From Terrimicrobium sacchariphilum (GTDB taxonomy: Bacteria; Verrucomicrobiota; Verrucomicrobiia; Chthoniobacterales; Terrimicrobiaceae), in the NCBI RefSeq assembly GCF_001613545.1, contig NZ_BDCO01000002.1, positions 3,472,001 through 3,536,000 on the forward strand: a DNA stretch of 64,000 nt, given 5' to 3'. This document shows, piece by piece, positions 1-64,000 of the stretch. How positions within the stretch are numbered: position 1 is the first letter of the stretch; every line of letters starts with the position of its first letter. The notes below the pieces were generated by a model. The model made no database searches, was not told the DNA's origin, and saw only the letters and a list, made by a program, of their open reading frames with translations. A program made the translations under genes and the position numbers.

Positions 1-662
1 AATGTAAACGTCTTCTGTGTTCTCAGGTTCGTCAACATGCATACACTCGCCCACTCGGAGGGTCTCCCCATGTTGACCAGCGTCATCGAGAGCTGAAGGG
101 GATCGGATTTCCCGTCCTTGAACCCCAGCTCCGCCTCGGGAATACCTGCCTCTGTGCCACCCGTGATCTGGGTCTGGTCGGAGTGCTTTGACAGGCCTAG
201 ACGATAGCCTCCCATCTCCGGAGATCGCGAAAATGTGACAATGAATGGCACATTATTCATGCCTGCCGGCAGGAACAAGGCCCATCCGAGTCCGATCAGC
301 GCTCCTTTGCCGGTGGCACCGGATTGCTTGAGAAAGAAATTCGCGGTGAATGTCGCAGGCATTCCCTCCGAGATGCGGTCCCGCCCCCCGGCGATCAGCG
401 AATCTGCAAGAAATGCATACGCCAGCGCATGAGTGCCGCCCGTGTTGGGCGTGAGCAGCAAACCGACGCCTGGTTGAATGACGAAGTCTCCATTGGCAGG
501 AGACTGGACGGCCACCTTCCAGCCATTGTTCTTCTCCAGCGACCCCGCGACAAACTCCGACGGCGGCGTCACGAAGTTCACCGGATACGGATCAGCATTG
601 ACTACTCCAGCAAAAACCAGGGCAGACAGTACCGTGCACAGTATGGGGGAGGGATTCGACAT
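1..662 (-). CDS. Secreted protein of unknown function (C-terminus outside window)
   Basis: An open frame runs from an ATG at 662 to the window edge (220 codons, no stop), so the gene is cut at its 3' end. The product begins MSNPSPILCTVLSALVFAG and has a short hydrophobic stretch ending near NADPYP, which fits a Sec signal peptide. The rest is rich in Gly, Thr and beta-prone residues and has no motif I recognise. It starts 19 bases downstream of the stop of the GH1 gene on the same strand, so it is probably co-transcribed with it and acts outside the cytoplasm on the same substrate class. That role is inferred from context only. Confidence 0.6.
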   Translation of the reverse strand, partial: MSNPSPILCTVLSALVFAGVVNADPYPVNFVTPPSEFVAGSLEKNNGWKVAVQSPANGDFVIQPGVGLLLTPNTGGTHALAYAFLADSLIAGGRDRISEGMPATFTANFFLKQSGATGKGALIGLGWALFLPAGMNNVPFIVTFSRSPEMGGYRLGLSKHSDQTQITGGTEAGIPEAELGFKDGKSDPLQLSMTLVNMGRPSEWASVCMLTNLRTQKTFT

Positions 663-681
663 GGGGGGAGATTAGCTCGGG

Positions 682-2133
682 CTATCGTACTCCAGGAAGT
701 AGCGCTGGCTCCGGGGATTCCATGGAAAACTCCGGCAACTCCGTGCGCTCACCATCCCATTTGACATAAAGCGAGTCGCCATTGGTTTCCATCAGTCGCT
801 GGAACCAGTAAGCCGACTCCTTCGGGATACGCTGTTGCGTCGCATAGTCGACATACACGAGGCCAAAGCGATGCTTGTATCCCTCGGCCCACTCAAAGTT
901 ATCGAGGATCGACCAATGGAAATACCCGCGCACATCCACGCCATCCGCCACCGCGCGATCGAGCTGGCGGAGATAGCGATTCAGAAAATCAATGCGCGCG
1001 TGATCACGCACGCGTCCATCGAGATCCACCCAGTCATTGAGCGAAAGGCCGTTCTCTGTCACGACGATCGGGAGCTTGTAGCGCTCAGCCAGGAACTTGG
1101 GCCCCCAATACAGAGACTCAGGAGTGACATTCCAACCAAAGTGGGTGTGCGCTCCGCCCTGCCCCGGCTGCACGATCTCGATGCGACCGTCTTCACCTGC
1201 CCGCACTTTTGTGCTCGAGTAGATATTGCAGCCGTAAAAATCCAGCGGCTGACAGATCGTCTCCATGTCACCCGGGCGGACCGTGGGTGCATTACTGCCA
1301 TAAGCCTTTAAACCCGCCTCGGGGTAATGCCCGAGAACGATCGGATCGGCAAACCAGGTGTTATTCCAGAGATTGTCAGGATACACCTCGGCCATTCCCC
1401 GCATCGCCGCGTCGGCATCCGCCGCGGAGTCCGTGGCTGGATGAAAAATGCAACCCACCGGCGCAAACCCAACGATCGGTTTCCGCTTGGCGCGCTCCCG
1501 GATCACCTGCACGGAACGCCCATGAGCCAGCATGGAGTTGTGCACTGCCAGGAGAACCTCCTTCATTCCCAGTTTCAGCCCAGGAGCATGCTCGCCGGTC
1601 AGATGCCCCATGCCGAGGAAGCACTGTGGCTCGTTCAGCGTCATCCAGTGGGAGACACGATCCGACAGACGGTCGACCACGAGGCGCGTATACTCTTCAA
1701 ACCAGGCTGGACTATCATCATTCAGCCATCCGCCCTGGAGGAACAGCTCATACGGATAGTCCCAGTGAAAAAGTGTCAGCCACGGCTGCAAGCCTGCGTC
1801 GAGCATGCAATCAACCAGGCGATCATAGAAATCCAGACCCTTGGCATTGGGCTGACCCACGCCGGACGGAATGACACGCGGCCAGGAGATGGAAAAGCGA
1901 TAGGCGTCAAAGCCCAGGCTCTGCATCAGCCGGATATCCTCCTCATACCTGTGAAAGTGATCACAGGCCTCCTTCCCCGTTCCCCCGGCCCAGATTCGCC
2001 CCGGTTGCGAAGTCATCATGTCCCAGACGGAAAGGCCTTTTCCCTCCGTATTCCAGGCACCTTCTATCTGGTAGGCGGCAGCAGCAGCTCCCCAAGTAAA
2101 GGAAGCCGGAAAAGAAGAGCGGGATGGGAACAT
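682..2133 (-). CDS. GH1 family beta-glucosidase
   Basis: The 483-residue product is a full-length glycoside hydrolase family 1 enzyme (usual length 440-480) with no signal peptide, so it is probably cytoplasmic. It would hydrolyse terminal beta-linked glucose or galactose from short oligosaccharides by the retaining mechanism. The acid/base glutamate is in the TLNEP motif (E168) and the nucleophile in VVTENG (E360). The glycone-binding pattern is also present: Q in AYQIEGA, H in LFHWD, and the WSILDNFEW block near the C-terminus. It is divergent from a GH1-AraC fusion that is clearly its paralogue. A secreted protein gene follows 19 bases downstream. The substrate cannot be fixed from sequence. 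Confidence 0.93.
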   Translation of the reverse strand: MFPSRSSFPASFTWGAAAAAYQIEGAWNTEGKGLSVWDMMTSQPGRIWAGGTGKEACDHFHRYEEDIRLMQSLGFDAYRFSISWPRVIPSGVGQPNAKGLDFYDRLVDCMLDAGLQPWLTLFHWDYPYELFLQGGWLNDDSPAWFEEYTRLVVDRLSDRVSHWMTLNEPQCFLGMGHLTGEHAPGLKLGMKEVLLAVHNSMLAHGRSVQVIRERAKRKPIVGFAPVGCIFHPATDSAADADAAMRGMAEVYPDNLWNNTWFADPIVLGHYPEAGLKAYGSNAPTVRPGDMETICQPLDFYGCNIYSSTKVRAGEDGRIEIVQPGQGGAHTHFGWNVTPESLYWGPKFLAERYKLPIVVTENGLSLNDWVDLDGRVRDHARIDFLNRYLRQLDRAVADGVDVRGYFHWSILDNFEWAEGYKHRFGLVYVDYATQQRIPKESAYWFQRLMETNGDSLYVKWDGERTELPEFSMESPEPALLPGVR

Positions 2134-2316
2134 GGGAAAAACGATTTAGGTTCGTCCTCAACTTAGCCGGTTTCCCTGCTCTTTATAGGGCTGTTCCTGA
2201 CAATTCTATTGCCATTATCCGACCTCCAGACATGCAGATTGCGCCCACCGGGCCGTTTGTTATCCTCTGGGTGCAGTTTCGCCCGCTGATCACGTACCAT
2301 CCTGGATTCCTCCCCT
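2134..2316. promoter_or_regulatory. Divergent promoter region of GH1 and the GH1-AraC regulator
   Basis: This 183-base spacer separates two divergent starts and should hold both promoters. Two similar direct repeats lie in it: TGCAGATTGCGCCC at 2233-2246 and TGCAGTTTCGCCC at 2272-2284, 39 bases apart. Direct repeats separated by about four helical turns are typical of AraC-family binding half-sites, so these are candidate operators for the adjacent regulator. No convincing -35/-10 pair was assigned. Confidence 0.35.
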
Positions 2317-4083
2317 ATGACTTTTCCCGAGCGTTTTGTGTGGGGCGCCTCCACCTCCGCCTACCAGATAGAAGGTGCCTGGAATACGGAGGGAAAAGGC
2401 CTTTCCATCTGGGACATGTACACTCGCAACGGAGAGCACGTGCGGGATGGCCACTCCGGGCGAGAGGCTTGCGATCATTACCACCGTGGCACGGAAGACA
2501 TCGCGCTCTTTTCGCAAATTGGCATCAACGCCTATCGCTTTTCCATCTCCTGGCCGCGTGTCATTCCCGCCGGGATCGGCTCGGTCAATAGAAAGGGCCT
2601 CGATTTCTACGATCGGCTCGTCGACAACCTTCTCGCCGCAGGCATCACCCCATGGGTGACTCTCTTCCACTGGGATCTCCCGTATGCACTCTTCCTTCAC
2701 GGAGGATGGCTCAGCCCGGACAGTCCTGCGTGGTTCGAGGAGTATGTCACCGCGGTCGTGCGCAGGCTCTCAGATCGCGTGCAGCACTGGGTGACACTCT
2801 CCGACCCCCAATGCTTTATCGGCATGGGCTACGGCACAGGGGAGCACGCCCCCGGGCTGAGGCTGGACCTTCCCGAGATCCTTCTCGCCAGTCATCATGC
2901 CCTGCTCGCACATGGAAAGTCCGTCCAGGCGATCCGCGCCCATGCCCGTACCCCAGCCTCGATCTGCTGGTCGCCTTCAGCCACCATTTTCTATCCCTAT
3001 ACGGACTCTCCAGCTGACACCGAGGCCGCACGTAAAGCGACCTTCTCCGTCTTCCCGGAAGCAATCTGGAACAACACCTGGCTGAGCGATCCCGTAGTGT
3101 TTGGCCGGTATCCCGAGGACGGCCTGCGCGCCTATGGCGCTGCCGTGCCCAAGATTCGCAGCAAGGACATGGAGACCATCCATCAACCCATCGACATCTA
3201 CGGCTGCAACATCTTTCAGGGCACCCCGGTAAAAGCCGGACCCGACGGCCTGCCCATGGCTGCTCCGTTTGCGCCCGGCCACGCAGAGACCGCATGCTCA
3301 TGGAAACAAACTCCCGAGGCGATCTACTGGGGCCTGCGTTTCCTCAACAAACACTATCAATTGCCCGTGGTCATTACGAAGAATGGCATCGCCAGTGCCG
3401 ACAGCCTGAGCCTCGACGGAAAGGTCCACGACGCCGCTCGTGTCGACTTCCTGAACAGCCACCTCCTCCAGGTGCGTCGCGCCCTCCAGGATGGCATCGA
3501 CGTGCGAGGGTATTTCTATTGGTCGGCAATGGACAATTTTGAGTGGCAAAACGGCTATTCCCGTCGCTTCGGTCTTATTTACGTCGACCACAGTACCCAG
3601 CGGCGCAGCCTGAAAGAGTCGGCCATCATGTATCGCTCGGTAATCACCTCAAACGGTGGAGAACTTGACACCTTTCTCCCAGCTAATGACGAGCAAATGC
3701 CCTTTCTCGTGAAGGAGGCCATTCGATACATCCAGGACAACCTCGCAACTCAATTCACCATCCGCGAACTGGCCACCACCCTGCGCTGCCACCCGGATTA
3801 CCTTGGCCGGAAGTTCAAGCAGCATACCGGCGTGGAGCTCGGTCTCTACATCCGACGCGCGCGAGTCGACCAGGCGAGGGAACTACTGAAGGATCACCAC
3901 AAGACCATCGACGATATCGCGGAAGACTGTGGTTTCACCGACAGAATCCACTTTGCCAAGGTCTTTAAGAAGTTGACGGGAGACACCCCAGGCAAATACC
4001 GCCGCATCTTGAATACGCCAGCCACTTCATCACCCCTCTGGGCAAATCTGAAAGCCAAGGACCTTCCCCCTCTACCGGCATAG
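2317..4083 (+). CDS. Transcriptional regulator: catalytically dead GH1 domain fused to AraC-type HTH
   Basis: The 588-residue protein joins two domains. Residues 1 to about 445 are a complete GH1 beta-glucosidase fold, close to the divergent GH1. Residues about 461-570 are an AraC/XylS-type double helix-turn-helix (starting near MPFLVKEAIRYIQ, second HTH near IDDIAEDCGFTDRIHFAKVF). Both catalytic glutamates are lost: TLNEP has become TLSDP (S162, D163), and the nucleophile motif ITENG is ITKNG (K355). Sugar-contact residues Q17, H118, W402, E409 and W410 remain. AraC regulators normally carry a small cupin or other sensor N-terminally. Here a dead enzyme appears to be the sensor, binding a beta-glucoside without cleaving it and controlling the divergent GH1 operon. 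The fusion and substitutions are read directly; the sensing role is inferred. Confidence 0.9.
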   Translation: MTFPERFVWGASTSAYQIEGAWNTEGKGLSIWDMYTRNGEHVRDGHSGREACDHYHRGTEDIALFSQIGINAYRFSISWPRVIPAGIGSVNRKGLDFYDRLVDNLLAAGITPWVTLFHWDLPYALFLHGGWLSPDSPAWFEEYVTAVVRRLSDRVQHWVTLSDPQCFIGMGYGTGEHAPGLRLDLPEILLASHHALLAHGKSVQAIRAHARTPASICWSPSATIFYPYTDSPADTEAARKATFSVFPEAIWNNTWLSDPVVFGRYPEDGLRAYGAAVPKIRSKDMETIHQPIDIYGCNIFQGTPVKAGPDGLPMAAPFAPGHAETACSWKQTPEAIYWGLRFLNKHYQLPVVITKNGIASADSLSLDGKVHDAARVDFLNSHLLQVRRALQDGIDVRGYFYWSAMDNFEWQNGYSRRFGLIYVDHSTQRRSLKESAIMYRSVITSNGGELDTFLPANDEQMPFLVKEAIRYIQDNLATQFTIRELATTLRCHPDYLGRKFKQHTGVELGLYIRRARVDQARELLKDHHKTIDDIAEDCGFTDRIHFAKVFKKLTGDTPGKYRRILNTPATSSPLWANLKAKDLPPLPA

Positions 4084-4151
4084 TCTCACGGAGGTGAGAG
4101 GTTTCGGTCGGCGAAGGCATGGCCCCAAGGCGCGATTTATCGCCAAATGCA

Positions 4152-4177
4152 AAAGGCGCGAGTTGCCTCGCGCCTTT
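4152..4177. terminator. Bidirectional terminator hairpin
   Basis: An 11-bp perfect stem (4152-4162 with 4167-4177) closes a TTGC loop, with A-rich sequence on one side and a T-rich tail on the other. It lies between the convergent GH1-AraC and PEP-CTERM genes and can serve both strands. Confidence 0.8.
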
Positions 4178-4226
4178 CCATTTTGATCACTGACAGCGTC
4201 CCCTCACGCCATTGATCATGAATCCC

Positions 4227-6074
4227 TTAGTCGCGGCGCCGACGGCGAGCGAAGAACGTAACCATCAAACCCGCACCGAGCAGGGCAAAGGTCGTCGGCT
4301 CCGGAACCACCGAAAAGGTCAGGCTCCCGGCATTCAGACCAAAGGTACCAGTGAGTCCGTTGGTCAGATTGGTGTAGGAAAAATCACTCACCGAGAATCC
4401 CGAACTGCTGCCAAAGGTCATGAGCGTATAGGTATTCCCCGCCGCACCGCTGCCAAGGAAGTCAAAGGCAAAGACCGATCCGCTTTGTTTCGTCAGGATG
4501 CCCGATCCGAGCGCGAGGCGATCAGAGGTGGCCGACGAGCCCTGACCCCCGACATTGCTCAGATCAAACTTCATCTGCGCAAACGCACCGCTGGTTTCAC
4601 CATTCCAGCTCAGGTTAGTGGCCGTCAACGTTCCAATACCTCCATCACCCGGAGCAATCGCACCACCTGCAAACACCGTAAAGACGCCCGCCATGGAAGG
4701 CGAGTTACCGCCAAGTGTACCACCACTATTTACCGTAACATTGCTAGTGGACGATTTGGAACCATTGATCAGCATGGTTCCGGCATTGACTATGATGCCA
4801 ACACCGTTGGAACCGGTGATATTTCCATCGAAGACAAGAGTCCCAGTTCCCGCCTTCGTAACATCCCACCCGGAATTACCACTCCACGCGTTTTTGAAAG
4901 TGACCCTCGTATTGTTGTTTACGGTCCAAGTCCTAGCCCCACCAACACTGACGGTACCAGTTCCAGCGAAGGTCAAATTTCCCTTTCCCGTGGTATCTCC
5001 TTCAGTTGCACCGAATCGAAATCCAAAATTACCCGATCCAAAAGCCAAGGTGTTATTTATTGTCCGGGAATTATTATCTGTCGACAAAAGAGCAGAGCCG
5101 CCATTCATCGTCAGCGTGCCGGTCCCCAACCCATTGTTAAGACCAGTGCCTAGCGCTACCGTTCCGGCGCCAATCGTAGTCCCTCCCGTAAAGGTATTAT
5201 TACCATTTAGGACAAGTGTACTTACTCCGCTGGTCTTCGATATTTTTCCAGATCCCGTAATGTTTCCGTTTATCGTAATGACAGATGTCGCCGTATTCGC
5301 AGCATTCAAGGTCGATGATGCCGCTACCAAACTGATATTGTTGTTCCCAATCGCGTTCGTAGTCCAGACGTCCAGGGTACCGCCATTCACGGTCACGCTG
5401 CTGAGCGACGAGTTAGCCCCGGAGAGCGTCAGCGTTCCAGCATTGACCACCACGCTACCCAGCGAAGAGTTGGCTCCGGAGAGCGTCAAAGCACCAGCAT
5501 TAACCACCGCATTCGAGAAGACATTAGTGCCGGCAAGAGTCATCGCTCCAGCACCCACAGTGACAGTTCCCGTGAAGGTATTGTTTCCAGAAAGGGTAAC
5601 CGTTCCGGAACCAGCTTTCGCGAGCCCCTGATTTCCGGCCACTGGAGCCAAGATCGTAGCGGAGGAATTATCCACAGTGATCGTCGGGGTCCCAGCGGAG
5701 GTCTGCAATGTCAATACCTGCGACGCCAGGCGATTCACCGTCCAGGTATTGTAGGCCGTAGGACTCAGCGCGGTATCACCAAAATAGAGATTACCGACGG
5801 TAATATCCTCGGTCAGCGTGACCGTCCGGTTTGCAGTAATGTCGATGGTGTTAAAATACGCGCTGGCACCTGTTCCCGAGGCAACGGTTCCGCCCTGCCA
5901 TGGGTTCCCGTCCTGAGTGTTCCAGTTCCCGTTCCCATTCAATATCCACGTTCCATCCGTCGCCAGAGCCTGGGATGAACCAACAGCAAGAGATCCAATC
6001 AGCGAGAGCGCAGCTATTCCTCGAGAAAGCGCAGAAAATGGTATAGTCATACGACGTGGGGAGGGAGGATTCAT
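4227..6074 (-). CDS. PEP-CTERM surface protein with autotransporter-type beta-strand repeats
   Basis: The 615-residue exported protein has a signal peptide (hydrophobic run near residues 20-37, ending ALATDG). A long Gly/Thr/Asn/Ser-rich body follows, with repeated units such as NAGTLTLSGANSSL and the linker type LAKAGSGTVTLSGNNTFTG, typical of autotransporter-associated beta-strand (PATR) repeats that fold as a beta-helix. The C-terminus is a PEP-CTERM sorting signal: VPEPTTFALLGAGL, a short membrane span, then RRRRR. The family is cleaved and surface-anchored by exosortase. There is no outer-membrane barrel domain. ATG 6050 (MTIPF) is an alternative start. The gene is divergent from the GH16 gene, suggesting a surface role in polysaccharide handling. 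Confidence 0.9.
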   Translation of the reverse strand: MNPPSPRRMTIPFSALSRGIAALSLIGSLAVGSSQALATDGTWILNGNGNWNTQDGNPWQGGTVASGTGASAYFNTIDITANRTVTLTEDITVGNLYFGDTALSPTAYNTWTVNRLASQVLTLQTSAGTPTITVDNSSATILAPVAGNQGLAKAGSGTVTLSGNNTFTGTVTVGAGAMTLAGTNVFSNAVVNAGALTLSGANSSLGSVVVNAGTLTLSGANSSLSSVTVNGGTLDVWTTNAIGNNNISLVAASSTLNAANTATSVITINGNITGSGKISKTSGVSTLVLNGNNTFTGGTTIGAGTVALGTGLNNGLGTGTLTMNGGSALLSTDNNSRTINNTLAFGSGNFGFRFGATEGDTTGKGNLTFAGTGTVSVGGARTWTVNNNTRVTFKNAWSGNSGWDVTKAGTGTLVFDGNITGSNGVGIIVNAGTMLINGSKSSTSNVTVNSGGTLGGNSPSMAGVFTVFAGGAIAPGDGGIGTLTATNLSWNGETSGAFAQMKFDLSNVGGQGSSATSDRLALGSGILTKQSGSVFAFDFLGSGAAGNTYTLMTFGSSSGFSVSDFSYTNLTNGLTGTFGLNAGSLTFSVVPEPTTFALLGAGLMVTFFARRRRRD

Positions 6075-6420
6075 ATGCAGTCACTCTACTCCAAATCCCT
6101 CAACCGCATAGGCTCACATCCGATCCAATATATGCGTTTTTCCGACATTTCCGTTTTCCGATAACCGCCCCCTCTCCGCAGCTTTCAACCGACCAGAGAA
6201 ACGGAGCCAAACCCAGCGCGGATGCCGCTCCCAGGAAATTTTCACAACATACAAAACATGGGTCTTCTAGAGACGCGCGCGCGTTTAAGACATTTTGCGC
6301 ACGCTAAGAAAAAGGTAGAATATTTTCCCTAAGCGGATATTTACCAAATGTGCTATCGGTTATTTCGATAGCAGACCTCACCGCCTTCCCCGCGCGTCGC
6401 GACCGAAGGCATTCAAGACA
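6075..6420. promoter_or_regulatory. Divergent promoter region of PEP-CTERM protein 1 and GH16 gene
   Basis: The 346-base spacer between divergent genes holds no credible ORF. It is locally AT-rich at 6300-6370 and contains a perfect 8-bp inverted repeat at 6351-6373. Both promoters must lie here. Confidence 0.5.
6351..6373. promoter_or_regulatory. Perfect palindrome upstream of GH16 gene (candidate operator)
   Basis: TGCTATCG and CGATAGCA are exact inverted arms around a 7-base spacer. The site is centred about 59 bases upstream of the GH16 start, a position suited to a dimeric regulator or a 5' UTR hairpin. Confidence 0.4.
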
Positions 6421-7872
6421 ATGTTCCGCCCATTCCTTTCAACCCCTATGAAGACTACCCGACGTTTTTCATGCCCTCCGGGAGCGATCCTGCCCGCTCT
6501 CTTCATCGCCATCGGCATCCCGCTTCTCCCTGCCGAAAACATATCCCCCGAGCAGATCCAGGCTCTCCAGACGGATGCAAAAGCCGCCAGCGAAGCAATC
6601 TCCCAGGTGGCTCAAAAGACCGACAATGATGACGTCAAAAAAGACGCCCAAACCGCTGGCGATGCCGTAGGGCGCATCATTGCCGAGCTCGACAAACACG
6701 CCGCCAACGCGACCGCCAGCACAGACATCTATGACGGCGGCAAGAAATACCCGCCGATCGCCAACGTCTCCATCAAGAGCTTCAATGTGCCTACCGGCTC
6801 CACCGAGATCCATGTGCCGGTCACCATGGACAAGCCCAGCGCCAACACGGTGATCGCCTACGTGCGCGTGTTCAACGGCCAGGGAGGCCGAGCCATGCCC
6901 GACGCAACAAAGCCGGTCATTTTCCGACCAGGCGATCAGCTCACGAAGACAGTAAGCTTTGATGTCTCCGGCATGAGCGAGGGAAACAATGTGAAGGCCA
7001 TTCAGCCCTCCGTCCCCGATGGCGCCAATCGCCAGGGCGGTGAAATCCTCATCACGGCGGCAGCCGACGCGACCAACGAACCGATCGAAGACACCAGCCG
7101 CCAGCCGCTCAAGTTTGAGCCTCTCGGGACACTCTCCTACTCCGGCACGGGCGAAACCATACAATATGACGACAAGGGAGGACCAAACACCTTTTCCACC
7201 GCCCTGTCGCATGGCCGCACCCAGGTAGGCAATGGCGAGACCGGCTATTACGGCACGGTCGACATGGGAGGCCTCAGCCGCACCAGCGAGGGGCTCGTCC
7301 TCTCCTCACGCCGTTTGGACAAGCCCATGGAGGTCGGCGCTCCTGCGATGTACTACCCTTTCCTCGCCACGATGCTCTCTGGCCACAAGATGCCGGAGAC
7401 CTGGTTCAAATACGGCAGTGTCGAATGGGTGGTCAAGATGCCCAACCGCAAGGGTTCGTGGCCAGCCCTGTGGCTGGTGCCCACCGGCGGATGGCCCCCG
7501 GAAATCGATGTCTATGAAGGATTTGGCTACAATGGCTCCTGGAAGTTTGATTCCGATCTCTCGACAAACCTCCATGGTGGAAAAAACACCATCCGCACCT
7601 TCACCCGCCCCGCAATGAACATGAAAATGCGCACTTTCGGGCTGGAGGACACCCTTGATAGTGACTTCCACACCTTCGCCGTCACGGTCACGGAGGAATG
7701 GATCACCATGTTCATCGATGGCGTGGAAACCATGCGTTATGCCAATCCATTCAAGGGCCAGACATGGTATCCGCTCACCAATGTCGCCGTAAAAGCAGAC
7801 CCCAAGTCTGATTACTCTGACGGATCAGGCGACATGATCCTGCGAACGCTCAAGGTCTGGCGCGCCGAGTAG
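6421..7872 (+). CDS. Secreted GH16 family glycoside hydrolase
   Basis: The 483-residue protein has an N-terminal signal (hydrophobic run AILPALFIAIGIPLLPA), a low-complexity Ala/Asp-rich helical region up to about residue 100, a beta-rich domain, and a C-terminal concanavalin-like GH16 domain from about residue 220. The catalytic EIDVYE motif (pattern ExDxxE; E361, D363, E366) is intact, preceded by WPALWLVPTGGWPP. GH16 enzymes are retaining endo-acting hydrolases of laminarin, lichenan, agarose, carrageenan and related glycans; the exact target is not clear here. ATG 6448 (MKTTRRFS) is an alternative start that fits a signal peptide better. The gene is divergent from a PEP-CTERM protein and followed by a terminator and pseudopilin cassette 1. 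Confidence 0.88.
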   Translation: MFRPFLSTPMKTTRRFSCPPGAILPALFIAIGIPLLPAENISPEQIQALQTDAKAASEAISQVAQKTDNDDVKKDAQTAGDAVGRIIAELDKHAANATASTDIYDGGKKYPPIANVSIKSFNVPTGSTEIHVPVTMDKPSANTVIAYVRVFNGQGGRAMPDATKPVIFRPGDQLTKTVSFDVSGMSEGNNVKAIQPSVPDGANRQGGEILITAAADATNEPIEDTSRQPLKFEPLGTLSYSGTGETIQYDDKGGPNTFSTALSHGRTQVGNGETGYYGTVDMGGLSRTSEGLVLSSRRLDKPMEVGAPAMYYPFLATMLSGHKMPETWFKYGSVEWVVKMPNRKGSWPALWLVPTGGWPPEIDVYEGFGYNGSWKFDSDLSTNLHGGKNTIRTFTRPAMNMKMRTFGLEDTLDSDFHTFAVTVTEEWITMFIDGVETMRYANPFKGQTWYPLTNVAVKADPKSDYSDGSGDMILRTLKVWRAE

Positions 7873-8264
7873 CTGAATCCCCCTTGTTACCGGGAGTCAA
7901 AAGCTCTCAGAGCCAATATACCGGGCCGTTCTCCACGATCTTTTCGGGGGGAACGGCCTGTTTCATCAGGGAGGAATGGACCTTTGAGCAGGCGTTGCAA
8001 AATCCGCCTGAAGGAGCGATAATTCAGGACGCGCCGATGCAATCTCGCCCCCGGGATCTCCGCACCTCCAAGGAATACCGCATTCTTCCCGCAGCATGGA
8101 AAGTACGTCATACCTCCCATCGCCCGCAAAAAAGTGGCGAATTTCTGATCTTCAGGGGGCAAATGTCTGGAAACCGCATAATTTTAGTCAGATTTCCGCT
8201 AACAGCTTCACCAAAAGCGACCTATTGTTAGCAGTATCACCCCTAACGCGATCTGCCCGACAAT
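7873..8264. other. Intergenic region between GH16 gene and pseudopilin cassette 1
   Basis: The 392-base stretch carries a strong hairpin just after the GH16 stop and a 7-bp inverted repeat (GCTAACA at 8198-8204, TGTTAGC at 8226-8232) about 50 bases before the cassette start. The small open frames in it lack coding character. It probably holds the cassette 1 promoter. Confidence 0.5.
7924..7958 (+). terminator. Hairpin downstream of GH16 gene
   Basis: An 11-bp stem with a single G-U pair (7924-7934 with 7948-7958) closes a 13-base loop and is followed by TGTTTC. It lies 52 bases after the GH16 stop and probably ends that transcript. The T-run is weak. Confidence 0.5.
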
Positions 8265-8744
8265 ATGTTCGCAAAATCCCTCCCCAATTTCTCGAAGTCC
8301 GCCAAGGCATTCAGCCTCATTGAGGTCGTGCTCGCTCTCGGCATCGTTTCGTTTGCCATGATGGCCGTCGTCGGCACCCTGCCGGTCGGCCTCAGGTCGT
8401 CCCAGCAATCCCGCAGCCAGATCGCCGCAGCCAATATCGCCCGCCAGATCCAGGGCGACCTGCAACAGATCTCCTTTCAGAACACCAGCACCGATGCCCT
8501 GACGATCGAGAAGCTGCCTAACAATCCCTTTTACTTCAGTCAGGACGGCACTCGCTCGGAGGAACGCGATGCTTACTATGTCGCCAACTTCACGCTGAAC
8601 CAGGTCACCGCACCGGGTCTCTCCGTGAACTCCTCCAACGCCCGTAGCGTGAAGGTAAGCATTACCTATCCCGCCGGTGTCGCCCAGGCCAATCGCCAGG
8701 AGGTCGTGTACTCGCTCCTGCTGGCGAAGCAAAAGAACGACTAG
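8265..8744 (+). CDS. Pseudopilin, Verru_Chthon cassette protein B-like (GspI-like)
   Basis: The 159-residue protein has a type IV prepilin leader: a basic N-terminus, then KAFSLIEVVLALGIVSFAMM, with cleavage expected before F and the conserved Glu five residues later, followed by the hydrophobic helix. It would be processed by prepilin peptidase and inserted in the inner membrane. The FSLIEVVLALGI pattern and length resemble the minor pseudopilin GspI and the uncharacterised 'Verru_Chthon cassette protein B'. It is first of four tightly packed genes (B-C-D-A; 11-base gap to the next). Its role as one subunit of a pseudopilus tip is inferred from resemblance. Confidence 0.82.
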   Translation: MFAKSLPNFSKSAKAFSLIEVVLALGIVSFAMMAVVGTLPVGLRSSQQSRSQIAAANIARQIQGDLQQISFQNTSTDALTIEKLPNNPFYFSQDGTRSEERDAYYVANFTLNQVTAPGLSVNSSNARSVKVSITYPAGVAQANRQEVVYSLLLAKQKND

Positions 8745-8755
8745 CGCTGAAGCGC

Positions 8756-9799
8756 ATGCCCTACAGCACCCCCATTGTCGCGACCCGCAAGGCGTCCGCC
8801 TTCACTCTTGTGGAGTTACTGGCGGCCACTGCGGTCTTCATCGTGCTCCTGGGCATCATCCTCGCCGTCACCAACTCGATCTCCGCCACGATCCGCCATG
8901 CGACATCGGGCATCGAGGCGCAGTCGGCATCACGCACCGGATTTGACCTGATGAACCGTTATCTCTCCCAGGCGACGTTGAATCCCTACTGGGACTATGA
9001 CAACCCCCTCGCGCCCACGGTCTATCTGCGTCAGTCAGATCTCCAGTTCATCATCCGGCAAAACAAGCAAAAGGCATCCTATGGCCAGGAGGTGTATTTC
9101 GTCACACCCGAGGCTTACTCAAAGGACTCCACCCTGCGGGCCACCCGCGGACTGATGAATGCCTGCAGCGCATTTGTCCGGTTCGGCAGCAGCAAGGACT
9201 TTCAGCCCTCTGGCGTGGGCAATGAGAAATTCCGTTATCGGTTGATGTTTGGACTGCAACCTACCGAAGACCTCAGCGTCTTCAACAAGCCCGCTCGCAC
9301 CAGCAACCAGACTGAATCCGCCTATCGCGCCGCGATCCAGCAGTATTGGAATGCCGCGGCATGGCTGACGCCGATCAGCGACTCCGATTCGAAGCCTGCA
9401 GTGACTCCCCTCATCGACAACGTCATCGCACTCATCGTCTGGCCGCGACTCTCCTCCGCCGAGGATGCAACCGGACAGGAATTGACGACCGACTATTCCT
9501 ACAACTCGCAGGACAACGCCATGACGATCCCGCAGCCGATCACAGCGAATCAACTGCCTCCCGTCATCGACATCACCATGATCGTCATCAGCGAAGCCTC
9601 GGCCGCCCGCCTGGACCGGGGATCCTCAACCGCACCGCAGGAGATCGAGTCTGCGCTGGCTGGGAAGTTTACCCAGGTCGAGAAATACCAGGACGACATT
9701 GCCCAGGTTTCCAAGGCTCTCTCGGACAAGGGAATAGAATTCAAAATCTTCAGCACGGCGCTGCCGCTTCGTGAGTCCAAGTGGAGCCGATCCCAATGA
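8756..9799 (+). CDS. Pseudopilin, Verru_Chthon cassette protein C-like (GspJ-like)
   Basis: The 347-residue protein has a prepilin signal (ASAFTLVELLAATAVFIVLL; cleavage before F, Glu at +5) and one N-terminal membrane helix. A long periplasmic domain follows, with motifs shared by the cassette C proteins near 27.8-28.8 kb and 54.9-55.8 kb: FDLMNRYLSQATLNPYWDY near the N-terminus and a late TDYSYNSQ...QLPPVIDITMIVI block. It resembles GspJ, the largest of the I/J pair of type II secretion minor pseudopilins. Its TGA overlaps the ATG of the next gene in the ATGA configuration, indicating translational coupling. Confidence 0.82.
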   Translation: MPYSTPIVATRKASAFTLVELLAATAVFIVLLGIILAVTNSISATIRHATSGIEAQSASRTGFDLMNRYLSQATLNPYWDYDNPLAPTVYLRQSDLQFIIRQNKQKASYGQEVYFVTPEAYSKDSTLRATRGLMNACSAFVRFGSSKDFQPSGVGNEKFRYRLMFGLQPTEDLSVFNKPARTSNQTESAYRAAIQQYWNAAAWLTPISDSDSKPAVTPLIDNVIALIVWPRLSSAEDATGQELTTDYSYNSQDNAMTIPQPITANQLPPVIDITMIVISEASAARLDRGSSTAPQEIESALAGKFTQVEKYQDDIAQVSKALSDKGIEFKIFSTALPLRESKWSRSQ

Positions 9800-10383
9800 G
9801 CCGCCCATCCTGCAATCTCGGGTACGGTCAGGCGTTCTCCCTCGTCGAGCTCCTCGTGGTGATGGCCATCATCGGGCTGCTCGCGGTGATCACCGTGCCC
9901 GCGATGTCTTCGCTCATGCAGAGCAGCGACCTGACCCGCGGCGGCCAGTTGGTCGCCGATCAGGTGAACCTCGGCCGCCAGACCGCATCTTCACAAAACA
10001 CCGTCGTCGAGTTACGTTTCATCAAGATCGCCGGCCGCAAGGGGTACGCTGCCGCCCAGCTTTGGCGGCCCGACGACAGCGGGCAGATGATCCCCTCGCG
10101 TCGCATCGTCACCCTGCCGCAAAGCGTCACCATCGCGGATAATTCGCTTTCCTCCGCCATGACCGACCTGGCCTCGGGCACCATGACCGTCGGCGGAGCC
10201 TCGACGGCCTACCGTGCACTGCAGATCAGGCCGTCCGGGGAGATCACCCCCATCGTCGCAATGAGCAATCTTGTCTTTACCGTCATCCCGGAGGTCTTCG
10301 CGGACAAACAGGATATGCCTGCCAATTATTTCATGGTCCAGATCAATCCCGTAACTGGCATACCCCTCGTCTATCGCCCATGA
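9796..10383 (+). CDS. Pseudopilin, Verru_Chthon cassette protein D-like (GspH/FimT-like)
   Basis: ATG 9796 overlaps the stop of the previous gene (ATGA) and is preferred to an in-frame GTG at 9781. The product of about 195 residues begins with the prepilin sequence QAFSLVELLVVMAIIGLLAV (Glu at +5) and then has GspH/FimT features: VADQVNLGRQTASSQNTVVELRF near the N-terminus and a C-terminal YFMVQINPVTGIPLVYRP. The ending closely matches the D protein of cassette 2 (WFAVQIDSLTGAVQTFRP). Its own stop overlaps the ATG of the A gene. Confidence 0.82.
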   Translation: MSRPSCNLGYGQAFSLVELLVVMAIIGLLAVITVPAMSSLMQSSDLTRGGQLVADQVNLGRQTASSQNTVVELRFIKIAGRKGYAAAQLWRPDDSGQMIPSRRIVTLPQSVTIADNSLSSAMTDLASGTMTVGGASTAYRALQIRPSGEITPIVAMSNLVFTVIPEVFADKQDMPANYFMVQINPVTGIPLVYRP

Positions 10384-13300
10384 AACGGTCGCTCGACTTT
10401 CCATCATCCCCCGCAGCATTCCGTACGGCACGGGGCTCCGCGCTCATCGCCGTCCTCGCCATCATCGTCCTCCTCGGTGCGCTGGTAACGATTTTCCTCG
10501 TCCGTACGGGCACGGAACGCTCGGCCTCAGCCAGCTATGATGCTGCTGCCAGCACCCGCCTCCTGGCCGAATCTGCTGTGAATCTCGTCCAGGCTACGAT
10601 CAACGAGGCCACCACAGGCACCGGCTCATCAACCTGGGCCTCGCAGCCTGGTGCCGTGCGGGTTTTCGACGACGCGGGCAATCTCACCAAGATCTACCGC
10701 CTCTACTCGAGCACGACCATGTCGACGGCAACCAGCAGCGGCTCCATCCTCGCCAACGACATTCCTCCCGTAAACTGGGCCAGCCAGCCAGCCGTCTGGG
10801 TCGACCTGAACAAACCCGTCACCATTTCAGGTTTTGGCAATACCAAGTCTCTCAGCTTTCCCATTCTCGACCCTCGCGATCCCAAGAGTCCCGGCTCAGC
10901 CACAAATCCCAGCGTCCTCTCGACCCTCGATGGATTCTCCATCAGCGGCGCTCCCGGTGCCACCCAGCTCCAGCCTGCCCCGATGCCCGTACGCTGGATG
11001 TACATGCTGCGCGATGGCACGATGGTCACTCCCTCCTCTCCATCCGGATCGACCGTGACCATCTCCGGAGCCACGAAGGAAAATCCCATTGTCGGGCGCG
11101 TCGCCTTCTGGACCGATGACGAAACGACCAAGGTAAACGTCAATACCGCCTCCGGCAGCATCGGCAAATGGAATGGCACCGCCGCCTTGGCTGCACCGTG
11201 GGATGTCCCTCGTTTTCGCATGCTGGACGACGTCAACCTGTTCTCCCGCAACCAGCCGGTGCAGGGCGAGTATCAGCGCTACCCCGGGCACCCTGCGACC
11301 ACCGACCTCTCGAAGATCTTCACCGCGCTCGGCATGCCCATCGGTGATTATCCGAACACGCAAACCGCCGCCGCCACCTCGTCAAGTTTCTTCAGCCTCC
11401 TGCCCCGCTATGATGACCAGTACGGGTCAAAGGGAGGAACAGTCGATACCACAAAGTCCAACACTCCCACTACGATCACTGCCAAGAACGACCGCCTCTA
11501 TACTTCTCCGGGCGAGATGTTATTCCGCCCCGATCGCACCCAGAACCCCGGGAGCGGCGCTTCTGTGACCCAGCAGCAGGTCGAGACCGGCAAGTTTCTG
11601 CTCACCAGTCACAGCCGCGCTCCGGAGACAACGCTCTTTGGCACACCGCGAATTGCGGTCTGGCCGATTGACTCGGAGTACGGAGCCAATCCCACCCCTA
11701 CGAACAACACGAAGCTCGTCACTCCCTTCGACAAGCTCATCGCTTTCTGCTCATCGACCGGAATCGGCTCGGCCATCAAGCAATACTATATCCAGCGTCA
11801 CGACTCCACCAGCCCAACCAACGACTGGTCGCAAATCACTCGCAATCGCCAGCTTTACAGCTACCTCCAAAGTCTGACAGGGCGGAATATCCCGGGCTTC
11901 GGCGGAACCTTCTTGCAGAAATACAGCTATCCCAACGAAAGGGACCAGATCCTCACCGAGATGGTGGACTATATCCGCTCCACAAATGTCTATGACCACT
12001 CGGTCAAGGACGCCAGCTCGAGCAACCCGACCGTGCGATTCACTCCGCCGATTACTACTGCCGTCTCCGGCGGCGGACAGGTCGTCCCGCTGCGTATTGG
12101 CGCGACCCAGGGGCTCGGCCGCATGTACACCATCTCGGAAGTCGCGCTGCTCCTGATCAGCACCGCCGATGGAAACGGCGATCCGAGTAATGAGTATGAC
12201 CCCCGCACCAGAAGCAACAACATCACCGACAAACCCAACCCCACTCTGGCCGACACCTACGATGGCACGAAAATCCTGCTGAATCCCGGTGAAAAACGCC
12301 TCCAGGCGATGATCCTCATCGAGCTCAACTCCCCCATGCTCGGCTTTGACACGATGATGCCCGACGTCAGCATCAACATCCGCGACCTGAACAATGTGAA
12401 GTTCACGACGTCCGCCGGGTTAGTCAAAAGCCCGTTTCCCTCAGGCGATCTCCTGACCGAAGGCCCCGCCACGCGTTACAATGACATCATCCAGATGGGC
12501 GGCCTGAATGGCTTTCAGTATTTCATGTCCCGCGTCGACTGGAACGGAACCAATTATCGCCGCAACGGCTGGAGCAATTCTTCCACCTCGTATCTTCCTT
12601 ACCGCTTCGTCAGCAACCCCTTCACTGTTCCGACAGCCGCCGACGGCAGCGGCACGGTCACCCTCAGCACCAGCGGGAATTTCGTTGCCGAGATCATGGT
12701 CAAGGCCAAGGGCACCAGCACGCGCCGCGTGGTCCAGACCTTCCAGATCTCCTTCCCCTCCATCACCCTGCCACTGCCTGACCTGATCCAGACCACCACC
12801 GCTGGCTCCAACACTATGGGGGATTGGTGGGGATTTGATAAACGCATCGAATGGGCCCCACAGAGCCCCGGGTCCACCACAGCCGCAGGCAAAGGTGCCG
12901 TCATCCGCACTGATGCCACGGGCATCCCCGACAGCTCGACGGCGGGCGGCTACAGATCGGACGTCGTCCGCAGCCTCGCTGCCAAGGATGGCGATGTCCG
13001 ACTGATCATGGCCAAGGAGACCGTCACGGCTGACGGCACCAAGGACATGGTCACCACGCCGGGCTACAGCTCCGGGGCAAAGCTGGCCCATACGCTCATG
13101 CAGGCCAAGGCATCCAATCTCGTGCCGGGCGTCAATCTCAGCGGCAAGCTGGTATCGGGAGCAGATTACGAACCGGCCTGGACTCCCAAGGTGCCAAGCA
13201 CGTCAACGCCCGCTGCAGACTGGGATTGGGACACCGGCCTCCCTGGCTCACGGGATGGCGCCTACGCCAACAAGCCCGATGAGGGCAACATTTACACTAG

Positions 13301-14279
13301 CTCGGGAGCAGCGCCCTACTACAACGGCGAACAACAGTCCAACAGCACCAGTTCGAGCGTCGCCAGCTACTTCACGGCCAATCGCATCATCCCTTCGCCG
13401 GTCATGTTTGGCTCGCTGCCGACGGGCGTACAGGAAGGCGTCCCATGGCGCACGCTTCTCTTCCGTCCACAAGCCAGCCGCCCCCGCGATCCATCAGGTC
13501 CGAAGGACCATTTGCTGCTGGATCTCTTCACCATGCCGGTCGTGGAGCCTTATGCGATTAGCGAACCCTTCTCCACCGCAGGCAAGGTCAACATGAACTA
13601 CCAGATCGTGCCGTTCACCTATATCGATCGCAGCACCGGCGTGCGCGCAGTACTGGGCTCCGAACTCATGGCCCGAGTGCCCAAGGCAGCTGCTCAGAAA
13701 AATGGCAACCAGACGGGGCACAATTACTATAAGATGCCGTTTGGTTCCGTCCCCGGCGCCAACGCACAGCCTCCCAGCGGCCCAGCGCTCGGCAGGCTCC
13801 CGCTGAACCTGAGCGACAGCAATGGCTCCCTCCGTCAGTTTAAAGAGAAGTTCGCCCAATGGGACATCTTCCGCTCGCCGTCGGAGATCTGCGACATCTA
13901 CCTCGTCCCGCAAGGTTACTCCTGGGCCTCCAACTCAGTTGCCGATGCTGGATGGTACGGAGATGACTTTGCCCTCGTAGGCGACAATGTCCGGGAGCGT
14001 CCCTACGCCGACATCTATCCACGCCTCACCACCAAATCGAATACCTTCACCGTCCACTACACCGTCCAGGCTCTGAAGAATCCTCCGGCCAATGCTCCGG
14101 ATAAATGGACCGAGGGCAAAGGCCAGGTCGTGGGAGAGCTCCGTGGATCGGTCACACTCGAGAGATTCCTCGACCCCGCCAATACCAATATCCCCGACTA
14201 CGCCGCCAACCCCTCGGCGCCTAATCTCGACAACTACTATCAGTGGCGCGTGCTGGAGAATTCCACCTTCTCGCCCTGA
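10380..14279 (+). CDS. Very large pseudopilin-like protein, Verru_Chthon cassette protein A (GspK-like)
   Basis: The 1299-residue protein starts with a GspK-type N-terminus: RGSALIAVLAIIVLLGALV, a prepilin-like helix lacking the usual Glu at +5, as in GspK and PilX. The large exported part shares blocks with cassette 2 protein A: GRVAFWTDDETTKVNVNTAS (residues about 240-257), SYLQ.LTGRNIPGF, ERDQILTEMVDYIR, MFGSLPTGV.EG.PWRTLLFRP, EPYAISEPFSTAGK and ERPYADIYPRLTTKSNTFTVH. GspK is usually about 320 residues, so this form is about four times larger and probably carries an extra periplasmic domain. The start overlaps the D stop (ATGA). It likely caps the pseudopilus tip, by analogy with GspK. 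Confidence 0.82.
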   Translation: MKRSLDFPSSPAAFRTARGSALIAVLAIIVLLGALVTIFLVRTGTERSASASYDAAASTRLLAESAVNLVQATINEATTGTGSSTWASQPGAVRVFDDAGNLTKIYRLYSSTTMSTATSSGSILANDIPPVNWASQPAVWVDLNKPVTISGFGNTKSLSFPILDPRDPKSPGSATNPSVLSTLDGFSISGAPGATQLQPAPMPVRWMYMLRDGTMVTPSSPSGSTVTISGATKENPIVGRVAFWTDDETTKVNVNTASGSIGKWNGTAALAAPWDVPRFRMLDDVNLFSRNQPVQGEYQRYPGHPATTDLSKIFTALGMPIGDYPNTQTAAATSSSFFSLLPRYDDQYGSKGGTVDTTKSNTPTTITAKNDRLYTSPGEMLFRPDRTQNPGSGASVTQQQVETGKFLLTSHSRAPETTLFGTPRIAVWPIDSEYGANPTPTNNTKLVTPFDKLIAFCSSTGIGSAIKQYYIQRHDSTSPTNDWSQITRNRQLYSYLQSLTGRNIPGFGGTFLQKYSYPNERDQILTEMVDYIRSTNVYDHSVKDASSSNPTVRFTPPITTAVSGGGQVVPLRIGATQGLGRMYTISEVALLLISTADGNGDPSNEYDPRTRSNNITDKPNPTLADTYDGTKILLNPGEKRLQAMILIELNSPMLGFDTMMPDVSINIRDLNNVKFTTSAGLVKSPFPSGDLLTEGPATRYNDIIQMGGLNGFQYFMSRVDWNGTNYRRNGWSNSSTSYLPYRFVSNPFTVPTAADGSGTVTLSTSGNFVAEIMVKAKGTSTRRVVQTFQISFPSITLPLPDLIQTTTAGSNTMGDWWGFDKRIEWAPQSPGSTTAAGKGAVIRTDATGIPDSSTAGGYRSDVVRSLAAKDGDVRLIMAKETVTADGTKDMVTTPGYSSGAKLAHTLMQAKASNLVPGVNLSGKLVSGADYEPAWTPKVPSTSTPAADWDWDTGLPGSRDGAYANKPDEGNIYTSSGAAPYYNGEQQSNSTSSSVASYFTANRIIPSPVMFGSLPTGVQEGVPWRTLLFRPQASRPRDPSGPKDHLLLDLFTMPVVEPYAISEPFSTAGKVNMNYQIVPFTYIDRSTGVRAVLGSELMARVPKAAAQKNGNQTGHNYYKMPFGSVPGANAQPPSGPALGRLPLNLSDSNGSLRQFKEKFAQWDIFRSPSEICDIYLVPQGYSWASNSVADAGWYGDDFALVGDNVRERPYADIYPRLTTKSNTFTVHYTVQALKNPPANAPDKWTEGKGQVVGELRGSVTLERFLDPANTNIPDYAANPSAPNLDNYYQWRVLENSTFSP

Positions 14280-14563
14280 GGCACGCACTCTCTCTCCGCA
14301 CCCCAACCTCCCCGGGACCGGGGCTCTCCACGCCTCTTCAACGGTGTCGCTACTACTTCAACGCATTGATTCCCGCCCATTCGCCCTCGATTCTTGGGAT
14401 GCCTATTACGGCGAAACTCTCTTAAGCGCTTGGTCTCCAAATGAGATATCACTTGGGCCTATGTCCATAATTTACCATAAGCAGCGACCACATCAACATG
14501 CCTTCCGCCTCAATTAGGAAACCGTAGCGACCCGCCAAAACATTACCGCCACCAGAGCACTCA

Positions 14564-16372
14564 TCACGGAAAGGTGAACAATGGCGTCCTAGTATCCGGC
14601 ACGAGTTGAAAGCCATTGAGGCAGACATTTCCTCCGTTTTTTGTCGTCCGGATTTCGATCGTCCCAGTGGCAGACGACATGACCTTGAGCGTCACATAGG
14701 CGACTCCTGCCCCATCGCTAAGTTTCCGGCTCGTTCCGGCAACCTCTCCCGTTACCGTGGCGCCGCCACTCACCGAAAACGGGGTGCTCCCATCGTAAAG
14801 TCCCGCCCCGTACAAGACGAGATCGTACACACGGTTGGGAACCAGCCCCGAGAGAGCAGAGACAATCGCGCCGCTTCCCGTCGAGGAATATTGATACGAA
14901 CTCAGGTACGACATCATCAGCGAAGCAGTCGCCGCATCGTAGGGATTCCAATACTGGCTCGTCTGCTGGTCAGCGAAGCTCGATGAAGTCCAGGTCATCT
15001 GCACCGAGGTCTGCCCGCCGAGGACATTGGTGAGCGTCTGCGGGACCGGCTGGGAGGCCTGCGTGCTCGCGCCCCATTGGTCCCCCGCCCTCCCCAGCAC
15101 GGCAGCCCCGGCCTGGACCCTGCTGCCCCAGTGAAAGCTGACCAGCCCGCCAGCCGCGACCTGAAGATCATAGTCCTCAATGATCGAGCGAAAGACATGG
15201 TAAGCCTCCTTTTTGGTCCCTCCGAGGCCGGTCACAAGTCCAAAATATGCCTGCTCGGCCTGGACTCCTGCGGATTTGCCGGCATACAGGGACGTCTCGT
15301 TAAGCAACTCGTAAACGATGATGGCCTTGACGGTTGGCACCGTGGCGAGGTCGGCGATCTCATCCTCCAACTCCTGCGCCTGGAGCGCCCAATCCTGGCT
15401 TGCCCCCGGATTCGTTCGCGAAGTCGCCGAGCCGCCGACAAATCCGGAGCCCGGGATGTTTTGCGACCGCCCGCACTCCGTGATCCAGATGTCCATCGGC
15501 ACTGCGGGATTTGATTTCTGCGGGAATTCGTTAAGGCATTGCACCGGTGACTTGCCATAGCTGGGGCTGCCAGCATCGGTAATGATCGCGGTAAAGTCCC
15601 CGTAGCTCGGCGTATACCAGTGCCAGGACAGAATATCCCAGGGAACGGGCTGGGTACCGTTGGCATTCTTGATCTTGGTCAGTAGTCCCCAATGGCGGTA
15701 CGCCGTGCCGGGACTCAACAGGGCGGGGGTAATGGTCGTGAGGCCGGACTGCCGGGCCGTGGAGTAGGCGGCCTTCAGGCCGTCGCAGGCCCCATTAAGC
15801 GCCGCCCGTATCCGTTCAAACCCGTTGGCGGCCTTGTCTGTGTACTGCGAGGGAGACGAACCGTCTCCCGATATATTGACCAATCCCCAGTTCTCCATTT
15901 CGTTCCCGAGCTCCCAGTAAGGCAACTTGTATCCCTTGGAGATCGCGTAGTTTGCCCAGGTCGTGGCGATCACGTAATTCTCGGCATAGACATCGGCGTA
16001 AACGGTCGATCCATTGGCGCCCAGGGAAGTCACCGGAATGACGGGCAGCACAAGCACACCAGCGGCCTGCGCCGCCGGAACGATGTTATCCATCAGAGCA
16101 GGATAAGGCTTTGGGCTGTACTCGAATGAGCAGCGATAAATGTCGCAGCCCAGATCCTGAAGGAGGCCTATCTGCTCGGTCCGGGCAGAGGCCGTCCAGT
16201 TCTGATAATCCGAAAAGGTCGGATGTCCGCACACTCCCCACACGATGCTTGCCATACCGGACGACCGGCAGATGGCAGGCCAGGCGAGAAGCCAAACCAC
16301 GAAAACCACGAGAACAATCCGACGGTCGGTCGCGCGCGACGGCCATCCCTGCGAAGACGTTGGGGAGAACAT
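14564..16372 (-). CDS. Secreted clan GH-A glycoside hydrolase
   Basis: The 602-residue protein has an N-terminal hydrophobic export signal (IVLVVFVVWLLAWPAI, about residues 19-34). A (beta/alpha)8-type catalytic domain follows with paired glutamates in the clan GH-A arrangement: acid/base in WELGNEMENW (E158 after N157) and nucleophile in DIWITECGRS (E299). Residues from about 400 form beta-rich accessory regions ending in a probable carbohydrate-binding or jelly-roll domain. I cannot assign it to GH5, GH39 or another family. It is convergent with cassette 1 and lies 156 bases downstream of a four-gene operon on the same strand, so co-transcription is possible. Confidence 0.75.
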   Translation of the reverse strand: MFSPTSSQGWPSRATDRRIVLVVFVVWLLAWPAICRSSGMASIVWGVCGHPTFSDYQNWTASARTEQIGLLQDLGCDIYRCSFEYSPKPYPALMDNIVPAAQAAGVLVLPVIPVTSLGANGSTVYADVYAENYVIATTWANYAISKGYKLPYWELGNEMENWGLVNISGDGSSPSQYTDKAANGFERIRAALNGACDGLKAAYSTARQSGLTTITPALLSPGTAYRHWGLLTKIKNANGTQPVPWDILSWHWYTPSYGDFTAIITDAGSPSYGKSPVQCLNEFPQKSNPAVPMDIWITECGRSQNIPGSGFVGGSATSRTNPGASQDWALQAQELEDEIADLATVPTVKAIIVYELLNETSLYAGKSAGVQAEQAYFGLVTGLGGTKKEAYHVFRSIIEDYDLQVAAGGLVSFHWGSRVQAGAAVLGRAGDQWGASTQASQPVPQTLTNVLGGQTSVQMTWTSSSFADQQTSQYWNPYDAATASLMMSYLSSYQYSSTGSGAIVSALSGLVPNRVYDLVLYGAGLYDGSTPFSVSGGATVTGEVAGTSRKLSDGAGVAYVTLKVMSSATGTIEIRTTKNGGNVCLNGFQLVPDTRTPLFTFP

Positions 16373-16528
16373 TGGAGGGGAGTGATTTGCGGGTGAGCTA
16401 TTTTGTCATGAGTTTATCATCAGGATTGGAAAACGGGCTGGAGAGAGCGCCCTCCCAGGGCGCTTGGACTGTTCCTTCGCGCGATCTGGAGAAAAATATG
16501 GCTCACTGCTCCAACCGCGCATCGGCCA

Positions 16529-17275
16529 TCATTTCTTCACGAAGCGCACGTCCGCAAGGGCCACGCCTGTCTCTTGCACGCCGGTCCCCGTGATGGCTAC
16601 GGACTGGATGACAAGGCCGTCGGCGACCGCGAGATCGGCTGGGAAGGCCAGATTATCTACGAGCGCGGCGCCGTTGACGAAGACACTCCATGTCTTGGCG
16701 TCGAGGTCGAAGGTCATTACAAACTCGCAAGGCATGTCTGGTTCATACTGAACCGGCTCGCCGCCTGCGTCGCGGTCGGCGGCGCGAATATATCCTTTGT
16801 CGGTGAAGGTTACCCGTAGCGGGGCGCGATCCGGAGGCAGCTTCCCGGTGACTGGTTTGCCTTGTGACGACACCAGCGAGACCGTCGCGCTCGCGCCATG
16901 AAACTTCTCGCTCAATGGGATCAGCTTCCAGCTAAGTTCGTACGCGCCTGATGTCAACTTGAGCTTTTCGAGGTTCCAAATGAGGCTGGCCCATGCCGGA
17001 TACTGCGGATTGGCCTTGAGCACGCCTGTTTGTATGATGAGGAAGGGCGGCTTCCATCCAGACATCTCCTCGGTCGCCAGAGTGATGCGGGTTTCTCCCG
17101 ACTGAATCTTTATCTCGGTAGGAGCTGACAATGGCAGAGCCGCCGCAGAGTCCGGCGCGGGAACCGTCGCTGTCGCAGCATCCGGTGAGGCGAACTTCGC
17201 CGCGATAATCTCCTCAGCGCCCGCGCTTCCGGCCATCGCCCAAACCATCGCCCAGAGTGCAATCGTGATTTTCAT
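16529..17275 (-). CDS. Secreted beta-rich protein of unknown function
   Basis: The 248-residue protein has a clear signal peptide (MKITIALWAMVWAMAGSAGA). The mature part is beta-rich, and its C-terminal region (CEFVMTFDLDAKTWSVFVNG, then LVDNLAFPADL) resembles LamG/concanavalin-like ligand-binding sandwiches. It lies 7 bases downstream of another small secreted protein gene in an operon with a glycosidase and an acetylesterase, so a polysaccharide-binding or accessory role is plausible. No catalytic motif is visible. Confidence 0.6.
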   Translation of the reverse strand: MKITIALWAMVWAMAGSAGAEEIIAAKFASPDAATATVPAPDSAAALPLSAPTEIKIQSGETRITLATEEMSGWKPPFLIIQTGVLKANPQYPAWASLIWNLEKLKLTSGAYELSWKLIPLSEKFHGASATVSLVSSQGKPVTGKLPPDRAPLRVTFTDKGYIRAADRDAGGEPVQYEPDMPCEFVMTFDLDAKTWSVFVNGAALVDNLAFPADLAVADGLVIQSVAITGTGVQETGVALADVRFVKK

Positions 17276-17282
17276 CGCCGGA

Positions 17283-17813
17283 TTATTGCATCACAACATC
17301 GCGAAACTGAGCCTTACCCGACTGGGAGCCCCCCTTTTTCTGGGCGATGAAGTACACCTGCGTGATCGGGAAATGGAGAACCTTGTCGCCCTTGCCGCCA
17401 AAAATCAGGCCTGCCTTTTCGGCGAGATCAATACGGTATTCCTGCCACTGCCCCTCATCTGTGTAGGCAAACTGGTATTGGTGAGTCTGGTTGGTCTTGT
17501 CCACCAGCCGGATGCCTACAATGAGCGGAGTATCCGCCTTGAACTTGAAACGTATCTCGGTCGGGCCTTCCTCGACCCGGACATTGCCCACTCCCGCGAC
17601 ATAGAGCCCGCCCTGCGTGAAATCGTACTCCAGGTTGGCAATGGCTGCGCCGCCCTCCTCATCCACCGAAAAGGAGCCCAATGCTCCGGGGGGAAACTCC
17701 GTTCCCCCGGAGAATCTCCACGAGTTCCCCTCCGCCAGGAGATCAACATCACCCGCACACCCAATGCGGGCCGCCGCAAAGACCAAGGCAGCAAACAGAA
17801 CGATTCTTTTCAT
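17283..17813 (-). CDS. Small secreted protein with carbohydrate-binding-like domain
   Basis: The 176-residue protein has a signal peptide (MKRIVLFAALVFAAARIGCA). The rest looks like one jelly-roll domain: LVDKTNQTHQYQFAYTDEGQ, then WQEYRIDL, and a final VYFIAQKK...GKAQFRDVVM. This pattern recalls CBM11-like and related sugar-binding domains, in which the penultimate strands describe ligand-dependent context. It sits 10 bases after the clan GH-A glycosidase gene and 7 bases before the next. It probably binds polysaccharide, which is inferred. Confidence 0.6.
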   Translation of the reverse strand: MKRIVLFAALVFAAARIGCAGDVDLLAEGNSWRFSGGTEFPPGALGSFSVDEEGGAAIANLEYDFTQGGLYVAGVGNVRVEEGPTEIRFKFKADTPLIVGIRLVDKTNQTHQYQFAYTDEGQWQEYRIDLAEKAGLIFGGKGDKVLHFPITQVYFIAQKKGGSQSGKAQFRDVVMQ

Positions 17814-17823
17814 AAGATGTGAG

Positions 17824-19281
17824 TCAGGATTCGATAATCAATGCCACCGGAGAGTCGGTCACGGTCATCTTCTTGAGCATGACGCGGCCATCCTTGTTTA
17901 CAAATGAGACATCCCTCGTCTCACCAGTCAGGAAGTCATACGCCTTGACCGCCTGAGCCGGCTTGTCCGTGCTTATCTCCACGTCTGCCACGGCAGGCTG
18001 CAAGTCGCCACCCGCCCGCTCGGAGGCCCATACCAGCGTGGTCTTCCTCCCATCGCCCGCGATAAAGGGATAGGCCAATACCTTCCCGCCCGCCTCGATC
18101 CTGCTGCCATCCCAGACGACAGGACTATAGTCGGCATGGGTCGTGACAGGAAATACCGAGACTCCGGCTGCCGGGTCGGCCTGGAACGGAGCCATATAGT
18201 GATTGAATCGGGACACAGCGTCGTAGGACGGCTTGGGTTTCAGCTTGATATCCAGCAATCCAAAGTTGTGCTCGGCATTGTGCTCGTCGGTTCCATTGTC
18301 GCGAAAGTTGTACACAAAGAGCATGTCGGTACCGACCCCGAGGGCCTCGGCCATCCGACGGAGCAGGTATTTCGCTTGTGCGTCACGAGTCAGGCCGGCA
18401 AAGAGGTTTCCATTCTTGGTCTCCTGATAGCTCGGCCAGCCAAACTCGGTATGCCAGATCGCCTTGGGACCATGAAACTTCGCGGACTGCTCCCGCATCA
18501 TCTTCTCCTGCGACACAAAGGTTCCGCGCTCATCAGCCGTGGCAACCCCGTCCCGCTGGAGGATGCCATCCTTGCTCGCATACGGTACATATTCCGCCGT
18601 CATGCGCGGGCTGTAGGGATGGTCGGTGATCGCGTCGACCACGGGCGAGATTCCCATCTCAAGCTGACGAAATGTCACCGGGGGCACTCCACCCAGCCCC
18701 AGCACTTTCACCTCGGGATTTGCCGCCTTGATGGCGGGCGCGGCGGTATTCAGCAGCTGCACGTACTTCGGTACCCATTTGCTCACGGAGCCGTCTTTTT
18801 CCACTCCGTTCCATGTGCCTCCGTAATGTTTGCTGAAGCCAAAGTTGTGCGGCTCGTTCAGGATCTCTATCGCCTGCACCTTGCCCCGGGTCTCGCGGGC
18901 AAACCAGGCGGCGGCCCTTGCATAAGCCTCGGCGTCGTAGATATCCGGCGAGTAGAGTTTATTCGATCCGTTGAAGATCGCGAGGATCTTCAACCCAGCC
19001 GCATTCAGGTTGTCGATGGTCTTGCGATAGCTGTCGGGCATGACATAGACACCCTTTTCCTTTTCGATGCTCGACCAGTAGAAATCCTCGCGCGCCCAGG
19101 TAAACCCGGCCTCCGCGATCATCCTTGGTATTTCCGGTTCCTTGTACCACCCATTGCTGAAGTGGACGCACACCCCGACCTGAGGATGCCCCTCCGGCTG
19201 TTCAGACTGGGCCGGGAGCGAATGGAGGAACAGGCCGCCTGCCAGCGAAGTCGCAGCCATGAAGGAGAGATGACGTTTCAT
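17824..19281 (-). CDS. Secreted clan GH-A glycoside hydrolase (GH39/GH5-like)
   Basis: The start is taken at 19281 (MKRHLSFMAATSLAGGLFLH), which gives a normal signal peptide and lies 5 bases after the acetylesterase stop; an ATG at 19293 would overlap it. The 485-residue protein has a TIM-barrel domain with acid/base in AIEILNEPHN (E143) and nucleophile in IWHTEFGWPS (E279), the usual clan GH-A pair. A C-terminal beta domain follows from about residue 390. The layout resembles GH39-like enzymes active on beta-xylosides or other beta-glycans, but family and substrate are not certain. It is the second gene of an operon with an SGNH-type esterase, implying acetylated polysaccharide as substrate. 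Confidence 0.75.
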   Translation of the reverse strand: MKRHLSFMAATSLAGGLFLHSLPAQSEQPEGHPQVGVCVHFSNGWYKEPEIPRMIAEAGFTWAREDFYWSSIEKEKGVYVMPDSYRKTIDNLNAAGLKILAIFNGSNKLYSPDIYDAEAYARAAAWFARETRGKVQAIEILNEPHNFGFSKHYGGTWNGVEKDGSVSKWVPKYVQLLNTAAPAIKAANPEVKVLGLGGVPPVTFRQLEMGISPVVDAITDHPYSPRMTAEYVPYASKDGILQRDGVATADERGTFVSQEKMMREQSAKFHGPKAIWHTEFGWPSYQETKNGNLFAGLTRDAQAKYLLRRMAEALGVGTDMLFVYNFRDNGTDEHNAEHNFGLLDIKLKPKPSYDAVSRFNHYMAPFQADPAAGVSVFPVTTHADYSPVVWDGSRIEAGGKVLAYPFIAGDGRKTTLVWASERAGGDLQPAVADVEISTDKPAQAVKAYDFLTGETRDVSFVNKDGRVMLKKMTVTDSPVALIIES

Positions 19282-19286
19282 AAAAT

Positions 19287-20819
19287 TCACCATGTGTCCG
19301 TGCGGAAAGGAGCCAGCGGAAGGCCCGTCGCATTCACAAGCACGAGTCCCTGCGGGTTATTGGTCCAGGCGTACCGGACCGCCTCGGGCTTCCCGACGGA
19401 AGGCGACGAGACCACGATCGTGTCACCCTCCAGCTGCGCCGTCGCCTCCCGAAAGACACGATCGCTGCCAGCGACCTGGAATCCCCCGATCTCCATACCC
19501 GGCGCCTTCAACTGCGGCCCGCCGGGCGCATCACGAAAATGCAGCGTCACCTTGCCGTCAAAGTCCGCGCGATCAAATACCGGTCCCGAGTCGGCGACAT
19601 TCGCGTCTCCATAGACACGATGGAAGGCAATACGCGCCAGCCGGGAGGCGACCTCCTCCTTGTTGGCAGGATGGATTTCCTTCCCGTCACCGATGTCCAC
19701 CGTCACCGCCTGACCCGTATTGGGGAGTGAAAGCGTCCGCGCCTGCGCCTCGCGCAGCCCCGGCCAGTTGGCATCAGCTCCGATATTGTAGTTGGGCAAT
19801 TGAACCCATAAGAACGGAACATCCCCCTGTGCGAAAAGGCGGCGCCATCCCGTAATCAATGAAGGAAACAGCGTCTGGTACTCCGTCGGCCGCTTCACGT
19901 TATTTTCCCCCTGATACCAGATGATACCGCGAATCGAATAGGGCACGAGCGGATGAATCATCGCGTTATAAAGACCCGAGGGGACATACTGGCTGCCCGG
20001 CCCGCCGCTCGGTGGCGTCGGAGCCGGTTTCTTGAATTCCGCTCCGGATGATTTCGCCGCTTCCTTTTCTGCCTCCCAAACCGCCTTTGCCTCCTCGAAC
20101 TTTTTCCTCCTGGCCGGAAACTCTGCCAGAGCCTCCTGCCAGCGCCGCTTCACCTCGGGCCCAGCCGGATCGGCGGCGAGGGACGCCTCGTCCATCCAGG
20201 CCTCTATCGAGGTGCCTCCATACGAGCTATTAATGATGCCGATCGGTACGTTGAGCTTCTCGTGCAGCTTTTGAGCAAAATGATAGCCGAGCTCCGTAAA
20301 CCCGCCTGCGCTTCCAGCCACACAGAGACTCCACGCGCCTTTCAGGCTGTCAGCAGGTGCGTCGCTCGCCACCGTGCGAACCTTGAAAAAGCGGATTTCC
20401 GGGGAATCCGCCTTCGCCGCCAGTTCCTTGCCCCGTGGCGTCCAGAACAAGGCCATGTCCATGTTGGACTGGCCTGCGGCAAGCCATACCTCACCAACAA
20501 GGATGTCCTTGAGAGCGATCGTATTCTTTCCCGATACCGTCAGTCTCCCGGATTCGCTTGAGACAGGCAGGCTTTGCAAAGCCACACTCCACTTTCCATC
20601 GGCTCCGGCTGTCGTCGATGCCGAGCGCTCGATGCCCGGAGCCTCAAATCTGACATTCACCTGCTCGCCAGGATCAGCCTTGCCCCAGACCGCCACAGGC
20701 TTTCCCTGCTGAAAAACCGCTCGATCTGTAAACGGCGACGCCAGCGCGACATCGGCGCTTGCCGCACCCAATCCCGCCAGCGAGATCGATAGATAGAGAA
20801 GTATTCGAGGGAGAGCCAT
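19287..20819 (-). CDS. Secreted sialate O-acetylesterase-like SGNH hydrolase
   Basis: ATG 20819 (MALPRILLYLSISLAGLGAA) is preferred because a signal peptide starts there; the frame extends to a GTG at 20897. The product of 510 residues has an N-terminal beta domain (VFQQGKPVAVWGKADPGEQV), then the SASA-family catalytic core with nucleophile block VWLAAGQSNMD, RGIIWYQGENN, and a late GDGKEIHPANKEEVASRLA block supplying the catalytic Asp/His. The family removes acetyl esters from sialic acid or plant/microbial polysaccharides (xylan-type acetylesterases belong to related groups). It heads a four-gene secreted operon. Confidence 0.85.
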   Translation of the reverse strand: MALPRILLYLSISLAGLGAASADVALASPFTDRAVFQQGKPVAVWGKADPGEQVNVRFEAPGIERSASTTAGADGKWSVALQSLPVSSESGRLTVSGKNTIALKDILVGEVWLAAGQSNMDMALFWTPRGKELAAKADSPEIRFFKVRTVASDAPADSLKGAWSLCVAGSAGGFTELGYHFAQKLHEKLNVPIGIINSSYGGTSIEAWMDEASLAADPAGPEVKRRWQEALAEFPARRKKFEEAKAVWEAEKEAAKSSGAEFKKPAPTPPSGGPGSQYVPSGLYNAMIHPLVPYSIRGIIWYQGENNVKRPTEYQTLFPSLITGWRRLFAQGDVPFLWVQLPNYNIGADANWPGLREAQARTLSLPNTGQAVTVDIGDGKEIHPANKEEVASRLARIAFHRVYGDANVADSGPVFDRADFDGKVTLHFRDAPGGPQLKAPGMEIGGFQVAGSDRVFREATAQLEGDTIVVSSPSVGKPEAVRYAWTNNPQGLVLVNATGLPLAPFRTDTW

Positions 20820-20844
20820 AGGAGAGATGAGGGACTCTCGTCCG

Positions 20845-20908
20845 CCTTGGCGGGAAAGCCAAGGGCGCAACGAGCCGGGCGGGCTGCGGACACCCACGGG
20901 AGCCCGCC
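20845..20908 (-). promoter_or_regulatory. Two adjacent hairpins between PEP-CTERM 2 and the esterase operon
   Basis: Hairpin one has perfect 8-bp GC arms (GGCGGGCT 20878-20885 with AGCCCGCC 20901-20908). Hairpin two has perfect 7-bp arms (CCTTGGC 20845-20851 with GCCAAGG 20858-20864) around GGGAAA. Neither has a T-run. They may attenuate read-through or stabilise a processed end, or the second may be an operator. Confidence 0.4.
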
Positions 20909-20946
20909 TCCTTTGCCCTTAGGAAAAACTTACAATGCGCGAATCA

Positions 20947-22347
20947 CTAGACCGAGCGGGATTTGCCCCGGCGGAAGACCGTCACGAGGATCAATCCCAC
21001 CCCGGCCAGCGCCCAGGCCGAAGGCTCGGGAACGGCGGTGATCACCAGATTGCCCGTAGCTTCGCTAAACTGATAGGTCACGCCACCCGAGGTCTTTTCC
21101 CAAAGGTTTCCACCGGCATCCGTAAAGTCGACGACGGAGAATGTGGAGCTGAAGGTCTCTGTCAGAGTATCGACATTCACAATGTTCCAGGTATTCCCCA
21201 ACGCAATCGCAGCGCCGGTGAGGTCAAAGACGAAGTCGCCATCCAGCGTAAGGGTGCCAGTTCCAGAAATCTGGTTGCTTGCGCCATTGGCTCCGATCTT
21301 GAAGGCCAGTCGTGCATTATCTGACAAGCTCAAGGTTCCCGCGCTGACCACGGTATTGCCTGTGTAGGTATTCGCACCGTACAACGTAATCGTACCGGCA
21401 CCGGCTTTCGTCAGCCCGTAGGCACTCCCTCCATCGCCGATCACGCCTCTCACGATCAAGTTCTGGAAGCTGTTCACGCTGACGGTGCGACTCCCGCTCA
21501 GCGTCACGGCTCCCGACCCGAGCCGCTGGGCGCCGTTAGAGGTTCCGACGGTGAAATCCCCGGCCCAGACCTGGGCATTGTTGTTGACGGTCACCGTATC
21601 CGCGATGGTCAGGGTGCCTCCATTGATCGTGAAAGTTCCCGTGCCCAAGGCATTGGCGTGACGTATCGAGAGCGCACCCGCATTCAAAGTCACTCCACCG
21701 TCGAAGGAGTTATTGCCGGAAAGAATGAGCTGACCAGCTCCGGACTTGATAATGCCAAAGGAGCTCGCTCCATCAGAGATTGCACCCTTGACCCACAGGC
21801 TGTTGGTCGAGTTGTTATTAGTAAAAGTCGAGCTGGCCTGCAGCTCGATGGCGCTGTCCACACTCACACTGCCCCGGCTCATTGTCCCGTAGGCATATTG
21901 GGAAGCCGTGATACCCCCCGCCCCGAGATTGATGGTTCCGCCCGTGATGATCGTCGCTGCGTTGGGAGCTGCAGCGTTGGCCGAGCTTTGAAAGACAAGA
22001 CCGTTGGCAGATTGCGTTCCGCTCACCGTCACCGTGTAGGCGCTATTTCCACTCGTAGCGCTTGGGCCCGCCGAAAAATACGCATCATCGGAAGACGTCA
22101 GCGAAGAAACAAACGTCCCCGAACCTCCCGCAGAATCCGTATTCCAGAAACTATCCGTGCCCCATGTCCCAGTCGGAGCGCTTCCCGCCCCCGCCGTCGT
22201 GCCATTTGCATCCCAGTAATAGGGAGTCGCCTGGGCTGCTCCAAGGCAGACACCCAGAATGGCGGCTGCCAGCGCGCCAACTCTCCGATTTGCGATCCTC
22301 GCAGCATGCCGTGGGATGACTCGATCTGAAGTTTGCCAGTTTTTCAT
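20947..22347 (-). CDS. PEP-CTERM surface protein with beta-strand repeats
   Basis: ATG 22347 (MKNWQTSDRV) is preferred to the longer frame from 22422. The product of 466 residues has a signal peptide (RVGALAAAILGVCLGAAQA), then the fold-start typical of this family (YYWDANGTT...GTWGTDSFWNTDS), several PATR units (IKSGAGQLILSGNNSFDGGV, LTKAGAGTITLYGANTYTGN) and a C-terminal exosortase signal: VPEPSAWALAGVGL, a short membrane span and RRGKSRSV. It is probably displayed on the outer surface. It is divergent from the GntR/LacI regulator gene, with a candidate operator between them. Confidence 0.88.
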   Translation of the reverse strand: MKNWQTSDRVIPRHAARIANRRVGALAAAILGVCLGAAQATPYYWDANGTTAGAGSAPTGTWGTDSFWNTDSAGGSGTFVSSLTSSDDAYFSAGPSATSGNSAYTVTVSGTQSANGLVFQSSANAAAPNAATIITGGTINLGAGGITASQYAYGTMSRGSVSVDSAIELQASSTFTNNNSTNSLWVKGAISDGASSFGIIKSGAGQLILSGNNSFDGGVTLNAGALSIRHANALGTGTFTINGGTLTIADTVTVNNNAQVWAGDFTVGTSNGAQRLGSGAVTLSGSRTVSVNSFQNLIVRGVIGDGGSAYGLTKAGAGTITLYGANTYTGNTVVSAGTLSLSDNARLAFKIGANGASNQISGTGTLTLDGDFVFDLTGAAIALGNTWNIVNVDTLTETFSSTFSVVDFTDAGGNLWEKTSGGVTYQFSEATGNLVITAVPEPSAWALAGVGLILVTVFRRGKSRSV

Positions 22348-22582
22348 TTTTGAAGGGATGGGATTGGAGTGAGGGGGATGGAGAGAAACTCTTCTCCGCG
22401 CACTATCGTGACATGCGAACATTCAATCAAGATTATTTTATGCAAAATGAATGATTTTCATCATATTTTTACCGTTCTAGATAAAAGTTAGGCAATACTG
22501 CCCCCGCGAATCGCGGATTTTCGATGTTTCACGCATACAATATTGGATTCTTTCGCGTATTTGAATAACCTGAGACCAGACC
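22348..22582. promoter_or_regulatory. Divergent promoter region of PEP-CTERM 2 and GntR/LacI regulator
   Basis: This AT-rich 235-base spacer must drive both genes. It contains ATTTTATGCAAAAT at 22435-22448, whose reverse complement recurs in the cassette 2/GH38 promoter, next to ATGATTTTCAT, which has ATGA/TCAT symmetry. Confidence 0.5.
22435..22448 (-). promoter_or_regulatory. ATTTTGCATAAAAT motif, copy 1 (candidate operator)
   Basis: Read on the - strand this is ATTTTGCATAAAAT, identical over 14 bases to 29459-29472. It sits about 88 bases upstream of PEP-CTERM 2 and 135 bases upstream of the regulator, so it may be that regulator's binding site. Confidence 0.45.
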
Positions 22583-23698
22583 GTGGCTAAATCATCGTTT
22601 CTACCCCGCTACCAGAAGGTTGCGAACGTCGTCCGAAAACGCATCCAGCAAGGAGACTACGCCCTGAAAGCCATGCCCTCGGAACGCGGCTTGGCGCAGG
22701 AGCTGGGAGTCAACGCCATGACCGCCCGGCACGGTCTGCAGATCCTCGAGAAAGAGGGCCTGCTCGTCCGACAGGACAACGGTCGCGTCGCAATCCGCAA
22801 GGCGCAGCATGGCGTCAAGAAGCACCTAAACTTCGCCTTCCTCGTCCCCACCCTCGCCTCTCACGGAATCGAAAAGTGGAGGCTCGCCATCGAGGCAGTC
22901 ACGGCTCACCTCCAGTGCAATGTCAGAACGGTCGTTTATATGCACTGGGACGACCCGCTGGTGCTGGACGCCTTGAACGGATTTGACGGCGTTTTCCTCG
23001 ATCCGTCCCCGGAGCCCATGCCCGAGAGCGTGAGCGAGCAGCTCCGGAACAAGAGGCATCCGGTCGTCTCTGTGGATCACGACCTGAGCATGCTGGGAGT
23101 TCCGTCGATCCAGCTTTTTCCACCCGCATTCACCCAGAAGCTGCTCGACCACCTGGATGCCGTCGGTCATCGCAAGATCGGCTGTCTGAACACCCAGCCC
23201 GACGATCCTGTGATCGCCGAACGCATCAACATCTGGCGCTTCTGGATGGGAGCGCATGGATACCATGGCCGCCTCGTGAATGAGCCAGTAGCCCCCTATG
23301 GCGACGCCATGAAGGCAGGCTATGATGCGATGGCCCGGCAGCTATCCTCTGCACGAGTGCAGGAAACCGCATGGTACTGCACCACGGTCGACTGCGCCAT
23401 CGGAGCCATGAAGGCCATCCTCGACCGCAATCTCAAGCCCGGCAGAGACATCGCGATCTGCGCAGCAAACGGAGAAGGTATTGCCTCATACTACTACCCG
23501 GCGATCACCGCCCTGGAGGCCGCGGACCCTCATCCATTTCTCTCCCTGTGCGTGCAGTGGATGATGGATGGACGCGACTGGCAGGGGCCCCTGCTCATGC
23601 AACCTACGGAGATCCCGCTCATGATCCGCGAGTCTTCCGACCCTCGCCTCGCCGCCCGTCTGCCGCTGCTCGACCATCCCGGGGATCACAGCCACTAG
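22583..23698 (+). CDS. GntR-type HTH / LacI-like sensor transcriptional regulator
   Basis: Starting at GTG, the 371-residue protein has an N-terminal winged helix of GntR type (residues about 8-73: YQKVANVVRKRIQQGDY, then MPSERGLAQELGVNAMTARHGLQILEKEGLLVR). A periplasmic-binding-protein-like ligand domain of LacI/GalR kind follows, recalling the architecture of Bacillus AraR. Such regulators usually repress sugar-utilisation genes until a sugar binds. The ligand domain is divergent: the usual late GFDD-type signature is replaced by ICAANGEGIASYYYP. It is divergent from PEP-CTERM 2 and convergent with cassette 2. Its targets are proposed from a shared operator-like motif. Confidence 0.82.
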   Translation: MAKSSFLPRYQKVANVVRKRIQQGDYALKAMPSERGLAQELGVNAMTARHGLQILEKEGLLVRQDNGRVAIRKAQHGVKKHLNFAFLVPTLASHGIEKWRLAIEAVTAHLQCNVRTVVYMHWDDPLVLDALNGFDGVFLDPSPEPMPESVSEQLRNKRHPVVSVDHDLSMLGVPSIQLFPPAFTQKLLDHLDAVGHRKIGCLNTQPDDPVIAERINIWRFWMGAHGYHGRLVNEPVAPYGDAMKAGYDAMARQLSSARVQETAWYCTTVDCAIGAMKAILDRNLKPGRDIAICAANGEGIASYYYPAITALEAADPHPFLSLCVQWMMDGRDWQGPLLMQPTEIPLMIRESSDPRLAARLPLLDHPGDHSH

Positions 23699-23716
23699 GC
23701 TTGCCTCGCCACGACG

Positions 23717-24346
23717 TTAAGGCCGGAAGGTCTGCACTGCCCCGGTCAGGGAATCGATCTGCACAGCGAACCAGTTTTGCGCCGGAGCCGACCCCGAGGT
23801 AGGCGCGTTGCCCGGATACAGCGTGGCAAACGCAGAACTCGCCAGCGATGTGGAGCCGTCTGGACGAAAGCGAAAGGCCCGGTAGTTGTAATTACCCCCC
23901 ACCCCCGGCAGGGTGACGCCGCTGTCGGCACCAGAACCCTGCGTAACATCAACGCGCGATTGATCTAGCAGGCTGGAGTAGGTCGCCGAGTCTGCCATCC
24001 TTACCTGAGCCGGGAAATAGACCGGACGCTCAGCAGCGACGAGCCCGTCTTCCTCCACGATAAAAAGCTGCAATCCTCGCCAGGCTTTCTTCGATGCATC
24101 CGAGGGATCGGGCAGTTGATAAAGCCGCACCTCAACCGGGCGATTCCTCGTTACCGCCTGCTGTCGCGCAAGCTTCAACTGATCCACCAGACTCTCGGAG
24201 GCCGATGAAAGCGCCGTGGCCGACTGGATCTGGTTCATCGCAGGCAGGGAAAACCCAGCAAGAATCGCGATGATGGAAATGACCACCAACATCTCGACCA
24301 GCGAGAAAGCCCTGGTGGGAATGTTTTTTCGGAGGAGAGCGATCAT
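23717..24346 (-). CDS. Pseudopilin, Verru_Chthon cassette protein D-like (GspH/FimT-like)
   Basis: The 209-residue protein has the prepilin sequence RAFSLVEMLVVISIIAILAG (Glu at +5) and a GspH/FimT-type body: LVDQLKLARQQAVTRNRPVEVRLYQ, ending WFAVQIDSLTGAVQTFRP. It closely parallels cassette 1 protein D. Here it is the last gene of the cassette (order B-C-A-D) and its ATG overlaps the A-gene stop in an ATGA junction. It is predicted to be processed by prepilin peptidase and to form part of a pseudopilus tip. Confidence 0.82.
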   Translation of the reverse strand: MIALLRKNIPTRAFSLVEMLVVISIIAILAGFSLPAMNQIQSATALSSASESLVDQLKLARQQAVTRNRPVEVRLYQLPDPSDASKKAWRGLQLFIVEEDGLVAAERPVYFPAQVRMADSATYSSLLDQSRVDVTQGSGADSGVTLPGVGGNYNYRAFRFRPDGSTSLASSAFATLYPGNAPTSGSAPAQNWFAVQIDSLTGAVQTFRP

Positions 24347-27300
24347 GGATTGAACTGTTTGGTTACGGGAACGCGAAACTTGTAAAACCTATCCAGCGGC
24401 GCAGCATTGGGAGTCGTGGCATAGTCGGGAATCCGGGAATCATTGGGATCGATATATCGCTCGATCAGCGCCGATCCACGATACTCCCCGGTCACCCGTC
24501 CCCTGCCCTCCGTCCACTGGTTCGCTGCATCGCCCTTCCGGTTTTGCAGGGTCTGCACCCGGCAATGCACGGTGAAGGTATTCGATTTAGTGGTCAGGCG
24601 CGGATAGATATTGGCGTAGGGACGTTCCTTGGAGTTGTCGCCCGTGAGCAGATAGTTGTCCCAAAAGGTGCTCATTCCCGCGAGGGTCGTGCCTGCCGGA
24701 TCTTTGGGAATAAGCGGCAGTTCACAAATCTCCGAAGCGGAGTGATAAATATCGTTGCCGGCAAACCGCTGACGCACACCCTTCATCGTCTCATCAACAT
24801 TCAAATCAAACCGGAAGTCCGCATCCGGCAGCGTGGAGGCCGAAAGTTTATTCAGGTTCTTGTAGTTATTCACCTTCGACTGGGGGATAGCCAGGATGCG
24901 CTCCGCCTTCACCGCGGCGCGCAAACCTGTCTCCCGGGTGATGAAGGAAAACGGCATGATCTGGGTATTCAGGTTGATTTTTCCCGCCGTGGAGAATGGC
25001 TCACTAATAGCATAAGGCTCGATGACAGGCATCCAGAATAAGTCCATGAAAAGATGGTCCGGCAGCCCGGCGGAGCCCGGATGCTTCCCTGAGGGATCAG
25101 GCCGGAACAGCAGGGTGCGCCATGGTTCGCCCGCTTTCACTCCGGTAGAGAGGGAGCCGAACATACCCGAGGAAGGCACCTGCCGGTTCGGGGAAAAATA
25201 CGTCGTGTTGACCGCACTGTAAGCACCCCAACTCTTGAAGTACGGAGTCTCCCCTGCTGCGCTCATCCCGCTGAGGTCGCCCTCGTCCGGCCTGTTGATG
25301 TACGATCCATCTGGCATGGAGGCGATGCCGTTGTCAAAATCCCCGACGGGCATCGCCGGGTCGCCATTGACATGGACCCCGTTGACCGCAGCGGGCAGCA
25401 CGTTGGCAAACAAGGTGGAGCTGACGTTTTCGATCAACTTTCCCTGCCTGGTGCGCGCAAAGAAGGAAAATCCGCTATTCGCACAAAAGCTGCTCCTCAC
25501 ATTGGGCGCGTCTGGATTGTATGGAGTGTCCGCATAGAGGGTGCCGGACACGTTTCGGAGAAAACTCGTTCTCGCATCTCCCGAGGCCAGCGCCACGGTA
25601 ACTACTGTATCCTTCGCACTGCCATCACCAGCGCCAAACAGCCGCCAGGTTCCCCCTGTGTCGCCGGAATCGCACTTGGCAAAACGGTCTCCGTAGCTGC
25701 CAGAGCCATGTCCCGTGCCAATAAGCCGATATTGATCCTCCGCCTTTCCCGGAAGCGGTATCCTGGGTGACGGGATCGTCACGTTCAGGGTTTGGACAAG
25801 ATCATCGGCGGCCGTTCCATTACCGGCAAATATCTTTACCGTGATCTCGCCTCCCTTGAAGTCAAAGTACGTGCCGCTGTATCCCAGCTTCGTCGTCGGC
25901 AGCACGATCGGCAGGCTGAAAAAGGGATACCTCTGTGGGTCCGAGCCGGAGGCATCAAACCTCTTCCCGATTACAAACCAGCGGGGATCGAGGCCACCCG
26001 CGGGAGGCTCATGCCCAAAGAAATCACTGGCGGCAGCCCTGTTAACATAAGTCGACCCCGTGGACGGAAAGCCCATCGCAGCACCGTTGATCTTGAAGTT
26101 CTGGAGCCCCTCGACCTGCACCGTGAAGCTCGGGATATAGCTCGGATATCCCATGGCGGGATTCATGAAGCTCATCACCAGATATCCCAGGATCACCTCC
26201 GTATTGACGGGAGGCTTCCCATTTCCATCAGTGCCGACGTAGCTGGGTCGCTGGTCTTGGCTGACTGGTGAAGCCGCTGTCACCGGAGTACCCGAGAGAT
26301 CTCCATTTCCGAGATAAGCAAACGCGACCCCCACCTCAGCCACCGTGGGAAATCTGCCAAAGCCAAGCGTGTCCATCGCGCCGATATAAATCGGTGTCAC
26401 CTGGCCGGAAGGGGCAAATGGATTTGTCACCCCCTGGTCGTTCAGATTGGTCGCCCGGATATAGTCAAAGGCTTCTGTCAGGATCTGGTCTCGATCGGAA
26501 TCGTATTTTGCCAGGAAACTGCCATCGAATCCCGGCACCCTGGCTCCCATAAGCCTTTGCAGATAGGAGATCAGTTGCCGGTTCCTTTCGATATCCTGAT
26601 AATCGCTCGTGGGACTCAGCGAGTCGGCACGTTGAAAATAATACGGCAGCCCGTTGATCGTGGAGCTAAAGGCGATGGTCTGGTCCTGGACTGTGCGATA
26701 CGCGCTCGAGGACTGACTGTGAATCGGCCACATCGCTACACGCGGCTGATTGAACATATTGACCTCCGGCGCCCGGCTGGCCGTCGTGATGAAGAACCGG
26801 CTCTTATCGAGATCCTCCCTGGAAATTCCCTGCGGGTTGCGATCCGGATCAAAAACAAGCTCGTCGACCGAGGCGTACAGTCGATCGTGCTTCAGCTTGA
26901 CCGGCGTCGTTACATTGCTGACCGTCCCTTCCCGGGAGCCCCCATCGACATACCGCGGCGAGACCGAATACGCCTTGGTCGGCGTGTTGATCGCCGGAAG
27001 CGCCGCCGGGAGGTTAACCATCGCCGGATGACCAGGGTATCGCTGAAACTCATTTTTAACCGGCTGGTATTTGCCCAGCTTGCGATCGTAATCCGTAATG
27101 ACCCGGGGCGTATCCCAGAACGTCCCCTCCGAGGCCGTATTGACATTTACCTTGGCCGTCTCGTCATCTGCCCAGAAGGCGATGCGACCGATGATAGGAT
27201 TCGCACCCGATGCGCCCGGCACGACCGCGGTGCGGGTGGCGGAGGCAGCAGCATCCGGCGCGACAATGGAGCCATCCTTGAGCACGTAAAGCCACTCGAC

Positions 27301-27828
27301 CGGCATCTCTCCCTTGGCCACACCCGCAGGCAAGGAGGAAAACGAAAACCCCTCGATCACTCCCTCAGCCCCGGGATCAAGGATGGGATATTGCGAGGAG
27401 ACGGGGGCGTTCAGGTCGGTATAGTGTGCCGGCTTGTCCCTCCAGTTGACGAGGGCCGTAGCCTCGGCCGCCGCATCGACAGAGTTTGTCAGCACCCACG
27501 AGCGCGATGAATACAGCTTGTAAGCCCGCAGCAGGTCACCCTTGGTATCATAGGAGCGGATCATTCCCGGCTGGGATGCCCAGGCGACATCCGCCGATGC
27601 ATTTGTGCCCGCCGTCGCTGTTTTGATCTGGGCCATCACCAGATTGACCGCGCTATCCGCCAGCATGCGGGCCGCCGCGCCATCGGCATAGGCTTTGGAA
27701 GACTTCAACTCCGTCCCCACTCCCGCCAGGAACGCCAGCGCGAGAGCGGAGAGAAAAATGAGGCTCGCCAGCACAATGACGAGTGCGGAGCCCGCTTTCC
27801 TTTTCTTTGATCTGATCCCGCCTTTCAT
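24343..27828 (-). CDS. Very large pseudopilin-like protein, Verru_Chthon cassette protein A (GspK-like)
   Basis: ATG 27828 overlaps the C-gene stop (ATGA) and is preferred to an in-frame start at 27837. The protein of 1161 residues begins with KAGSALVIVLASLIFLSALA, a GspK/PilX-type helix without Glu at +5. Shared blocks with cassette 1 protein A include GRIAFWADDETAKVNVNTAS, ISYLQRLMGARVPGF, DRDQILTEAFDYIRATN, MFGSLSTGVKAGEPWRTLLF, EPYAISEPFSTAGKINLNTQ and ERPYANIYPRLTTKSNTFTV. The INLNT motif is at the position where GspK has its NVNTA/helix-hairpin-helix-like element. It is far longer than GspK (about 320 residues). Predicted to cap the pseudopilus. Confidence 0.82.
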   Translation of the reverse strand: MKGGIRSKKRKAGSALVIVLASLIFLSALALAFLAGVGTELKSSKAYADGAAARMLADSAVNLVMAQIKTATAGTNASADVAWASQPGMIRSYDTKGDLLRAYKLYSSRSWVLTNSVDAAAEATALVNWRDKPAHYTDLNAPVSSQYPILDPGAEGVIEGFSFSSLPAGVAKGEMPVEWLYVLKDGSIVAPDAAASATRTAVVPGASGANPIIGRIAFWADDETAKVNVNTASEGTFWDTPRVITDYDRKLGKYQPVKNEFQRYPGHPAMVNLPAALPAINTPTKAYSVSPRYVDGGSREGTVSNVTTPVKLKHDRLYASVDELVFDPDRNPQGISREDLDKSRFFITTASRAPEVNMFNQPRVAMWPIHSQSSSAYRTVQDQTIAFSSTINGLPYYFQRADSLSPTSDYQDIERNRQLISYLQRLMGARVPGFDGSFLAKYDSDRDQILTEAFDYIRATNLNDQGVTNPFAPSGQVTPIYIGAMDTLGFGRFPTVAEVGVAFAYLGNGDLSGTPVTAASPVSQDQRPSYVGTDGNGKPPVNTEVILGYLVMSFMNPAMGYPSYIPSFTVQVEGLQNFKINGAAMGFPSTGSTYVNRAAASDFFGHEPPAGGLDPRWFVIGKRFDASGSDPQRYPFFSLPIVLPTTKLGYSGTYFDFKGGEITVKIFAGNGTAADDLVQTLNVTIPSPRIPLPGKAEDQYRLIGTGHGSGSYGDRFAKCDSGDTGGTWRLFGAGDGSAKDTVVTVALASGDARTSFLRNVSGTLYADTPYNPDAPNVRSSFCANSGFSFFARTRQGKLIENVSSTLFANVLPAAVNGVHVNGDPAMPVGDFDNGIASMPDGSYINRPDEGDLSGMSAAGETPYFKSWGAYSAVNTTYFSPNRQVPSSGMFGSLSTGVKAGEPWRTLLFRPDPSGKHPGSAGLPDHLFMDLFWMPVIEPYAISEPFSTAGKINLNTQIMPFSFITRETGLRAAVKAERILAIPQSKVNNYKNLNKLSASTLPDADFRFDLNVDETMKGVRQRFAGNDIYHSASEICELPLIPKDPAGTTLAGMSTFWDNYLLTGDNSKERPYANIYPRLTTKSNTFTVHCRVQTLQNRKGDAANQWTEGRGRVTGEYRGSALIERYIDPNDSRIPDYATTPNAAPLDRFYKFRVPVTKQFNP

Positions 27829-28844
27829 TGACTCCACTTTGCCCCGCGTATTCCGATATCTGCCTGAAAAACCTGATAATTCAGATTCCGGGATTTCAGC
27901 GTGCCCTCGAGTGTCGCGATATCATCGTCCAGCTTCGACGGGTCGTGAAAGAGGGACGGAATCCCGAGATCCGGAGCCGCGTCTCCCACACAGACTCGCT
28001 GCGCGGATGGCTCATCCAGGGCGACCATGACCACATGCAGGATCGGAGGCAGCTGATTCATCTGCTGCGGCTGGGTCGTTCCCGACCAAGGGGTGCGCGA
28101 GTCGAAGGTGTAGTCAGTGGTCAGCGAGGTCTCGCTGGCATCATCTGCCGCGGACTTCTTCGGAAGTATGACCAGAGCGATGATATTGTCCGCAAGGGGG
28201 CGTGTACTCGCGTTGTTCCCTGCTGGAGCAGTCCCACCTGTGAACCACCCGGTACCGGTGGCATTTGCCGTCTTGAAGATATTCAGGTCCTGCAGGGACT
28301 GGGTAAACTGCATAAGCCGGAAACGGTGCTTGAGCGGGCTGAGCGCCTCGCTGACAAATCCTGGGCGCCCGCCCGTCGCCGCGTCGTCGTTGTAAGCGAC
28401 ATAATACCCGACCGCATTGAGCGCCCCATCGAGCCCGGACCACGCCGTGCTGTTCGCATATCCGAGCGGAGCCTGAAAGAATACGGCGTGACTGATCTGC
28501 GATGGATTGGTCAGCAGGCCGGGACCGGAGATAAAGTGCAAATCGGACTGCCGACCGTACCGCGCAGGCTGCCCGTCATAAGCCGGATCCCGCGGCGTCC
28601 GGCCGCTTGCATCGAAATAGTCGTAGTATCCGTTCAAAGTCGCTTGGCCAAGCTTCCTGGTGAGAGACTCAAATGCCGCCCGCGCTCCTTGGAAGGACTC
28701 GATTTTTGCCTGGGAGCTCTTCCAGACCCGCCCCGTCTGCTGTGTGATCGAAAAGATAACCAACAGAATGATCGCCAGGATGGCGGTCGAGACCAGCAGC
28801 TCGACAAGAGTGAATCCCCGGTGCTTCTGAAGATAAGCGCTCAT
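27825..28844 (-). CDS. Pseudopilin, Verru_Chthon cassette protein C-like (GspJ-like)
   Basis: The 339-residue protein has the prepilin signal RGFTLVELLVSTAILAIILL (Glu at +5). Its periplasmic part resembles cassette 1 protein C: FESLTRKLGQATLNGYYDYF, LKHRFRLMQFTQSLQDLNIF, and a late TDYTFDSRT...QLPPILHVVMVAL block, ending GIRGAKWSQ (cassette 1: PLRESKWSRSQ). It is 11 bases after the B gene and translationally coupled to A. Likely a minor pseudopilin of GspJ type. Confidence 0.82.
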   Translation of the reverse strand: MSAYLQKHRGFTLVELLVSTAILAIILLVIFSITQQTGRVWKSSQAKIESFQGARAAFESLTRKLGQATLNGYYDYFDASGRTPRDPAYDGQPARYGRQSDLHFISGPGLLTNPSQISHAVFFQAPLGYANSTAWSGLDGALNAVGYYVAYNDDAATGGRPGFVSEALSPLKHRFRLMQFTQSLQDLNIFKTANATGTGWFTGGTAPAGNNASTRPLADNIIALVILPKKSAADDASETSLTTDYTFDSRTPWSGTTQPQQMNQLPPILHVVMVALDEPSAQRVCVGDAAPDLGIPSLFHDPSKLDDDIATLEGTLKSRNLNYQVFQADIGIRGAKWSQ

Positions 28845-28855
28845 TTCACCCCTCC

Positions 28856-29296
28856 CTAGTCATTCTTCACGACCACTGTGGCGATGGTCTTCACCTCGTC
28901 GGGTCTGGTGCGATTGCGGATCGTCACCACGACATTTTTTGCCACATCCGGAGACAGGCTTTGCGTGATGGAGTTTGTCAAATTCGCCAGCGTCACACCC
29001 ATCGTATAAACTCGCTGCTCATCTCCTGCCGAAACAGGGCGCCCGCTTTCATCAAAATAGGCCTCGTACGCCTGCAGCTTGCTGAAATCCGTCAGTACGG
29101 CATCGCTGATCGCCTTTTGGGCGATCCGTGATTGCACAGAGGTATCGATGGACGCCCGGAAGGTGTTCATTCCCACCGCAATCAACCCAACGATACCCAT
29201 CATCGCAAAGCTGACTATCCCCAAGGCGATCACGACTTCGACGAGGCTAAAAGCTCGGCGTCTTTGTCTCAAGGCCATCAAACCGGGGGATTTCAT
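28856..29296 (-). CDS. Pseudopilin, Verru_Chthon cassette protein B-like (GspI-like)
   Basis: The 146-residue protein has the prepilin sequence RAFSLVEVVIALGIVSFAMM (Glu at +5), almost the same as cassette 1 protein B, followed by VGLIAVGMNTFRAS. Length fits GspI. It is the promoter-proximal gene of cassette 2. Its upstream region, shared with the divergent GH38 gene, carries repeated ATTTTGCAT-type motifs. An in-frame ATG at 29278 is a possible alternative start. Confidence 0.82.
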   Translation of the reverse strand: MKSPGLMALRQRRRAFSLVEVVIALGIVSFAMMGIVGLIAVGMNTFRASIDTSVQSRIAQKAISDAVLTDFSKLQAYEAYFDESGRPVSAGDEQRVYTMGVTLANLTNSITQSLSPDVAKNVVVTIRNRTRPDEVKTIATVVVKND

Positions 29297-29314
29297 TCTT
29301 CGGGGAAGTTATTC

Positions 29315-29333
29315 ATTTTGCATATAAAATATT
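29315..29333 (+). promoter_or_regulatory. ATTTTGCAT-type motif, copy 2 (candidate operator)
   Basis: ATTTTGCATATAAAATATT lies 19-37 bases upstream of the cassette 2 B gene. It differs from the other copies by a 2-base insertion in the centre and is positioned to block transcription. Confidence 0.4.
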
Positions 29334-29458
29334 ACTTTTATTGCAAAATATAATACCGAAAACCTGCCATAGGATGCAGGATTGTAAAGGTAAAATCAGC
29401 AAAATGCAGGGCCCCTCTTCCAATAAACATGACGGATAAAAAGCACATTAAATCATGT

Positions 29459-29475
29459 ATTTTGCATAAAATATT
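29459..29475 (+). promoter_or_regulatory. ATTTTGCAT-type motif, copy 3 (candidate operator)
   Basis: ATTTTGCATAAAATATT lies 53-69 bases upstream of the preferred GTG start of the GH38 gene. The first 14 bases equal the reverse complement of 22435-22448. Confidence 0.45.
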
Positions 29476-29527
29476 GATTTCCGCATATTCTTTGGATATC
29501 AATTTTACGTTCCAAACACTCACAGCA

Positions 29528-32023
29528 GTGAACTCCAGCCGCCCCATCTTTCATCTCCTTCCCAACGCGCATCTCGACCCGGTCTGGCTCTGGGACTGGC
29601 GGGAAGGTCTCAACGAAGGACTCGCAACTGTTCAGTCCGTCCTCAATCTCATGGATGAGTTTCCCCAACTGACATTCATCCGGGGCGAGTCGGCGATCTA
29701 TGAGCATGTCGAGAAGACGAGTCCCGCCCTTTTCCGCCGCATCGCCAGGCAGGTGGAGGAGGGACGCTGGGACATCGTGGGAGGCACGCACATCCAGCCG
29801 GATTCGAATCTCGCTTCCACGGAGACCCTGTGCCGACAGTTCGAGTACGGGCTTGATTATTTTCGCTCGCGGTTCGGCACGCACCCCACCGTGGCGTGGC
29901 AGGCGGATTCCTTTGGCCATACGCCAGGATGGCCCAACATCCTGCATGCCTTTGGGATGACGGACTTTACTTTTACCAGGCCGCAACGCGGACAGTTCCC
30001 TCTCGATACGCCTGCCTTCTGGTGGAAAGGAAGCCATGGGAATCGCCTGCTTTGCTATCGACAGCACTGGCCGTGGTATTGCAGTGAAAGAGCGAATCTC
30101 CCGGAGATTCTGGACCTCACCCAGAAGGAATCCTCCGGGTTTGGCTTTCGTAATATCGGCATCCTGATGGGGCTGGGCAACCATGGCGGAGGCCCCTCCC
30201 GGCGACATATCCTCGAGGTGGAAAAATGGCGGGAACAACATCCCGAGATTGAAGTGCGCTACTCGACCTTGCATGGCTTCTTCCGGGCCCTTCATTCCGA
30301 AATCGACGACCATCCCGAAAGCGATGTCCCCACAGTGAATGGCGACCTCGGCTATTGCCTGCGCGGCTGCTATTCCTCCGTCCAAAAATTCAAGACCCTT
30401 TACCGGCAGGCGGAGAGCGCAGTCACCGAGGCAGAGTGTACAGCCGCTCTGGTCGAGCAGGCGTTCGACGTTCCTGCCCGTCCCTTGGAGGAAGCCTGGA
30501 AGGCGGTTTTATTCAACGCCTTTCACGACATCCTCCCTGGCTCCAGCATCGAGAGAGCCGTCGAAGAACAAAGCGCGTGGATGGGGCTCGCGCTCCATCA
30601 TGCTCAGGAAGCCCGCTTTGCGGCGCTCAATGAACTGGCCTCCCGCATCGACACCTCCGTCGCCGCCCCGGCCCTGCCAGACCACCCGACCGCTGTGCCC
30701 ATGTTGGTCTGGAACTCCCAGCCGCATCCTTTCCACGGCCTCGTCGAGATCGAGACATCTGTAGACTACCGGCCCATTTACTCGTACGAAAACCGCGCCG
30801 ACGAGGTCCCTCTCTCCGTCCATGACTCCAGAGGAAGAAACCTGCCGCTGCAATCTATCAGTACGGAGCATACCTCCATGCCCCATCTACCCTGGCGCAA
30901 GAGGGTGCTCGTGCCATTGACTATTCCCCCCTGGGGCTGGCACGTGGTGCGTTTTGCCTGGGATGAGCTTTCCAGCCCCTCGCTGCCAGGTGGCAGTCCA
31001 GCCCTCACCGGGAGAGCCGGAAGCACCGGCATCACCAATGGCGACTGGACGATCCATCACGCAGAAGACTCTCTCCGCATCGAACGCAACGGGCTCAATT
31101 TCTGGAACACCGGCCGGGATATTTCCCTGCAAGTCGTCGAAGATCCATGGGGCTCATGGGGTGGAATGAACGAGGAGGTGGACTCCTACCAGCTCGATAA
31201 AGTAAGGGAAACATGGCGGCTCACCGCGAGCGAGGTGATCGAGACCGGCCCGCTCCGGGCCAAGCTCTGGACCCGCTGGGAGGGAAAGAACTCCTGGATC
31301 ACCCTCACCTTTTCCCTCGAGCAGGACAGCCCGGTGGTGAAGGTCGATGCCCGCCTGCTCTGGAACGAACGAAGCGCCCGGCTCAAGCTCGTCCTTCCCT
31401 GCTCGGGAGACATGGAGTTTGACGTGCCGGGGGCCACGATTCATCGCGCTTCCGCCGGCCAGTTACCGAGCGGGCGATGGGTGCGCCGCGGCACCGGAGG
31501 CGGGGCCGCCGGATTTGCCAGCACGGCGTTGAGTGATATAGACTTCTCCTCCGACGAACTCCGCATCACCCTGGCCCGGGCGACGCGTTACGCCAACGAC
31601 GTACCGACAGGACCGGAGGAGTTTCCATGGCAGCCGGCCGTTGACTGCGGAGAGCTGAAGTTTGCGTTTTCCCTTTTCTCCAGCGACATCGCTCCCGACT
31701 CAGCCGCCAGCGCACTCCTCCACCCTCCGGTCGCTCAGATGGTCCACGCCCACCAGGGCGACCTCTCCAGCCTCGGCAGTCTCGGGCAGATGAAGCCGGA
31801 GGGCGTACGCGTCCTCTCTTTGCAAAAGCTCCCGACCGGAGAGGTCTTTGCCCGTATCCAAAATCGCAATGACCATACCTGCCACGCCACGGTCGAGGTT
31901 TCCGGAGGAGCAGGCAATGCCAGCAATCTGCTGCCGCAGGAAATCCGGACCATTGCCATAGTGCCGACGGCAGCGATTCACCGGCCCAGAGAAGCCGCCG
32001 CCACAGCGGTCTCGGCCGCCTAA
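29528..32023 (+). CDS. GH38 family alpha-mannosidase
   Basis: GTG 29528 (MNSSRPIFHLLPNAHLDPVW) is preferred because it gives the usual short lead to the zinc/catalytic block HLDPVW; an in-frame ATG at 29429 would add 33 AT-rich codons covering the operator-like motif. The 831-residue protein shows the GH38 catalytic Asp in VAWQADSFGHTPG (D127), a third zinc-site region in FNAFHDILPGSS, and C-terminal beta domains. No signal peptide, so probably cytoplasmic. It would remove alpha-linked mannose from imported oligosaccharides with zinc. It is divergent from cassette 2 and followed by a symporter. Confidence 0.88.
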   Translation: MNSSRPIFHLLPNAHLDPVWLWDWREGLNEGLATVQSVLNLMDEFPQLTFIRGESAIYEHVEKTSPALFRRIARQVEEGRWDIVGGTHIQPDSNLASTETLCRQFEYGLDYFRSRFGTHPTVAWQADSFGHTPGWPNILHAFGMTDFTFTRPQRGQFPLDTPAFWWKGSHGNRLLCYRQHWPWYCSERANLPEILDLTQKESSGFGFRNIGILMGLGNHGGGPSRRHILEVEKWREQHPEIEVRYSTLHGFFRALHSEIDDHPESDVPTVNGDLGYCLRGCYSSVQKFKTLYRQAESAVTEAECTAALVEQAFDVPARPLEEAWKAVLFNAFHDILPGSSIERAVEEQSAWMGLALHHAQEARFAALNELASRIDTSVAAPALPDHPTAVPMLVWNSQPHPFHGLVEIETSVDYRPIYSYENRADEVPLSVHDSRGRNLPLQSISTEHTSMPHLPWRKRVLVPLTIPPWGWHVVRFAWDELSSPSLPGGSPALTGRAGSTGITNGDWTIHHAEDSLRIERNGLNFWNTGRDISLQVVEDPWGSWGGMNEEVDSYQLDKVRETWRLTASEVIETGPLRAKLWTRWEGKNSWITLTFSLEQDSPVVKVDARLLWNERSARLKLVLPCSGDMEFDVPGATIHRASAGQLPSGRWVRRGTGGGAAGFASTALSDIDFSSDELRITLARATRYANDVPTGPEEFPWQPAVDCGELKFAFSLFSSDIAPDSAASALLHPPVAQMVHAHQGDLSSLGSLGQMKPEGVRVLSLQKLPTGEVFARIQNRNDHTCHATVEVSGGAGNASNLLPQEIRTIAIVPTAAIHRPREAAATAVSAA

Positions 32024-32117
32024 ACCCGGGCTTCCCCCTGTGGGGAACCCTTCCCTCAACTCCCACCGATCCTCCGCCGGACCGCGAAGTGCGCAAGGCG
32101 GTCGGAACCCTTGATCC

Positions 32118-34163
32118 ATGCACCTGCTAGACTGGCTCCTCTTTGCCCTCCCCGTAGTCCTCGTCCTCGGAATCGCCGTCGCGGCTCAACGCTACATGAA
32201 AAGCGTTGCGGATTTCATGTCGGGAGGGAGGCTCGCCGGTCCCTATCTCCTGGCTGTTGCGTCGGGCGAAATGCAGGCGGGCGCGGTGGTCTTCGCCGCC
32301 ATGTTCGAGTTGATCTCCAAGTCGGGCTTCACACTGACATGGTGGTGGATGATCGGCACTCCCATCAGCATCATCGTCACCATCTCGGGTTTCGTCTTTT
32401 ACCGGTTTCGCGAGACCCGCGCCCTCACTCTCGCGCAATTTTTTGAGCTTCGCTACAGCAAGCGCTTCCGCCTTTTCACCGGCATGCTCGGGTTCCTCGC
32501 CGGCATCATGAATTTCGGCATCATCCCGGCCATCGGTGCGAGGTTCATGGTGTATTTCCTCGGCCTGCCCCCAGAGGTTCATCTCTCGGGATTTTCCCTT
32601 CCCACTTACGTGCTGATCATGGGGGCGTTTCTGGGCATCACGCTATTCATGACTCTCACGGGGGGATTCCTCACCGTCCTCATCGTGAACTGCGTCGAGG
32701 GCATGATCACCCAGATATTCTATCTCATCATCATCGGCGCGCTGCTTGTGATCTTCTCCTGGCCCGAGATCAACGCCGTGTTGATCGACCGCCCGGCCGG
32801 ACAATCGCTGATCAACCCCTTTGATTCTCTCTCCCTGAAGGATTTCAACATCTGGTACATCGTCATCAGCATCTTCGTCGGGGTATACGGCACTGGAGCC
32901 TGGCAGAATGCCAGCGCTTACAAATCGGCAGCGATCACTCCTCATGCCTCGGTCATGGGCAATATCATGGGCCGGTGGCGGGACCTGGGCAAAAATGCCG
33001 TTGTCACTTTGCTCGCCGTCTGCGCGCTGACCTTCCTCAATCATCCGGATTTCGCCAGCCAGGCTGCGGCAGCACATGTCCAGTCGGCCGCGATCGAGAG
33101 CGCCCAGGTGCGCGGCCAGATGGAGGTGCCCATCGCCATGTCGCACTTCCTCCCATGGGGAATCAAGGGCGTCCTCTGCGCCATTCTCCTGATGGGCATC
33201 TTTGGCGGCGATGCCACGCACCTGCACTCCTGGGGAACGATCTTTGTGCAGGACATCCTCGTACCCTTGCGCAAGAAAGCCTTTGATCCCAGGCGGCACA
33301 TCCTCGCCTTGCGGCTGTCCGTTCTCGGAGTGGCAATCTTTGCCTTTATCTTCGGGTCACTGTTTCAGCAGACGGAATATGTCTTCATGTGGTGGGCTGT
33401 CACCACCGCCATCTATGTCGGAGGCGCGGGCGCATGCATCATTGGCGGGCTATACTGGAAAAAGGGCACCACCATAGGCGCCTGGGCAGCCCTGCTCTCT
33501 GGATCGCTCCTGTCGGGAGGCGGCATCCTGGCGCGCCAGCTCCTCGGCACGGCTTTTCCGCTGAACGGCACGGAGATTTCACTCGTCGCAACTCTGGTTG
33601 CCATCAGCATATACGTGCTCGTTTCCCTGCTCACTTGCCGCGAGGATTTCAACCTCGACCGCATGCTTCATCGCGGAAAATACGCTGCTGCTGCTGCAGA
33701 GGATCTCGGCGAACTCCCGCAGAAAAAACCGACCACCTCCCGCCTCCGCTTAGGTATCGGCAGGGTCATTGGTATCACGGAGAATTTTTCGACCATGGAC
33801 AAATGGATCGCTGGCGGGCTCTTTGGCTGGAGCATGCTCTGGTTTGTCATCTTCGCCGTGGGCACGATCTGGAATTTTATCGCACCGTGGCCGACCTCCG
33901 TATGGTCGGGCTACTGGCATATCGCAGGGATCGGCATCCCGATTTTCCTGAGCCTCGTGATGGCGATCTGGTTCACTTGGGGAGGCCTGCGCGACATGCG
34001 CGAGCTCTTCCGGCGGCTCCGCGTCCAGAAAGTCAACGTCCTCGATAATGGCACCGTGATCGGCGACCAGAACCTCGACGAAGCTGGCGGGAAGGCATTG
34101 CCGGAAAAATCAAACTCCTCACCGATGGGATGCCTCCCGAGAAAAATATCGCCCCATGAATGA
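32118..34163 (+). CDS. Sodium:solute symporter (SSS family)
   Basis: The 681-residue membrane protein begins MHLLDWLLFALPVVLVLGIA and has about 13-14 hydrophobic segments. Conserved SSS features include FMSGGRLAGPYLLAVASGEM, then FRETRALTLAQFFELRYSKR, and a mid-protein YGTGAWQNASAY. The family imports sugars or related solutes with sodium. It follows GH38 by 94 bases, overlaps DUF2264 by 8 bases and is a close paralogue of the symporter at 60857-62806. Both lie next to glycosidase genes, so an oligosaccharide or monosaccharide is the likely cargo. Confidence 0.88.
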   Translation: MHLLDWLLFALPVVLVLGIAVAAQRYMKSVADFMSGGRLAGPYLLAVASGEMQAGAVVFAAMFELISKSGFTLTWWWMIGTPISIIVTISGFVFYRFRETRALTLAQFFELRYSKRFRLFTGMLGFLAGIMNFGIIPAIGARFMVYFLGLPPEVHLSGFSLPTYVLIMGAFLGITLFMTLTGGFLTVLIVNCVEGMITQIFYLIIIGALLVIFSWPEINAVLIDRPAGQSLINPFDSLSLKDFNIWYIVISIFVGVYGTGAWQNASAYKSAAITPHASVMGNIMGRWRDLGKNAVVTLLAVCALTFLNHPDFASQAAAAHVQSAAIESAQVRGQMEVPIAMSHFLPWGIKGVLCAILLMGIFGGDATHLHSWGTIFVQDILVPLRKKAFDPRRHILALRLSVLGVAIFAFIFGSLFQQTEYVFMWWAVTTAIYVGGAGACIIGGLYWKKGTTIGAWAALLSGSLLSGGGILARQLLGTAFPLNGTEISLVATLVAISIYVLVSLLTCREDFNLDRMLHRGKYAAAAAEDLGELPQKKPTTSRLRLGIGRVIGITENFSTMDKWIAGGLFGWSMLWFVIFAVGTIWNFIAPWPTSVWSGYWHIAGIGIPIFLSLVMAIWFTWGGLRDMRELFRRLRVQKVNVLDNGTVIGDQNLDEAGGKALPEKSNSSPMGCLPRKISPHE

Positions 34164-35286
34164 ACGCTACTACTGGACAGGAGTTCTCAAGCGGATCGCA
34201 TCGCCGGTGCTGCTTCACCTCTCCCGTCGCACCCTGCGCGAGCGCATGCCTGTAGAATCTGGAGGCGACCCGGCCCGTCAGAACTTTACACATCTGGAAG
34301 CCATCGGTCGCCTGCTGGCCGGCATCGCTCCCTGGATCGAACTCAGAGAGGAGGACTCTCTTCCGCTGGCGCGGCAGGCACTAGACTCTCTCGATGCCGC
34401 CACTGATCCCGCATCACCCGATTTTTGCAACTTCAGCCACAGCTCCCAGCCGCTGGTGGACGCCGCTTTTTTGTGCCAGGGACTGCTCCGCGCTCCGCGC
34501 GCGCTATGGGAGCCACTTGACCTGCGGGTAAAGCAAAATGTCATCCGCGCCGTGAAGCAAACCCGCGCCATCCGCGCCTCTCCGAATAACTGGATACTCT
34601 TCAGCGCGATGGTCGAAACCGCCTTGTTCGCGTGGGGCGAACCCGACTGGGATCGCATGAGAATTGACTATGCCATCCGCCAGTACCAGCAATGGTATCT
34701 GGGCGATGGAGTCTATGGAGACGGCTCTGATTTCCACGCCGATTACTACAATTCCTTCGTCATCCAGCCCATGATGGTTGATATCCTCCGCCACATGCGC
34801 GACCAAGAAGACTGGGATTCCTTTACGGAAAAAATCATAGCCCGCGCGCAGCGGGGAGCGGCTATTCTGGAACGCCTGATCTCGCCCGAAGGCACCTTTC
34901 CGCCGCTTGGCCGTTCCCTCGCCTACCGGTTTGGTGCCATGCACCTGCTCGCTCAAGCTGCCCTGCTTCATTTCCTTCCCGAAACCATCCGACCTGCGCA
35001 GGTGAGGGAAGCCCTCGGCGCGGTGATCCGCCGTATTGTCGAGGCTCCTGGCACCTTCGATGCAAACGGATGGCTGCGCATTGGCTTCTGCGGCCACCAG
35101 CCCGAAGTGGCGGAATCCTACATTTCCACGGGAAGCCTCTATCTCTGCGCCACCGTCCTGCTTCCGCTTGGTCTTTCTGCTAATGCGCCTTTCTGGTCCG
35201 ACCCGCCTTCTCCGTGGACATCGGTCCAAGCTTGGGGCGGCCTGCCGCTGGCGAGTGATCATTCCCTCAATGAGGCGCTTCTGTGA
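34156..35286 (+). CDS. DUF2264 family protein
   Basis: The 376-residue protein has no signal peptide and shows the DUF2264 pattern: NNWILFSAMVETALFAWGEP, then YGDGSDFHADYYNSFVIQPM and FPPLGRSLAYRFG. The family is thought to adopt an (alpha/alpha)-barrel fold and often travels with sugar-degradation genes; I do not assign a reaction. The conserved acidic/aromatic segment DGSDFHADYYNS is a likely active-site region. The ATG overlaps the symporter stop by 8 bases, indicating coupling. The protein is short for DUF2264 proteins, which can be longer and carry an additional C-terminal domain. Confidence 0.75.
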   Translation: MNERYYWTGVLKRIASPVLLHLSRRTLRERMPVESGGDPARQNFTHLEAIGRLLAGIAPWIELREEDSLPLARQALDSLDAATDPASPDFCNFSHSSQPLVDAAFLCQGLLRAPRALWEPLDLRVKQNVIRAVKQTRAIRASPNNWILFSAMVETALFAWGEPDWDRMRIDYAIRQYQQWYLGDGVYGDGSDFHADYYNSFVIQPMMVDILRHMRDQEDWDSFTEKIIARAQRGAAILERLISPEGTFPPLGRSLAYRFGAMHLLAQAALLHFLPETIRPAQVREALGAVIRRIVEAPGTFDANGWLRIGFCGHQPEVAESYISTGSLYLCATVLLPLGLSANAPFWSDPPSPWTSVQAWGGLPLASDHSLNEALL

Positions 35287-35695
35287 CAAAAACCATCAAA
35301 CGATCCATGGCAGGTGTGATGACTATTGGCCCGAACAATGGCGGTGCCGCAGCTTAATTGCCGCAGACGTCCTCCCCTTCAAACTGGACCTATTTCAGGG
35401 GGACCCAGCCACCCGACTGTCCTCAACGGATGATTCCCATGGGAGCAATCCCTTCAGAACCACCTCGCGACGATTGAAGGAACTGGGCTTCGTTGAGAAC
35501 GAAACCGTAGAAAACCTTCATGGCTATGAGATCCTCAAAAAGGAATCTTTGAGTGTAGTCAATATATCTGACTCCTCGCCATAACTCCGATCTCGATAAA
35601 GACAAGCTTGGGCTCGTGCGCGACGAACCCGACACCGAAGAATCCATTTCGCTGGGAGTCTACACATGTCTTAACTTTGCCAAAACAGGCAAAAC
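35287..35695. other. Intergenic region without a convincing gene
   Basis: The 409 bases between DUF2264 (+) and GH2 (-) stop codons hold only short frames with no recognisable similarity. It might be decayed coding sequence. An inverted repeat (TTTGCC 35676-35681, GGCAAA 35688-35693) just past the GH2 stop could form a weak terminator. Confidence 0.4.
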
Positions 35696-38600
35696 TCAGC
35701 GCACCGTCCACTCCAGATCGAGGGCGAAGCGCTTGGCCTTGATCCGGTAGGGCTCGGTGGTGTCGGGGCCGCAGCTGGCGGTACCGAGGCCGCGATGGGC
35801 GGCGTCGATTGAGAGCCAGACTTCGTCGCGCGGCACGAGGTCGATCGTGTGCTTCGCCTCGGTGAGATCCTGCGCGTGCAGGTGGCTCGCCGAGAAGGCG
35901 ATGGGCGCGGTCGAGGTGACGCGGAGTTCGTTCTCGCCGTTATTCAGCGCGATCCAGCGGGTGTTGCACTTCAGCCCGTGCTCCTGCGGCATCACGTAGG
36001 GCACATACTCATTGGTGACGGTGCTCTGGTGCACGGCCTCCCACGAGGATGCCTGACGGTCGGGGTAATTCTCGAGCGGTCCGAGACCGAGCCAGCTCAG
36101 ATCCTCAAAGCCCGGGGCGACCCGAAAGAGGAGGCCGACGCGCGGCGGATCGGAGATTTCCTTGCCGGTTTCGATCTGGGCCGAGATGCGGACGACGCCC
36201 TCGCCAGGAAGCGACACGCGGTAGCTCCAGGAGAAGTCATCCCATTTCTCGCGGCCCGTGGATTCGAACCGATACGTCCACACCGCGCCCGTGTCCTTCG
36301 ACTGGCGGAAGGTGGAACTCACGAGGCGGGTGACCACCTTGTCGAGGCCCTGCGCCCGGTAGCGGCCGAGCGGCTTCCAGTCCTGGCCGGTCCAAAGTTT
36401 AATGCCGTCGTTGTCGGTCGGAGCGCGCCAGACGTTGAGTTGCGGAGCAGCCGTCAGCACGTCCTCGCCGTGAATGCGGATGAGCGAAAGCCCGCCCTCC
36501 GTCGGATCGAGGATGAGGTCGAGGTCGCCCGTGCGCACCTCGAAGCGGTCGCCAGAGCGCTTGGTGATCTCAAAGCTCGGCACGAGGGCCGGAGCGGCCT
36601 TCGGCTGCGTGAGGATCGAGGCGGGCAGCGCGAGGCTGTCCCAGGCCACGAGGTGGCCCTTGCCGCACCAGTCGGTATCCACGCGGGAGTAGAAGCGCAC
36701 GAGGAGCGAGGCCTTCTCGCCGACGAGTTTTTTCGCCGGAGCCTTCCACGGCACCTTGGCCGAGGAATGCGGGGTGATGTCGGGCAGGCGGAACTTGCCC
36801 GTGCCGGAAACGACGCCGTCGACGAGGAGTTCCCACTCGCACTCGAGCCAGCCGAGGGAGCGGAAGTCGTTCTTGTTCGTGATCTCGATGGCAAGGCCGC
36901 GGCTGTCGACGAGCTTCACGCCGACCGGCTGCGCGAGTTTCTTGAACTCAAACAAGGCGGGGTGCGGGTTGCGATCGGGCCACACCATTCCGTCGCAGAC
37001 GAAATTTGCATCATTCGGCGTGTCGCCATAGTCGCCGCCGTAGACCCAGTACTCCGTGCCATCCTCGGACTTCCGTCGGAGGCCGTGATCGATCCACTCC
37101 CAGATGAACCCGCCCTGCAGGCCCGGAATGGTTTCAAAAAGTTCATAATACTCCGCCAGCCCGCCGTTGCTGTTACCCATGGCGTGCGAATACTCGCACA
37201 TGATGAGCGGGCGTCGCTGGTCGGGATGCGTCGGATCGGTCGCCCACTTCAGCAGGTTCTCCAGACCCGGGTACATCGGACATACGATGTCCGTGACCCT
37301 GTCGCCCATCGCATAAATATGCGTCCAGGGGTGCTGCTCCTCCCGCAATCCCTGAATCCAGATCCCCGGTTCATAATGCAGCGGACGTGTCTCATCACGA
37401 CCGCGCACCCACCCCGCCATGCCTTCCTGATTCGGCCCGAGACCTGTCTCATTGCCCAGCGACCAGAGGATGACCGAAGCGTGGTTTTTATCCCGCTCCA
37501 CCATGCGGACCGCGCGATCGAGGAATGCGGTAGCCCAGCGCGATTCGTGGCCGAGTTGATAATAGTAACCGTGGGCCTCGAGATCGGCCTCGTCGATGAC
37601 GTAAAGACCGAGCTCGTCGCAGAGATCGAGCCAGTACGAGTCGTTCGGGTAATGCGAGCACCGAACGGCGTTGACGTTGAACTGCTTCATCATCAGCGCA
37701 TCGAGGCGCATGGTTTCGCGATCGAGCGCCTTGCCCTGCGTGTCGTGGTGATCGTGGCGGTTCACGCCGTGGATGAGGACGCACTTGCCGTTGACGAGGA
37801 GCTGCCGGTCGCGCACCTCGACGGTGCGGAAGCCGACGCGAGTGGAGGTCGTCTCGACCTTCTCGCCAGACGGGCTGATGAGCGTAACAACCAGCGTGTA
37901 GAGATTCGGAATCTCCGCCGACCACTGGAGAGGCTTGCTCACCGGGAGGGAGAACCTCGCCAGCAGGCGGTCGATGACTCCCGAACGATCGGCGGGAATC
38001 TCCTTCTCGGCCCCCTTTTTCAGGACCGCCTTGCCCTTGGGATCAAAGAGCTGCACGGCGACTTTCCAGCCCACCTCGGGAGAGCCCGGGAAACCCGCGC
38101 GCACGGTGATGTCGAGCAGGCCGTCCTCGTATTCCTCATCCAGCTTGCCCTTGGCAAAGACGTCGGCGATGTACACCGGTGCGGTCGAGTAGAGATAGAC
38201 CTCGCGATGCAGGCCGCCCATCCACCATTGGTCCTGGTCCTCGATAAAGGTGGCGTCCGACCACTTTACGACCACGGCGGCGATCGTATTGACGCGACCG
38301 ACTTTGACGAAGTCCGTGATGTCAAACTCCGAGGGAAGGCGGCAGTCCTTGCCAAAGCCCACCGGCTTTCCATTCACATACAGAAACAGCACGCTCTCCG
38401 CTCCGCCAAAGTGAGTGACCACCCGGCGTCCCTTCCAGTCGCGCGGGATGCGCACCTCACGCACGTACACGCCCGTCGGGTTCTCCTTCGGCACGGTCGG
38501 CGGCTCGTCGTTGAAGGGCATCTGCACGTTGGTGTAGTGCGGCGCGCCGTAGCCCTGGAGCGTCCAGTTGCCCGGCACGGCGACTTTGTCCCAATCCTCG

Positions 38601-38848
38601 CGATCCGTCTCCACCGCTACATCAGCCTCCTTCAGCAACTCGGGGCGGTCGACCATCTTGAAATTCCACTGCCCGTTGAGGAGCTGGAACCACGGGGATT
38701 TCTCGCGGTCGAGCGTGCGGGCGGTGTCCACGTCGGGGAATGGGTAGGCCGTTGCGCGCATTGGCAACCGGGCGGCGCACAGCAACTCGGGTGACGTCCA
38801 GGTGTTGGAGGCGCCGAAACTTAAAAGAGGCAGGAGAGATTGAAACAT
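35696..38848 (-). CDS. GH2 family beta-galactosidase (LacZ type)
   Basis: The 1050-residue protein has the full LacZ five-domain length. The N-terminal block WTSPELL...LPMRATAYPFPD is the usual start of the family, supporting ATG 38848. The acid/base glutamate is in LWSLGNETGLG (E467) and the nucleophile in IMCEYSHAMGNS (E552). C-terminal domain 5 includes DRQASSWEAVHQSTVTNEYV. No signal peptide, so likely cytoplasmic hydrolysis of beta-galactosides. Codon choice looks more GC-biased than its neighbours (many GCG, GAG and ACG codons), which also opens a long antisense frame. Confidence 0.92.
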   Translation of the reverse strand: MFQSLLPLLSFGASNTWTSPELLCAARLPMRATAYPFPDVDTARTLDREKSPWFQLLNGQWNFKMVDRPELLKEADVAVETDREDWDKVAVPGNWTLQGYGAPHYTNVQMPFNDEPPTVPKENPTGVYVREVRIPRDWKGRRVVTHFGGAESVLFLYVNGKPVGFGKDCRLPSEFDITDFVKVGRVNTIAAVVVKWSDATFIEDQDQWWMGGLHREVYLYSTAPVYIADVFAKGKLDEEYEDGLLDITVRAGFPGSPEVGWKVAVQLFDPKGKAVLKKGAEKEIPADRSGVIDRLLARFSLPVSKPLQWSAEIPNLYTLVVTLISPSGEKVETTSTRVGFRTVEVRDRQLLVNGKCVLIHGVNRHDHHDTQGKALDRETMRLDALMMKQFNVNAVRCSHYPNDSYWLDLCDELGLYVIDEADLEAHGYYYQLGHESRWATAFLDRAVRMVERDKNHASVILWSLGNETGLGPNQEGMAGWVRGRDETRPLHYEPGIWIQGLREEQHPWTHIYAMGDRVTDIVCPMYPGLENLLKWATDPTHPDQRRPLIMCEYSHAMGNSNGGLAEYYELFETIPGLQGGFIWEWIDHGLRRKSEDGTEYWVYGGDYGDTPNDANFVCDGMVWPDRNPHPALFEFKKLAQPVGVKLVDSRGLAIEITNKNDFRSLGWLECEWELLVDGVVSGTGKFRLPDITPHSSAKVPWKAPAKKLVGEKASLLVRFYSRVDTDWCGKGHLVAWDSLALPASILTQPKAAPALVPSFEITKRSGDRFEVRTGDLDLILDPTEGGLSLIRIHGEDVLTAAPQLNVWRAPTDNDGIKLWTGQDWKPLGRYRAQGLDKVVTRLVSSTFRQSKDTGAVWTYRFESTGREKWDDFSWSYRVSLPGEGVVRISAQIETGKEISDPPRVGLLFRVAPGFEDLSWLGLGPLENYPDRQASSWEAVHQSTVTNEYVPYVMPQEHGLKCNTRWIALNNGENELRVTSTAPIAFSASHLHAQDLTEAKHTIDLVPRDEVWLSIDAAHRGLGTASCGPDTTEPYRIKAKRFALDLEWTVR

Positions 38849-39088
38849 GATGGTATGGCGAAACGAGATGACTTCAGAAATTTACCACATCGCACTTTTA
38901 GGATGGGAAACCGTCTGTATGTCGACGTCTGGCAGGCGATTCACACCAGGTGGCGGTCGGCCCCCTCTTTCGACAAGACACAGGCATCAGGACTTTACCA
39001 AGACATGCCCCGCATAAGCGGGGACACACGCAAGAGCGTGCATCCATCCGCCTCGGGATATCACCATCTCACAAGACTCTAGTGTCCC

Positions 39089-40978
39089 CTAGGACCGTAC
39101 CCGGCGGCTTCCCGCTCGCACCAAGACCACGCCAAGGCCGAGACCCAGCAACACCCAGGTGGTTGGTTCGGGCACAGCGGTGATATTGACATAGCTGCCT
39201 CCAATATACTCGGTGCTGAAGTTGCTCCCACCAGAGGTGGCGTTATAATCGATCGCCCAATCTTGGCCATTGAAGGAGAAGACTGCGCCATCGGCGAGTT
39301 GGTTCCCGCCGAAGGTGAACAATCCACTGTTCCAAACACCGCTGTAGTTGATGAGAGTGAATGTCGTGTTCTCAGCAAAGGCAACGGGCGATCCGGCGAT
39401 ATTCGTCAGGGTCAGCTCCACGGTACCACTCAGCGAGAGATTACCATTTGCCAGTTGCAGATCCGCGCCAGCGCTCAGAGCGGCGCTGGAGTTCACCTCG
39501 TAGGCAAACTTCGATCCTGCTACAAATGACACCCCGCCGGAAGCAAGGGATTCAATGCTCTCACCAGGTGCCAGCGTACCGCCCAAGGCGACAGAGACAT
39601 CTCCCGTGAAGGCGCCCTTGCCTCCCAATATACCGCCGGAGTTTACTGACACATTACCTGATCCCAAGCCACTTCCAGATGTATTGCTTACGAGGATGGT
39701 GCCCGCATTCACGGTGGTGCCACCCTGATAAGTGTTACTGCCGGAAATCACGAGACGGTTGCCTGAGCTGGCTACCGTGGTGGTAACCCCCCCCACGCCG
39801 GAGATCACACCGGAAAGCGTAAAATTCCTGCCCGTTGAGCTATTGTTATTCTTGAGTTCAATATTGCGATCGATCTGCACGTTTCCAGAATAGGTCGTCC
39901 CGCCGCCGGTATCGGAGTCATAGCTACTCAGGACGGCCGATCCGGAACCATTGCTGGTAAAGCGCGCATCATTAAGAATAGCCCCTCCATTTTGATTAAG
40001 ATTCAGGCTGATATTGCTCGATCCCGTATTGGCATCACCGAGCACGATCACTCCCGTGCCCGCAACCTTTCCCGAGCCATTCAACCTCAGCCCACCCTGG
40101 CTGACCGTCACGCCACCCTCGAAGGTATTATTTGTCCTCCTGAGCACCAGTGTTCCGGCACCCGTCTTCAGGATGCCGCCTGTCCCGGAAATCAAGCCCG
40201 TGCTTATCAGGACGGAACTGGAGGAGGTGTTGAATGTCGCACTCTTGTTCAGAATGATGGAACCCGCCAGCGTATTACCGTTGGCTATGGTGTAGTTGAT
40301 CGAGGCCGTACCGGTTCCTCCCGCGGCCACCGTGATACTTCCAATGTTCATGGCGGCGTTGACGTTCAGGGACAAGGTCGCGTTATTGACACTGCTGTCG
40401 AGGGTCACCGCCACGTTGCGAAAGGCATTTGCGGCATTCATCCCGAGCGTCCCCTCACTCACGGTGATGCCTCCGGTGAATGCGCCGCTCGTGTTGTCCG
40501 TGCTGACATTCAAGGTTCCCGCCCCAGTCTTGTTGATACTGCTACTGCCAGCCAGAACCAGATTGGATCCTCCGATCGCAGCAGTTCCGGTATTGACTGC
40601 GATCGTTGAAGTTCCTCCTCCCGATCCATTGGCGTTCAGAGTCAGAGTGCGCGTACCGGAGCTGGAACCAGTGATGGAGTAGTTATTGACTGGCGCGACC
40701 GTGTCTGTGAACGAGAGGTTCCCGATCGTGCGGTCGGCATCAAGGGTAATGGTGATGCCCCCGGTCAATCCTGCATTAAAATCCGCCGTATAGGTCGCGC
40801 CATTCGCCACCGGGCCGGAGCCGGAATTCCAGTTGGCGATATCCGACCAGTTGCCGCTGGCCGTACTTGTCCATGTGCCATTGTCGGCCCGACCTGCAAC
40901 CTGCGCTAAAGCAAGCACGAGAATACCAAGTGCGACATTCCGGGGAAGTGGGGATCTGTTCATAGATAGTTTCATCAA
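39089..40978 (-). CDS. PEP-CTERM surface protein with beta-strand repeats
   Basis: The 629-residue exported protein has a signal peptide (VALGILVLALAQVAGRADNG), the family opening WTSTASGNWSDIANWNSGSG, and multiple PATR-type units (LVLRRTNNTFEGGVTVSQGG, ISGSNTYQGGTTVNAGTILV). It ends with an exosortase sorting signal: VPEPTTWVLLGLGLGVVLVR then a basic tail. It probably forms a surface beta-helix. It is upstream of GH2 on the same strand. A TTTGG-N4-CCA palindrome lies 97 bases upstream, suggesting control by the GntR/LacI regulator at 57172-58329. An internal ATG at 40963 is an alternative start. Confidence 0.88.
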   Translation of the reverse strand: MMKLSMNRSPLPRNVALGILVLALAQVAGRADNGTWTSTASGNWSDIANWNSGSGPVANGATYTADFNAGLTGGITITLDADRTIGNLSFTDTVAPVNNYSITGSSSGTRTLTLNANGSGGGTSTIAVNTGTAAIGGSNLVLAGSSSINKTGAGTLNVSTDNTSGAFTGGITVSEGTLGMNAANAFRNVAVTLDSSVNNATLSLNVNAAMNIGSITVAAGGTGTASINYTIANGNTLAGSIILNKSATFNTSSSSVLISTGLISGTGGILKTGAGTLVLRRTNNTFEGGVTVSQGGLRLNGSGKVAGTGVIVLGDANTGSSNISLNLNQNGGAILNDARFTSNGSGSAVLSSYDSDTGGGTTYSGNVQIDRNIELKNNNSSTGRNFTLSGVISGVGGVTTTVASSGNRLVISGSNTYQGGTTVNAGTILVSNTSGSGLGSGNVSVNSGGILGGKGAFTGDVSVALGGTLAPGESIESLASGGVSFVAGSKFAYEVNSSAALSAGADLQLANGNLSLSGTVELTLTNIAGSPVAFAENTTFTLINYSGVWNSGLFTFGGNQLADGAVFSFNGQDWAIDYNATSGGSNFSTEYIGGSYVNITAVPEPTTWVLLGLGLGVVLVRAGSRRVRS

Positions 40979-41381
40979 TTTCGGGGGTTAATGCGGCTCT
41001 ATTGGTTCCGACTTTGACAAAATGGTAAAGTGCGGAAAACCGGATGCAAAGGGCCTCGAAAGGACAAACTGGAGATTTGGCGTGCCAATTTTTCGGACAC
41101 CAAAATGCTCAATTTCCCCTTAATCCCTGAGTGCTCGCGCAAAGTCAGTGATGCCTGAGCGTGTCGACCCGCGTTGCTCCATGCCACCAGATACCGAAGG
41201 TCGAAATATTTGTTCCCACCGACCTCGGCAGAAGTTTCCGAAAAGATCGAACGACTAAACCATCATTCAACTTCTGCGCCATAGAGTTCCCGTAAGGATC
41301 CGCCAAATGACCGACGCGATCCGGCTTCCTTAAAGCGCACTGCGGCCCTCGGAATTCCGGCCGGCCCTACGTCGATCCGGA
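40979..41381. promoter_or_regulatory. Upstream region of PEP-CTERM 3
   Basis: The 403-base gap between the GH130 stop and the PEP-CTERM 3 start has no credible ORF. It contains the candidate operator at 41075-41092 and presumably the PEP-CTERM 3 promoter. Confidence 0.45.
41075..41092. promoter_or_regulatory. TTTGG-N4-CCA palindrome, site 1 (candidate operator)
   Basis: ATTTGGCGTGCCAATTTT is the most symmetric of four such sites: TTGG and CCAA arms around CGTG. It is 97 bases upstream of PEP-CTERM 3. Confidence 0.5.
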
Positions 41382-42326
41382 TCACCGGCCTTTGCGACAG
41401 GCTTCAACAACAGCTGAGAGAGAACCTGTCGCCAGACCGACCCGGGTATCGGCCGCCCCATAGTAAACGCGCAGTTCGTCAGCCTCCAGATCGGCAAGAG
41501 CGCCGCATGGGAACACCACGTCGTTTACAGTGCCGCGGGTCTCGTAGTCTTCCTCGGGTGCGAGCAGCCAGCTCTGGGTCTTGCCGATTACCCTCCAGGG
41601 TTCCTCCAGATCCAGGAGGAAGGCGCCGATATGGTAGTGGCTTGCCCCCGCCTGCCAGGCCCAGACGCCATGCATGATGACCAGCCATCCCTCGGGGGTA
41701 CGAATGGGCGGAGTCGGGCCGATCTTGGTAATGTTCCAGATCGAGTAGCCCGGCTTGAGCACAGGACGATAGCATCCCCAATGAACGAGATCCGGGGAGG
41801 AGGAAAGCCAGATCGAGGCCCCTGCGTCATGACCCGGACGCTCAAGGCGGTAGTACTTGCCGCCGATTTTCTCGGGGAAAACCGATGGCACCCGATTGAC
41901 CGGGGCAGCGACGATCTCGATCGGCTGATAGGACTGAAAATCCTCCGTCACCCCCAACAGAGTGAACGGACCCTCGCCATCCTGATAGACTGGGGAGTTA
42001 ATATAATAACGATTTTCAATCTGCGTGATGCGGGCATCGATCAAGGTGCAATTCAGCTTATCAAACGGCGCGGGCGCATCGATCAGATCAATGAGCGGCT
42101 CCGCGCCAATCTCGAAATGCACGCCATCATCGCTCATGGCCACCCAGCCTCCCCGCGCCCTCTTGATCTCCGGCCAGCTCCATTCATAGGCGGAGAGCAG
42201 CAGAACCGTGCGCCCCCGGTACCAGGCTGGACTTGGATTGAAGACCACTGCCGCCTGCGGCATATGCGCAGGCGTTATGATGGGGTTCGCCGGGTGGCGC
42301 TGCAGGATCTGCGTGGCGTTCAACAT
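41382..42326 (-). CDS. GH130 family glycoside phosphorylase/hydrolase
   Basis: ATG 42326 (MLNATQILQRHPANPIITPA) gives the normal GH130 start; the open frame extends 55 codons further into the preceding gene. The 314-residue protein has the five-bladed propeller pattern: HPANPIITP, VVFNPSPAWYRG, the catalytic-Asp region LIDARITQIENRYYI (D97), and a late LDLEEPWRVIGKTQSWLLAP. GH130 enzymes phosphorolyse or hydrolyse beta-mannosides such as mannosyl-glucose or mannosyl-N-acetylglucosamine. The usual EDPR is IDAR here, so the subfamily is unclear. It starts 43 bases after the DUF4838 gene and fits a mannose-containing glycan pathway with the GH38 enzymes. Confidence 0.82.
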   Translation of the reverse strand: MLNATQILQRHPANPIITPAHMPQAAVVFNPSPAWYRGRTVLLLSAYEWSWPEIKRARGGWVAMSDDGVHFEIGAEPLIDLIDAPAPFDKLNCTLIDARITQIENRYYINSPVYQDGEGPFTLLGVTEDFQSYQPIEIVAAPVNRVPSVFPEKIGGKYYRLERPGHDAGASIWLSSSPDLVHWGCYRPVLKPGYSIWNITKIGPTPPIRTPEGWLVIMHGVWAWQAGASHYHIGAFLLDLEEPWRVIGKTQSWLLAPEEDYETRGTVNDVVFPCGALADLEADELRVYYGAADTRVGLATGSLSAVVEACRKGR

Positions 42327-42369
42327 CTGGATTACCGTGGTTTCTATCGGTACAATGGGTCGGAAAATC

Positions 42370-45300
42370 CTATCTGGCCGCACCAGCACCTTCTTTGGCG
42401 CGGACCAGGATGAACCGGTCGACGTAAATGTTCTTAACCTTTTTCGAACCGCCACCGCGAATAAATGTGATCTTGCCATCACTCTGATCAAACCGGAAGG
42501 GGCCGCCGGTCGTCTTGATCAGGTTATATTGGCCTGGTTTGAGCTGGCTAAACTTGATTCCCATGCCGCCTGTCTGGGGAGGATTATTTCCGATGAAAAA
42601 GGCAATCTCATCCGGACCCGCTCCATCCTCGGCCTCCACCCGCACATCGGCATAGATATCCCATAGCCCTTCCTCCGGCAGCTTGTGATGCTTGAGCTGG
42701 ATGAAGGGACCGCTGATGTCGCCCGGCATTTTCACCGTACCGCCATCAGAGGCCAGAGGATCAGGGGTGATCACGATCTTGTCGAAATATCGATTGAAGC
42801 CGATGTCATTGATCTCGACCCAGTCGGCAGGTTGCAGGTTTCGCGCGATCTCCGGAGGCGTGGAGTCCTTGCGCTCCATGTTGATCATCGTGGCAAGCTC
42901 ACCCGTCGCGATCGTCTTGGCCTGACGGAATTGGGTCACCTTCTCATCCTCGATGGTTTTGTTGAACCGCGCCTTGCGATTTTCGTAATCAAGCACGAAG
43001 CCCGTCTTTTCCCGGGCCGCCGCATCGGCGTATTCCTTGCGGCGCACGAGGATGACGTAGTCGACGCACATGCGAGCCTGCCGGACATGCCTGAGATAGG
43101 TGGGATCATTGGCCACCGCGGCTTCAGCCTGGGCAAACAGCGCATCCGCCTTGGTGATAAAATCCAAGGTAAACATTGCGCTGTCGACATTGGTCTTCTC
43201 CCAGATTGCCGCACGAGAACGCACAGACGCCTCGTGCATAAGATCGATGTACTGCTTGAGGTACTTTCCAGCGGGGCCGAAATAACCATCGCAATATTCC
43301 GCCACTGCACCCTGAATATTGGTCTGAGGGTCCCATAGCATCCTTCCCATAAGCCATACGCGGAGAGAGGCAAACTCGGCACTCTTGGTATTCCAGCTTC
43401 CCTCGGCGAAGTATCCAAAGACATTTTCCAGCCCGGATAGCCATCGAATGCTTTCGGCGATGGGATAGATGTTCGGAGTAGGCTGGATGAATCCGTTGAA
43501 GTTGGTGACGTGATCCCAAAGCAGGATGGTCTTGGCAATGCGGTTCCAACCCGCAATGTCTTCACCCAGCTTCTTGTTGCGTCCCTGGTTCAGCGGCGTG
43601 CTGTAGTCCACGTGAATGGTCATCGGATATACGAGGATGTCCTCAGGGATCGCCATGTTGGTGGGAGGAGTAAAGCTCCAGTGGTAGGCGTTGAAGGCCA
43701 GCTTGGCATCGGGCAACACCTTGCGAACCCGCTGTTCCACATCGACCGTCATGTCAACGCGCGGAGCGGACGGAGCCCCGTCATGTTCTTTGGCGAATGC
43801 CGCGCTCGCGGGATCCATGTCCCACCCCCAGTCGTTGTCCATGAAGCCAAACCAGTAGTCGCCGTAGTTCGGCACGCCGCGCAATCGTTCGATGATCCCG
43901 TCGGCCATGATCTGGCGCACCTCGGGATTCATCATTGCGACCTGGCCGCCGGCGAACCAGTCTGGATGCTGGCTCATGTACTGCTTGGGCGGCATGAGCT
44001 GATAAAAGCTGGCTGTGAGACCCGGGCGCTGCCAGGAGCCATCCCAGTGATCAATCTCCGGCGCGGGCAGAATGCTCGCCGCTCCGTGGGAATTTCCGTT
44101 CAGGAGATTGCGGGCGGCAAAGGGCTTGTCCTGCCCCTCGACACTCAGGATCTGGCGAAACTTGAATCGCGGAATTTGCACTTCATTCGGCGCCGCCAGT
44201 TCGATGCTCGGAGAAGAAGGCACATGAGTATAATCGGGACTCAGCCACTTCACGCCCAGCAGGTGATCGAGGAACCAGTTCACGCCATACATCGTGCCTC
44301 CGGGAGTATTTCCCGCGATGACGATATGCTGTCCGACGGTGCGCAGGACAAAACCATCCTCGCCGAGCTTGGCGTAGTCAATATCCGGACAAAGCCTGGC
44401 GGTGAGAGCATTATCCCGGCCCACCACGATCAGCGGACCATCGAGAGGATGTGCATCGTGGGAGAGTAGCTGGAAATTGCCTCCGGTGATCCTGCCGAGG
44501 TAGTCGGCCAGGTCATTGGCGGAATTAAGTTCGATCACGCCGGCGTCCGTTCCGACATGCACCCGATAGAGCGCCCGGCCATTCTCTGCGAGTTTCAGCC
44601 GGGCCGGAGCTGGCGAGGTTCCCACCGCTGCTGCTGCGGCGAGTCCCGCAGCGGCTTCTGCTTCCGGCAGCGCAGGACTCAGCCATTTTGCGGCAAGCTC
44701 CTCGCGGCGCAGCCCGGCCGCTGTCGTCTCCGGTTCCTCCGTGGGCAGCATGCTCACGTCGTCAAAATACGCCACTCCATCCGTGCCATCCTTTTTCCGA
44801 AGATAGATGAGCATTTGCTCTGCAGTGGGCGGTGCCTGCACGACGCACGAGTACTCCTCCCAGCCATGGGTGCCGCCCGTGACAAAGAGCGCCTTCTCTG
44901 TGCGCTTGTCGACATTGACGACATTGGGGCCGAACCATCCGCCCTTGATGGATGCTCCGCGATAGCTGAGCTGTACATAGACGGAGCCTTCCGGGGCGTT
45001 CTCACTACGGATCTTCATCGTGATCTTGTACCGCCTGCCTTCCTCCACAGGACGTCCGTCCTGGCAGAAGAAGCTGCTTGCAACCTTGAGACTCTGGAGC
45101 CCCCCTGCGGGCATTTCCGTCACCACCCCGCCGGTTTTCGCTCCGTTGCCCCACCAGCCCGAGGCTCCCTTTTCAAAGCCGCCATTGGAAACGATCTGTC
45201 CATCAGGCGGCAGCGGCGGAGGCTGCGCCTTGGTCACACCCTCGCTGGTCGGCTCGACCTGGACTTCATCGAAGGCGGCCGTACCCGGAGTGCCGTTGAT

Positions 45301-45837
45301 CTTGCGCAGATACAGCAACATCTGGTCCGCTCCATCCGGCGCACGAACCACAACCGAGTAGTCCTTCCAATCCTGGGTGCCCCCGGCGACGAAGAGCGCC
45401 TTCTCTGTGCGGCCATCCACATTCGCCACGGCAGGCCCGTACCAGCCGGGATTCGCTCCCCCGCCGCGGAAGCTCAGTTGCGCATAGACTGCTCCCTCCG
45501 GCGCCCCCTCACAGCGGATCTTCATGCTGATCTTGTAGTTCTTCCCGCCAGTCACCGGGATGTGATCCTGGCAGACAAAGTCCTCGGCAATCTGCATGCT
45601 TCCAGTCCCTGCGGCAGGTTTGTCGGGAATGACACCGCCGGTCTTGACTCCTTTGCCCCACCAGCCGGATGGCCCATCTTCGAAACCGCCGTTCTTGACG
45701 ATATTCTCCGCCAGTAGTGGGGAGACCGGAACAAAGACCGCCCCTGCAAGAAGGAACACAGAGGCCATCCAGGAAAGTACACGCACGTGTCGGGAGGAGT
45801 TTTTCACAGAATCGGGAATGGAAATGATGGCGGTCAC
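42370..45837 (-). CDS. Secreted DUF4838 protein with tandem carbohydrate-binding domains
   Basis: The 1155-residue protein has a signal region (MASVFLLAGAVFVPVSPLLA). Two tandem copies of a jelly-roll domain of about 150 residues follow (about 45-195 and 215-365), each opening with IVKNGGFEDGPSGWWG-type sequence and ending in a FDEV/FDDV strand. The body shows the DUF4838 pattern (GGTMYGVNWFLDHLLGVKWL, then CDGYFGPAGKYLKQYIDLMH), related in fold to GH20/GH67-type barrels. A C-terminal beta domain follows. It probably acts on a polysaccharide outside the cell; the reaction is unassigned. The gene before it encodes a third copy of the same binding domain. Confidence 0.82.
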   Translation of the reverse strand: MTAIISIPDSVKNSSRHVRVLSWMASVFLLAGAVFVPVSPLLAENIVKNGGFEDGPSGWWGKGVKTGGVIPDKPAAGTGSMQIAEDFVCQDHIPVTGGKNYKISMKIRCEGAPEGAVYAQLSFRGGGANPGWYGPAVANVDGRTEKALFVAGGTQDWKDYSVVVRAPDGADQMLLYLRKINGTPGTAAFDEVQVEPTSEGVTKAQPPPLPPDGQIVSNGGFEKGASGWWGNGAKTGGVVTEMPAGGLQSLKVASSFFCQDGRPVEEGRRYKITMKIRSENAPEGSVYVQLSYRGASIKGGWFGPNVVNVDKRTEKALFVTGGTHGWEEYSCVVQAPPTAEQMLIYLRKKDGTDGVAYFDDVSMLPTEEPETTAAGLRREELAAKWLSPALPEAEAAAGLAAAAAVGTSPAPARLKLAENGRALYRVHVGTDAGVIELNSANDLADYLGRITGGNFQLLSHDAHPLDGPLIVVGRDNALTARLCPDIDYAKLGEDGFVLRTVGQHIVIAGNTPGGTMYGVNWFLDHLLGVKWLSPDYTHVPSSPSIELAAPNEVQIPRFKFRQILSVEGQDKPFAARNLLNGNSHGAASILPAPEIDHWDGSWQRPGLTASFYQLMPPKQYMSQHPDWFAGGQVAMMNPEVRQIMADGIIERLRGVPNYGDYWFGFMDNDWGWDMDPASAAFAKEHDGAPSAPRVDMTVDVEQRVRKVLPDAKLAFNAYHWSFTPPTNMAIPEDILVYPMTIHVDYSTPLNQGRNKKLGEDIAGWNRIAKTILLWDHVTNFNGFIQPTPNIYPIAESIRWLSGLENVFGYFAEGSWNTKSAEFASLRVWLMGRMLWDPQTNIQGAVAEYCDGYFGPAGKYLKQYIDLMHEASVRSRAAIWEKTNVDSAMFTLDFITKADALFAQAEAAVANDPTYLRHVRQARMCVDYVILVRRKEYADAAAREKTGFVLDYENRKARFNKTIEDEKVTQFRQAKTIATGELATMINMERKDSTPPEIARNLQPADWVEINDIGFNRYFDKIVITPDPLASDGGTVKMPGDISGPFIQLKHHKLPEEGLWDIYADVRVEAEDGAGPDEIAFFIGNNPPQTGGMGIKFSQLKPGQYNLIKTTGGPFRFDQSDGKITFIRGGGSKKVKNIYVDRFILVRAKEGAGAAR

Positions 45838-45844
45838 GGGCTTG

Positions 45845-46426
45845 CTAGTTGGCAGGTTCGATCTTCACATCGTCAAAAGAGGCCGTGCCAGACGTTCCTC
45901 CGAGCTTCCGAAGGTAGATCAGCATTTCGGTCGCATTAGCCGGAGCATCGATGACAGAGGCGTATTCCTTCCACCCCTGGGTGCCCCCCGTGACGAAGAG
46001 CGCCTTTTCCGAGCGGCCCTCGACCGTGGCGACTTCAGACCCGTACCAGCCAGGCTTGACGCCCTCTCCGCGGAAGCTCACCTGCACGTAGACTGATCCC
46101 TCGGCGGCATTCTCGCTTCGGATCTTCATGCTGATCTTGTAGGACTTTCCGCCCTCGACCGGCCGCTTGTCCTGGCAAACAAAGCCCTCCGAGAGATTCA
46201 GGCAGTTCGCACCTCCGCCGGCCTGATCCGAAACGACCCCGCCACTCTTGAGACCCGGCCCCCACCAGCCCGAGGCACCGTCCTCGAAGCCCCCATTTTT
46301 GATCAGGTCATCCGCTCTCAATGCGCCTGCCGATAGCATGACGGCTGTACCAAGCAGGATGAAAAGCAGCGCACCGCGCTGGGGCAAACGAAGAGAGGGG
46401 GCGTCAATGTGATAAGTTGTGTTCAT
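45845..46426 (-). CDS. Secreted stand-alone carbohydrate-binding-like protein
   Basis: ATG 46426 (MNTTYHIDAPSLRLP) with a nearby AGGA is preferred to the 241-residue frame from 46570, because a signal peptide follows it (LLFILLGTAVMLSAGALRA). The mature protein is one jelly-roll domain (DDLIKNGGFEDGASGWWGPG ... SFDDVKIEPAN), highly similar to both N-terminal domains of the DUF4838 protein that starts 7 bases later. It may bind the same glycan at the surface. It is first in the operon CBM-like, DUF4838, GH130. Confidence 0.72.
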   Translation of the reverse strand: MNTTYHIDAPSLRLPQRGALLFILLGTAVMLSAGALRADDLIKNGGFEDGASGWWGPGLKSGGVVSDQAGGGANCLNLSEGFVCQDKRPVEGGKSYKISMKIRSENAAEGSVYVQVSFRGEGVKPGWYGSEVATVEGRSEKALFVTGGTQGWKEYASVIDAPANATEMLIYLRKLGGTSGTASFDDVKIEPAN

Positions 46427-46640
46427 GGTATCGTCCTGGTCTGGGGTAAGTATGGTGAATCTCCCAACGGCGGCTGCGAGAAATCCTCTCGCAGCGCTCC
46501 TTTTCACCGTCAAAGCACCGATGGCTGGCGGCACAATATCGCTGGGGTGAAAGGGATCTAGCAGGTGCAATGGGAGGTACTGATCCTAAGTATTGCAAAT
46601 CGGCACGCTGTTCAAAATCTTGTTTACCAAAATCCCCTCG

Positions 46641-46658
46641 TTTGGCTTACCAATAATG
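46641..46658. promoter_or_regulatory. TTTGG-N4-CCA palindrome, site 2 (candidate operator)
   Basis: TTTGGCTTACCAATAATG lies about 215 bases upstream of the CBM-like/DUF4838/GH130 operon and just downstream of the mutarotase-like gene stop. It matches the other three sites in the invariant TTTGG and CCA positions. Confidence 0.45.
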
Positions 46659-46740
46659 TAACCCACCGAGACGCGATCAGGGGGAAAAAGAACCTTATCC
46701 GCCGGAAAGGATCGGAAAAATCGCGACATCAAAAGCTCAG

Positions 46741-47742
46741 CTAGTCATCTAGAAATGTGTATTTTCTGGTCCACGAGTGCGACCCGCCAGGCGGCAGTAT
46801 GATCTCAATGAACTGTTCCGGAGAAATATAGTCCGCACGTGCGTGAATATCGGTTCGCAGCCCGGGATCGGAGGTCTCGCAGATGATTTCCCGTCCGGCC
46901 CTGGGATGACGGAGGGTTACGATGTTTCGTCCGGCATAGCCGGACGGGTAAGCGATCGTCGCATTGATCCACCTGGGTATGGCACCCGTAAAATGTATCG
47001 ATCGTCCGGCGAGTTTCTGCCCCTCTTCCAGGCCTTTCGGCTGAATGTCATAGGGAAATGAAAGAATGTAGCCGGATGCCGTGGGCCGATCGGCGATGCG
47101 GAAGAAATTATGCGTATATTGCCGCGTGGTAATCGGTTTCGTTCCCGTGTTGGTGAGCTTCCAATCGACCGCTAAGCTCGCTCCCTCCAGCGACAACACG
47201 GCATCCAGGCGATACGAGTAACCGGGAGTCGTCCTGCCATCGAAGATCTGATGAAACACCGCCCGGTTCGCCTGCCACTCGACCGTCGTCACAGCAGGCT
47301 CCAGCAGTGCGGGAGTCATAAAGAGGTGATAAGTCTTTGCCGGTTTGCGCAGGGCGCCCACGCCGATTTTTAGGAAACCCTCCCCGACTGCCGCCTCCTG
47401 ATATCCCGACGGCAGGGCATCGGCCGGACCATCCGGGATGCAGAGATCGAACTCCGCAGCCAGTCCGGCGTGGTCGTTGATCGGATCGTGCGTTTCCGGC
47501 CGGTAAAGATACTCCACGCCATCGCGACGCACACCGAGCACGGCAGCAATCGGAGTAAACCGCGTCCCGCGATTGTATCGCCCGGGATGGTCGGGCACCA
47601 TCACCCGGACTTCCAGTCGGTCATTTCGAAGGAGGCGTTCCGCTCCGTCCTCCGTCCCCGAGGATACACCAGGCACGCACAGCAGCAGCCATGCAGTCAG
47701 GCAAAACAGGGAGCGCATCGTGATGGACGACTGGAGACTCAC
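46741..47742 (-). CDS. Secreted aldose 1-epimerase/mutarotase-like protein
   Basis: The 333-residue protein has a signal peptide (MRSLFCLTAWLLLCVPGVSS, from the internal ATG at 47718, which is the better start). The mature part is a beta-supersandwich like galactose mutarotase: VDWKLTNTGTKPITTRQYTHNFF contains the conserved His-bearing strand. Aldose epimerases interconvert sugar anomers, although export of one is unusual and the exact role is unsure. The upstream ATG at 47742 overlaps the GH38 stop by 4 bases (ATGA). It is the last gene of the cassette 3-GH38 operon. Confidence 0.65.
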   Translation of the reverse strand: MSLQSSITMRSLFCLTAWLLLCVPGVSSGTEDGAERLLRNDRLEVRVMVPDHPGRYNRGTRFTPIAAVLGVRRDGVEYLYRPETHDPINDHAGLAAEFDLCIPDGPADALPSGYQEAAVGEGFLKIGVGALRKPAKTYHLFMTPALLEPAVTTVEWQANRAVFHQIFDGRTTPGYSYRLDAVLSLEGASLAVDWKLTNTGTKPITTRQYTHNFFRIADRPTASGYILSFPYDIQPKGLEEGQKLAGRSIHFTGAIPRWINATIAYPSGYAGRNIVTLRHPRAGREIICETSDPGLRTDIHARADYISPEQFIEIILPPGGSHSWTRKYTFLDD

Positions 47743-50700
47743 GCGGCAGGCGTGAAGAGGATGCTTGCGACCTGATAGGGCTCGTACTCAAGCGCATTGC
47801 CCTCGCCGAGCTCCGTGATCGTCCCAAGAGAAAGATCGGTAGCCTGCAAGGTCCATCCGGTTGGCGGAGCGAGCCGGATCACACCTCGCCTTCCCGCCGC
47901 CTCATGGAGACGCAAGACCCAGCGGCCGCCATCCAGCGGCGCAGCCCAGCAGGGAATCAATGTCTCCCCCCCGGAAACCTCGCCGAGAGCCGAAGGAATG
48001 GGGCGACCCCGATAAACCAGAGGCGCGGTAAATTCCGTCTCAGCCACGGAGGCTGGCTGTGAGGCACGGGGGAGGGTGATGTCGTAGCGGCCAAGAACCA
48101 GGCGGATCCGATGCGCTCCCATGTCGCTGTAAGCGGCGGGCGCTTCGATGCGCGAAAGATGCTGCGGCCAGACCGAGGCGTGCACATTATCCATCCCTGT
48201 CACTCTCGGGCTGCGCACCAGGCTCACACCTGCCACTCCGCTGCGCACGGAAACGCCGTACTTTGACTCCGTCGCAACAAACATTCCCTCGCGCTCTCCC
48301 TCGTCGAAAATCGAGAAATGCCTGCTGAACGGCACCTCCCACATCGCCTCGGAAATCAGCCCATCGGGAATCTGCGAACGCAGGGTGCTCCCGAAGGGTG
48401 CTCCATAACGGGCATTCGCTCCGGCATAGCGGGTTGGAAACACCATCTTCAGCAGCTTCTCCGGCTCCTGCCAGTCGAGCTCCACCTCGACATGCAGGTG
48501 CGGGCTGCCCGCCTCCAGATAAAAGATCACCTCGGCAGTGCTCTTGGCACCGATCGAGCGACGGACACGAAAGCCAGCACGATGAGGCGCGTCCGACCAT
48601 TGAGCGATTGCGGCAACCCCTTCGCAAGGCTGGCCAAGTGAGAGCGTGTTTCGATCAATATCCCAGGCTTCAAAATTCGCCGGTCGATCCGGATACATCA
48701 CGAGACGGCCGAATGGACCGCAGATCGGAACCTTCGCCCCCTCCCACGCCACACTGTCGATCCATCCCTCGTCAGCGAGGCGAAACTCCACCAGTCCATT
48801 GGAGACAGTGCGACCAGAGACCTGTACGGCATCGGGATTCCCGCAGGACCCGATTTCGGCCCCAGCCAGGGGAGGAATGGTCATCCACACGGGGTGGCCT
48901 GTGGACGGATCCTCGATCCAGCGTCGAACCTCAACCGCGTGGGGATTGAAAACGCACACGCTCTCATCGCCCCCCTGCTCGAGCGCAGCGTGAGCGCGAT
49001 CCATTTGCGCGACGGCATGCTTTTCTAAGTCAGGCACTCCCTCGGCATAGACATCCCATACGGAGCTCCCCGGGATGTAATCATGGAACTGGGCAAACAC
49101 GAGGCGGCGCCAGGATTCCTCCATATCCCACCGATGCCCCGTAACCACGGCAACGGCCTCGGCACAGCACATGGCCCGCTCCAATCCCCGGAAGGCGGCC
49201 TTCAAGTTTCCATGGGTCGTATAGGTGCCACGGTGAAACTCGAGATAACACTCGCCCTGGTGAACTGGGAGTTGGTCGCGCAAGCTCGCCAGGCGCTCAA
49301 AGAAGGCCTCCGGCTGGTCCCATGCGAGCTCCGGCATCCCAGGCAATGCCCCGAGACGCCGAGCCCTTTCGCAGATCTCCGCCGTGGGCCCTCCGCCTCC
49401 GTCGCCAAAACCTGTCGGCAGCAGGCACTCCTGATGAATGTCCCCCTGCTGATGTCCGAGCACGCAGGCCCGGATCTCCGGCACCTGGACAAAGGTGTTG
49501 TAGCCCGCATCCCGCGTAATGTGGCCGATTACCTCCGAGCCATTCGACCGCCAGATGAAGCTGCTGTAGGGAAAGGGATTGATCGAGTTCCACGTCACCT
49601 TGGTGGTGTAAAAGTACTTCACTCCGGTCTGGGCCATGATCTGGGGCAGGCAGGCCGAGTACCCAAAGGCGTCCGGCAGCCAGGTGAGCTGGGCAGGTCG
49701 TCCCGTCATTTCCTGAAACCCTTTTTGCCCAAGCAGGAAGCTGCGCGCCAAAGCCTCGCCGCAGGCCAGGATCGTATCGGACTCGACATACATCGCTCCC
49801 GTAGCCTGCCATTGGCCGGACTCCATGCGCCCCTTCACCCTCTGATAAAGCTCCGGAGCGCGGCGGCGCACGGATTCATAGCTCGCGATCTGGCTATAGG
49901 CGAAGCGGAACTCCGGATAGTCCTCCATCAGCCGGTTCACAGTGGAGAAGGTATGCACGGCCTTGAGCTCGCCGATCCGCTCAGGCCACAGCCACACGAG
50001 GTCGATATGCGCATGGCCGGTGAGCACGCATCGCATGAACGTCTTGTCGACACGCAAATCCCGATACCCTTCCGCCAGCCGCTCACGCAAGGCATCCAGC
50101 GCGCCGGTCCTGTCCCAGGCATCGACCGCTTCGTTCATGATGCGCAGCAGGAGACGAAACGCGGGCGAGAAGCGCTCCATCGGCACCTGCAAGCCGAAGG
50201 GAACGATCCCGGCGGTCAGCCGGCTGTCCTCGCGTCCGCGCTGGTCGGCGGCGAGATCAAAGAGACATTTCAGATCATTGTATGCCTGCCAGGCTTCTTC
50301 ATTCCTCCAGCCAAGAAAGGCCCCTTCAAAATAGCTTCCCGCCGCATCCATGGGCGAGGCTTCCGGATGCCAGATCGCGCTTTGGATGCAGTTCGACTCG
50401 ACCCATGCCTCAGCCGCACCCGCAGGCAGCCTGACATGGCGATGCCCGACATCGAAGCCGAAATATGGCTCGCCATTCACATAGAGCGTGTCCTCGCTCT
50501 GGCTACGCCAGTTCAGCCAGAACGGCTCGGCCGAGGACGGAATATCAAGCCGATACCATCTCTGATCAAACAACCTTCCCCAAAACGAGCAGGGTCTGAC
50601 CGGGCTCAATAGCTGCCGCCGCGCCTGCGCGACATCGTATTGCTGCGGGCCGGAAGGAGTAGCTGATACATCGACCGGCAGGAACCCCTGCCATATCTCT

Positions 50701-50771
50701 TCGCGAAGCCTGCGGATCGCGCCGTCGATGCGGTTGATGATGAGCTGGGGCAGATGATGGGACGGTAACAT
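47739..50771 (-). CDS. GH38 family alpha-mannosidase (long form)
   Basis: The 1010-residue protein has an N-terminal beta-rich domain, the zinc/catalytic block GHAHIDLVWLWP, the nucleophile region TWLPDAFGYS (D367), FAQFHDYIPGSSVWDVY as third zinc site, and C-terminal beta-sandwich domains. This is the long bacterial GH38 type, distinct from the shorter one at 29528-32023. No signal peptide, so cytoplasmic removal of alpha-mannose from oligosaccharides is likely. It starts 24 bases after the small secreted gene of cassette 3, so the mannosidase and pseudopilins are in one operon. Confidence 0.92.
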   Translation of the reverse strand: MLPSHHLPQLIINRIDGAIRRLREEIWQGFLPVDVSATPSGPQQYDVAQARRQLLSPVRPCSFWGRLFDQRWYRLDIPSSAEPFWLNWRSQSEDTLYVNGEPYFGFDVGHRHVRLPAGAAEAWVESNCIQSAIWHPEASPMDAAGSYFEGAFLGWRNEEAWQAYNDLKCLFDLAADQRGREDSRLTAGIVPFGLQVPMERFSPAFRLLLRIMNEAVDAWDRTGALDALRERLAEGYRDLRVDKTFMRCVLTGHAHIDLVWLWPERIGELKAVHTFSTVNRLMEDYPEFRFAYSQIASYESVRRRAPELYQRVKGRMESGQWQATGAMYVESDTILACGEALARSFLLGQKGFQEMTGRPAQLTWLPDAFGYSACLPQIMAQTGVKYFYTTKVTWNSINPFPYSSFIWRSNGSEVIGHITRDAGYNTFVQVPEIRACVLGHQQGDIHQECLLPTGFGDGGGGPTAEICERARRLGALPGMPELAWDQPEAFFERLASLRDQLPVHQGECYLEFHRGTYTTHGNLKAAFRGLERAMCCAEAVAVVTGHRWDMEESWRRLVFAQFHDYIPGSSVWDVYAEGVPDLEKHAVAQMDRAHAALEQGGDESVCVFNPHAVEVRRWIEDPSTGHPVWMTIPPLAGAEIGSCGNPDAVQVSGRTVSNGLVEFRLADEGWIDSVAWEGAKVPICGPFGRLVMYPDRPANFEAWDIDRNTLSLGQPCEGVAAIAQWSDAPHRAGFRVRRSIGAKSTAEVIFYLEAGSPHLHVEVELDWQEPEKLLKMVFPTRYAGANARYGAPFGSTLRSQIPDGLISEAMWEVPFSRHFSIFDEGEREGMFVATESKYGVSVRSGVAGVSLVRSPRVTGMDNVHASVWPQHLSRIEAPAAYSDMGAHRIRLVLGRYDITLPRASQPASVAETEFTAPLVYRGRPIPSALGEVSGGETLIPCWAAPLDGGRWVLRLHEAAGRRGVIRLAPPTGWTLQATDLSLGTITELGEGNALEYEPYQVASILFTPAA

Positions 50772-50795
50772 GAAGGATATGGGAAAAAGGTGCGC

Positions 50796-51434
50796 CTACT
50801 GGGAGTCGGCTTTGAGATATTTGTTCAACTCGCCGAGAAAGGGCTCGGGCATGCTGAGGTTTTCCGGGGGAAGAAATCGATAGGTGAAGACCCGGGACCC
50901 CTTGCGCCAGGCGACCGGGAGTTTGGAGTCCGCCGCGATCCAGGCTTCGCAATCCGCCTCGGGATTCACGTAATGTTCGCAGAGTTTTCCGTCCTTCGTT
51001 TCCGTGCCTGCGAGATACTTCGGATCGAGCCAGGTCGTACCCGGGAAGGCATCGCGGAAATCCGACATACCGTCATCCAGAGGCGTTGCGCGATCATTGA
51101 GCCGGGTGACATAGATATCCGGGAAAGCCGGGAAGCGGCTCAGCAGATAGTCGTCGGCAATCCAGCTTTCCACGGTTGCTCCATTGGAGATCGTTTGAAC
51201 CATCCGGGCGCGGGAACCCGACCTCCAGATCTCGATCTCCACGACTTTTGGCGTGCGGTCATCCGTCCTTGCCGCCTTTTCGCCTTTGGCATCTGTCACG
51301 ATGATCTTCCACCGCCCCTGTTCCGGCGGGACTGCTGCGACCGCCGGCCTGGGCGCCGCCGGTTCCTGGCCCGGCGACCATACGACCGACAGCAGAAAGA
51401 AGGATGCGGCAATACAATAACAAAATCTATTCAT
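50796..51434 (-). CDS. Small secreted protein attached to cassette 3
   Basis: ATG 51434 (MNRFCYCIAASFFLLSVV) supplies a signal peptide and overlaps the A-gene stop by 8 bases; the longer frame to 51593 lies inside the A gene and is not used. The protein of 212 residues is exported, with a Pro-rich linker then a domain of unknown type (RWKIIVTDAKGEK, VVEIEIWRSGSRARM, CEAWIAADSKLPVAWRKGS). The pattern of strands with WIAADSKLPV is loosely like LolA/LolB-type or outer-membrane lipoprotein-sorting folds, which I cannot confirm. Cassettes 1 and 2 have no equivalent. Confidence 0.6.
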   Translation of the reverse strand: MNRFCYCIAASFFLLSVVWSPGQEPAAPRPAVAAVPPEQGRWKIIVTDAKGEKAARTDDRTPKVVEIEIWRSGSRARMVQTISNGATVESWIADDYLLSRFPAFPDIYVTRLNDRATPLDDGMSDFRDAFPGTTWLDPKYLAGTETKDGKLCEHYVNPEADCEAWIAADSKLPVAWRKGSRVFTYRFLPPENLSMPEPFLGELNKYLKADSQ

Positions 51435-54400
51435 AAACAGCCTCCAGCTCCCTGGCGACGACCTCGCCCGTATAGCGGTCGATCGCGAGGTGCAGCCAAT
51501 AGCGGCGCTCTCCCTGCACAATGAAGGAGCTGTTGAGCGCAGCCTCCGTTTGCGGGGCATTGGCAGCAAACATGCCGGTCTGGGCCACGACATCGATCAG
51601 GAGATTCCAAGTCCGGGTGTCGGCCGCATCCACGAGGGCGCGCATCGCAGCTTCCCGGCGCGTCTTGAAATACCCGTCGCTCGTGTTGGTGGGTCCATTG
51701 TCAAACGCGGTCGGGAGGTCGTCGCCCACCCGGGTGGCAAGCTCAGCCACATTGCGGAACGGCGCCGAGGCACGTTTCTGAATGATCAGATCGGCGATCT
51801 TGCCAGCTTCCGCCGGGGAAAGTACGGGAGGAAGGGTCGTTCCGTCGTCGGCTTTCTGCGCACCGGTGAGGATGGCGGACAGCACGGCTCGGGATGCAGT
51901 GTTGAGATTGACACGCCCGGCGACCACAGGCTCGTCCACGACCGTGAAAAAATCCATCAGCGCCGCGTCTGCGCTATCCGAGCTGAAAAGGTTGAGCGAT
52001 TTCCAGGGGTCTCCCCGCATGGCAAATCCCATCTCTCCAACCGAGCGAAATGGCCGGTTCAGCATCGTCGGCCTCATCGCCCGCACGGCCTGTGCGGTCG
52101 TCCCAGAGGCCACCTGCCAGAGAGGGGACACCTTGTTGCTTTCGTCGCCATCCGCCCTCCGCACGACTCCATCGAGATCCGTGACGAAGCTGCTCGCCCC
52201 CGCCTTGTTGTCCGCCGTCTTGGCTGGCTGAAAGGTGTTGTTCGTGCTCCATCCGGTCCACATGGTGATTCCGGCGGGATTCTTCGGGTACCCCGAGTTC
52301 GATGTCGGCTCGGAGTCAAACCGATTGGCCCAACTATTGGGCCGTATGGTGGTTTGCGCGACAATCGGGCGGCCATTCAATCCGATGGTGCTGACCATGC
52401 CACCACGCTTTGACCTCGGGTCCATGGCGCTCAGCGCGGTTAGGCCAAATGCCAGTCCATTGCCGACCGAGGTGCCGCGCCCGTTGTCAGAACCCCAGCC
52501 AGAATTCAGGTTATACTTTCCGGTCAGCCAGGTGGTGCAGCTTTTGAATCCGTACTGGTACCAATGATCGAGATAGAAGCTCCGGGCCTGGACGGACTCA
52601 TATGTACGCCAAGTGCCGTCATCATCCTGATACTGGAGGGCGAACGTCGGATATCGCCCCCCGCTGCCCAGGGCGTTGCGGGCGTGGTAATACGAAAGCG
52701 ACGCCGGATCGGAAGGATTGCCCGTGATCGCACGATCTCTGGCGGGCTCCCCCGTGATCGGATTGACCGCGGAACCAAGATAGAAACCCACCAGATAACA
52801 AGGCGAGGTGGTCGTAACCGCCGTCGTGGAGGATGCATAGGAAGGTTGCGCCGGGCTGCCAAAGTAGCCAGAGGGGTCATTGGTCGCATCGATCGGCGCT
52901 CCGGAAAAGGTCACGCCACCGGTCATGGTGGAGCTTGGGATCAGCAACTGCGGTTCCGCAAACGTAGAACCGCGGGCCGTGAACTCCAGGTAACGTCCGG
53001 TAAGATTTTGCTGCGCCGAGAGAAAATTCGTTCCGCTGCTGGCTTCAAGGTAGGCTCGTCCGTCGGTGCCGATGATCCGGTACTTTCTGTCGGCCGTCTG
53101 GTCGGCAGCGTTTCCATTCGGATTCCAAAGTCCGAACTGAAGCCAGCCCTCCAAAGTGGGATACTTGGGGTCGCCGCGATTCGGCCGGAAGATGGTGACA
53201 TAGAGGTGATTGAGATATGGCAGGCTTTCCGTGCCATAGATGGGATCAAACGATCCAAACTTGATCACGGTCGGATGATTGTCGGCATCGTACTGATCGA
53301 TCAGGTTGGCTCCGATTTGGAATATCTGGACGTCTTTGTTTTGATCGATGGTCTTCGTGACGAGATGATTGTCGTTGTCGCTGTATTTGCCGAGGGAACC
53401 GGCGAGGATTGCCGCCTTAAGCAGTTCGAAAAAATCCGGCTCTCGCCCCTGGGCGGCGACCTCGTCAAGGGTGGCAATGCTCGTGGCTCCGCCTCGATAC
53501 ACCCACGGCTCGTCCTTTGCTGTCGCTCGGGTCAGCCCAAAGAACCTCTCGATATCCGAACCCTCCGCAGCCGTGGCCGAGTCCGTCACCAGAGCCAGCC
53601 GGGTCAGCGGAAACCGTTGATTGACCAGCACCTCGCCGATCTCCGCTCGGGACCCATCTGCACGAACGAAGGCTTTTTTTGTCCTCACATTCGGGACATT
53701 GCGATTGGGCGACACGGACTTCTCCGCGTCGGTCTTGTATAGGAATCCGTTGCTGGCATCGGCCTGCGGACTCCACGAGGGAGCATTCAGTGAACGGGAG
53801 AACGTGCCCAGATACTGGAGCGCGTTGGGATTGAAATTCTCCGTACCAATGCTTGAGCAAAAGCGGATGAGCGCCTGCCGGGATGGAAATGCCTGATCAG
53901 TGCGCCCGTTGGGATCCGCCACGGAGCGCACATCCGGGGAGTCGGCCGAGCCAGATGCCGCGAGATCAACGTAAGCCGGATAGACTGACGGCCCGCTAAA
54001 GGAGAGAGCAGGGAATACACCATCGGGCTGCCCCGAAGCGTTGCGCAGGGAGGCGTAGTCCCGCCATCCCACGGTGGAGTTGATCCCGGCTCCCGTCATC
54101 CACGCATTTCCCGAAGCGTCCTTCAACTGGGTCAGATCGGCAAAAGCCAGCGATCCCTTCAAGGCATAGCTTGGCGGCATGGTCGAACCGGAGGCATATG
54201 GAAGCGGTGACGGATACCCGGCGACATTCATATCCAGCAGCGCCCCTTCGTCATAAATCGCGTAGGCGTAGCGCCCAATAACGGCCTTGTCGGGGGTAGC
54301 CAGCTTGACCGGACCCGCATTGGTCACATACACCCAGCCCGGCGCCGTGAAAGCCTCCGCTCCGCTGCTCACCGGCGTCGTGTCCTGCGGTTTTGCAGGG

Positions 54401-54888
54401 TTTCCCAAGGGCAGCAGGTAATGACTGTTCCACCGCTTGAGTGAGATGCTCCGTCCGTTTGCCGACGGCGTGGTGGAGTTGGCCGGAGAGGCCGGATGAT
54501 CCGCTCCGGGCGCGCCAATATCCGTGGCGGTGCTGACACGCAGCAGAGTCGGAGAGGGATTGGTGGGAGTATTTCTTACCGGCACCGCTCCGGCAGTGGA
54601 AACCGGCGTGTAAATCGTCGTGGCTCCCACTGTCGTCTGGGTGGAGCCGTTGGCGATCTCCTGCTTGAGATCACCAGTGACGATATCCATCGCGCTTCGC
54701 GCCAGCTCGTCGGCCATGGCCTGATGCAGGCTGCTGTTGGAAAGCTGCCGATCCCACATCGAACGCGAGAAGTACGCGACCACCAGGCCCGTCAACAGCA
54801 CGACCAGCGCAAGTACGATCACCAGCGCGACGCCTTTCTCAGGCCCGCGGTTCGCGACGAGGTCGATGTTTGAGGAGCGCAGCTTCAT
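51427..54888 (-). CDS. Very large GspK-like pseudopilin, Verru_Chthon cassette protein A (divergent)
   Basis: ATG 54888 (MKLRSSNIDLVANRGPEKGV) lies 7 bases after the C stop and is preferred to 54969. The product of 1153 residues begins KGVALVIVLALVVLLTGLVV, almost identical in pattern to GspK, without Glu at +5. Near residue 990 is GRVNLNTASRAVLSAIL, then LSPAEAGKIADLIIQKRASA and FRNVAELATRVGD, which is the GspK-type NVNTA/helix-hairpin-helix arrangement. It is divergent from cassette 1 and 2 A proteins but keeps the block before the motif (FRSVGEMGFAMRGDPWKSLN). Predicted pseudopilus tip cap; its long middle region is unexplained. Confidence 0.8.
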   Translation of the reverse strand: MKLRSSNIDLVANRGPEKGVALVIVLALVVLLTGLVVAYFSRSMWDRQLSNSSLHQAMADELARSAMDIVTGDLKQEIANGSTQTTVGATTIYTPVSTAGAVPVRNTPTNPSPTLLRVSTATDIGAPGADHPASPANSTTPSANGRSISLKRWNSHYLLPLGNPAKPQDTTPVSSGAEAFTAPGWVYVTNAGPVKLATPDKAVIGRYAYAIYDEGALLDMNVAGYPSPLPYASGSTMPPSYALKGSLAFADLTQLKDASGNAWMTGAGINSTVGWRDYASLRNASGQPDGVFPALSFSGPSVYPAYVDLAASGSADSPDVRSVADPNGRTDQAFPSRQALIRFCSSIGTENFNPNALQYLGTFSRSLNAPSWSPQADASNGFLYKTDAEKSVSPNRNVPNVRTKKAFVRADGSRAEIGEVLVNQRFPLTRLALVTDSATAAEGSDIERFFGLTRATAKDEPWVYRGGATSIATLDEVAAQGREPDFFELLKAAILAGSLGKYSDNDNHLVTKTIDQNKDVQIFQIGANLIDQYDADNHPTVIKFGSFDPIYGTESLPYLNHLYVTIFRPNRGDPKYPTLEGWLQFGLWNPNGNAADQTADRKYRIIGTDGRAYLEASSGTNFLSAQQNLTGRYLEFTARGSTFAEPQLLIPSSTMTGGVTFSGAPIDATNDPSGYFGSPAQPSYASSTTAVTTTSPCYLVGFYLGSAVNPITGEPARDRAITGNPSDPASLSYYHARNALGSGGRYPTFALQYQDDDGTWRTYESVQARSFYLDHWYQYGFKSCTTWLTGKYNLNSGWGSDNGRGTSVGNGLAFGLTALSAMDPRSKRGGMVSTIGLNGRPIVAQTTIRPNSWANRFDSEPTSNSGYPKNPAGITMWTGWSTNNTFQPAKTADNKAGASSFVTDLDGVVRRADGDESNKVSPLWQVASGTTAQAVRAMRPTMLNRPFRSVGEMGFAMRGDPWKSLNLFSSDSADAALMDFFTVVDEPVVAGRVNLNTASRAVLSAILTGAQKADDGTTLPPVLSPAEAGKIADLIIQKRASAPFRNVAELATRVGDDLPTAFDNGPTNTSDGYFKTRREAAMRALVDAADTRTWNLLIDVVAQTGMFAANAPQTEAALNSSFIVQGERRYWLHLAIDRYTGEVVARELEAVYE

Positions 54889-54895
54889 CCGGTGT

Positions 54896-55849
54896 TCAAA
54901 GGGCGGGGGACAGCGAAAACGTGCGTTCGTAGGTGTGCAGAGCGGCGGAGGCGGAGGGGGGGATGCCATTCCCGGCGTCTTCGATCATGGACTGCCACTG
55001 CGTCTTGAGGTCGCCAGGAGAGGTCATCGTGGAAGCATCGAAATCCTTCATCCTGTCGGCCAGCGCGGCGAGCTGCTCATCCGTGATCAGCTTCCTGCTC
55101 TTGGGATCCACGACCGCGATGGTCACGACGATGGCGGCAACATCGCGCAGCCCGTCGACCGATGACCGTCCGGGTATACGGGTATCCCATGGCGTCGCGC
55201 TGGCCATGGACGGGAAAACGACCCCATTCACATTCTGTCCGCGCAGGAGATAATAATACTCCAATCGGAAGACCTGCGGCCCGGCATTCTCATAGCGGGA
55301 ATCCGCCTGGGTGGCGGATACTGCCGCCGGCCAGTTGGAGGAGATCCTGTTATCCCCCGAGGCGGAAACGAGCGGCCCTGACGGGCCCGAGTAAGCGACG
55401 GACGATGCGCCGCTCCACTCCAGCCCGCACCCCAGCCGCTCCAGGTGATTCAACGGCCCTCCGGCATCGCTCTCATTGATCCGCCAGGCAACGACGGAGA
55501 CCGGACTTTGCATCGCAGCGCTAGCCGAGGAATACCCCGGGACCTGACTGTAGAAAGCCATCCGGTCATTGCCCGTCTGGGGATTGCTGCCGGAGGCGTC
55601 GCCCACCGCCGACTTCAGAAAATAGTCCACATCCGGCCGCCGCATCATCTGCGCAAAATCCACCGCCATCCGGCCAAACACCGCCCTCGCCTGGGCATCC
55701 GCATCCATGCGCTGGTTCCGGGACCCCGTCACTGCCGTCGCCGAACCAAAGATCTGGCTGATGAAGACCAGCAGCACGGCGAGGACCGCCAGAGATACGA
55801 GCAGTTCCACGAGACTAAAGCCACGCCAGGCCGCCCGATTCCATCTCAT
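54896..55849 (-). CDS. Pseudopilin, Verru_Chthon cassette protein C-like (GspJ-like)
   Basis: ATG 55849 (MRWNRAAWRGFSLVELLVSL) has an AGGA 9-12 bases upstream, gives a normal prepilin leader and lies 19 bases after the B stop; the frame extends to 55903. The product of 317 residues has the prepilin sequence RGFSLVELLVSLAVLAVLLV (Glu at +5) and a periplasmic domain with ARAVFGRMAVDFAQMMRRPD early and DGLRDVAAIVVTIAVVDPKS late. It matches GspJ in size and is followed by the A gene after 7 bases. Confidence 0.8.
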   Translation of the reverse strand: MRWNRAAWRGFSLVELLVSLAVLAVLLVFISQIFGSATAVTGSRNQRMDADAQARAVFGRMAVDFAQMMRRPDVDYFLKSAVGDASGSNPQTGNDRMAFYSQVPGYSSASAAMQSPVSVVAWRINESDAGGPLNHLERLGCGLEWSGASSVAYSGPSGPLVSASGDNRISSNWPAAVSATQADSRYENAGPQVFRLEYYYLLRGQNVNGVVFPSMASATPWDTRIPGRSSVDGLRDVAAIVVTIAVVDPKSRKLITDEQLAALADRMKDFDASTMTSPGDLKTQWQSMIEDAGNGIPPSASAALHTYERTFSLSPAL

Positions 55850-55868
55850 GGTGAATATCCTGGCCACG

Positions 55869-56333
55869 TCAGTTTCGATCCAGGGCAACAAAGGATTCCG
55901 CATATGCCACGGGTTCCGCCGCAGAAGACGGCCAGGAGATCTTCAGATGAGCAAGCGTAGCCCTTCGGCTATCCGTCCCATTGGGAGGAAATGTGACGGT
56001 CAAGCGGTACCGTGACTTTGAATCCGCCGTCTTCGACCAGCTGCCATTTTCGTCGAGAAAAAGCGTGGCGACGCTTTGCGTGGTGACGGGGTTGGCTGGA
56101 ATCTCGATGGCGTAACGCTGCGAGGCAGCCTTCTGCCCCGCAGGACTCGTCCCCGGCGTTGCTCTCAGATCGGCGGCAATGCTCGAGAGAAAGCCAGCCG
56201 CCGCCGTCTGCTCGACCGCCGCCTGATTACTTCGCAGTCCGACGGGGATCAGGCCAAAGACAACGACCAGACAGAAAGCAGCCACCCCGAGGGCAAGCGT
56301 CACTTCCACCAGGCTGAAGCCCCTCGCCTTCAT
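55869..56333 (-). CDS. Pseudopilin, Verru_Chthon cassette protein B-like (GspI-like)
   Basis: The 154-residue protein begins MKARGFSLVEVTLALGVAAF, a short prepilin leader with cleavage before F and Glu at +5, then VVFGLIPVGLRSNQAAVEQT, matching the cassette 1 B protein (VGTLPVGLRSSQQSRSQ). Length fits GspI. It starts one base after the D-gene stop and is followed by C. Confidence 0.82.
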   Translation of the reverse strand: MKARGFSLVEVTLALGVAAFCLVVVFGLIPVGLRSNQAAVEQTAAAGFLSSIAADLRATPGTSPAGQKAASQRYAIEIPANPVTTQSVATLFLDENGSWSKTADSKSRYRLTVTFPPNGTDSRRATLAHLKISWPSSAAEPVAYAESFVALDRN

Positions 56334-56334
56334 C

Positions 56335-57072
56335 CTACCTCCGATAGATCTTTACGTTGCCAGCAACTCCGCTCACCTGGATGGCGGTCAGGTTGCTCTC
56401 CTGAGGATCCACGACAGCTCCTCGCGCAGGCTGCAAGCCGATCTCCACCACAGGCCGCAAAGCGCTGCCCGCATTGTTGATACGCGCTTCCCCGCGAGGA
56501 TTGAACTCGATGGCTTTTTGAAAAACATAGCCCCCCATGGAAAAGGGTGTCTGCGAGACCGCGCCACTTTCAACCCATGCTCCCCCGTCGTTCGCGGGCG
56601 GGCGTGAATCAAAATCCGCCCCGCCGCCCGTCCCTTCCGGGAAGGTTTTCAACTGCATGTTTTCGATTTTCACCGCCCGGCTGAGAGGCGCGACCCGGTC
56701 CGCAGGAAGCTGCCCGGGGCTGGCCAGATCATAAATCATGGTGCCATCTTTGGAAGCGACCACCCCGACCACGATCCGGCCCTTCCCCGCGCTCCCGGGC
56801 GTAGTTGCAGTGACGTTCTCCTCAAAAAATCCGACCCATACATAAGTATTGCGCGACATGGCATAGGAGCGCGCGTTCTCGATGATCGACGCCACCTCAT
56901 AAGCCGCCGACGAAACATTCGCCGCCCGATTGATCCCGGTGAATGCCGGAGCCGCTATGCCCATGATGGTGATCATGATCGCCATCACCACCAGCAACTC
57001 CACCAGGCTGAAGGCTGCCGAGGAACCTTTAGCCAGAGAGCATTCCACTGGTGTGCTGGATAGTTTGGTCAT
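56335..57072 (-). CDS. Pseudopilin, Verru_Chthon cassette protein D-like (GspH/FimT-like)
   Basis: The 245-residue protein has the prepilin sequence AAFSLVELLVVMAIMITIMG (Glu at +5) after a 19-20 residue leader, then a GspH/FimT body: YEVASIIENARSYAMSRNTY, VWVGFFEE, and a C-terminal IEFNPRGEARI strand. It is first in cassette 3, giving the order D-B-C-A, which corresponds to GspH-I-J-K. It is transcribed away from the GntR/LacI regulator. Confidence 0.82.
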   Translation of the reverse strand: MTKLSSTPVECSLAKGSSAAFSLVELLVVMAIMITIMGIAAPAFTGINRAANVSSAAYEVASIIENARSYAMSRNTYVWVGFFEENVTATTPGSAGKGRIVVGVVASKDGTMIYDLASPGQLPADRVAPLSRAVKIENMQLKTFPEGTGGGADFDSRPPANDGGAWVESGAVSQTPFSMGGYVFQKAIEFNPRGEARINNAGSALRPVVEIGLQPARGAVVDPQESNLTAIQVSGVAGNVKIYRR

Positions 57073-57133
57073 TCAATCAGGGGGAGTGGATGACTAAAAA
57101 CTATCGCGCCACCGACACGCATCAAAGTTTCGT

Positions 57134-57150
57134 TTGAAAAAAACTTTCAA
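57134..57150. promoter_or_regulatory. TTGAAA-N5-TTTCAA inverted repeat
   Basis: Perfect 6-bp arms around AAAAC, 62-78 bases upstream of the cassette 3 start. It could be a second operator or overlap promoter elements. Confidence 0.35.
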
Positions 57151-57166
57151 TTTGGCTGACCATTTT
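57150..57166. promoter_or_regulatory. TTTGG-N4-CCA palindrome, site 3 (candidate autoregulatory operator)
   Basis: ATTTGGCTGACCATTTT ends 6 bases before the GTG of the regulator, where binding would block its own expression. It is preceded by CA, as is site 4. Confidence 0.5.
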
Positions 57167-57171
57167 AAAGA

Positions 57172-58329
57172 GTGCGAAATCCCTCCATCGACATGACTCC
57201 AGGCTCTCCATCGCTATTCCAATATCAGGACACCGTCGGAAAACTCCGGCTGTATATCGAGCAAGAAAAGCTGCGTCACGGCGACAGGCTCCCGCCGGAA
57301 CGAAAGTTCGCCGAGCTGTTTGGCGTAGGTCGACCCACGGTTAATAAAGCCATCGCCTGCCTGATAGCGGAGGGATTCCTCCGCCGCGACGGATACAAAC
57401 TCTATGTCGCCGGATCACCGCTGACAGCGCCAAAGGCAACGCACATCGGCGTCCTATGCCCGCACCCTCTGCACAAGAAGCAGCGCATCTTTCATAACCT
57501 CGTCGAAGCCGCCCACGACGTGTGCCATCTCGCCAAGGTGGGCTTTACCCCAATGCTCTCGGTGGATGGTCCGCAGCAGCAGGAGCAACTCTCCGAGATG
57601 CTAAAGCTGAAGACTGACGGCATCGTGATCTGGCCTCATCCCGATCACGACTACATGGAGACCTTCAAGCGCATCACGGATCGCAATATTCCACTCGTGG
57701 TCAACGACTGCAACTGGGGGCCGTTTGATTATGTCGGTGTCGATAACTTTGCCGGCATCCAGACCATCCTGGAACACCTCGAGAAACAGGGACATCTCCA
57801 CATCGCCTACGTCACAAAGCACATGTCCTATCCCAACGTCGAACAACGATGCGAAGCATATCGTTACCTGGCCGCCCGGATGTTCTCGGAATCCTCGCCC
57901 GGCAGGGTCTACCAGATCCCGCTCGAGTCCGAAGAATCCCTGCCGGAAATCATCAAAAAGATTCAGCGCAAGGACAAGGAGGTGACCGCCATATGCTGCA
58001 GTCATGACATGGTCGCCATCGAGGTCATCCGCGCCTGCCTCCAGCAGGGCATCGATGTTCCCGAGCAGATTTCCGTCACGGGATTCGATGGTATCGAGGC
58101 CGGGGAAACCTGCCACCGCCCTCTGACCACCGTATGTCAGGATTTTTATCAAATGGGATTGCTCGCGGTGGATCTGCTGATTCGCCGGATCCGTATGAAA
58201 CACATCCGCCACGCCGCTCAAATCCAGCAAATCCGCGTCATTCCTCACCTCGTCGTCCGTTCCTCTACCGCCCCCGCTCCCCAAAAATCTCGTCGCAGGC
58301 CCGCAGCAACGGCAAGAAAGCACAACTAA
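57172..58329 (+). CDS. GntR-type HTH / LacI-like sensor transcriptional regulator
   Basis: The 385-residue protein (GTG start; ATG 57193 is possible) has a GntR winged helix (residues about 17-80: GKLRLYIEQEKLRHGDRLPP, RKFAELFGVGRPTVNKAIAC). A LacI-type sugar-binding domain follows with well-kept signatures: HIGVLCPHPL, LKLKTDGIVIWPHPDHD, YVGVDNFAGIQTILEHLEKQ, VTGFDGIEAGETCHRPLTTV, then AVDLLIRRI. The layout recalls AraR. It probably responds to a sugar and controls the divergent cassette 3-GH38 operon. TTTGG-N4-CCA sites in its own promoter and three more intergenic regions are proposed targets. Confidence 0.88.
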   Translation: MRNPSIDMTPGSPSLFQYQDTVGKLRLYIEQEKLRHGDRLPPERKFAELFGVGRPTVNKAIACLIAEGFLRRDGYKLYVAGSPLTAPKATHIGVLCPHPLHKKQRIFHNLVEAAHDVCHLAKVGFTPMLSVDGPQQQEQLSEMLKLKTDGIVIWPHPDHDYMETFKRITDRNIPLVVNDCNWGPFDYVGVDNFAGIQTILEHLEKQGHLHIAYVTKHMSYPNVEQRCEAYRYLAARMFSESSPGRVYQIPLESEESLPEIIKKIQRKDKEVTAICCSHDMVAIEVIRACLQQGIDVPEQISVTGFDGIEAGETCHRPLTTVCQDFYQMGLLAVDLLIRRIRMKHIRHAAQIQQIRVIPHLVVRSSTAPAPQKSRRRPAATARKHN

Positions 58330-58582
58330 CACCGGCTTCACGAGGCATCCGCCGGGACGAGCGGAGATCACCTTTTCCTTTTCTCCGCCTCATTCCAAAG
58401 CAAAAGACCGAACGCCTTTCTTCGGAATGCGCCTACAATTTGGAAAGCCAATTTAGAAACTAGGTTTTACTTTTCGATTGGGAAACAGCGCTTCAAGCGA
58501 GAAACTCGACACGAAGCCATTTCAGAACCGATCGCGCAGCGTTGCTGGACGCAGGAAGGCCGCAAAACTATCGAACCCAAAC
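58330..58582. promoter_or_regulatory. Region between regulator and secreted protein
   Basis: The 253 bases contain a hairpin with perfect GCGGAGA/TCTCCGC arms (58361-58367, 58382-58388), perhaps the regulator terminator, and operator-like site 4. Confidence 0.4.
58438..58455. promoter_or_regulatory. TTTGG-N4-CCA palindrome, site 4 (candidate operator)
   Basis: ATTTGGAAAGCCAATTTA, about 128 bases upstream of the secreted protein start, shares CAATTTGG, CCA and TTTA with site 3. Confidence 0.45.
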
Positions 58583-59431
58583 ATGAGAATACCCCCTCTG
58601 AACATGATCGCCCTTTCGGCGATCATTCTGACATCGCCTCTGTGCGCAAACACTTTCGTTTACGAGCCATTCGCCTATTCCCTGGAAGACGGAGCCGATA
58701 TGAAAGGCGTCTCAACAACCGCCCAGGGGCTGAATGGCAAATACCGCCTGAAGATCACTCCCACCTCGGCGAGTGATGGCACCGGAGCGGCCACATTTAC
58801 CGCCATAGGACTCGAATTTGGGAAGGGCTTCCATCCGGTGTCGGGCGGTGCCGTCACCGTCACCGCTACGGCAGGCAGCGAAAAGAACGGCCTCCCCACC
58901 CGTACCGAGCTCTCCGTAAGCCTGAGCGCCGCTCCGACAGGCACCGTCTACTACAGCTACCTGTTCAAATTCGATAATGACTTTCCGCCCCAGAATTCCG
59001 GCAGCACCACCACTTCTGTCCGGTTCGGCGACCTTATTCTGGCCCCAAACTGCTCCCGAAATTTCCGAAATTCCGCCGGAGTCGGCCTGGGAAAGATCAC
59101 AGCGATCAGCAGCGATTTCAATCCGTTGGGTGAGGCCGTCTATCTGGTGATCGGCAAGCTATCCGGTCCAGAAGCCTGGATCTGGATACTGGATTACCCG
59201 AGCTATGAGCAGTGGGTCCAAAAAGGCGCTAGGGAGGATCAGCTCGCGGGTTTCTCCCTGGCCTCGGCAATAGCGGCCCCGGCAACGGGATCTGTCAATA
59301 CATCTGGCGAGTGCAAGATCGAGGTGTTTTCCGGAAATTTCGCTGGCAAGGCAATGTCCATGTGTCTTGACGAAATCGTCGTCGGAGCCTCCCTGGTCGA
59401 CGTAACCACCGGCCCTGCCGCACAAAACTAA
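58583..59431 (+). CDS. Secreted protein of unknown function
   Basis: ATG 58583 (MRIPPLNMIALSAIILTSPL) supplies a signal peptide; the frame extends to 58478. The product of 282 residues is beta-rich (TFVYEPFAYSLEDGADMKGV, TRTELSVSLSAAPTGTVYYS, YLFKFDND, ECKIEVFSGNFAGKAMSMCL, DEIVVGAS). The DEIVVG ending is common in LamG/concanavalin-like domains of planctomycete and verrucomicrobial secreted proteins. No PEP-CTERM tail or catalytic motif is visible. It likely belongs to the third locus because operator site 4 precedes it. Confidence 0.65.
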   Translation: MRIPPLNMIALSAIILTSPLCANTFVYEPFAYSLEDGADMKGVSTTAQGLNGKYRLKITPTSASDGTGAATFTAIGLEFGKGFHPVSGGAVTVTATAGSEKNGLPTRTELSVSLSAAPTGTVYYSYLFKFDNDFPPQNSGSTTTSVRFGDLILAPNCSRNFRNSAGVGLGKITAISSDFNPLGEAVYLVIGKLSGPEAWIWILDYPSYEQWVQKGAREDQLAGFSLASAIAAPATGSVNTSGECKIEVFSGNFAGKAMSMCLDEIVVGASLVDVTTGPAAQN

Positions 59432-59584
59432 CAGCCGACATCAAAGATCGCCAAATTTCTGCGATGCCAACAACCTTAGCATCAGTCAATATTCATGTGA
59501 CGCCCTGGTTACCAGCAAGCATCTCAGCAAACGCAAGGCGGCCTCAGACCTGCGCCGGCAATATCCAGACAGGAACGGAAAACA

Positions 59585-60127
59585 ACGGTCGAACCTATAG
59601 GTCCCGCGGCTGGAGACGAAATCTTTGCCTGCTTTAGTTTCTCCGACGACGTGCGCGGAACATTCGAGAGCAGACGCAAGCTTCCCGGTCCCTCAGCTGG
59701 AATCGTCCAGATGGGACTTACCATAGTGGGATCGAAAGGCGCTCTGTCCATGCGCTTGAATGACGCCACAACCCCGGTTTGCAAACTGCGCATCAGGCGC
59801 TCCCTCTCCCCACTGGAAGACGAGACTCTCTTTGAGGAAGTCCCGTCGAGAGAAAAATGCTTTATTGCGGGATCGGAACCGCTCGACCACTCCTTATGCG
59901 GGCGCCCAGACATTCCTCACGCCCCTTTCTTCCTTGAAGCCAATCGCTTTGCCGCCTCGGACTTGATAAATTCCATTAATGAGAACCGGCATCCTGTCTC
60001 CAACGTGTTCAACGCTCGAATGGCGCAGGAAATGATCTACGGCGTTTACGCATCGACTTTGACGAAGACAAAGATCGATTTCCCCTCGCCAGCCGACAGC
60101 ATTCGCTGGAGCAATGACTGTAAGTAG
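59585..60127 (+). pseudogene. Remnant of Gfo/Idh/MocA oxidoreductase (C-terminal half)
   Basis: An open frame of about 180 codons reads DEIFACFSFSDDVRGTFES, then GLTIVGSKGALSMRLND, and ends with SINENRHPVSNVFNARMAQE, IYGVYASTL. These match the C-terminal domain and final helices of Gfo/Idh/MocA sugar dehydrogenases, usually 350-450 residues long. The N-terminal NAD-binding half (GxGxxG) is absent upstream, where frames are closed. The piece is therefore a truncated relic; the real homologue may be elsewhere in the genome. Confidence 0.6.
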
Positions 60128-60199
60128 TGCCCGCGATGCATAGGGACCTATTTCCAGCCCTCAATTGACAGTACCCCTTGCGGAGCCCCGATCCCTCTC

Positions 60200-60467
60200 T
60201 CCACGGAAAAGTGAGAAGGGCAAGTCCTATTTTGGCGTCTGCCGTAGCGACCTCTACCTCCACCCGCGCTCGCTGCTCGTTTTTGACCTTCGAAAGCCGG
60301 ACCTCGGCCACGGAAAAATGGGATGTCTCGAGCGCCTTCCAAACTTCTTTGCCGTTGCTCCAGATTCGGGCATAGTAGCGGCTGCTCTCGCCTTGCCGAA
60401 TGAGGTTCTGCCGGAGCTGTTTAGCCCATCTTTTTGGGGATCGTGGAGCCGGATTTCGCATCCGCAC
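60200..60467 (-). pseudogene. Remnant of tyrosine recombinase (integrase) N-terminal region
   Basis: About 89 residues from an ATG at 60467 read LRQNLIRQGESSRYYARIWS, then NGKEVWKALETSHFSVAEVR and LSKVKNEQRARVEVEVATAD. This is the SAM-like core-binding beginning typical of phage-type integrases. After LALLTFPW the frame loses similarity, and the catalytic domain with Arg-His-Tyr residues is absent. It marks a decayed mobile element. No attachment site or terminal repeat was recognised. Confidence 0.55.
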
Positions 60468-60856
60468 CGCAGAACAGCACCGTAGAAAAAATCAAACGGA
60501 GGATGAAAGGAGTATGCTCGCAGCAACAAGTTTAGGCCAGTTCTCAAGAACTGGTTTAATATCTCCATAGGGAATCGCTCGGCCGTCCATTAAATTCGCC
60601 ACCAATCTGATCCGCCGCACGTTTAAGATCAATAGATCAACAACTCGCACCATATGGGATGCGATCAAGCGCATCCACGACGCACAGGAAAACTTCTCCT
60701 CCAAAGATCACTCCATCCGGGATCTTGTTTCAGGATAGTCCAGAAGAACTACATGAGAGCCATCTTTTGAGCGAAGCAGATCGGCTTCCAGAGCTTCCAA
60801 AACCATGGATGAGAATCCGTCTATTACGCACACCAATTCCTAAGGCAACGAAGGCT
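60468..60856. other. Non-coding or degraded stretch before symporter 2
   Basis: The 389 bases contain only short frames. One + strand frame (60630-60738) reads TIWDAIKRIHDAQENFSSKD and ends SIRDLVSG; I do not recognise it. With the two remnants next to it, this looks like decayed sequence. Confidence 0.35.
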
Positions 60857-62806
60857 TCAGTGATCACTGACGTTGTGGTGATTGACGACCATGCCGTTGT
60901 CGAGAACGTCGACTCGTTCCTGACGGAGGCGGCTGAAGAAAAGCTTCATGTCGCGGATGCCTCCCCAGGTGAACCAGATTGCCGTCGCCGCGGCGAAAAA
61001 GACGGGGATGCCGATGCCTACGATATGCCAAAAGTGTGACCAGACCGCGACCGGCCATGGGGCGATGAGGTTCCACGCGGTACCAACGACGAAAACGATA
61101 AACCAGATCATGCTCCAGACAAAAATGCCGCCTGCGAGCCACTTGTCGCCACTGGTAAAGTGCTCGTCGAGACCGATAAGCTTGCCCCAGGTGACGCGTT
61201 TTTCCGAGCGAGTTTCAAACTTCTTCTCCGAGGCGACGGCGTACTGTCCGCGATGCAGCATGCGGTCCATGTTGAAGTCCTCGCGACAGGTCAGGAGCGA
61301 GACCGCACCGTAAACGACACAGGCCAGGATCGAGCCGAAGAAGGAAATCTGCATGCCATTGAGGGGAAAGGCATCACCCCAGATCTGCCGGGCGATGATG
61401 CCGGAGGAGACAAAGGTGAAACCTGTGAGCAAGCCCGCCCAGGCCCCGGCGGTGGTGCCTTTCTTCCAGTACAATCCCCCGACGATGGCGATGCCTGCGC
61501 CGCCTACGTAGAGGGCCTCGGTCACCGCAAACCACATCATCACGTACTCGGTTTGCTTGAACATGCACCCAAAGCAAAAGGCGAAGAGCGCCACGCCGAC
61601 CATGGACCACCGCAGGAGGCGGATGTGATCATTGGGCGCAAAGGGCTTTTTGCGCAGCGGCAGGATGACGTCTTGAATAAAAAGGCTGCCCCAGGAGAGC
61701 AAATGCGTACCGTCTCCTCCGAAGATGCCCATGAGCAGCACGATGCACAGGAGACCCTTTATGCCTTCTGGAAGCATATAGACGATGGCAATCGGGACTG
61801 ACATCTGCGATTGCATAGTCGGGTCTCCGATCCGGGCGATCTCCGCCTTGGCCACAGCGGAGGCCGCGGTAAAGTCGGGGTGCGCGAGAAAGGTCATCGC
61901 GCAAACAGCGAGGAGGGTAATGACCGCTCCGTTGCCGAGACCTTTCCAGTTGGCCATGATGCCGCCCATGCGCGATTCGTGCGCTGTCACGGCGGCAGTG
62001 CTATAGGCCCCCTGGTTCTGCCATGCCATCGTCCGGTAGATCATGCCAAAGATGATCATGAGCATGAACCAGAGGTTGAAATCCTTGATGGCAAAGGAGT
62101 CGAACGGGTTCAGTAGCGACTCGCCAGCCGGGCGATTCTCCAGCACCTGGGATACCTCGCCCCAGCTGAACATCGTCATGAGAAAGGCGATCACGATGAC
62201 AAAGATGACCATCGTGACCATGCCCTCGATGCAGTTGGTCACCATGAGCGTGATGAGGCCGCCGGAGAGCGTCAGCGACAGGCTGATGATCAGGAGCAGG
62301 GCCATCAGCGGAATGTGCGTGGCGATTTGCCACCCAAACATGTTCACCGTCTGAGGAAGGCCGAGGAAATACGTCATGAATCTCGCCCCCACCACGGGGA
62401 TGATGCCAAAGTTGGCCATGCCGGCGGCAAACCCGAGAAACCCGGTGAAGAGGCGGAACCGCTTGCTGTAGCGAATCTCAAAAAACTGCGCCAGCGTGAG
62501 AGCGCGTGTCTCGCGGAAGCGATAGATCACCCATCCGCTGATCGTGACAATCAGCATGATGGGGATGCTCAGCCACGTCCACCACGAGAGAACGAAGCCG
62601 GACCGCGATATCATCTCGAACGTTCCCACGAAGACCACCGCGCCCGCGCCCTGCTCTCCCTTTGCGACAGCCAGCAGGTAGCGACCGGCCATTCGTCCGC
62701 CAGAGAGAAAGTCCGCGACCCCTTTCATGTAGCTTCGCGTGTAGACCGCGACAAAAAGGAGGCCAATAAGGGGTAGCGAGATCAGCAGCCAGTCGATCGT
62801 ATGCAT
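60857..62806 (-). CDS. Sodium:solute symporter (SSS family)
   Basis: The 649-residue membrane protein (MHTIDWLLISLPLIGLLFVA) has about 13-14 hydrophobic segments and closely parallels the symporter at 32118-34163 throughout: FLSGGRMAGRYLLAVAKGEQ, FRETRALTLAQFFEIRYSKR, and LLMGIFGGDGTHLLSWGSLF. It probably imports a sugar with sodium. It lies 74 bases downstream of a glycosidase gene on the same strand and would be co-transcribed with it. Confidence 0.88.
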   Translation of the reverse strand: MHTIDWLLISLPLIGLLFVAVYTRSYMKGVADFLSGGRMAGRYLLAVAKGEQGAGAVVFVGTFEMISRSGFVLSWWTWLSIPIMLIVTISGWVIYRFRETRALTLAQFFEIRYSKRFRLFTGFLGFAAGMANFGIIPVVGARFMTYFLGLPQTVNMFGWQIATHIPLMALLLIISLSLTLSGGLITLMVTNCIEGMVTMVIFVIVIAFLMTMFSWGEVSQVLENRPAGESLLNPFDSFAIKDFNLWFMLMIIFGMIYRTMAWQNQGAYSTAAVTAHESRMGGIMANWKGLGNGAVITLLAVCAMTFLAHPDFTAASAVAKAEIARIGDPTMQSQMSVPIAIVYMLPEGIKGLLCIVLLMGIFGGDGTHLLSWGSLFIQDVILPLRKKPFAPNDHIRLLRWSMVGVALFAFCFGCMFKQTEYVMMWFAVTEALYVGGAGIAIVGGLYWKKGTTAGAWAGLLTGFTFVSSGIIARQIWGDAFPLNGMQISFFGSILACVVYGAVSLLTCREDFNMDRMLHRGQYAVASEKKFETRSEKRVTWGKLIGLDEHFTSGDKWLAGGIFVWSMIWFIVFVVGTAWNLIAPWPVAVWSHFWHIVGIGIPVFFAAATAIWFTWGGIRDMKLFFSRLRQERVDVLDNGMVVNHHNVSDH

Positions 62807-62880
62807 GGAAAGTCAAGGAGTCGGAAAAACCCGACGGGAATGTGGGTGCGGTGGGAGAGACGTTGGAACCTTTCAGGGCA

Positions 62881-64000
62881 TCAGCTCTTGGCCGCGGCCG
62901 TAGTCTCCGGCTCCCGTGCGGCGACCGTGACCTGAATCCATGCAGCGCGGGCTGTGACCCAGAGGGGAACCTCCAGGGTATTGTCCTCGGTCACGCGAAA
63001 TCCAACCAGGCGCGAACGATCCTCGTTGAGATCAGTCAATTCCACCGATACCACCCGCTGATCTGGGGGAACCTTCAGGCTGATCTGCGAGGCAAAGTCG
63101 ACGTCGCGCTTTTGCAGCTGGTTCATGCGCCAGAATCCGATGAGGTACGAACCACCTCGCGACCAGGAGAAGGACTTGATCTTTTCCGGCGCAACGGAGA
63201 AGGACACTGGCAGGTCGATCGCGGCCAGCGAGCCGACATCGCCAAAGGCTTCCGCGATGCGTCGATAGGCCAGGAAGGCGGGACGCAGGCGCGAGGTATC
63301 TTTGGCAACGATGCCAAAGTTTGCCTCGTAGTCGTAGTCCACCTCATCCTGCTTGAAGTCATACCAGTAGAAGCCCGCCACCGGCACGCCGCGCAGACGC
63401 AGGTTCAGGGCGAGCAGCACCTGGCGGGTGAGATAATCCGCCTGCCGGATTTCGCTATCGACCTTGCTGTAGCCCTGCTTGCTTACGGAGTATCCGATCT
63501 CGGTGATGTAGAAGGGGAGAGATTTGTTCTCCGGGGTCTTCGCGCGGCCGAGAGCCAGCCAGTCGCGGACTTCTTTCTCATAACCTTCCGGATCGAGACG
63601 ATCCTGCAACACATCGCCACCTTCCGGGGCGGAGGCACCGCGATACGGATGCGCGCTGATTCCATCGGCAAACTTGAGCAGTCCTTGCTCAAAGGCTTTT
63701 TCCGACCAGATCCGGGCGATGTCTTTTGGGCCTTCCACGAGCTCCTTGAGGTTTTCGTGTTCCCATGCCCCGCCCCATCCCGAGACAGATCCCACGACGA
63801 GATGGGTGTCCGGCGCAACCTCGCGTATGGCTTTGGCAAAGGCCCGCGCGGAGGCTACGAATTCCTCGATCGATCCATCCCAGAATCCCTTGAGATTGGG
63901 TTCATTGTGCAGTTCGACTGCGGTAACGGAGGGATGGTCTTTTGCTAATTGGCCGATCCACTTTGCGAAGGCGGCGACATTGGGATCGGATTTCTTGCCA
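62881..64000 (-). CDS. Clan GH-A glycoside hydrolase (N-terminus outside window)
   Basis: The frame is open to the window edge, so the gene continues upstream. The visible 372 residues include an acid/base motif VELHNEPNLKGFWDG, a strand with ISAHPYRG, the nucleophile region LPFYITEIGYS, and GFYWYDFKQDEVDYDYEANF, followed by a C-terminal beta domain. The pattern is that of clan GH-A enzymes of GH39/GH5-like type and resembles the glycosidase at 17824-19281. Export cannot be judged without the N-terminus. Symporter 2 follows 74 bases downstream. Confidence 0.75.
   Translation of the reverse strand, partial: GKKSDPNVAAFAKWIGQLAKDHPSVTAVELHNEPNLKGFWDGSIEEFVASARAFAKAIREVAPDTHLVVGSVSGWGGAWEHENLKELVEGPKDIARIWSEKAFEQGLLKFADGISAHPYRGASAPEGGDVLQDRLDPEGYEKEVRDWLALGRAKTPENKSLPFYITEIGYSVSKQGYSKVDSEIRQADYLTRQVLLALNLRLRGVPVAGFYWYDFKQDEVDYDYEANFGIVAKDTSRLRPAFLAYRRIAEAFGDVGSLAAIDLPVSFSVAPEKIKSFSWSRGGSYLIGFWRMNQLQKRDVDFASQISLKVPPDQRVVSVELTDLNEDRSRLVGFRVTEDNTLEVPLWVTARAAWIQVTVAAREPETTAAAKS

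Follow-up and report, generated by a model that had tools for sequence, protein, structure and literature searches.

A crippled beta-glucosidase as the putative sugar sensor of an AraC-type regulator in Terrimicrobium sacchariphilum

Can a bacterium keep an enzyme that has lost its catalytic residues as the sensor of a transcriptional regulator? The question is raised by a gene at positions 2317..4083 (+ strand) of a 64,000-nucleotide stretch of the Terrimicrobium sacchariphilum genome, hereafter the window. An initial annotation had proposed that this gene joins a full but dead GH1 beta-glucosidase domain to a C-terminal AraC double HTH, and that the enzyme was recruited as a ligand-sensing domain.

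The gene is a single open frame of 588 residues and its composition is as proposed: Pfam PF00232 (Glyco_hydro_1) matches the presumed sensor at residues 2-447 (2320..3657, +; 468.8 bits) and Pfam HTH_18 matches the AraC double HTH at residues 485-563 (3769..4005, +; 75.1 bits). At E <= 0.001, Pfam returned only these GH1 and AraC HTH domains in the protein, with no sigma or anti-sigma domain; an N-terminal PocR sensory domain was likewise absent in this domain search. An AlphaFold2 model, computed from 18 fusions aligned with 8 solo GH1 proteins (26 in all), reached a mean pLDDT of 86.4 and a pTM of 0.75, with helices at 463-566 corresponding to the double HTH region and low confidence in loops 169-180. 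In VIA-align comparisons, which cover residues 1-452, the Ks5A7 beta-glucosidase overlays the GH1 part with a Z of 55.5 and an rmsd of 1.6 A over 449 residues.

Both catalytic glutamates are indeed replaced. The acid/base site reads TLSDP (N162S, E163D; codons of S162 and D163 at 2800..2805, +) and the nucleophile site ITKNG (E355K; codon of K355 at 3379..3381, +), the lysine being found in the window protein alone. The residues Q17, H118, W402, E409 and W410, which the initial annotation had listed as retained, are all present. Without either glutamate, the protein still passes the NCBIfam beta-glucosidase equivalog TIGR03356 (504.5 bits, cut-off 478.5), so that an automatic label of active enzyme is likely.

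Such losses could in principle reflect an error or a gene in decay. The genome of strain NM-5T (4,751,807 bp, three contigs) was obtained at 425x read coverage (PMC5532833), which makes a sequencing error at E355K unlikely; the change was seen in one genome only. For the GH1 part, dN/dS was 0.075 between the window fusion and that of LR76 (dS 0.98), and 0.033 and 0.051 between a second fusion of the same genome and those of LR76 and SCN18, respectively; the corresponding HTH values were 0.060, 0.004 and 0.012. Among the solo GH1 proteins, the dN/dS for LR76 is void (wrong start, 8 and 30 codons) and the window-SCN18 comparison is saturated in dS. These ratios indicate that the GH1 domain of the fusions is under purifying selection and, together with the open frames, they rule out a pseudogene or a frame error. 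A decaying chimera without function, to which the unique E355K might point, is thus extremely improbable, given the open frame, the low dN/dS in both domains and a family of 26 members.

Active-site changes across the fusion family

We searched 387 genomes of the phylum, 384 of the class and a species collection (best 80 of 311 matches), and found 26 distinct GH1-AraC fusion proteins in 19 genomes (own count). All fusions with a name or a placeable kinship belong to the Verrucomicrobiota, other phyla being covered by the one scan of the species collection and its best 80 of 311 matches. The fusion-bearing group consists of soil and water bacteria.

The loss of both glutamates is not a family trait: it occurs in 1/26 fusions, the window protein, and was rejected as a general feature. 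Seven fusions have one or both glutamates replaced. E163D is found in six (the fusion of genome G517 plus five from the same genus as the window) and substitutions of E355 in two (K in the window protein, Q in L044), each site requiring two changes on the tree. The initial annotation had named homologues with intact catalytic residues and real hydrolase activity as evidence against its reading, and half of this was found, because 19/26 fusions keep both glutamates.

What the family does share emerged from a tally of eleven GH1 active-site positions. At least one of them is altered in 26/26 fusions, whereas any deviation was seen in 1/101 solo GH1 proteins in a first alignment and in 2/105 in a second, where one case is likely misaligned (solo L113, with Y300I in the second alignment and Y in the first). 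The tally of 101 solos, from which three fragments or duplicates were left out (pieces of L003, L001 and L009), includes partly incomplete rows, no more than 3 of the 101 being gapped at a scored position. The common change is Y300F, present in 25/26 fusions and in 0/101 stand-alone proteins; its codon lies at 3214..3216 (+) in the window. The sole fusion lacking it, L056, carries N298S instead. Y300F is missing from the initial annotation. We equate Y300 with Y295 of Thermotoga maritima BglA, the second tyrosine of NYY, by means of a 159-residue BglA stretch identical to PDB 1od0, with a tag offset of 22.

The effect of this substitution has been described in active enzymes. The T. maritima BglA mutant Y295F is reported to be "hydrolytically crippled", with a kcat 85-fold lower on pNP-glucoside and increased self-condensation (PMC9113129), and a second paper describes H. 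orenii Y296F as likewise impaired (PMC4803828). Both mutants are reported to remain weakly active and to be more prone to transglycosylation; Agrobacterium Y298F is mentioned in both papers as a similar case. By analogy with what is reported for such mutants, Y300F, the family's common lesion, would cripple GH1 hydrolysis rather than abolish it.

The pocket itself is kept. Q17, H118, W119 and W410 are invariant in 26/26 fusions, and W402 and E409 are found in 25/26. One fusion, L043 (G048:C27), has both glutamates, but W402S and E409D alter its sugar contacts and may point to a different ligand. Judging from PDB titles, GH1 glutamate mutants have been solved with sugars bound (8wn5, 8wn6, 8ivy). 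It could be argued that the GH1 domain is a mere dimerisation scaffold and that the regulator senses no sugar, all the more so as sugar binding by the fusions is only predicted and loops 169-180 of the model are of low confidence. This is unlikely, however: a mere scaffold would not need a pocket, yet the contact residues are kept in 25 to 26 of 26 fusions, and the GH1 dN/dS of 0.033-0.075 is low.

A stronger challenge is that most fusions are trigger enzymes, that is, slow but working beta-glucosidases that cut their substrate and report it, the window protein being a late and fully dead derivative. The 19 glutamate-intact fusions and the residual, transglycosylating activity ascribed to Y295F and Y296F are in line with this proposal, which we regard as a serious contender although the balance tips against it: Y300F is carried by 25/26 fusions, E163 and E355 were additionally lost (two changes each on the tree), and an intact enzyme adjoins many fusions. 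Catalysis and regulation in one protein would thus be possible for the 19 glutamate-intact fusions and unlikely for the window protein.

LacZ forms allolactose, and by the same logic the GH1 domain might make the inducer itself, Y300F favouring transglycosylation to a signalling disaccharide. The raised transglycosylation reported for the two mutants is what one would then expect; but the normal mechanism is impossible in the window protein, which has neither glutamate, and the tolerated losses would be left unexplained, so that we consider this very unlikely.

Origin of the two halves

In a tree with 40 solo GH1 proteins, computed with the trait columns removed, the GH1 parts of the fusions form one clade (97/98), and 22 solo proteins, including the immediately divergent neighbours of fusion genes, form a separate one (98/95); the tandem GH1 neighbour in G506 (L059) falls outside the latter. 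In a wider tree of 122 rows, which left out the L003, L001 and L009 pieces and the L012 fragment, the 22 fusions then known and 19 solos of the divergent-neighbour type were recovered in one clade (SH-aLRT 95). These trees suggest that the GH1 half most likely goes back to a duplicate that arose in the divergent beta-glucosidase's own lineage.

The fusion HTHs also form one clade (85/81), which shares a larger clade with six PocR-AraC regulators (99/96). Several independent fusion events are therefore unsupported, with a single clade for each half. L056, whose Y300 may be either kept or regained, is the first branch among the fusions in the HTH tree, whereas the GH1 tree places it next to L144 (90/71). 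Behind the HTH, a conserved NPRS or NPR tail closes many of the fusions, which the window protein does not have; in the alignment used here (A1), the L039 row starts late.

A PocR-AraC regulator, with a PocR domain and HTH_18, is encoded in the Terrimicrobium genome at C2:301606-302583 (L136:2604-3584, - strand of L136), where it sits among GH16, GH42-like, GH1 and PEP-CTERM genes with candidate binding sites. When it was compared with 18 genomes, 13 of them with a fusion, the fusion HTHs matched it at 107-150 bits and 44-60% identity, whereas other HTH-only matches reached at most 67 bits among the matches listed. Outside the fusions, the closest HTHs belonged to PocR-AraC orthologues, again among the matches listed; full-length orthologues at least 47% identical were listed for 6/13 fusion genomes, including Terrimicrobium, and the best full-length-like match listed for the five fusion-free genomes was 30% identical. 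Because of this kinship, the origin of the fusion looks like a sensor swap, in which a PocR sensor went out and a duplicated enzyme came in.

Candidate operators and presumed targets

The fusion gene is flanked by an intact GH1 beta-glucosidase gene, transcribed divergently (682..2133, -) and carrying TLNEP and VTENG, as the initial annotation had noted. On the other side lie a gene for a surface protein with PATR repeats and a PEP-CTERM signal (4227..6074, -), a gene for a GH16 protein of the endo-beta-glucanase type (6421..7872, +; Pfam GH16 46.4 bits, NCBIfam EglC-like below cut-off) and a Verru_Chthon pseudopilin cassette (8265..14279, +) with genes B (8265-8744), C (8756-9799, below its cut-off), D (9781-10383) and A (10380-14279), all on the + strand. 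The first three are presumed targets of the regulator and the cassette is a possible one. A further GH16 gene lies just left of the window. Near a fusion in L041, and again in the Terrimicrobium cluster at 286-306 kb, there are genes for GspK-like proteins of 1186-1254 residues. We found nothing useful on the Verru_Chthon cassette in the open-access literature.

This arrangement recurs. A solo GH1 gene is immediately divergent at 12/26 fusion loci, including LR76 with its start taken from its homologue; elsewhere it stands in tandem (L167), divergent at 4.4 kb (L044) or on the same strand at 4.6 kb (L166). GH16 proteins are encoded at 17/26 fusion loci against 6/56 control loci, a count that is favoured by the profile, built from 7 proteins of which 6 come from fusion loci; a genome with fusions contributed two of the control loci (L073, L091). 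The second Terrimicrobium fusion (L038:5941-7716, - strand of L038; C2:2716310-2718025), 74% identical to the window fusion, adjoins a quinolinate phosphoribosyltransferase gene, with a divergent MFS transporter gene beyond a 233-residue gene; no GH1 or GH16 gene was found at this locus.

AraC sites are direct repeats about two helix turns apart. A 36-bp direct repeat, with CYGAY half-sites 22 bp apart, is common to stretches upstream of fusion genes, and Gibbs sampling gave 19.1-24.3 bits over 8 runs on the real set, the best of which was taken, against 14.4-15.0 for five shuffled sets, each represented by the best of its 3 runs; since the genomes behind the motif are related, part of this information reflects shared descent. 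The repeat lies within 370 bp upstream of 15/26 fusion genes (L042 being measured from a re-read start codon). In the window, three candidate operators are found: between the divergent genes (2188..2223, +; top-ranked in the window when the full matrix is used), between the PATR/PEP-CTERM and GH16 genes (6111..6146, +) and just before the Verru_Chthon cassette (8165..8200, -). With a matrix built without the Spartobacterial sites, over 127,930 positions, 6111-6146 ranks first, 8165-8200 second and 2188-2223 seventh, so that 2188-2223 has diverged furthest. The scoring matrix was built from 14 sites, and none of 2.16 million reversed positions scored as high as the threshold used, 18.7. This score is reached at 21/26 fusion loci, at 7/12 loci outside the training set and at 0/56 control loci; at one of the five fusion loci below it, L139, a pattern match lies in the gap that separates the divergent genes.

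At the scale of the Terrimicrobium genome, the 27-bp core with at most 3 mismatches occurs twice, each time directly before a fusion gene, the two upstream sites being almost identical. A looser pattern gave 8 matches (reversed control, 0): at both fusion promoters, at 6120-6146 of the window, four over a 19-kb stretch that holds GH16, GH42-like, GH1, PocR-AraC and PEP-CTERM genes, and one inside an ORF (C2:388210), which was set aside, similar strings recurring in fusion-free genomes. Across 236 genomes of the class, which are related and hence not independent, 34 matches fell in 8 fusion genomes (1-8 each) and 49 in 228 others (at most 2 each), whose fusion-free status rests on three candidates scored per genome. 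When sites within 2 kb of fusion genes were excluded, 25 remained in the 8 fusion genomes, or 3.1 against 0.21 per genome. Candidate sites are thus enriched in fusion-bearing genomes; one of these, G517, had been chosen by its pattern-match count before its fusion was found.

These sites might serve a different AraC protein, such as the PocR-AraC regulator, rather than the fusion: PocR-AraC orthologues have the closest non-fusion HTH among the matches listed, and in Terrimicrobium there are sites around the PocR-AraC gene. Two observations make this improbable. G048 has 5 pattern matches, yet its best PocR-like match among those listed is 28% identical, and the 27-bp core is confined, in the Terrimicrobium genome, to the promoters of the two fusions, of which the second is encoded far from the PocR gene.

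A putative sensor and its place among known regulators

All together, these comparisons favour, with a probability of about 0.7, a reading in which the product of 2317-4083 has a crippled beta-glucosidase as its sensor and, as a one-component activator responsive to sugar, controls a beta-glucan regulon. The sequences show that a GH1 enzyme akin to the divergent neighbour was joined, in one clade, to a PocR-AraC-like double HTH. Y300F is nearly family-wide; the window lineage further lost the acid/base (E163D) and the window protein alone the nucleophile (E355K), with the sugar-contact residues kept. Retention of E409 in GH1 proteins is a mark of specificity for non-phosphorylated glucosides; E409 being kept, the ligand is probably a non-phosphorylated beta-glucoside, and the GH16 company favours disaccharides released by GH16 beta-glucanases and imported intact, of the laminaribiose, cellobiose or gentiobiose type. 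In most members the pocket would turn it over slowly, in the window protein not at all, and the bound sugar would promote a protein state acting at the 22-bp-spaced repeats. The genes so activated would be the divergent GH1 gene and the fusion gene itself, together with further GH16, surface-protein and pseudopilin genes. Members of the AraC family as a habit activate transcription, and activation rather than repression is assumed on this basis; like sugar binding, DNA binding and the ligand class, it is inferred.

The proposal of an enzyme recruited as a probable sensor is supported by the divergent pairs (12/26), the direct repeat between the genes and the kept pocket, but not in the form given, the loss of both glutamates holding for 1/26 fusions. 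Several points count against the reading favoured here: the 19/26 fusions with both glutamates could be enzymes, the second fusion's locus has MFS and quinolinate phosphoribosyltransferase genes in place of GH1 or GH16, site 2188-2223 drops to rank 7 without the Spartobacterial sites, 5/26 loci do not reach 18.7, and the sister clade does not include the GH1 gene in tandem with the G506 fusion.

A search for a GH1-AraC regulator found none in the open-access literature, and one for GH39-AraC regulators found nothing useful there; the claim that no regulator of this architecture had been described agrees with that literature, which cannot prove absence. With the AraC/XylS regulators (AraC, RhaS/RhaR, MelR) and the PocR-type AraC proteins, the fusion shares the same-family double HTH and, as a candidate operator, the conserved direct repeat with AraC-like spacing; it differs in that a whole GH1 enzyme domain takes the place of a cupin-like or PocR sensor. 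With GH1 beta-glucosidases such as T. maritima BglA and Ks5A7 it has in common the complete fold and the sugar-contact residues, but the fusions have the catalytic tyrosine (25/26) or glutamates (7/26) replaced and a DNA-binding domain added.

Two kinds of regulator resemble the fusion most: those derived from enzymes, and sigma or anti-sigma proteins that carry GH domains. The former include the ROK repressors NagC and Mlc, yeast Gal3 beside Gal1, and trigger enzymes; in these, too, a metabolic enzyme or its duplicate senses the pathway and catalysis is lost in part of the family, but the folds and, in bacteria, the DNA-binding domains are different, and the fusions stand apart by a single conserved Tyr-to-Phe cripple and an enzyme relative often next door. 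The latter include the RsgI anti-sigma factors, which carry GH domains. ECF52 and ECF53 sigma factors and anti-sigma proteins with carbohydrate or GH domains are described in PMC10766802 and PMC8999054. As in the fusion, a GH or sugar-binding domain is part of a carbohydrate-responsive regulator, but RsgI and the ECF52/ECF53 proteins are described as membrane proteins working via sigma factors, whereas the fusion is a one-component protein with its own HTH.

In the glutamate-intact members, Y300F might even create a long-lived sugar-enzyme complex, perhaps a covalent glycosyl-enzyme, that is itself the signal, its slow breakdown acting as a timer, the Terrimicrobium branch having later become a pure receptor; we regard this as a long shot. 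If true, the family would form a series from enzyme to kinetic sensor to receptor.

For the organism, the fusion may tie beta-glucan use to PEP-CTERM surface proteins and Verru_Chthon pseudopilin cassettes at the level of regulation. For annotation it is a trap, an equivalog model for beta-glucosidases being passed by a protein devoid of catalytic glutamates. For the family, the intact neighbour, the Y-to-F cripples with both glutamates and the members without acid/base or nucleophile would make up a natural series from enzyme to receptor, and since the enzyme relative and the candidate operator often adjoin the fusions, the path from catalyst to sensor is open to residue-by-residue testing.
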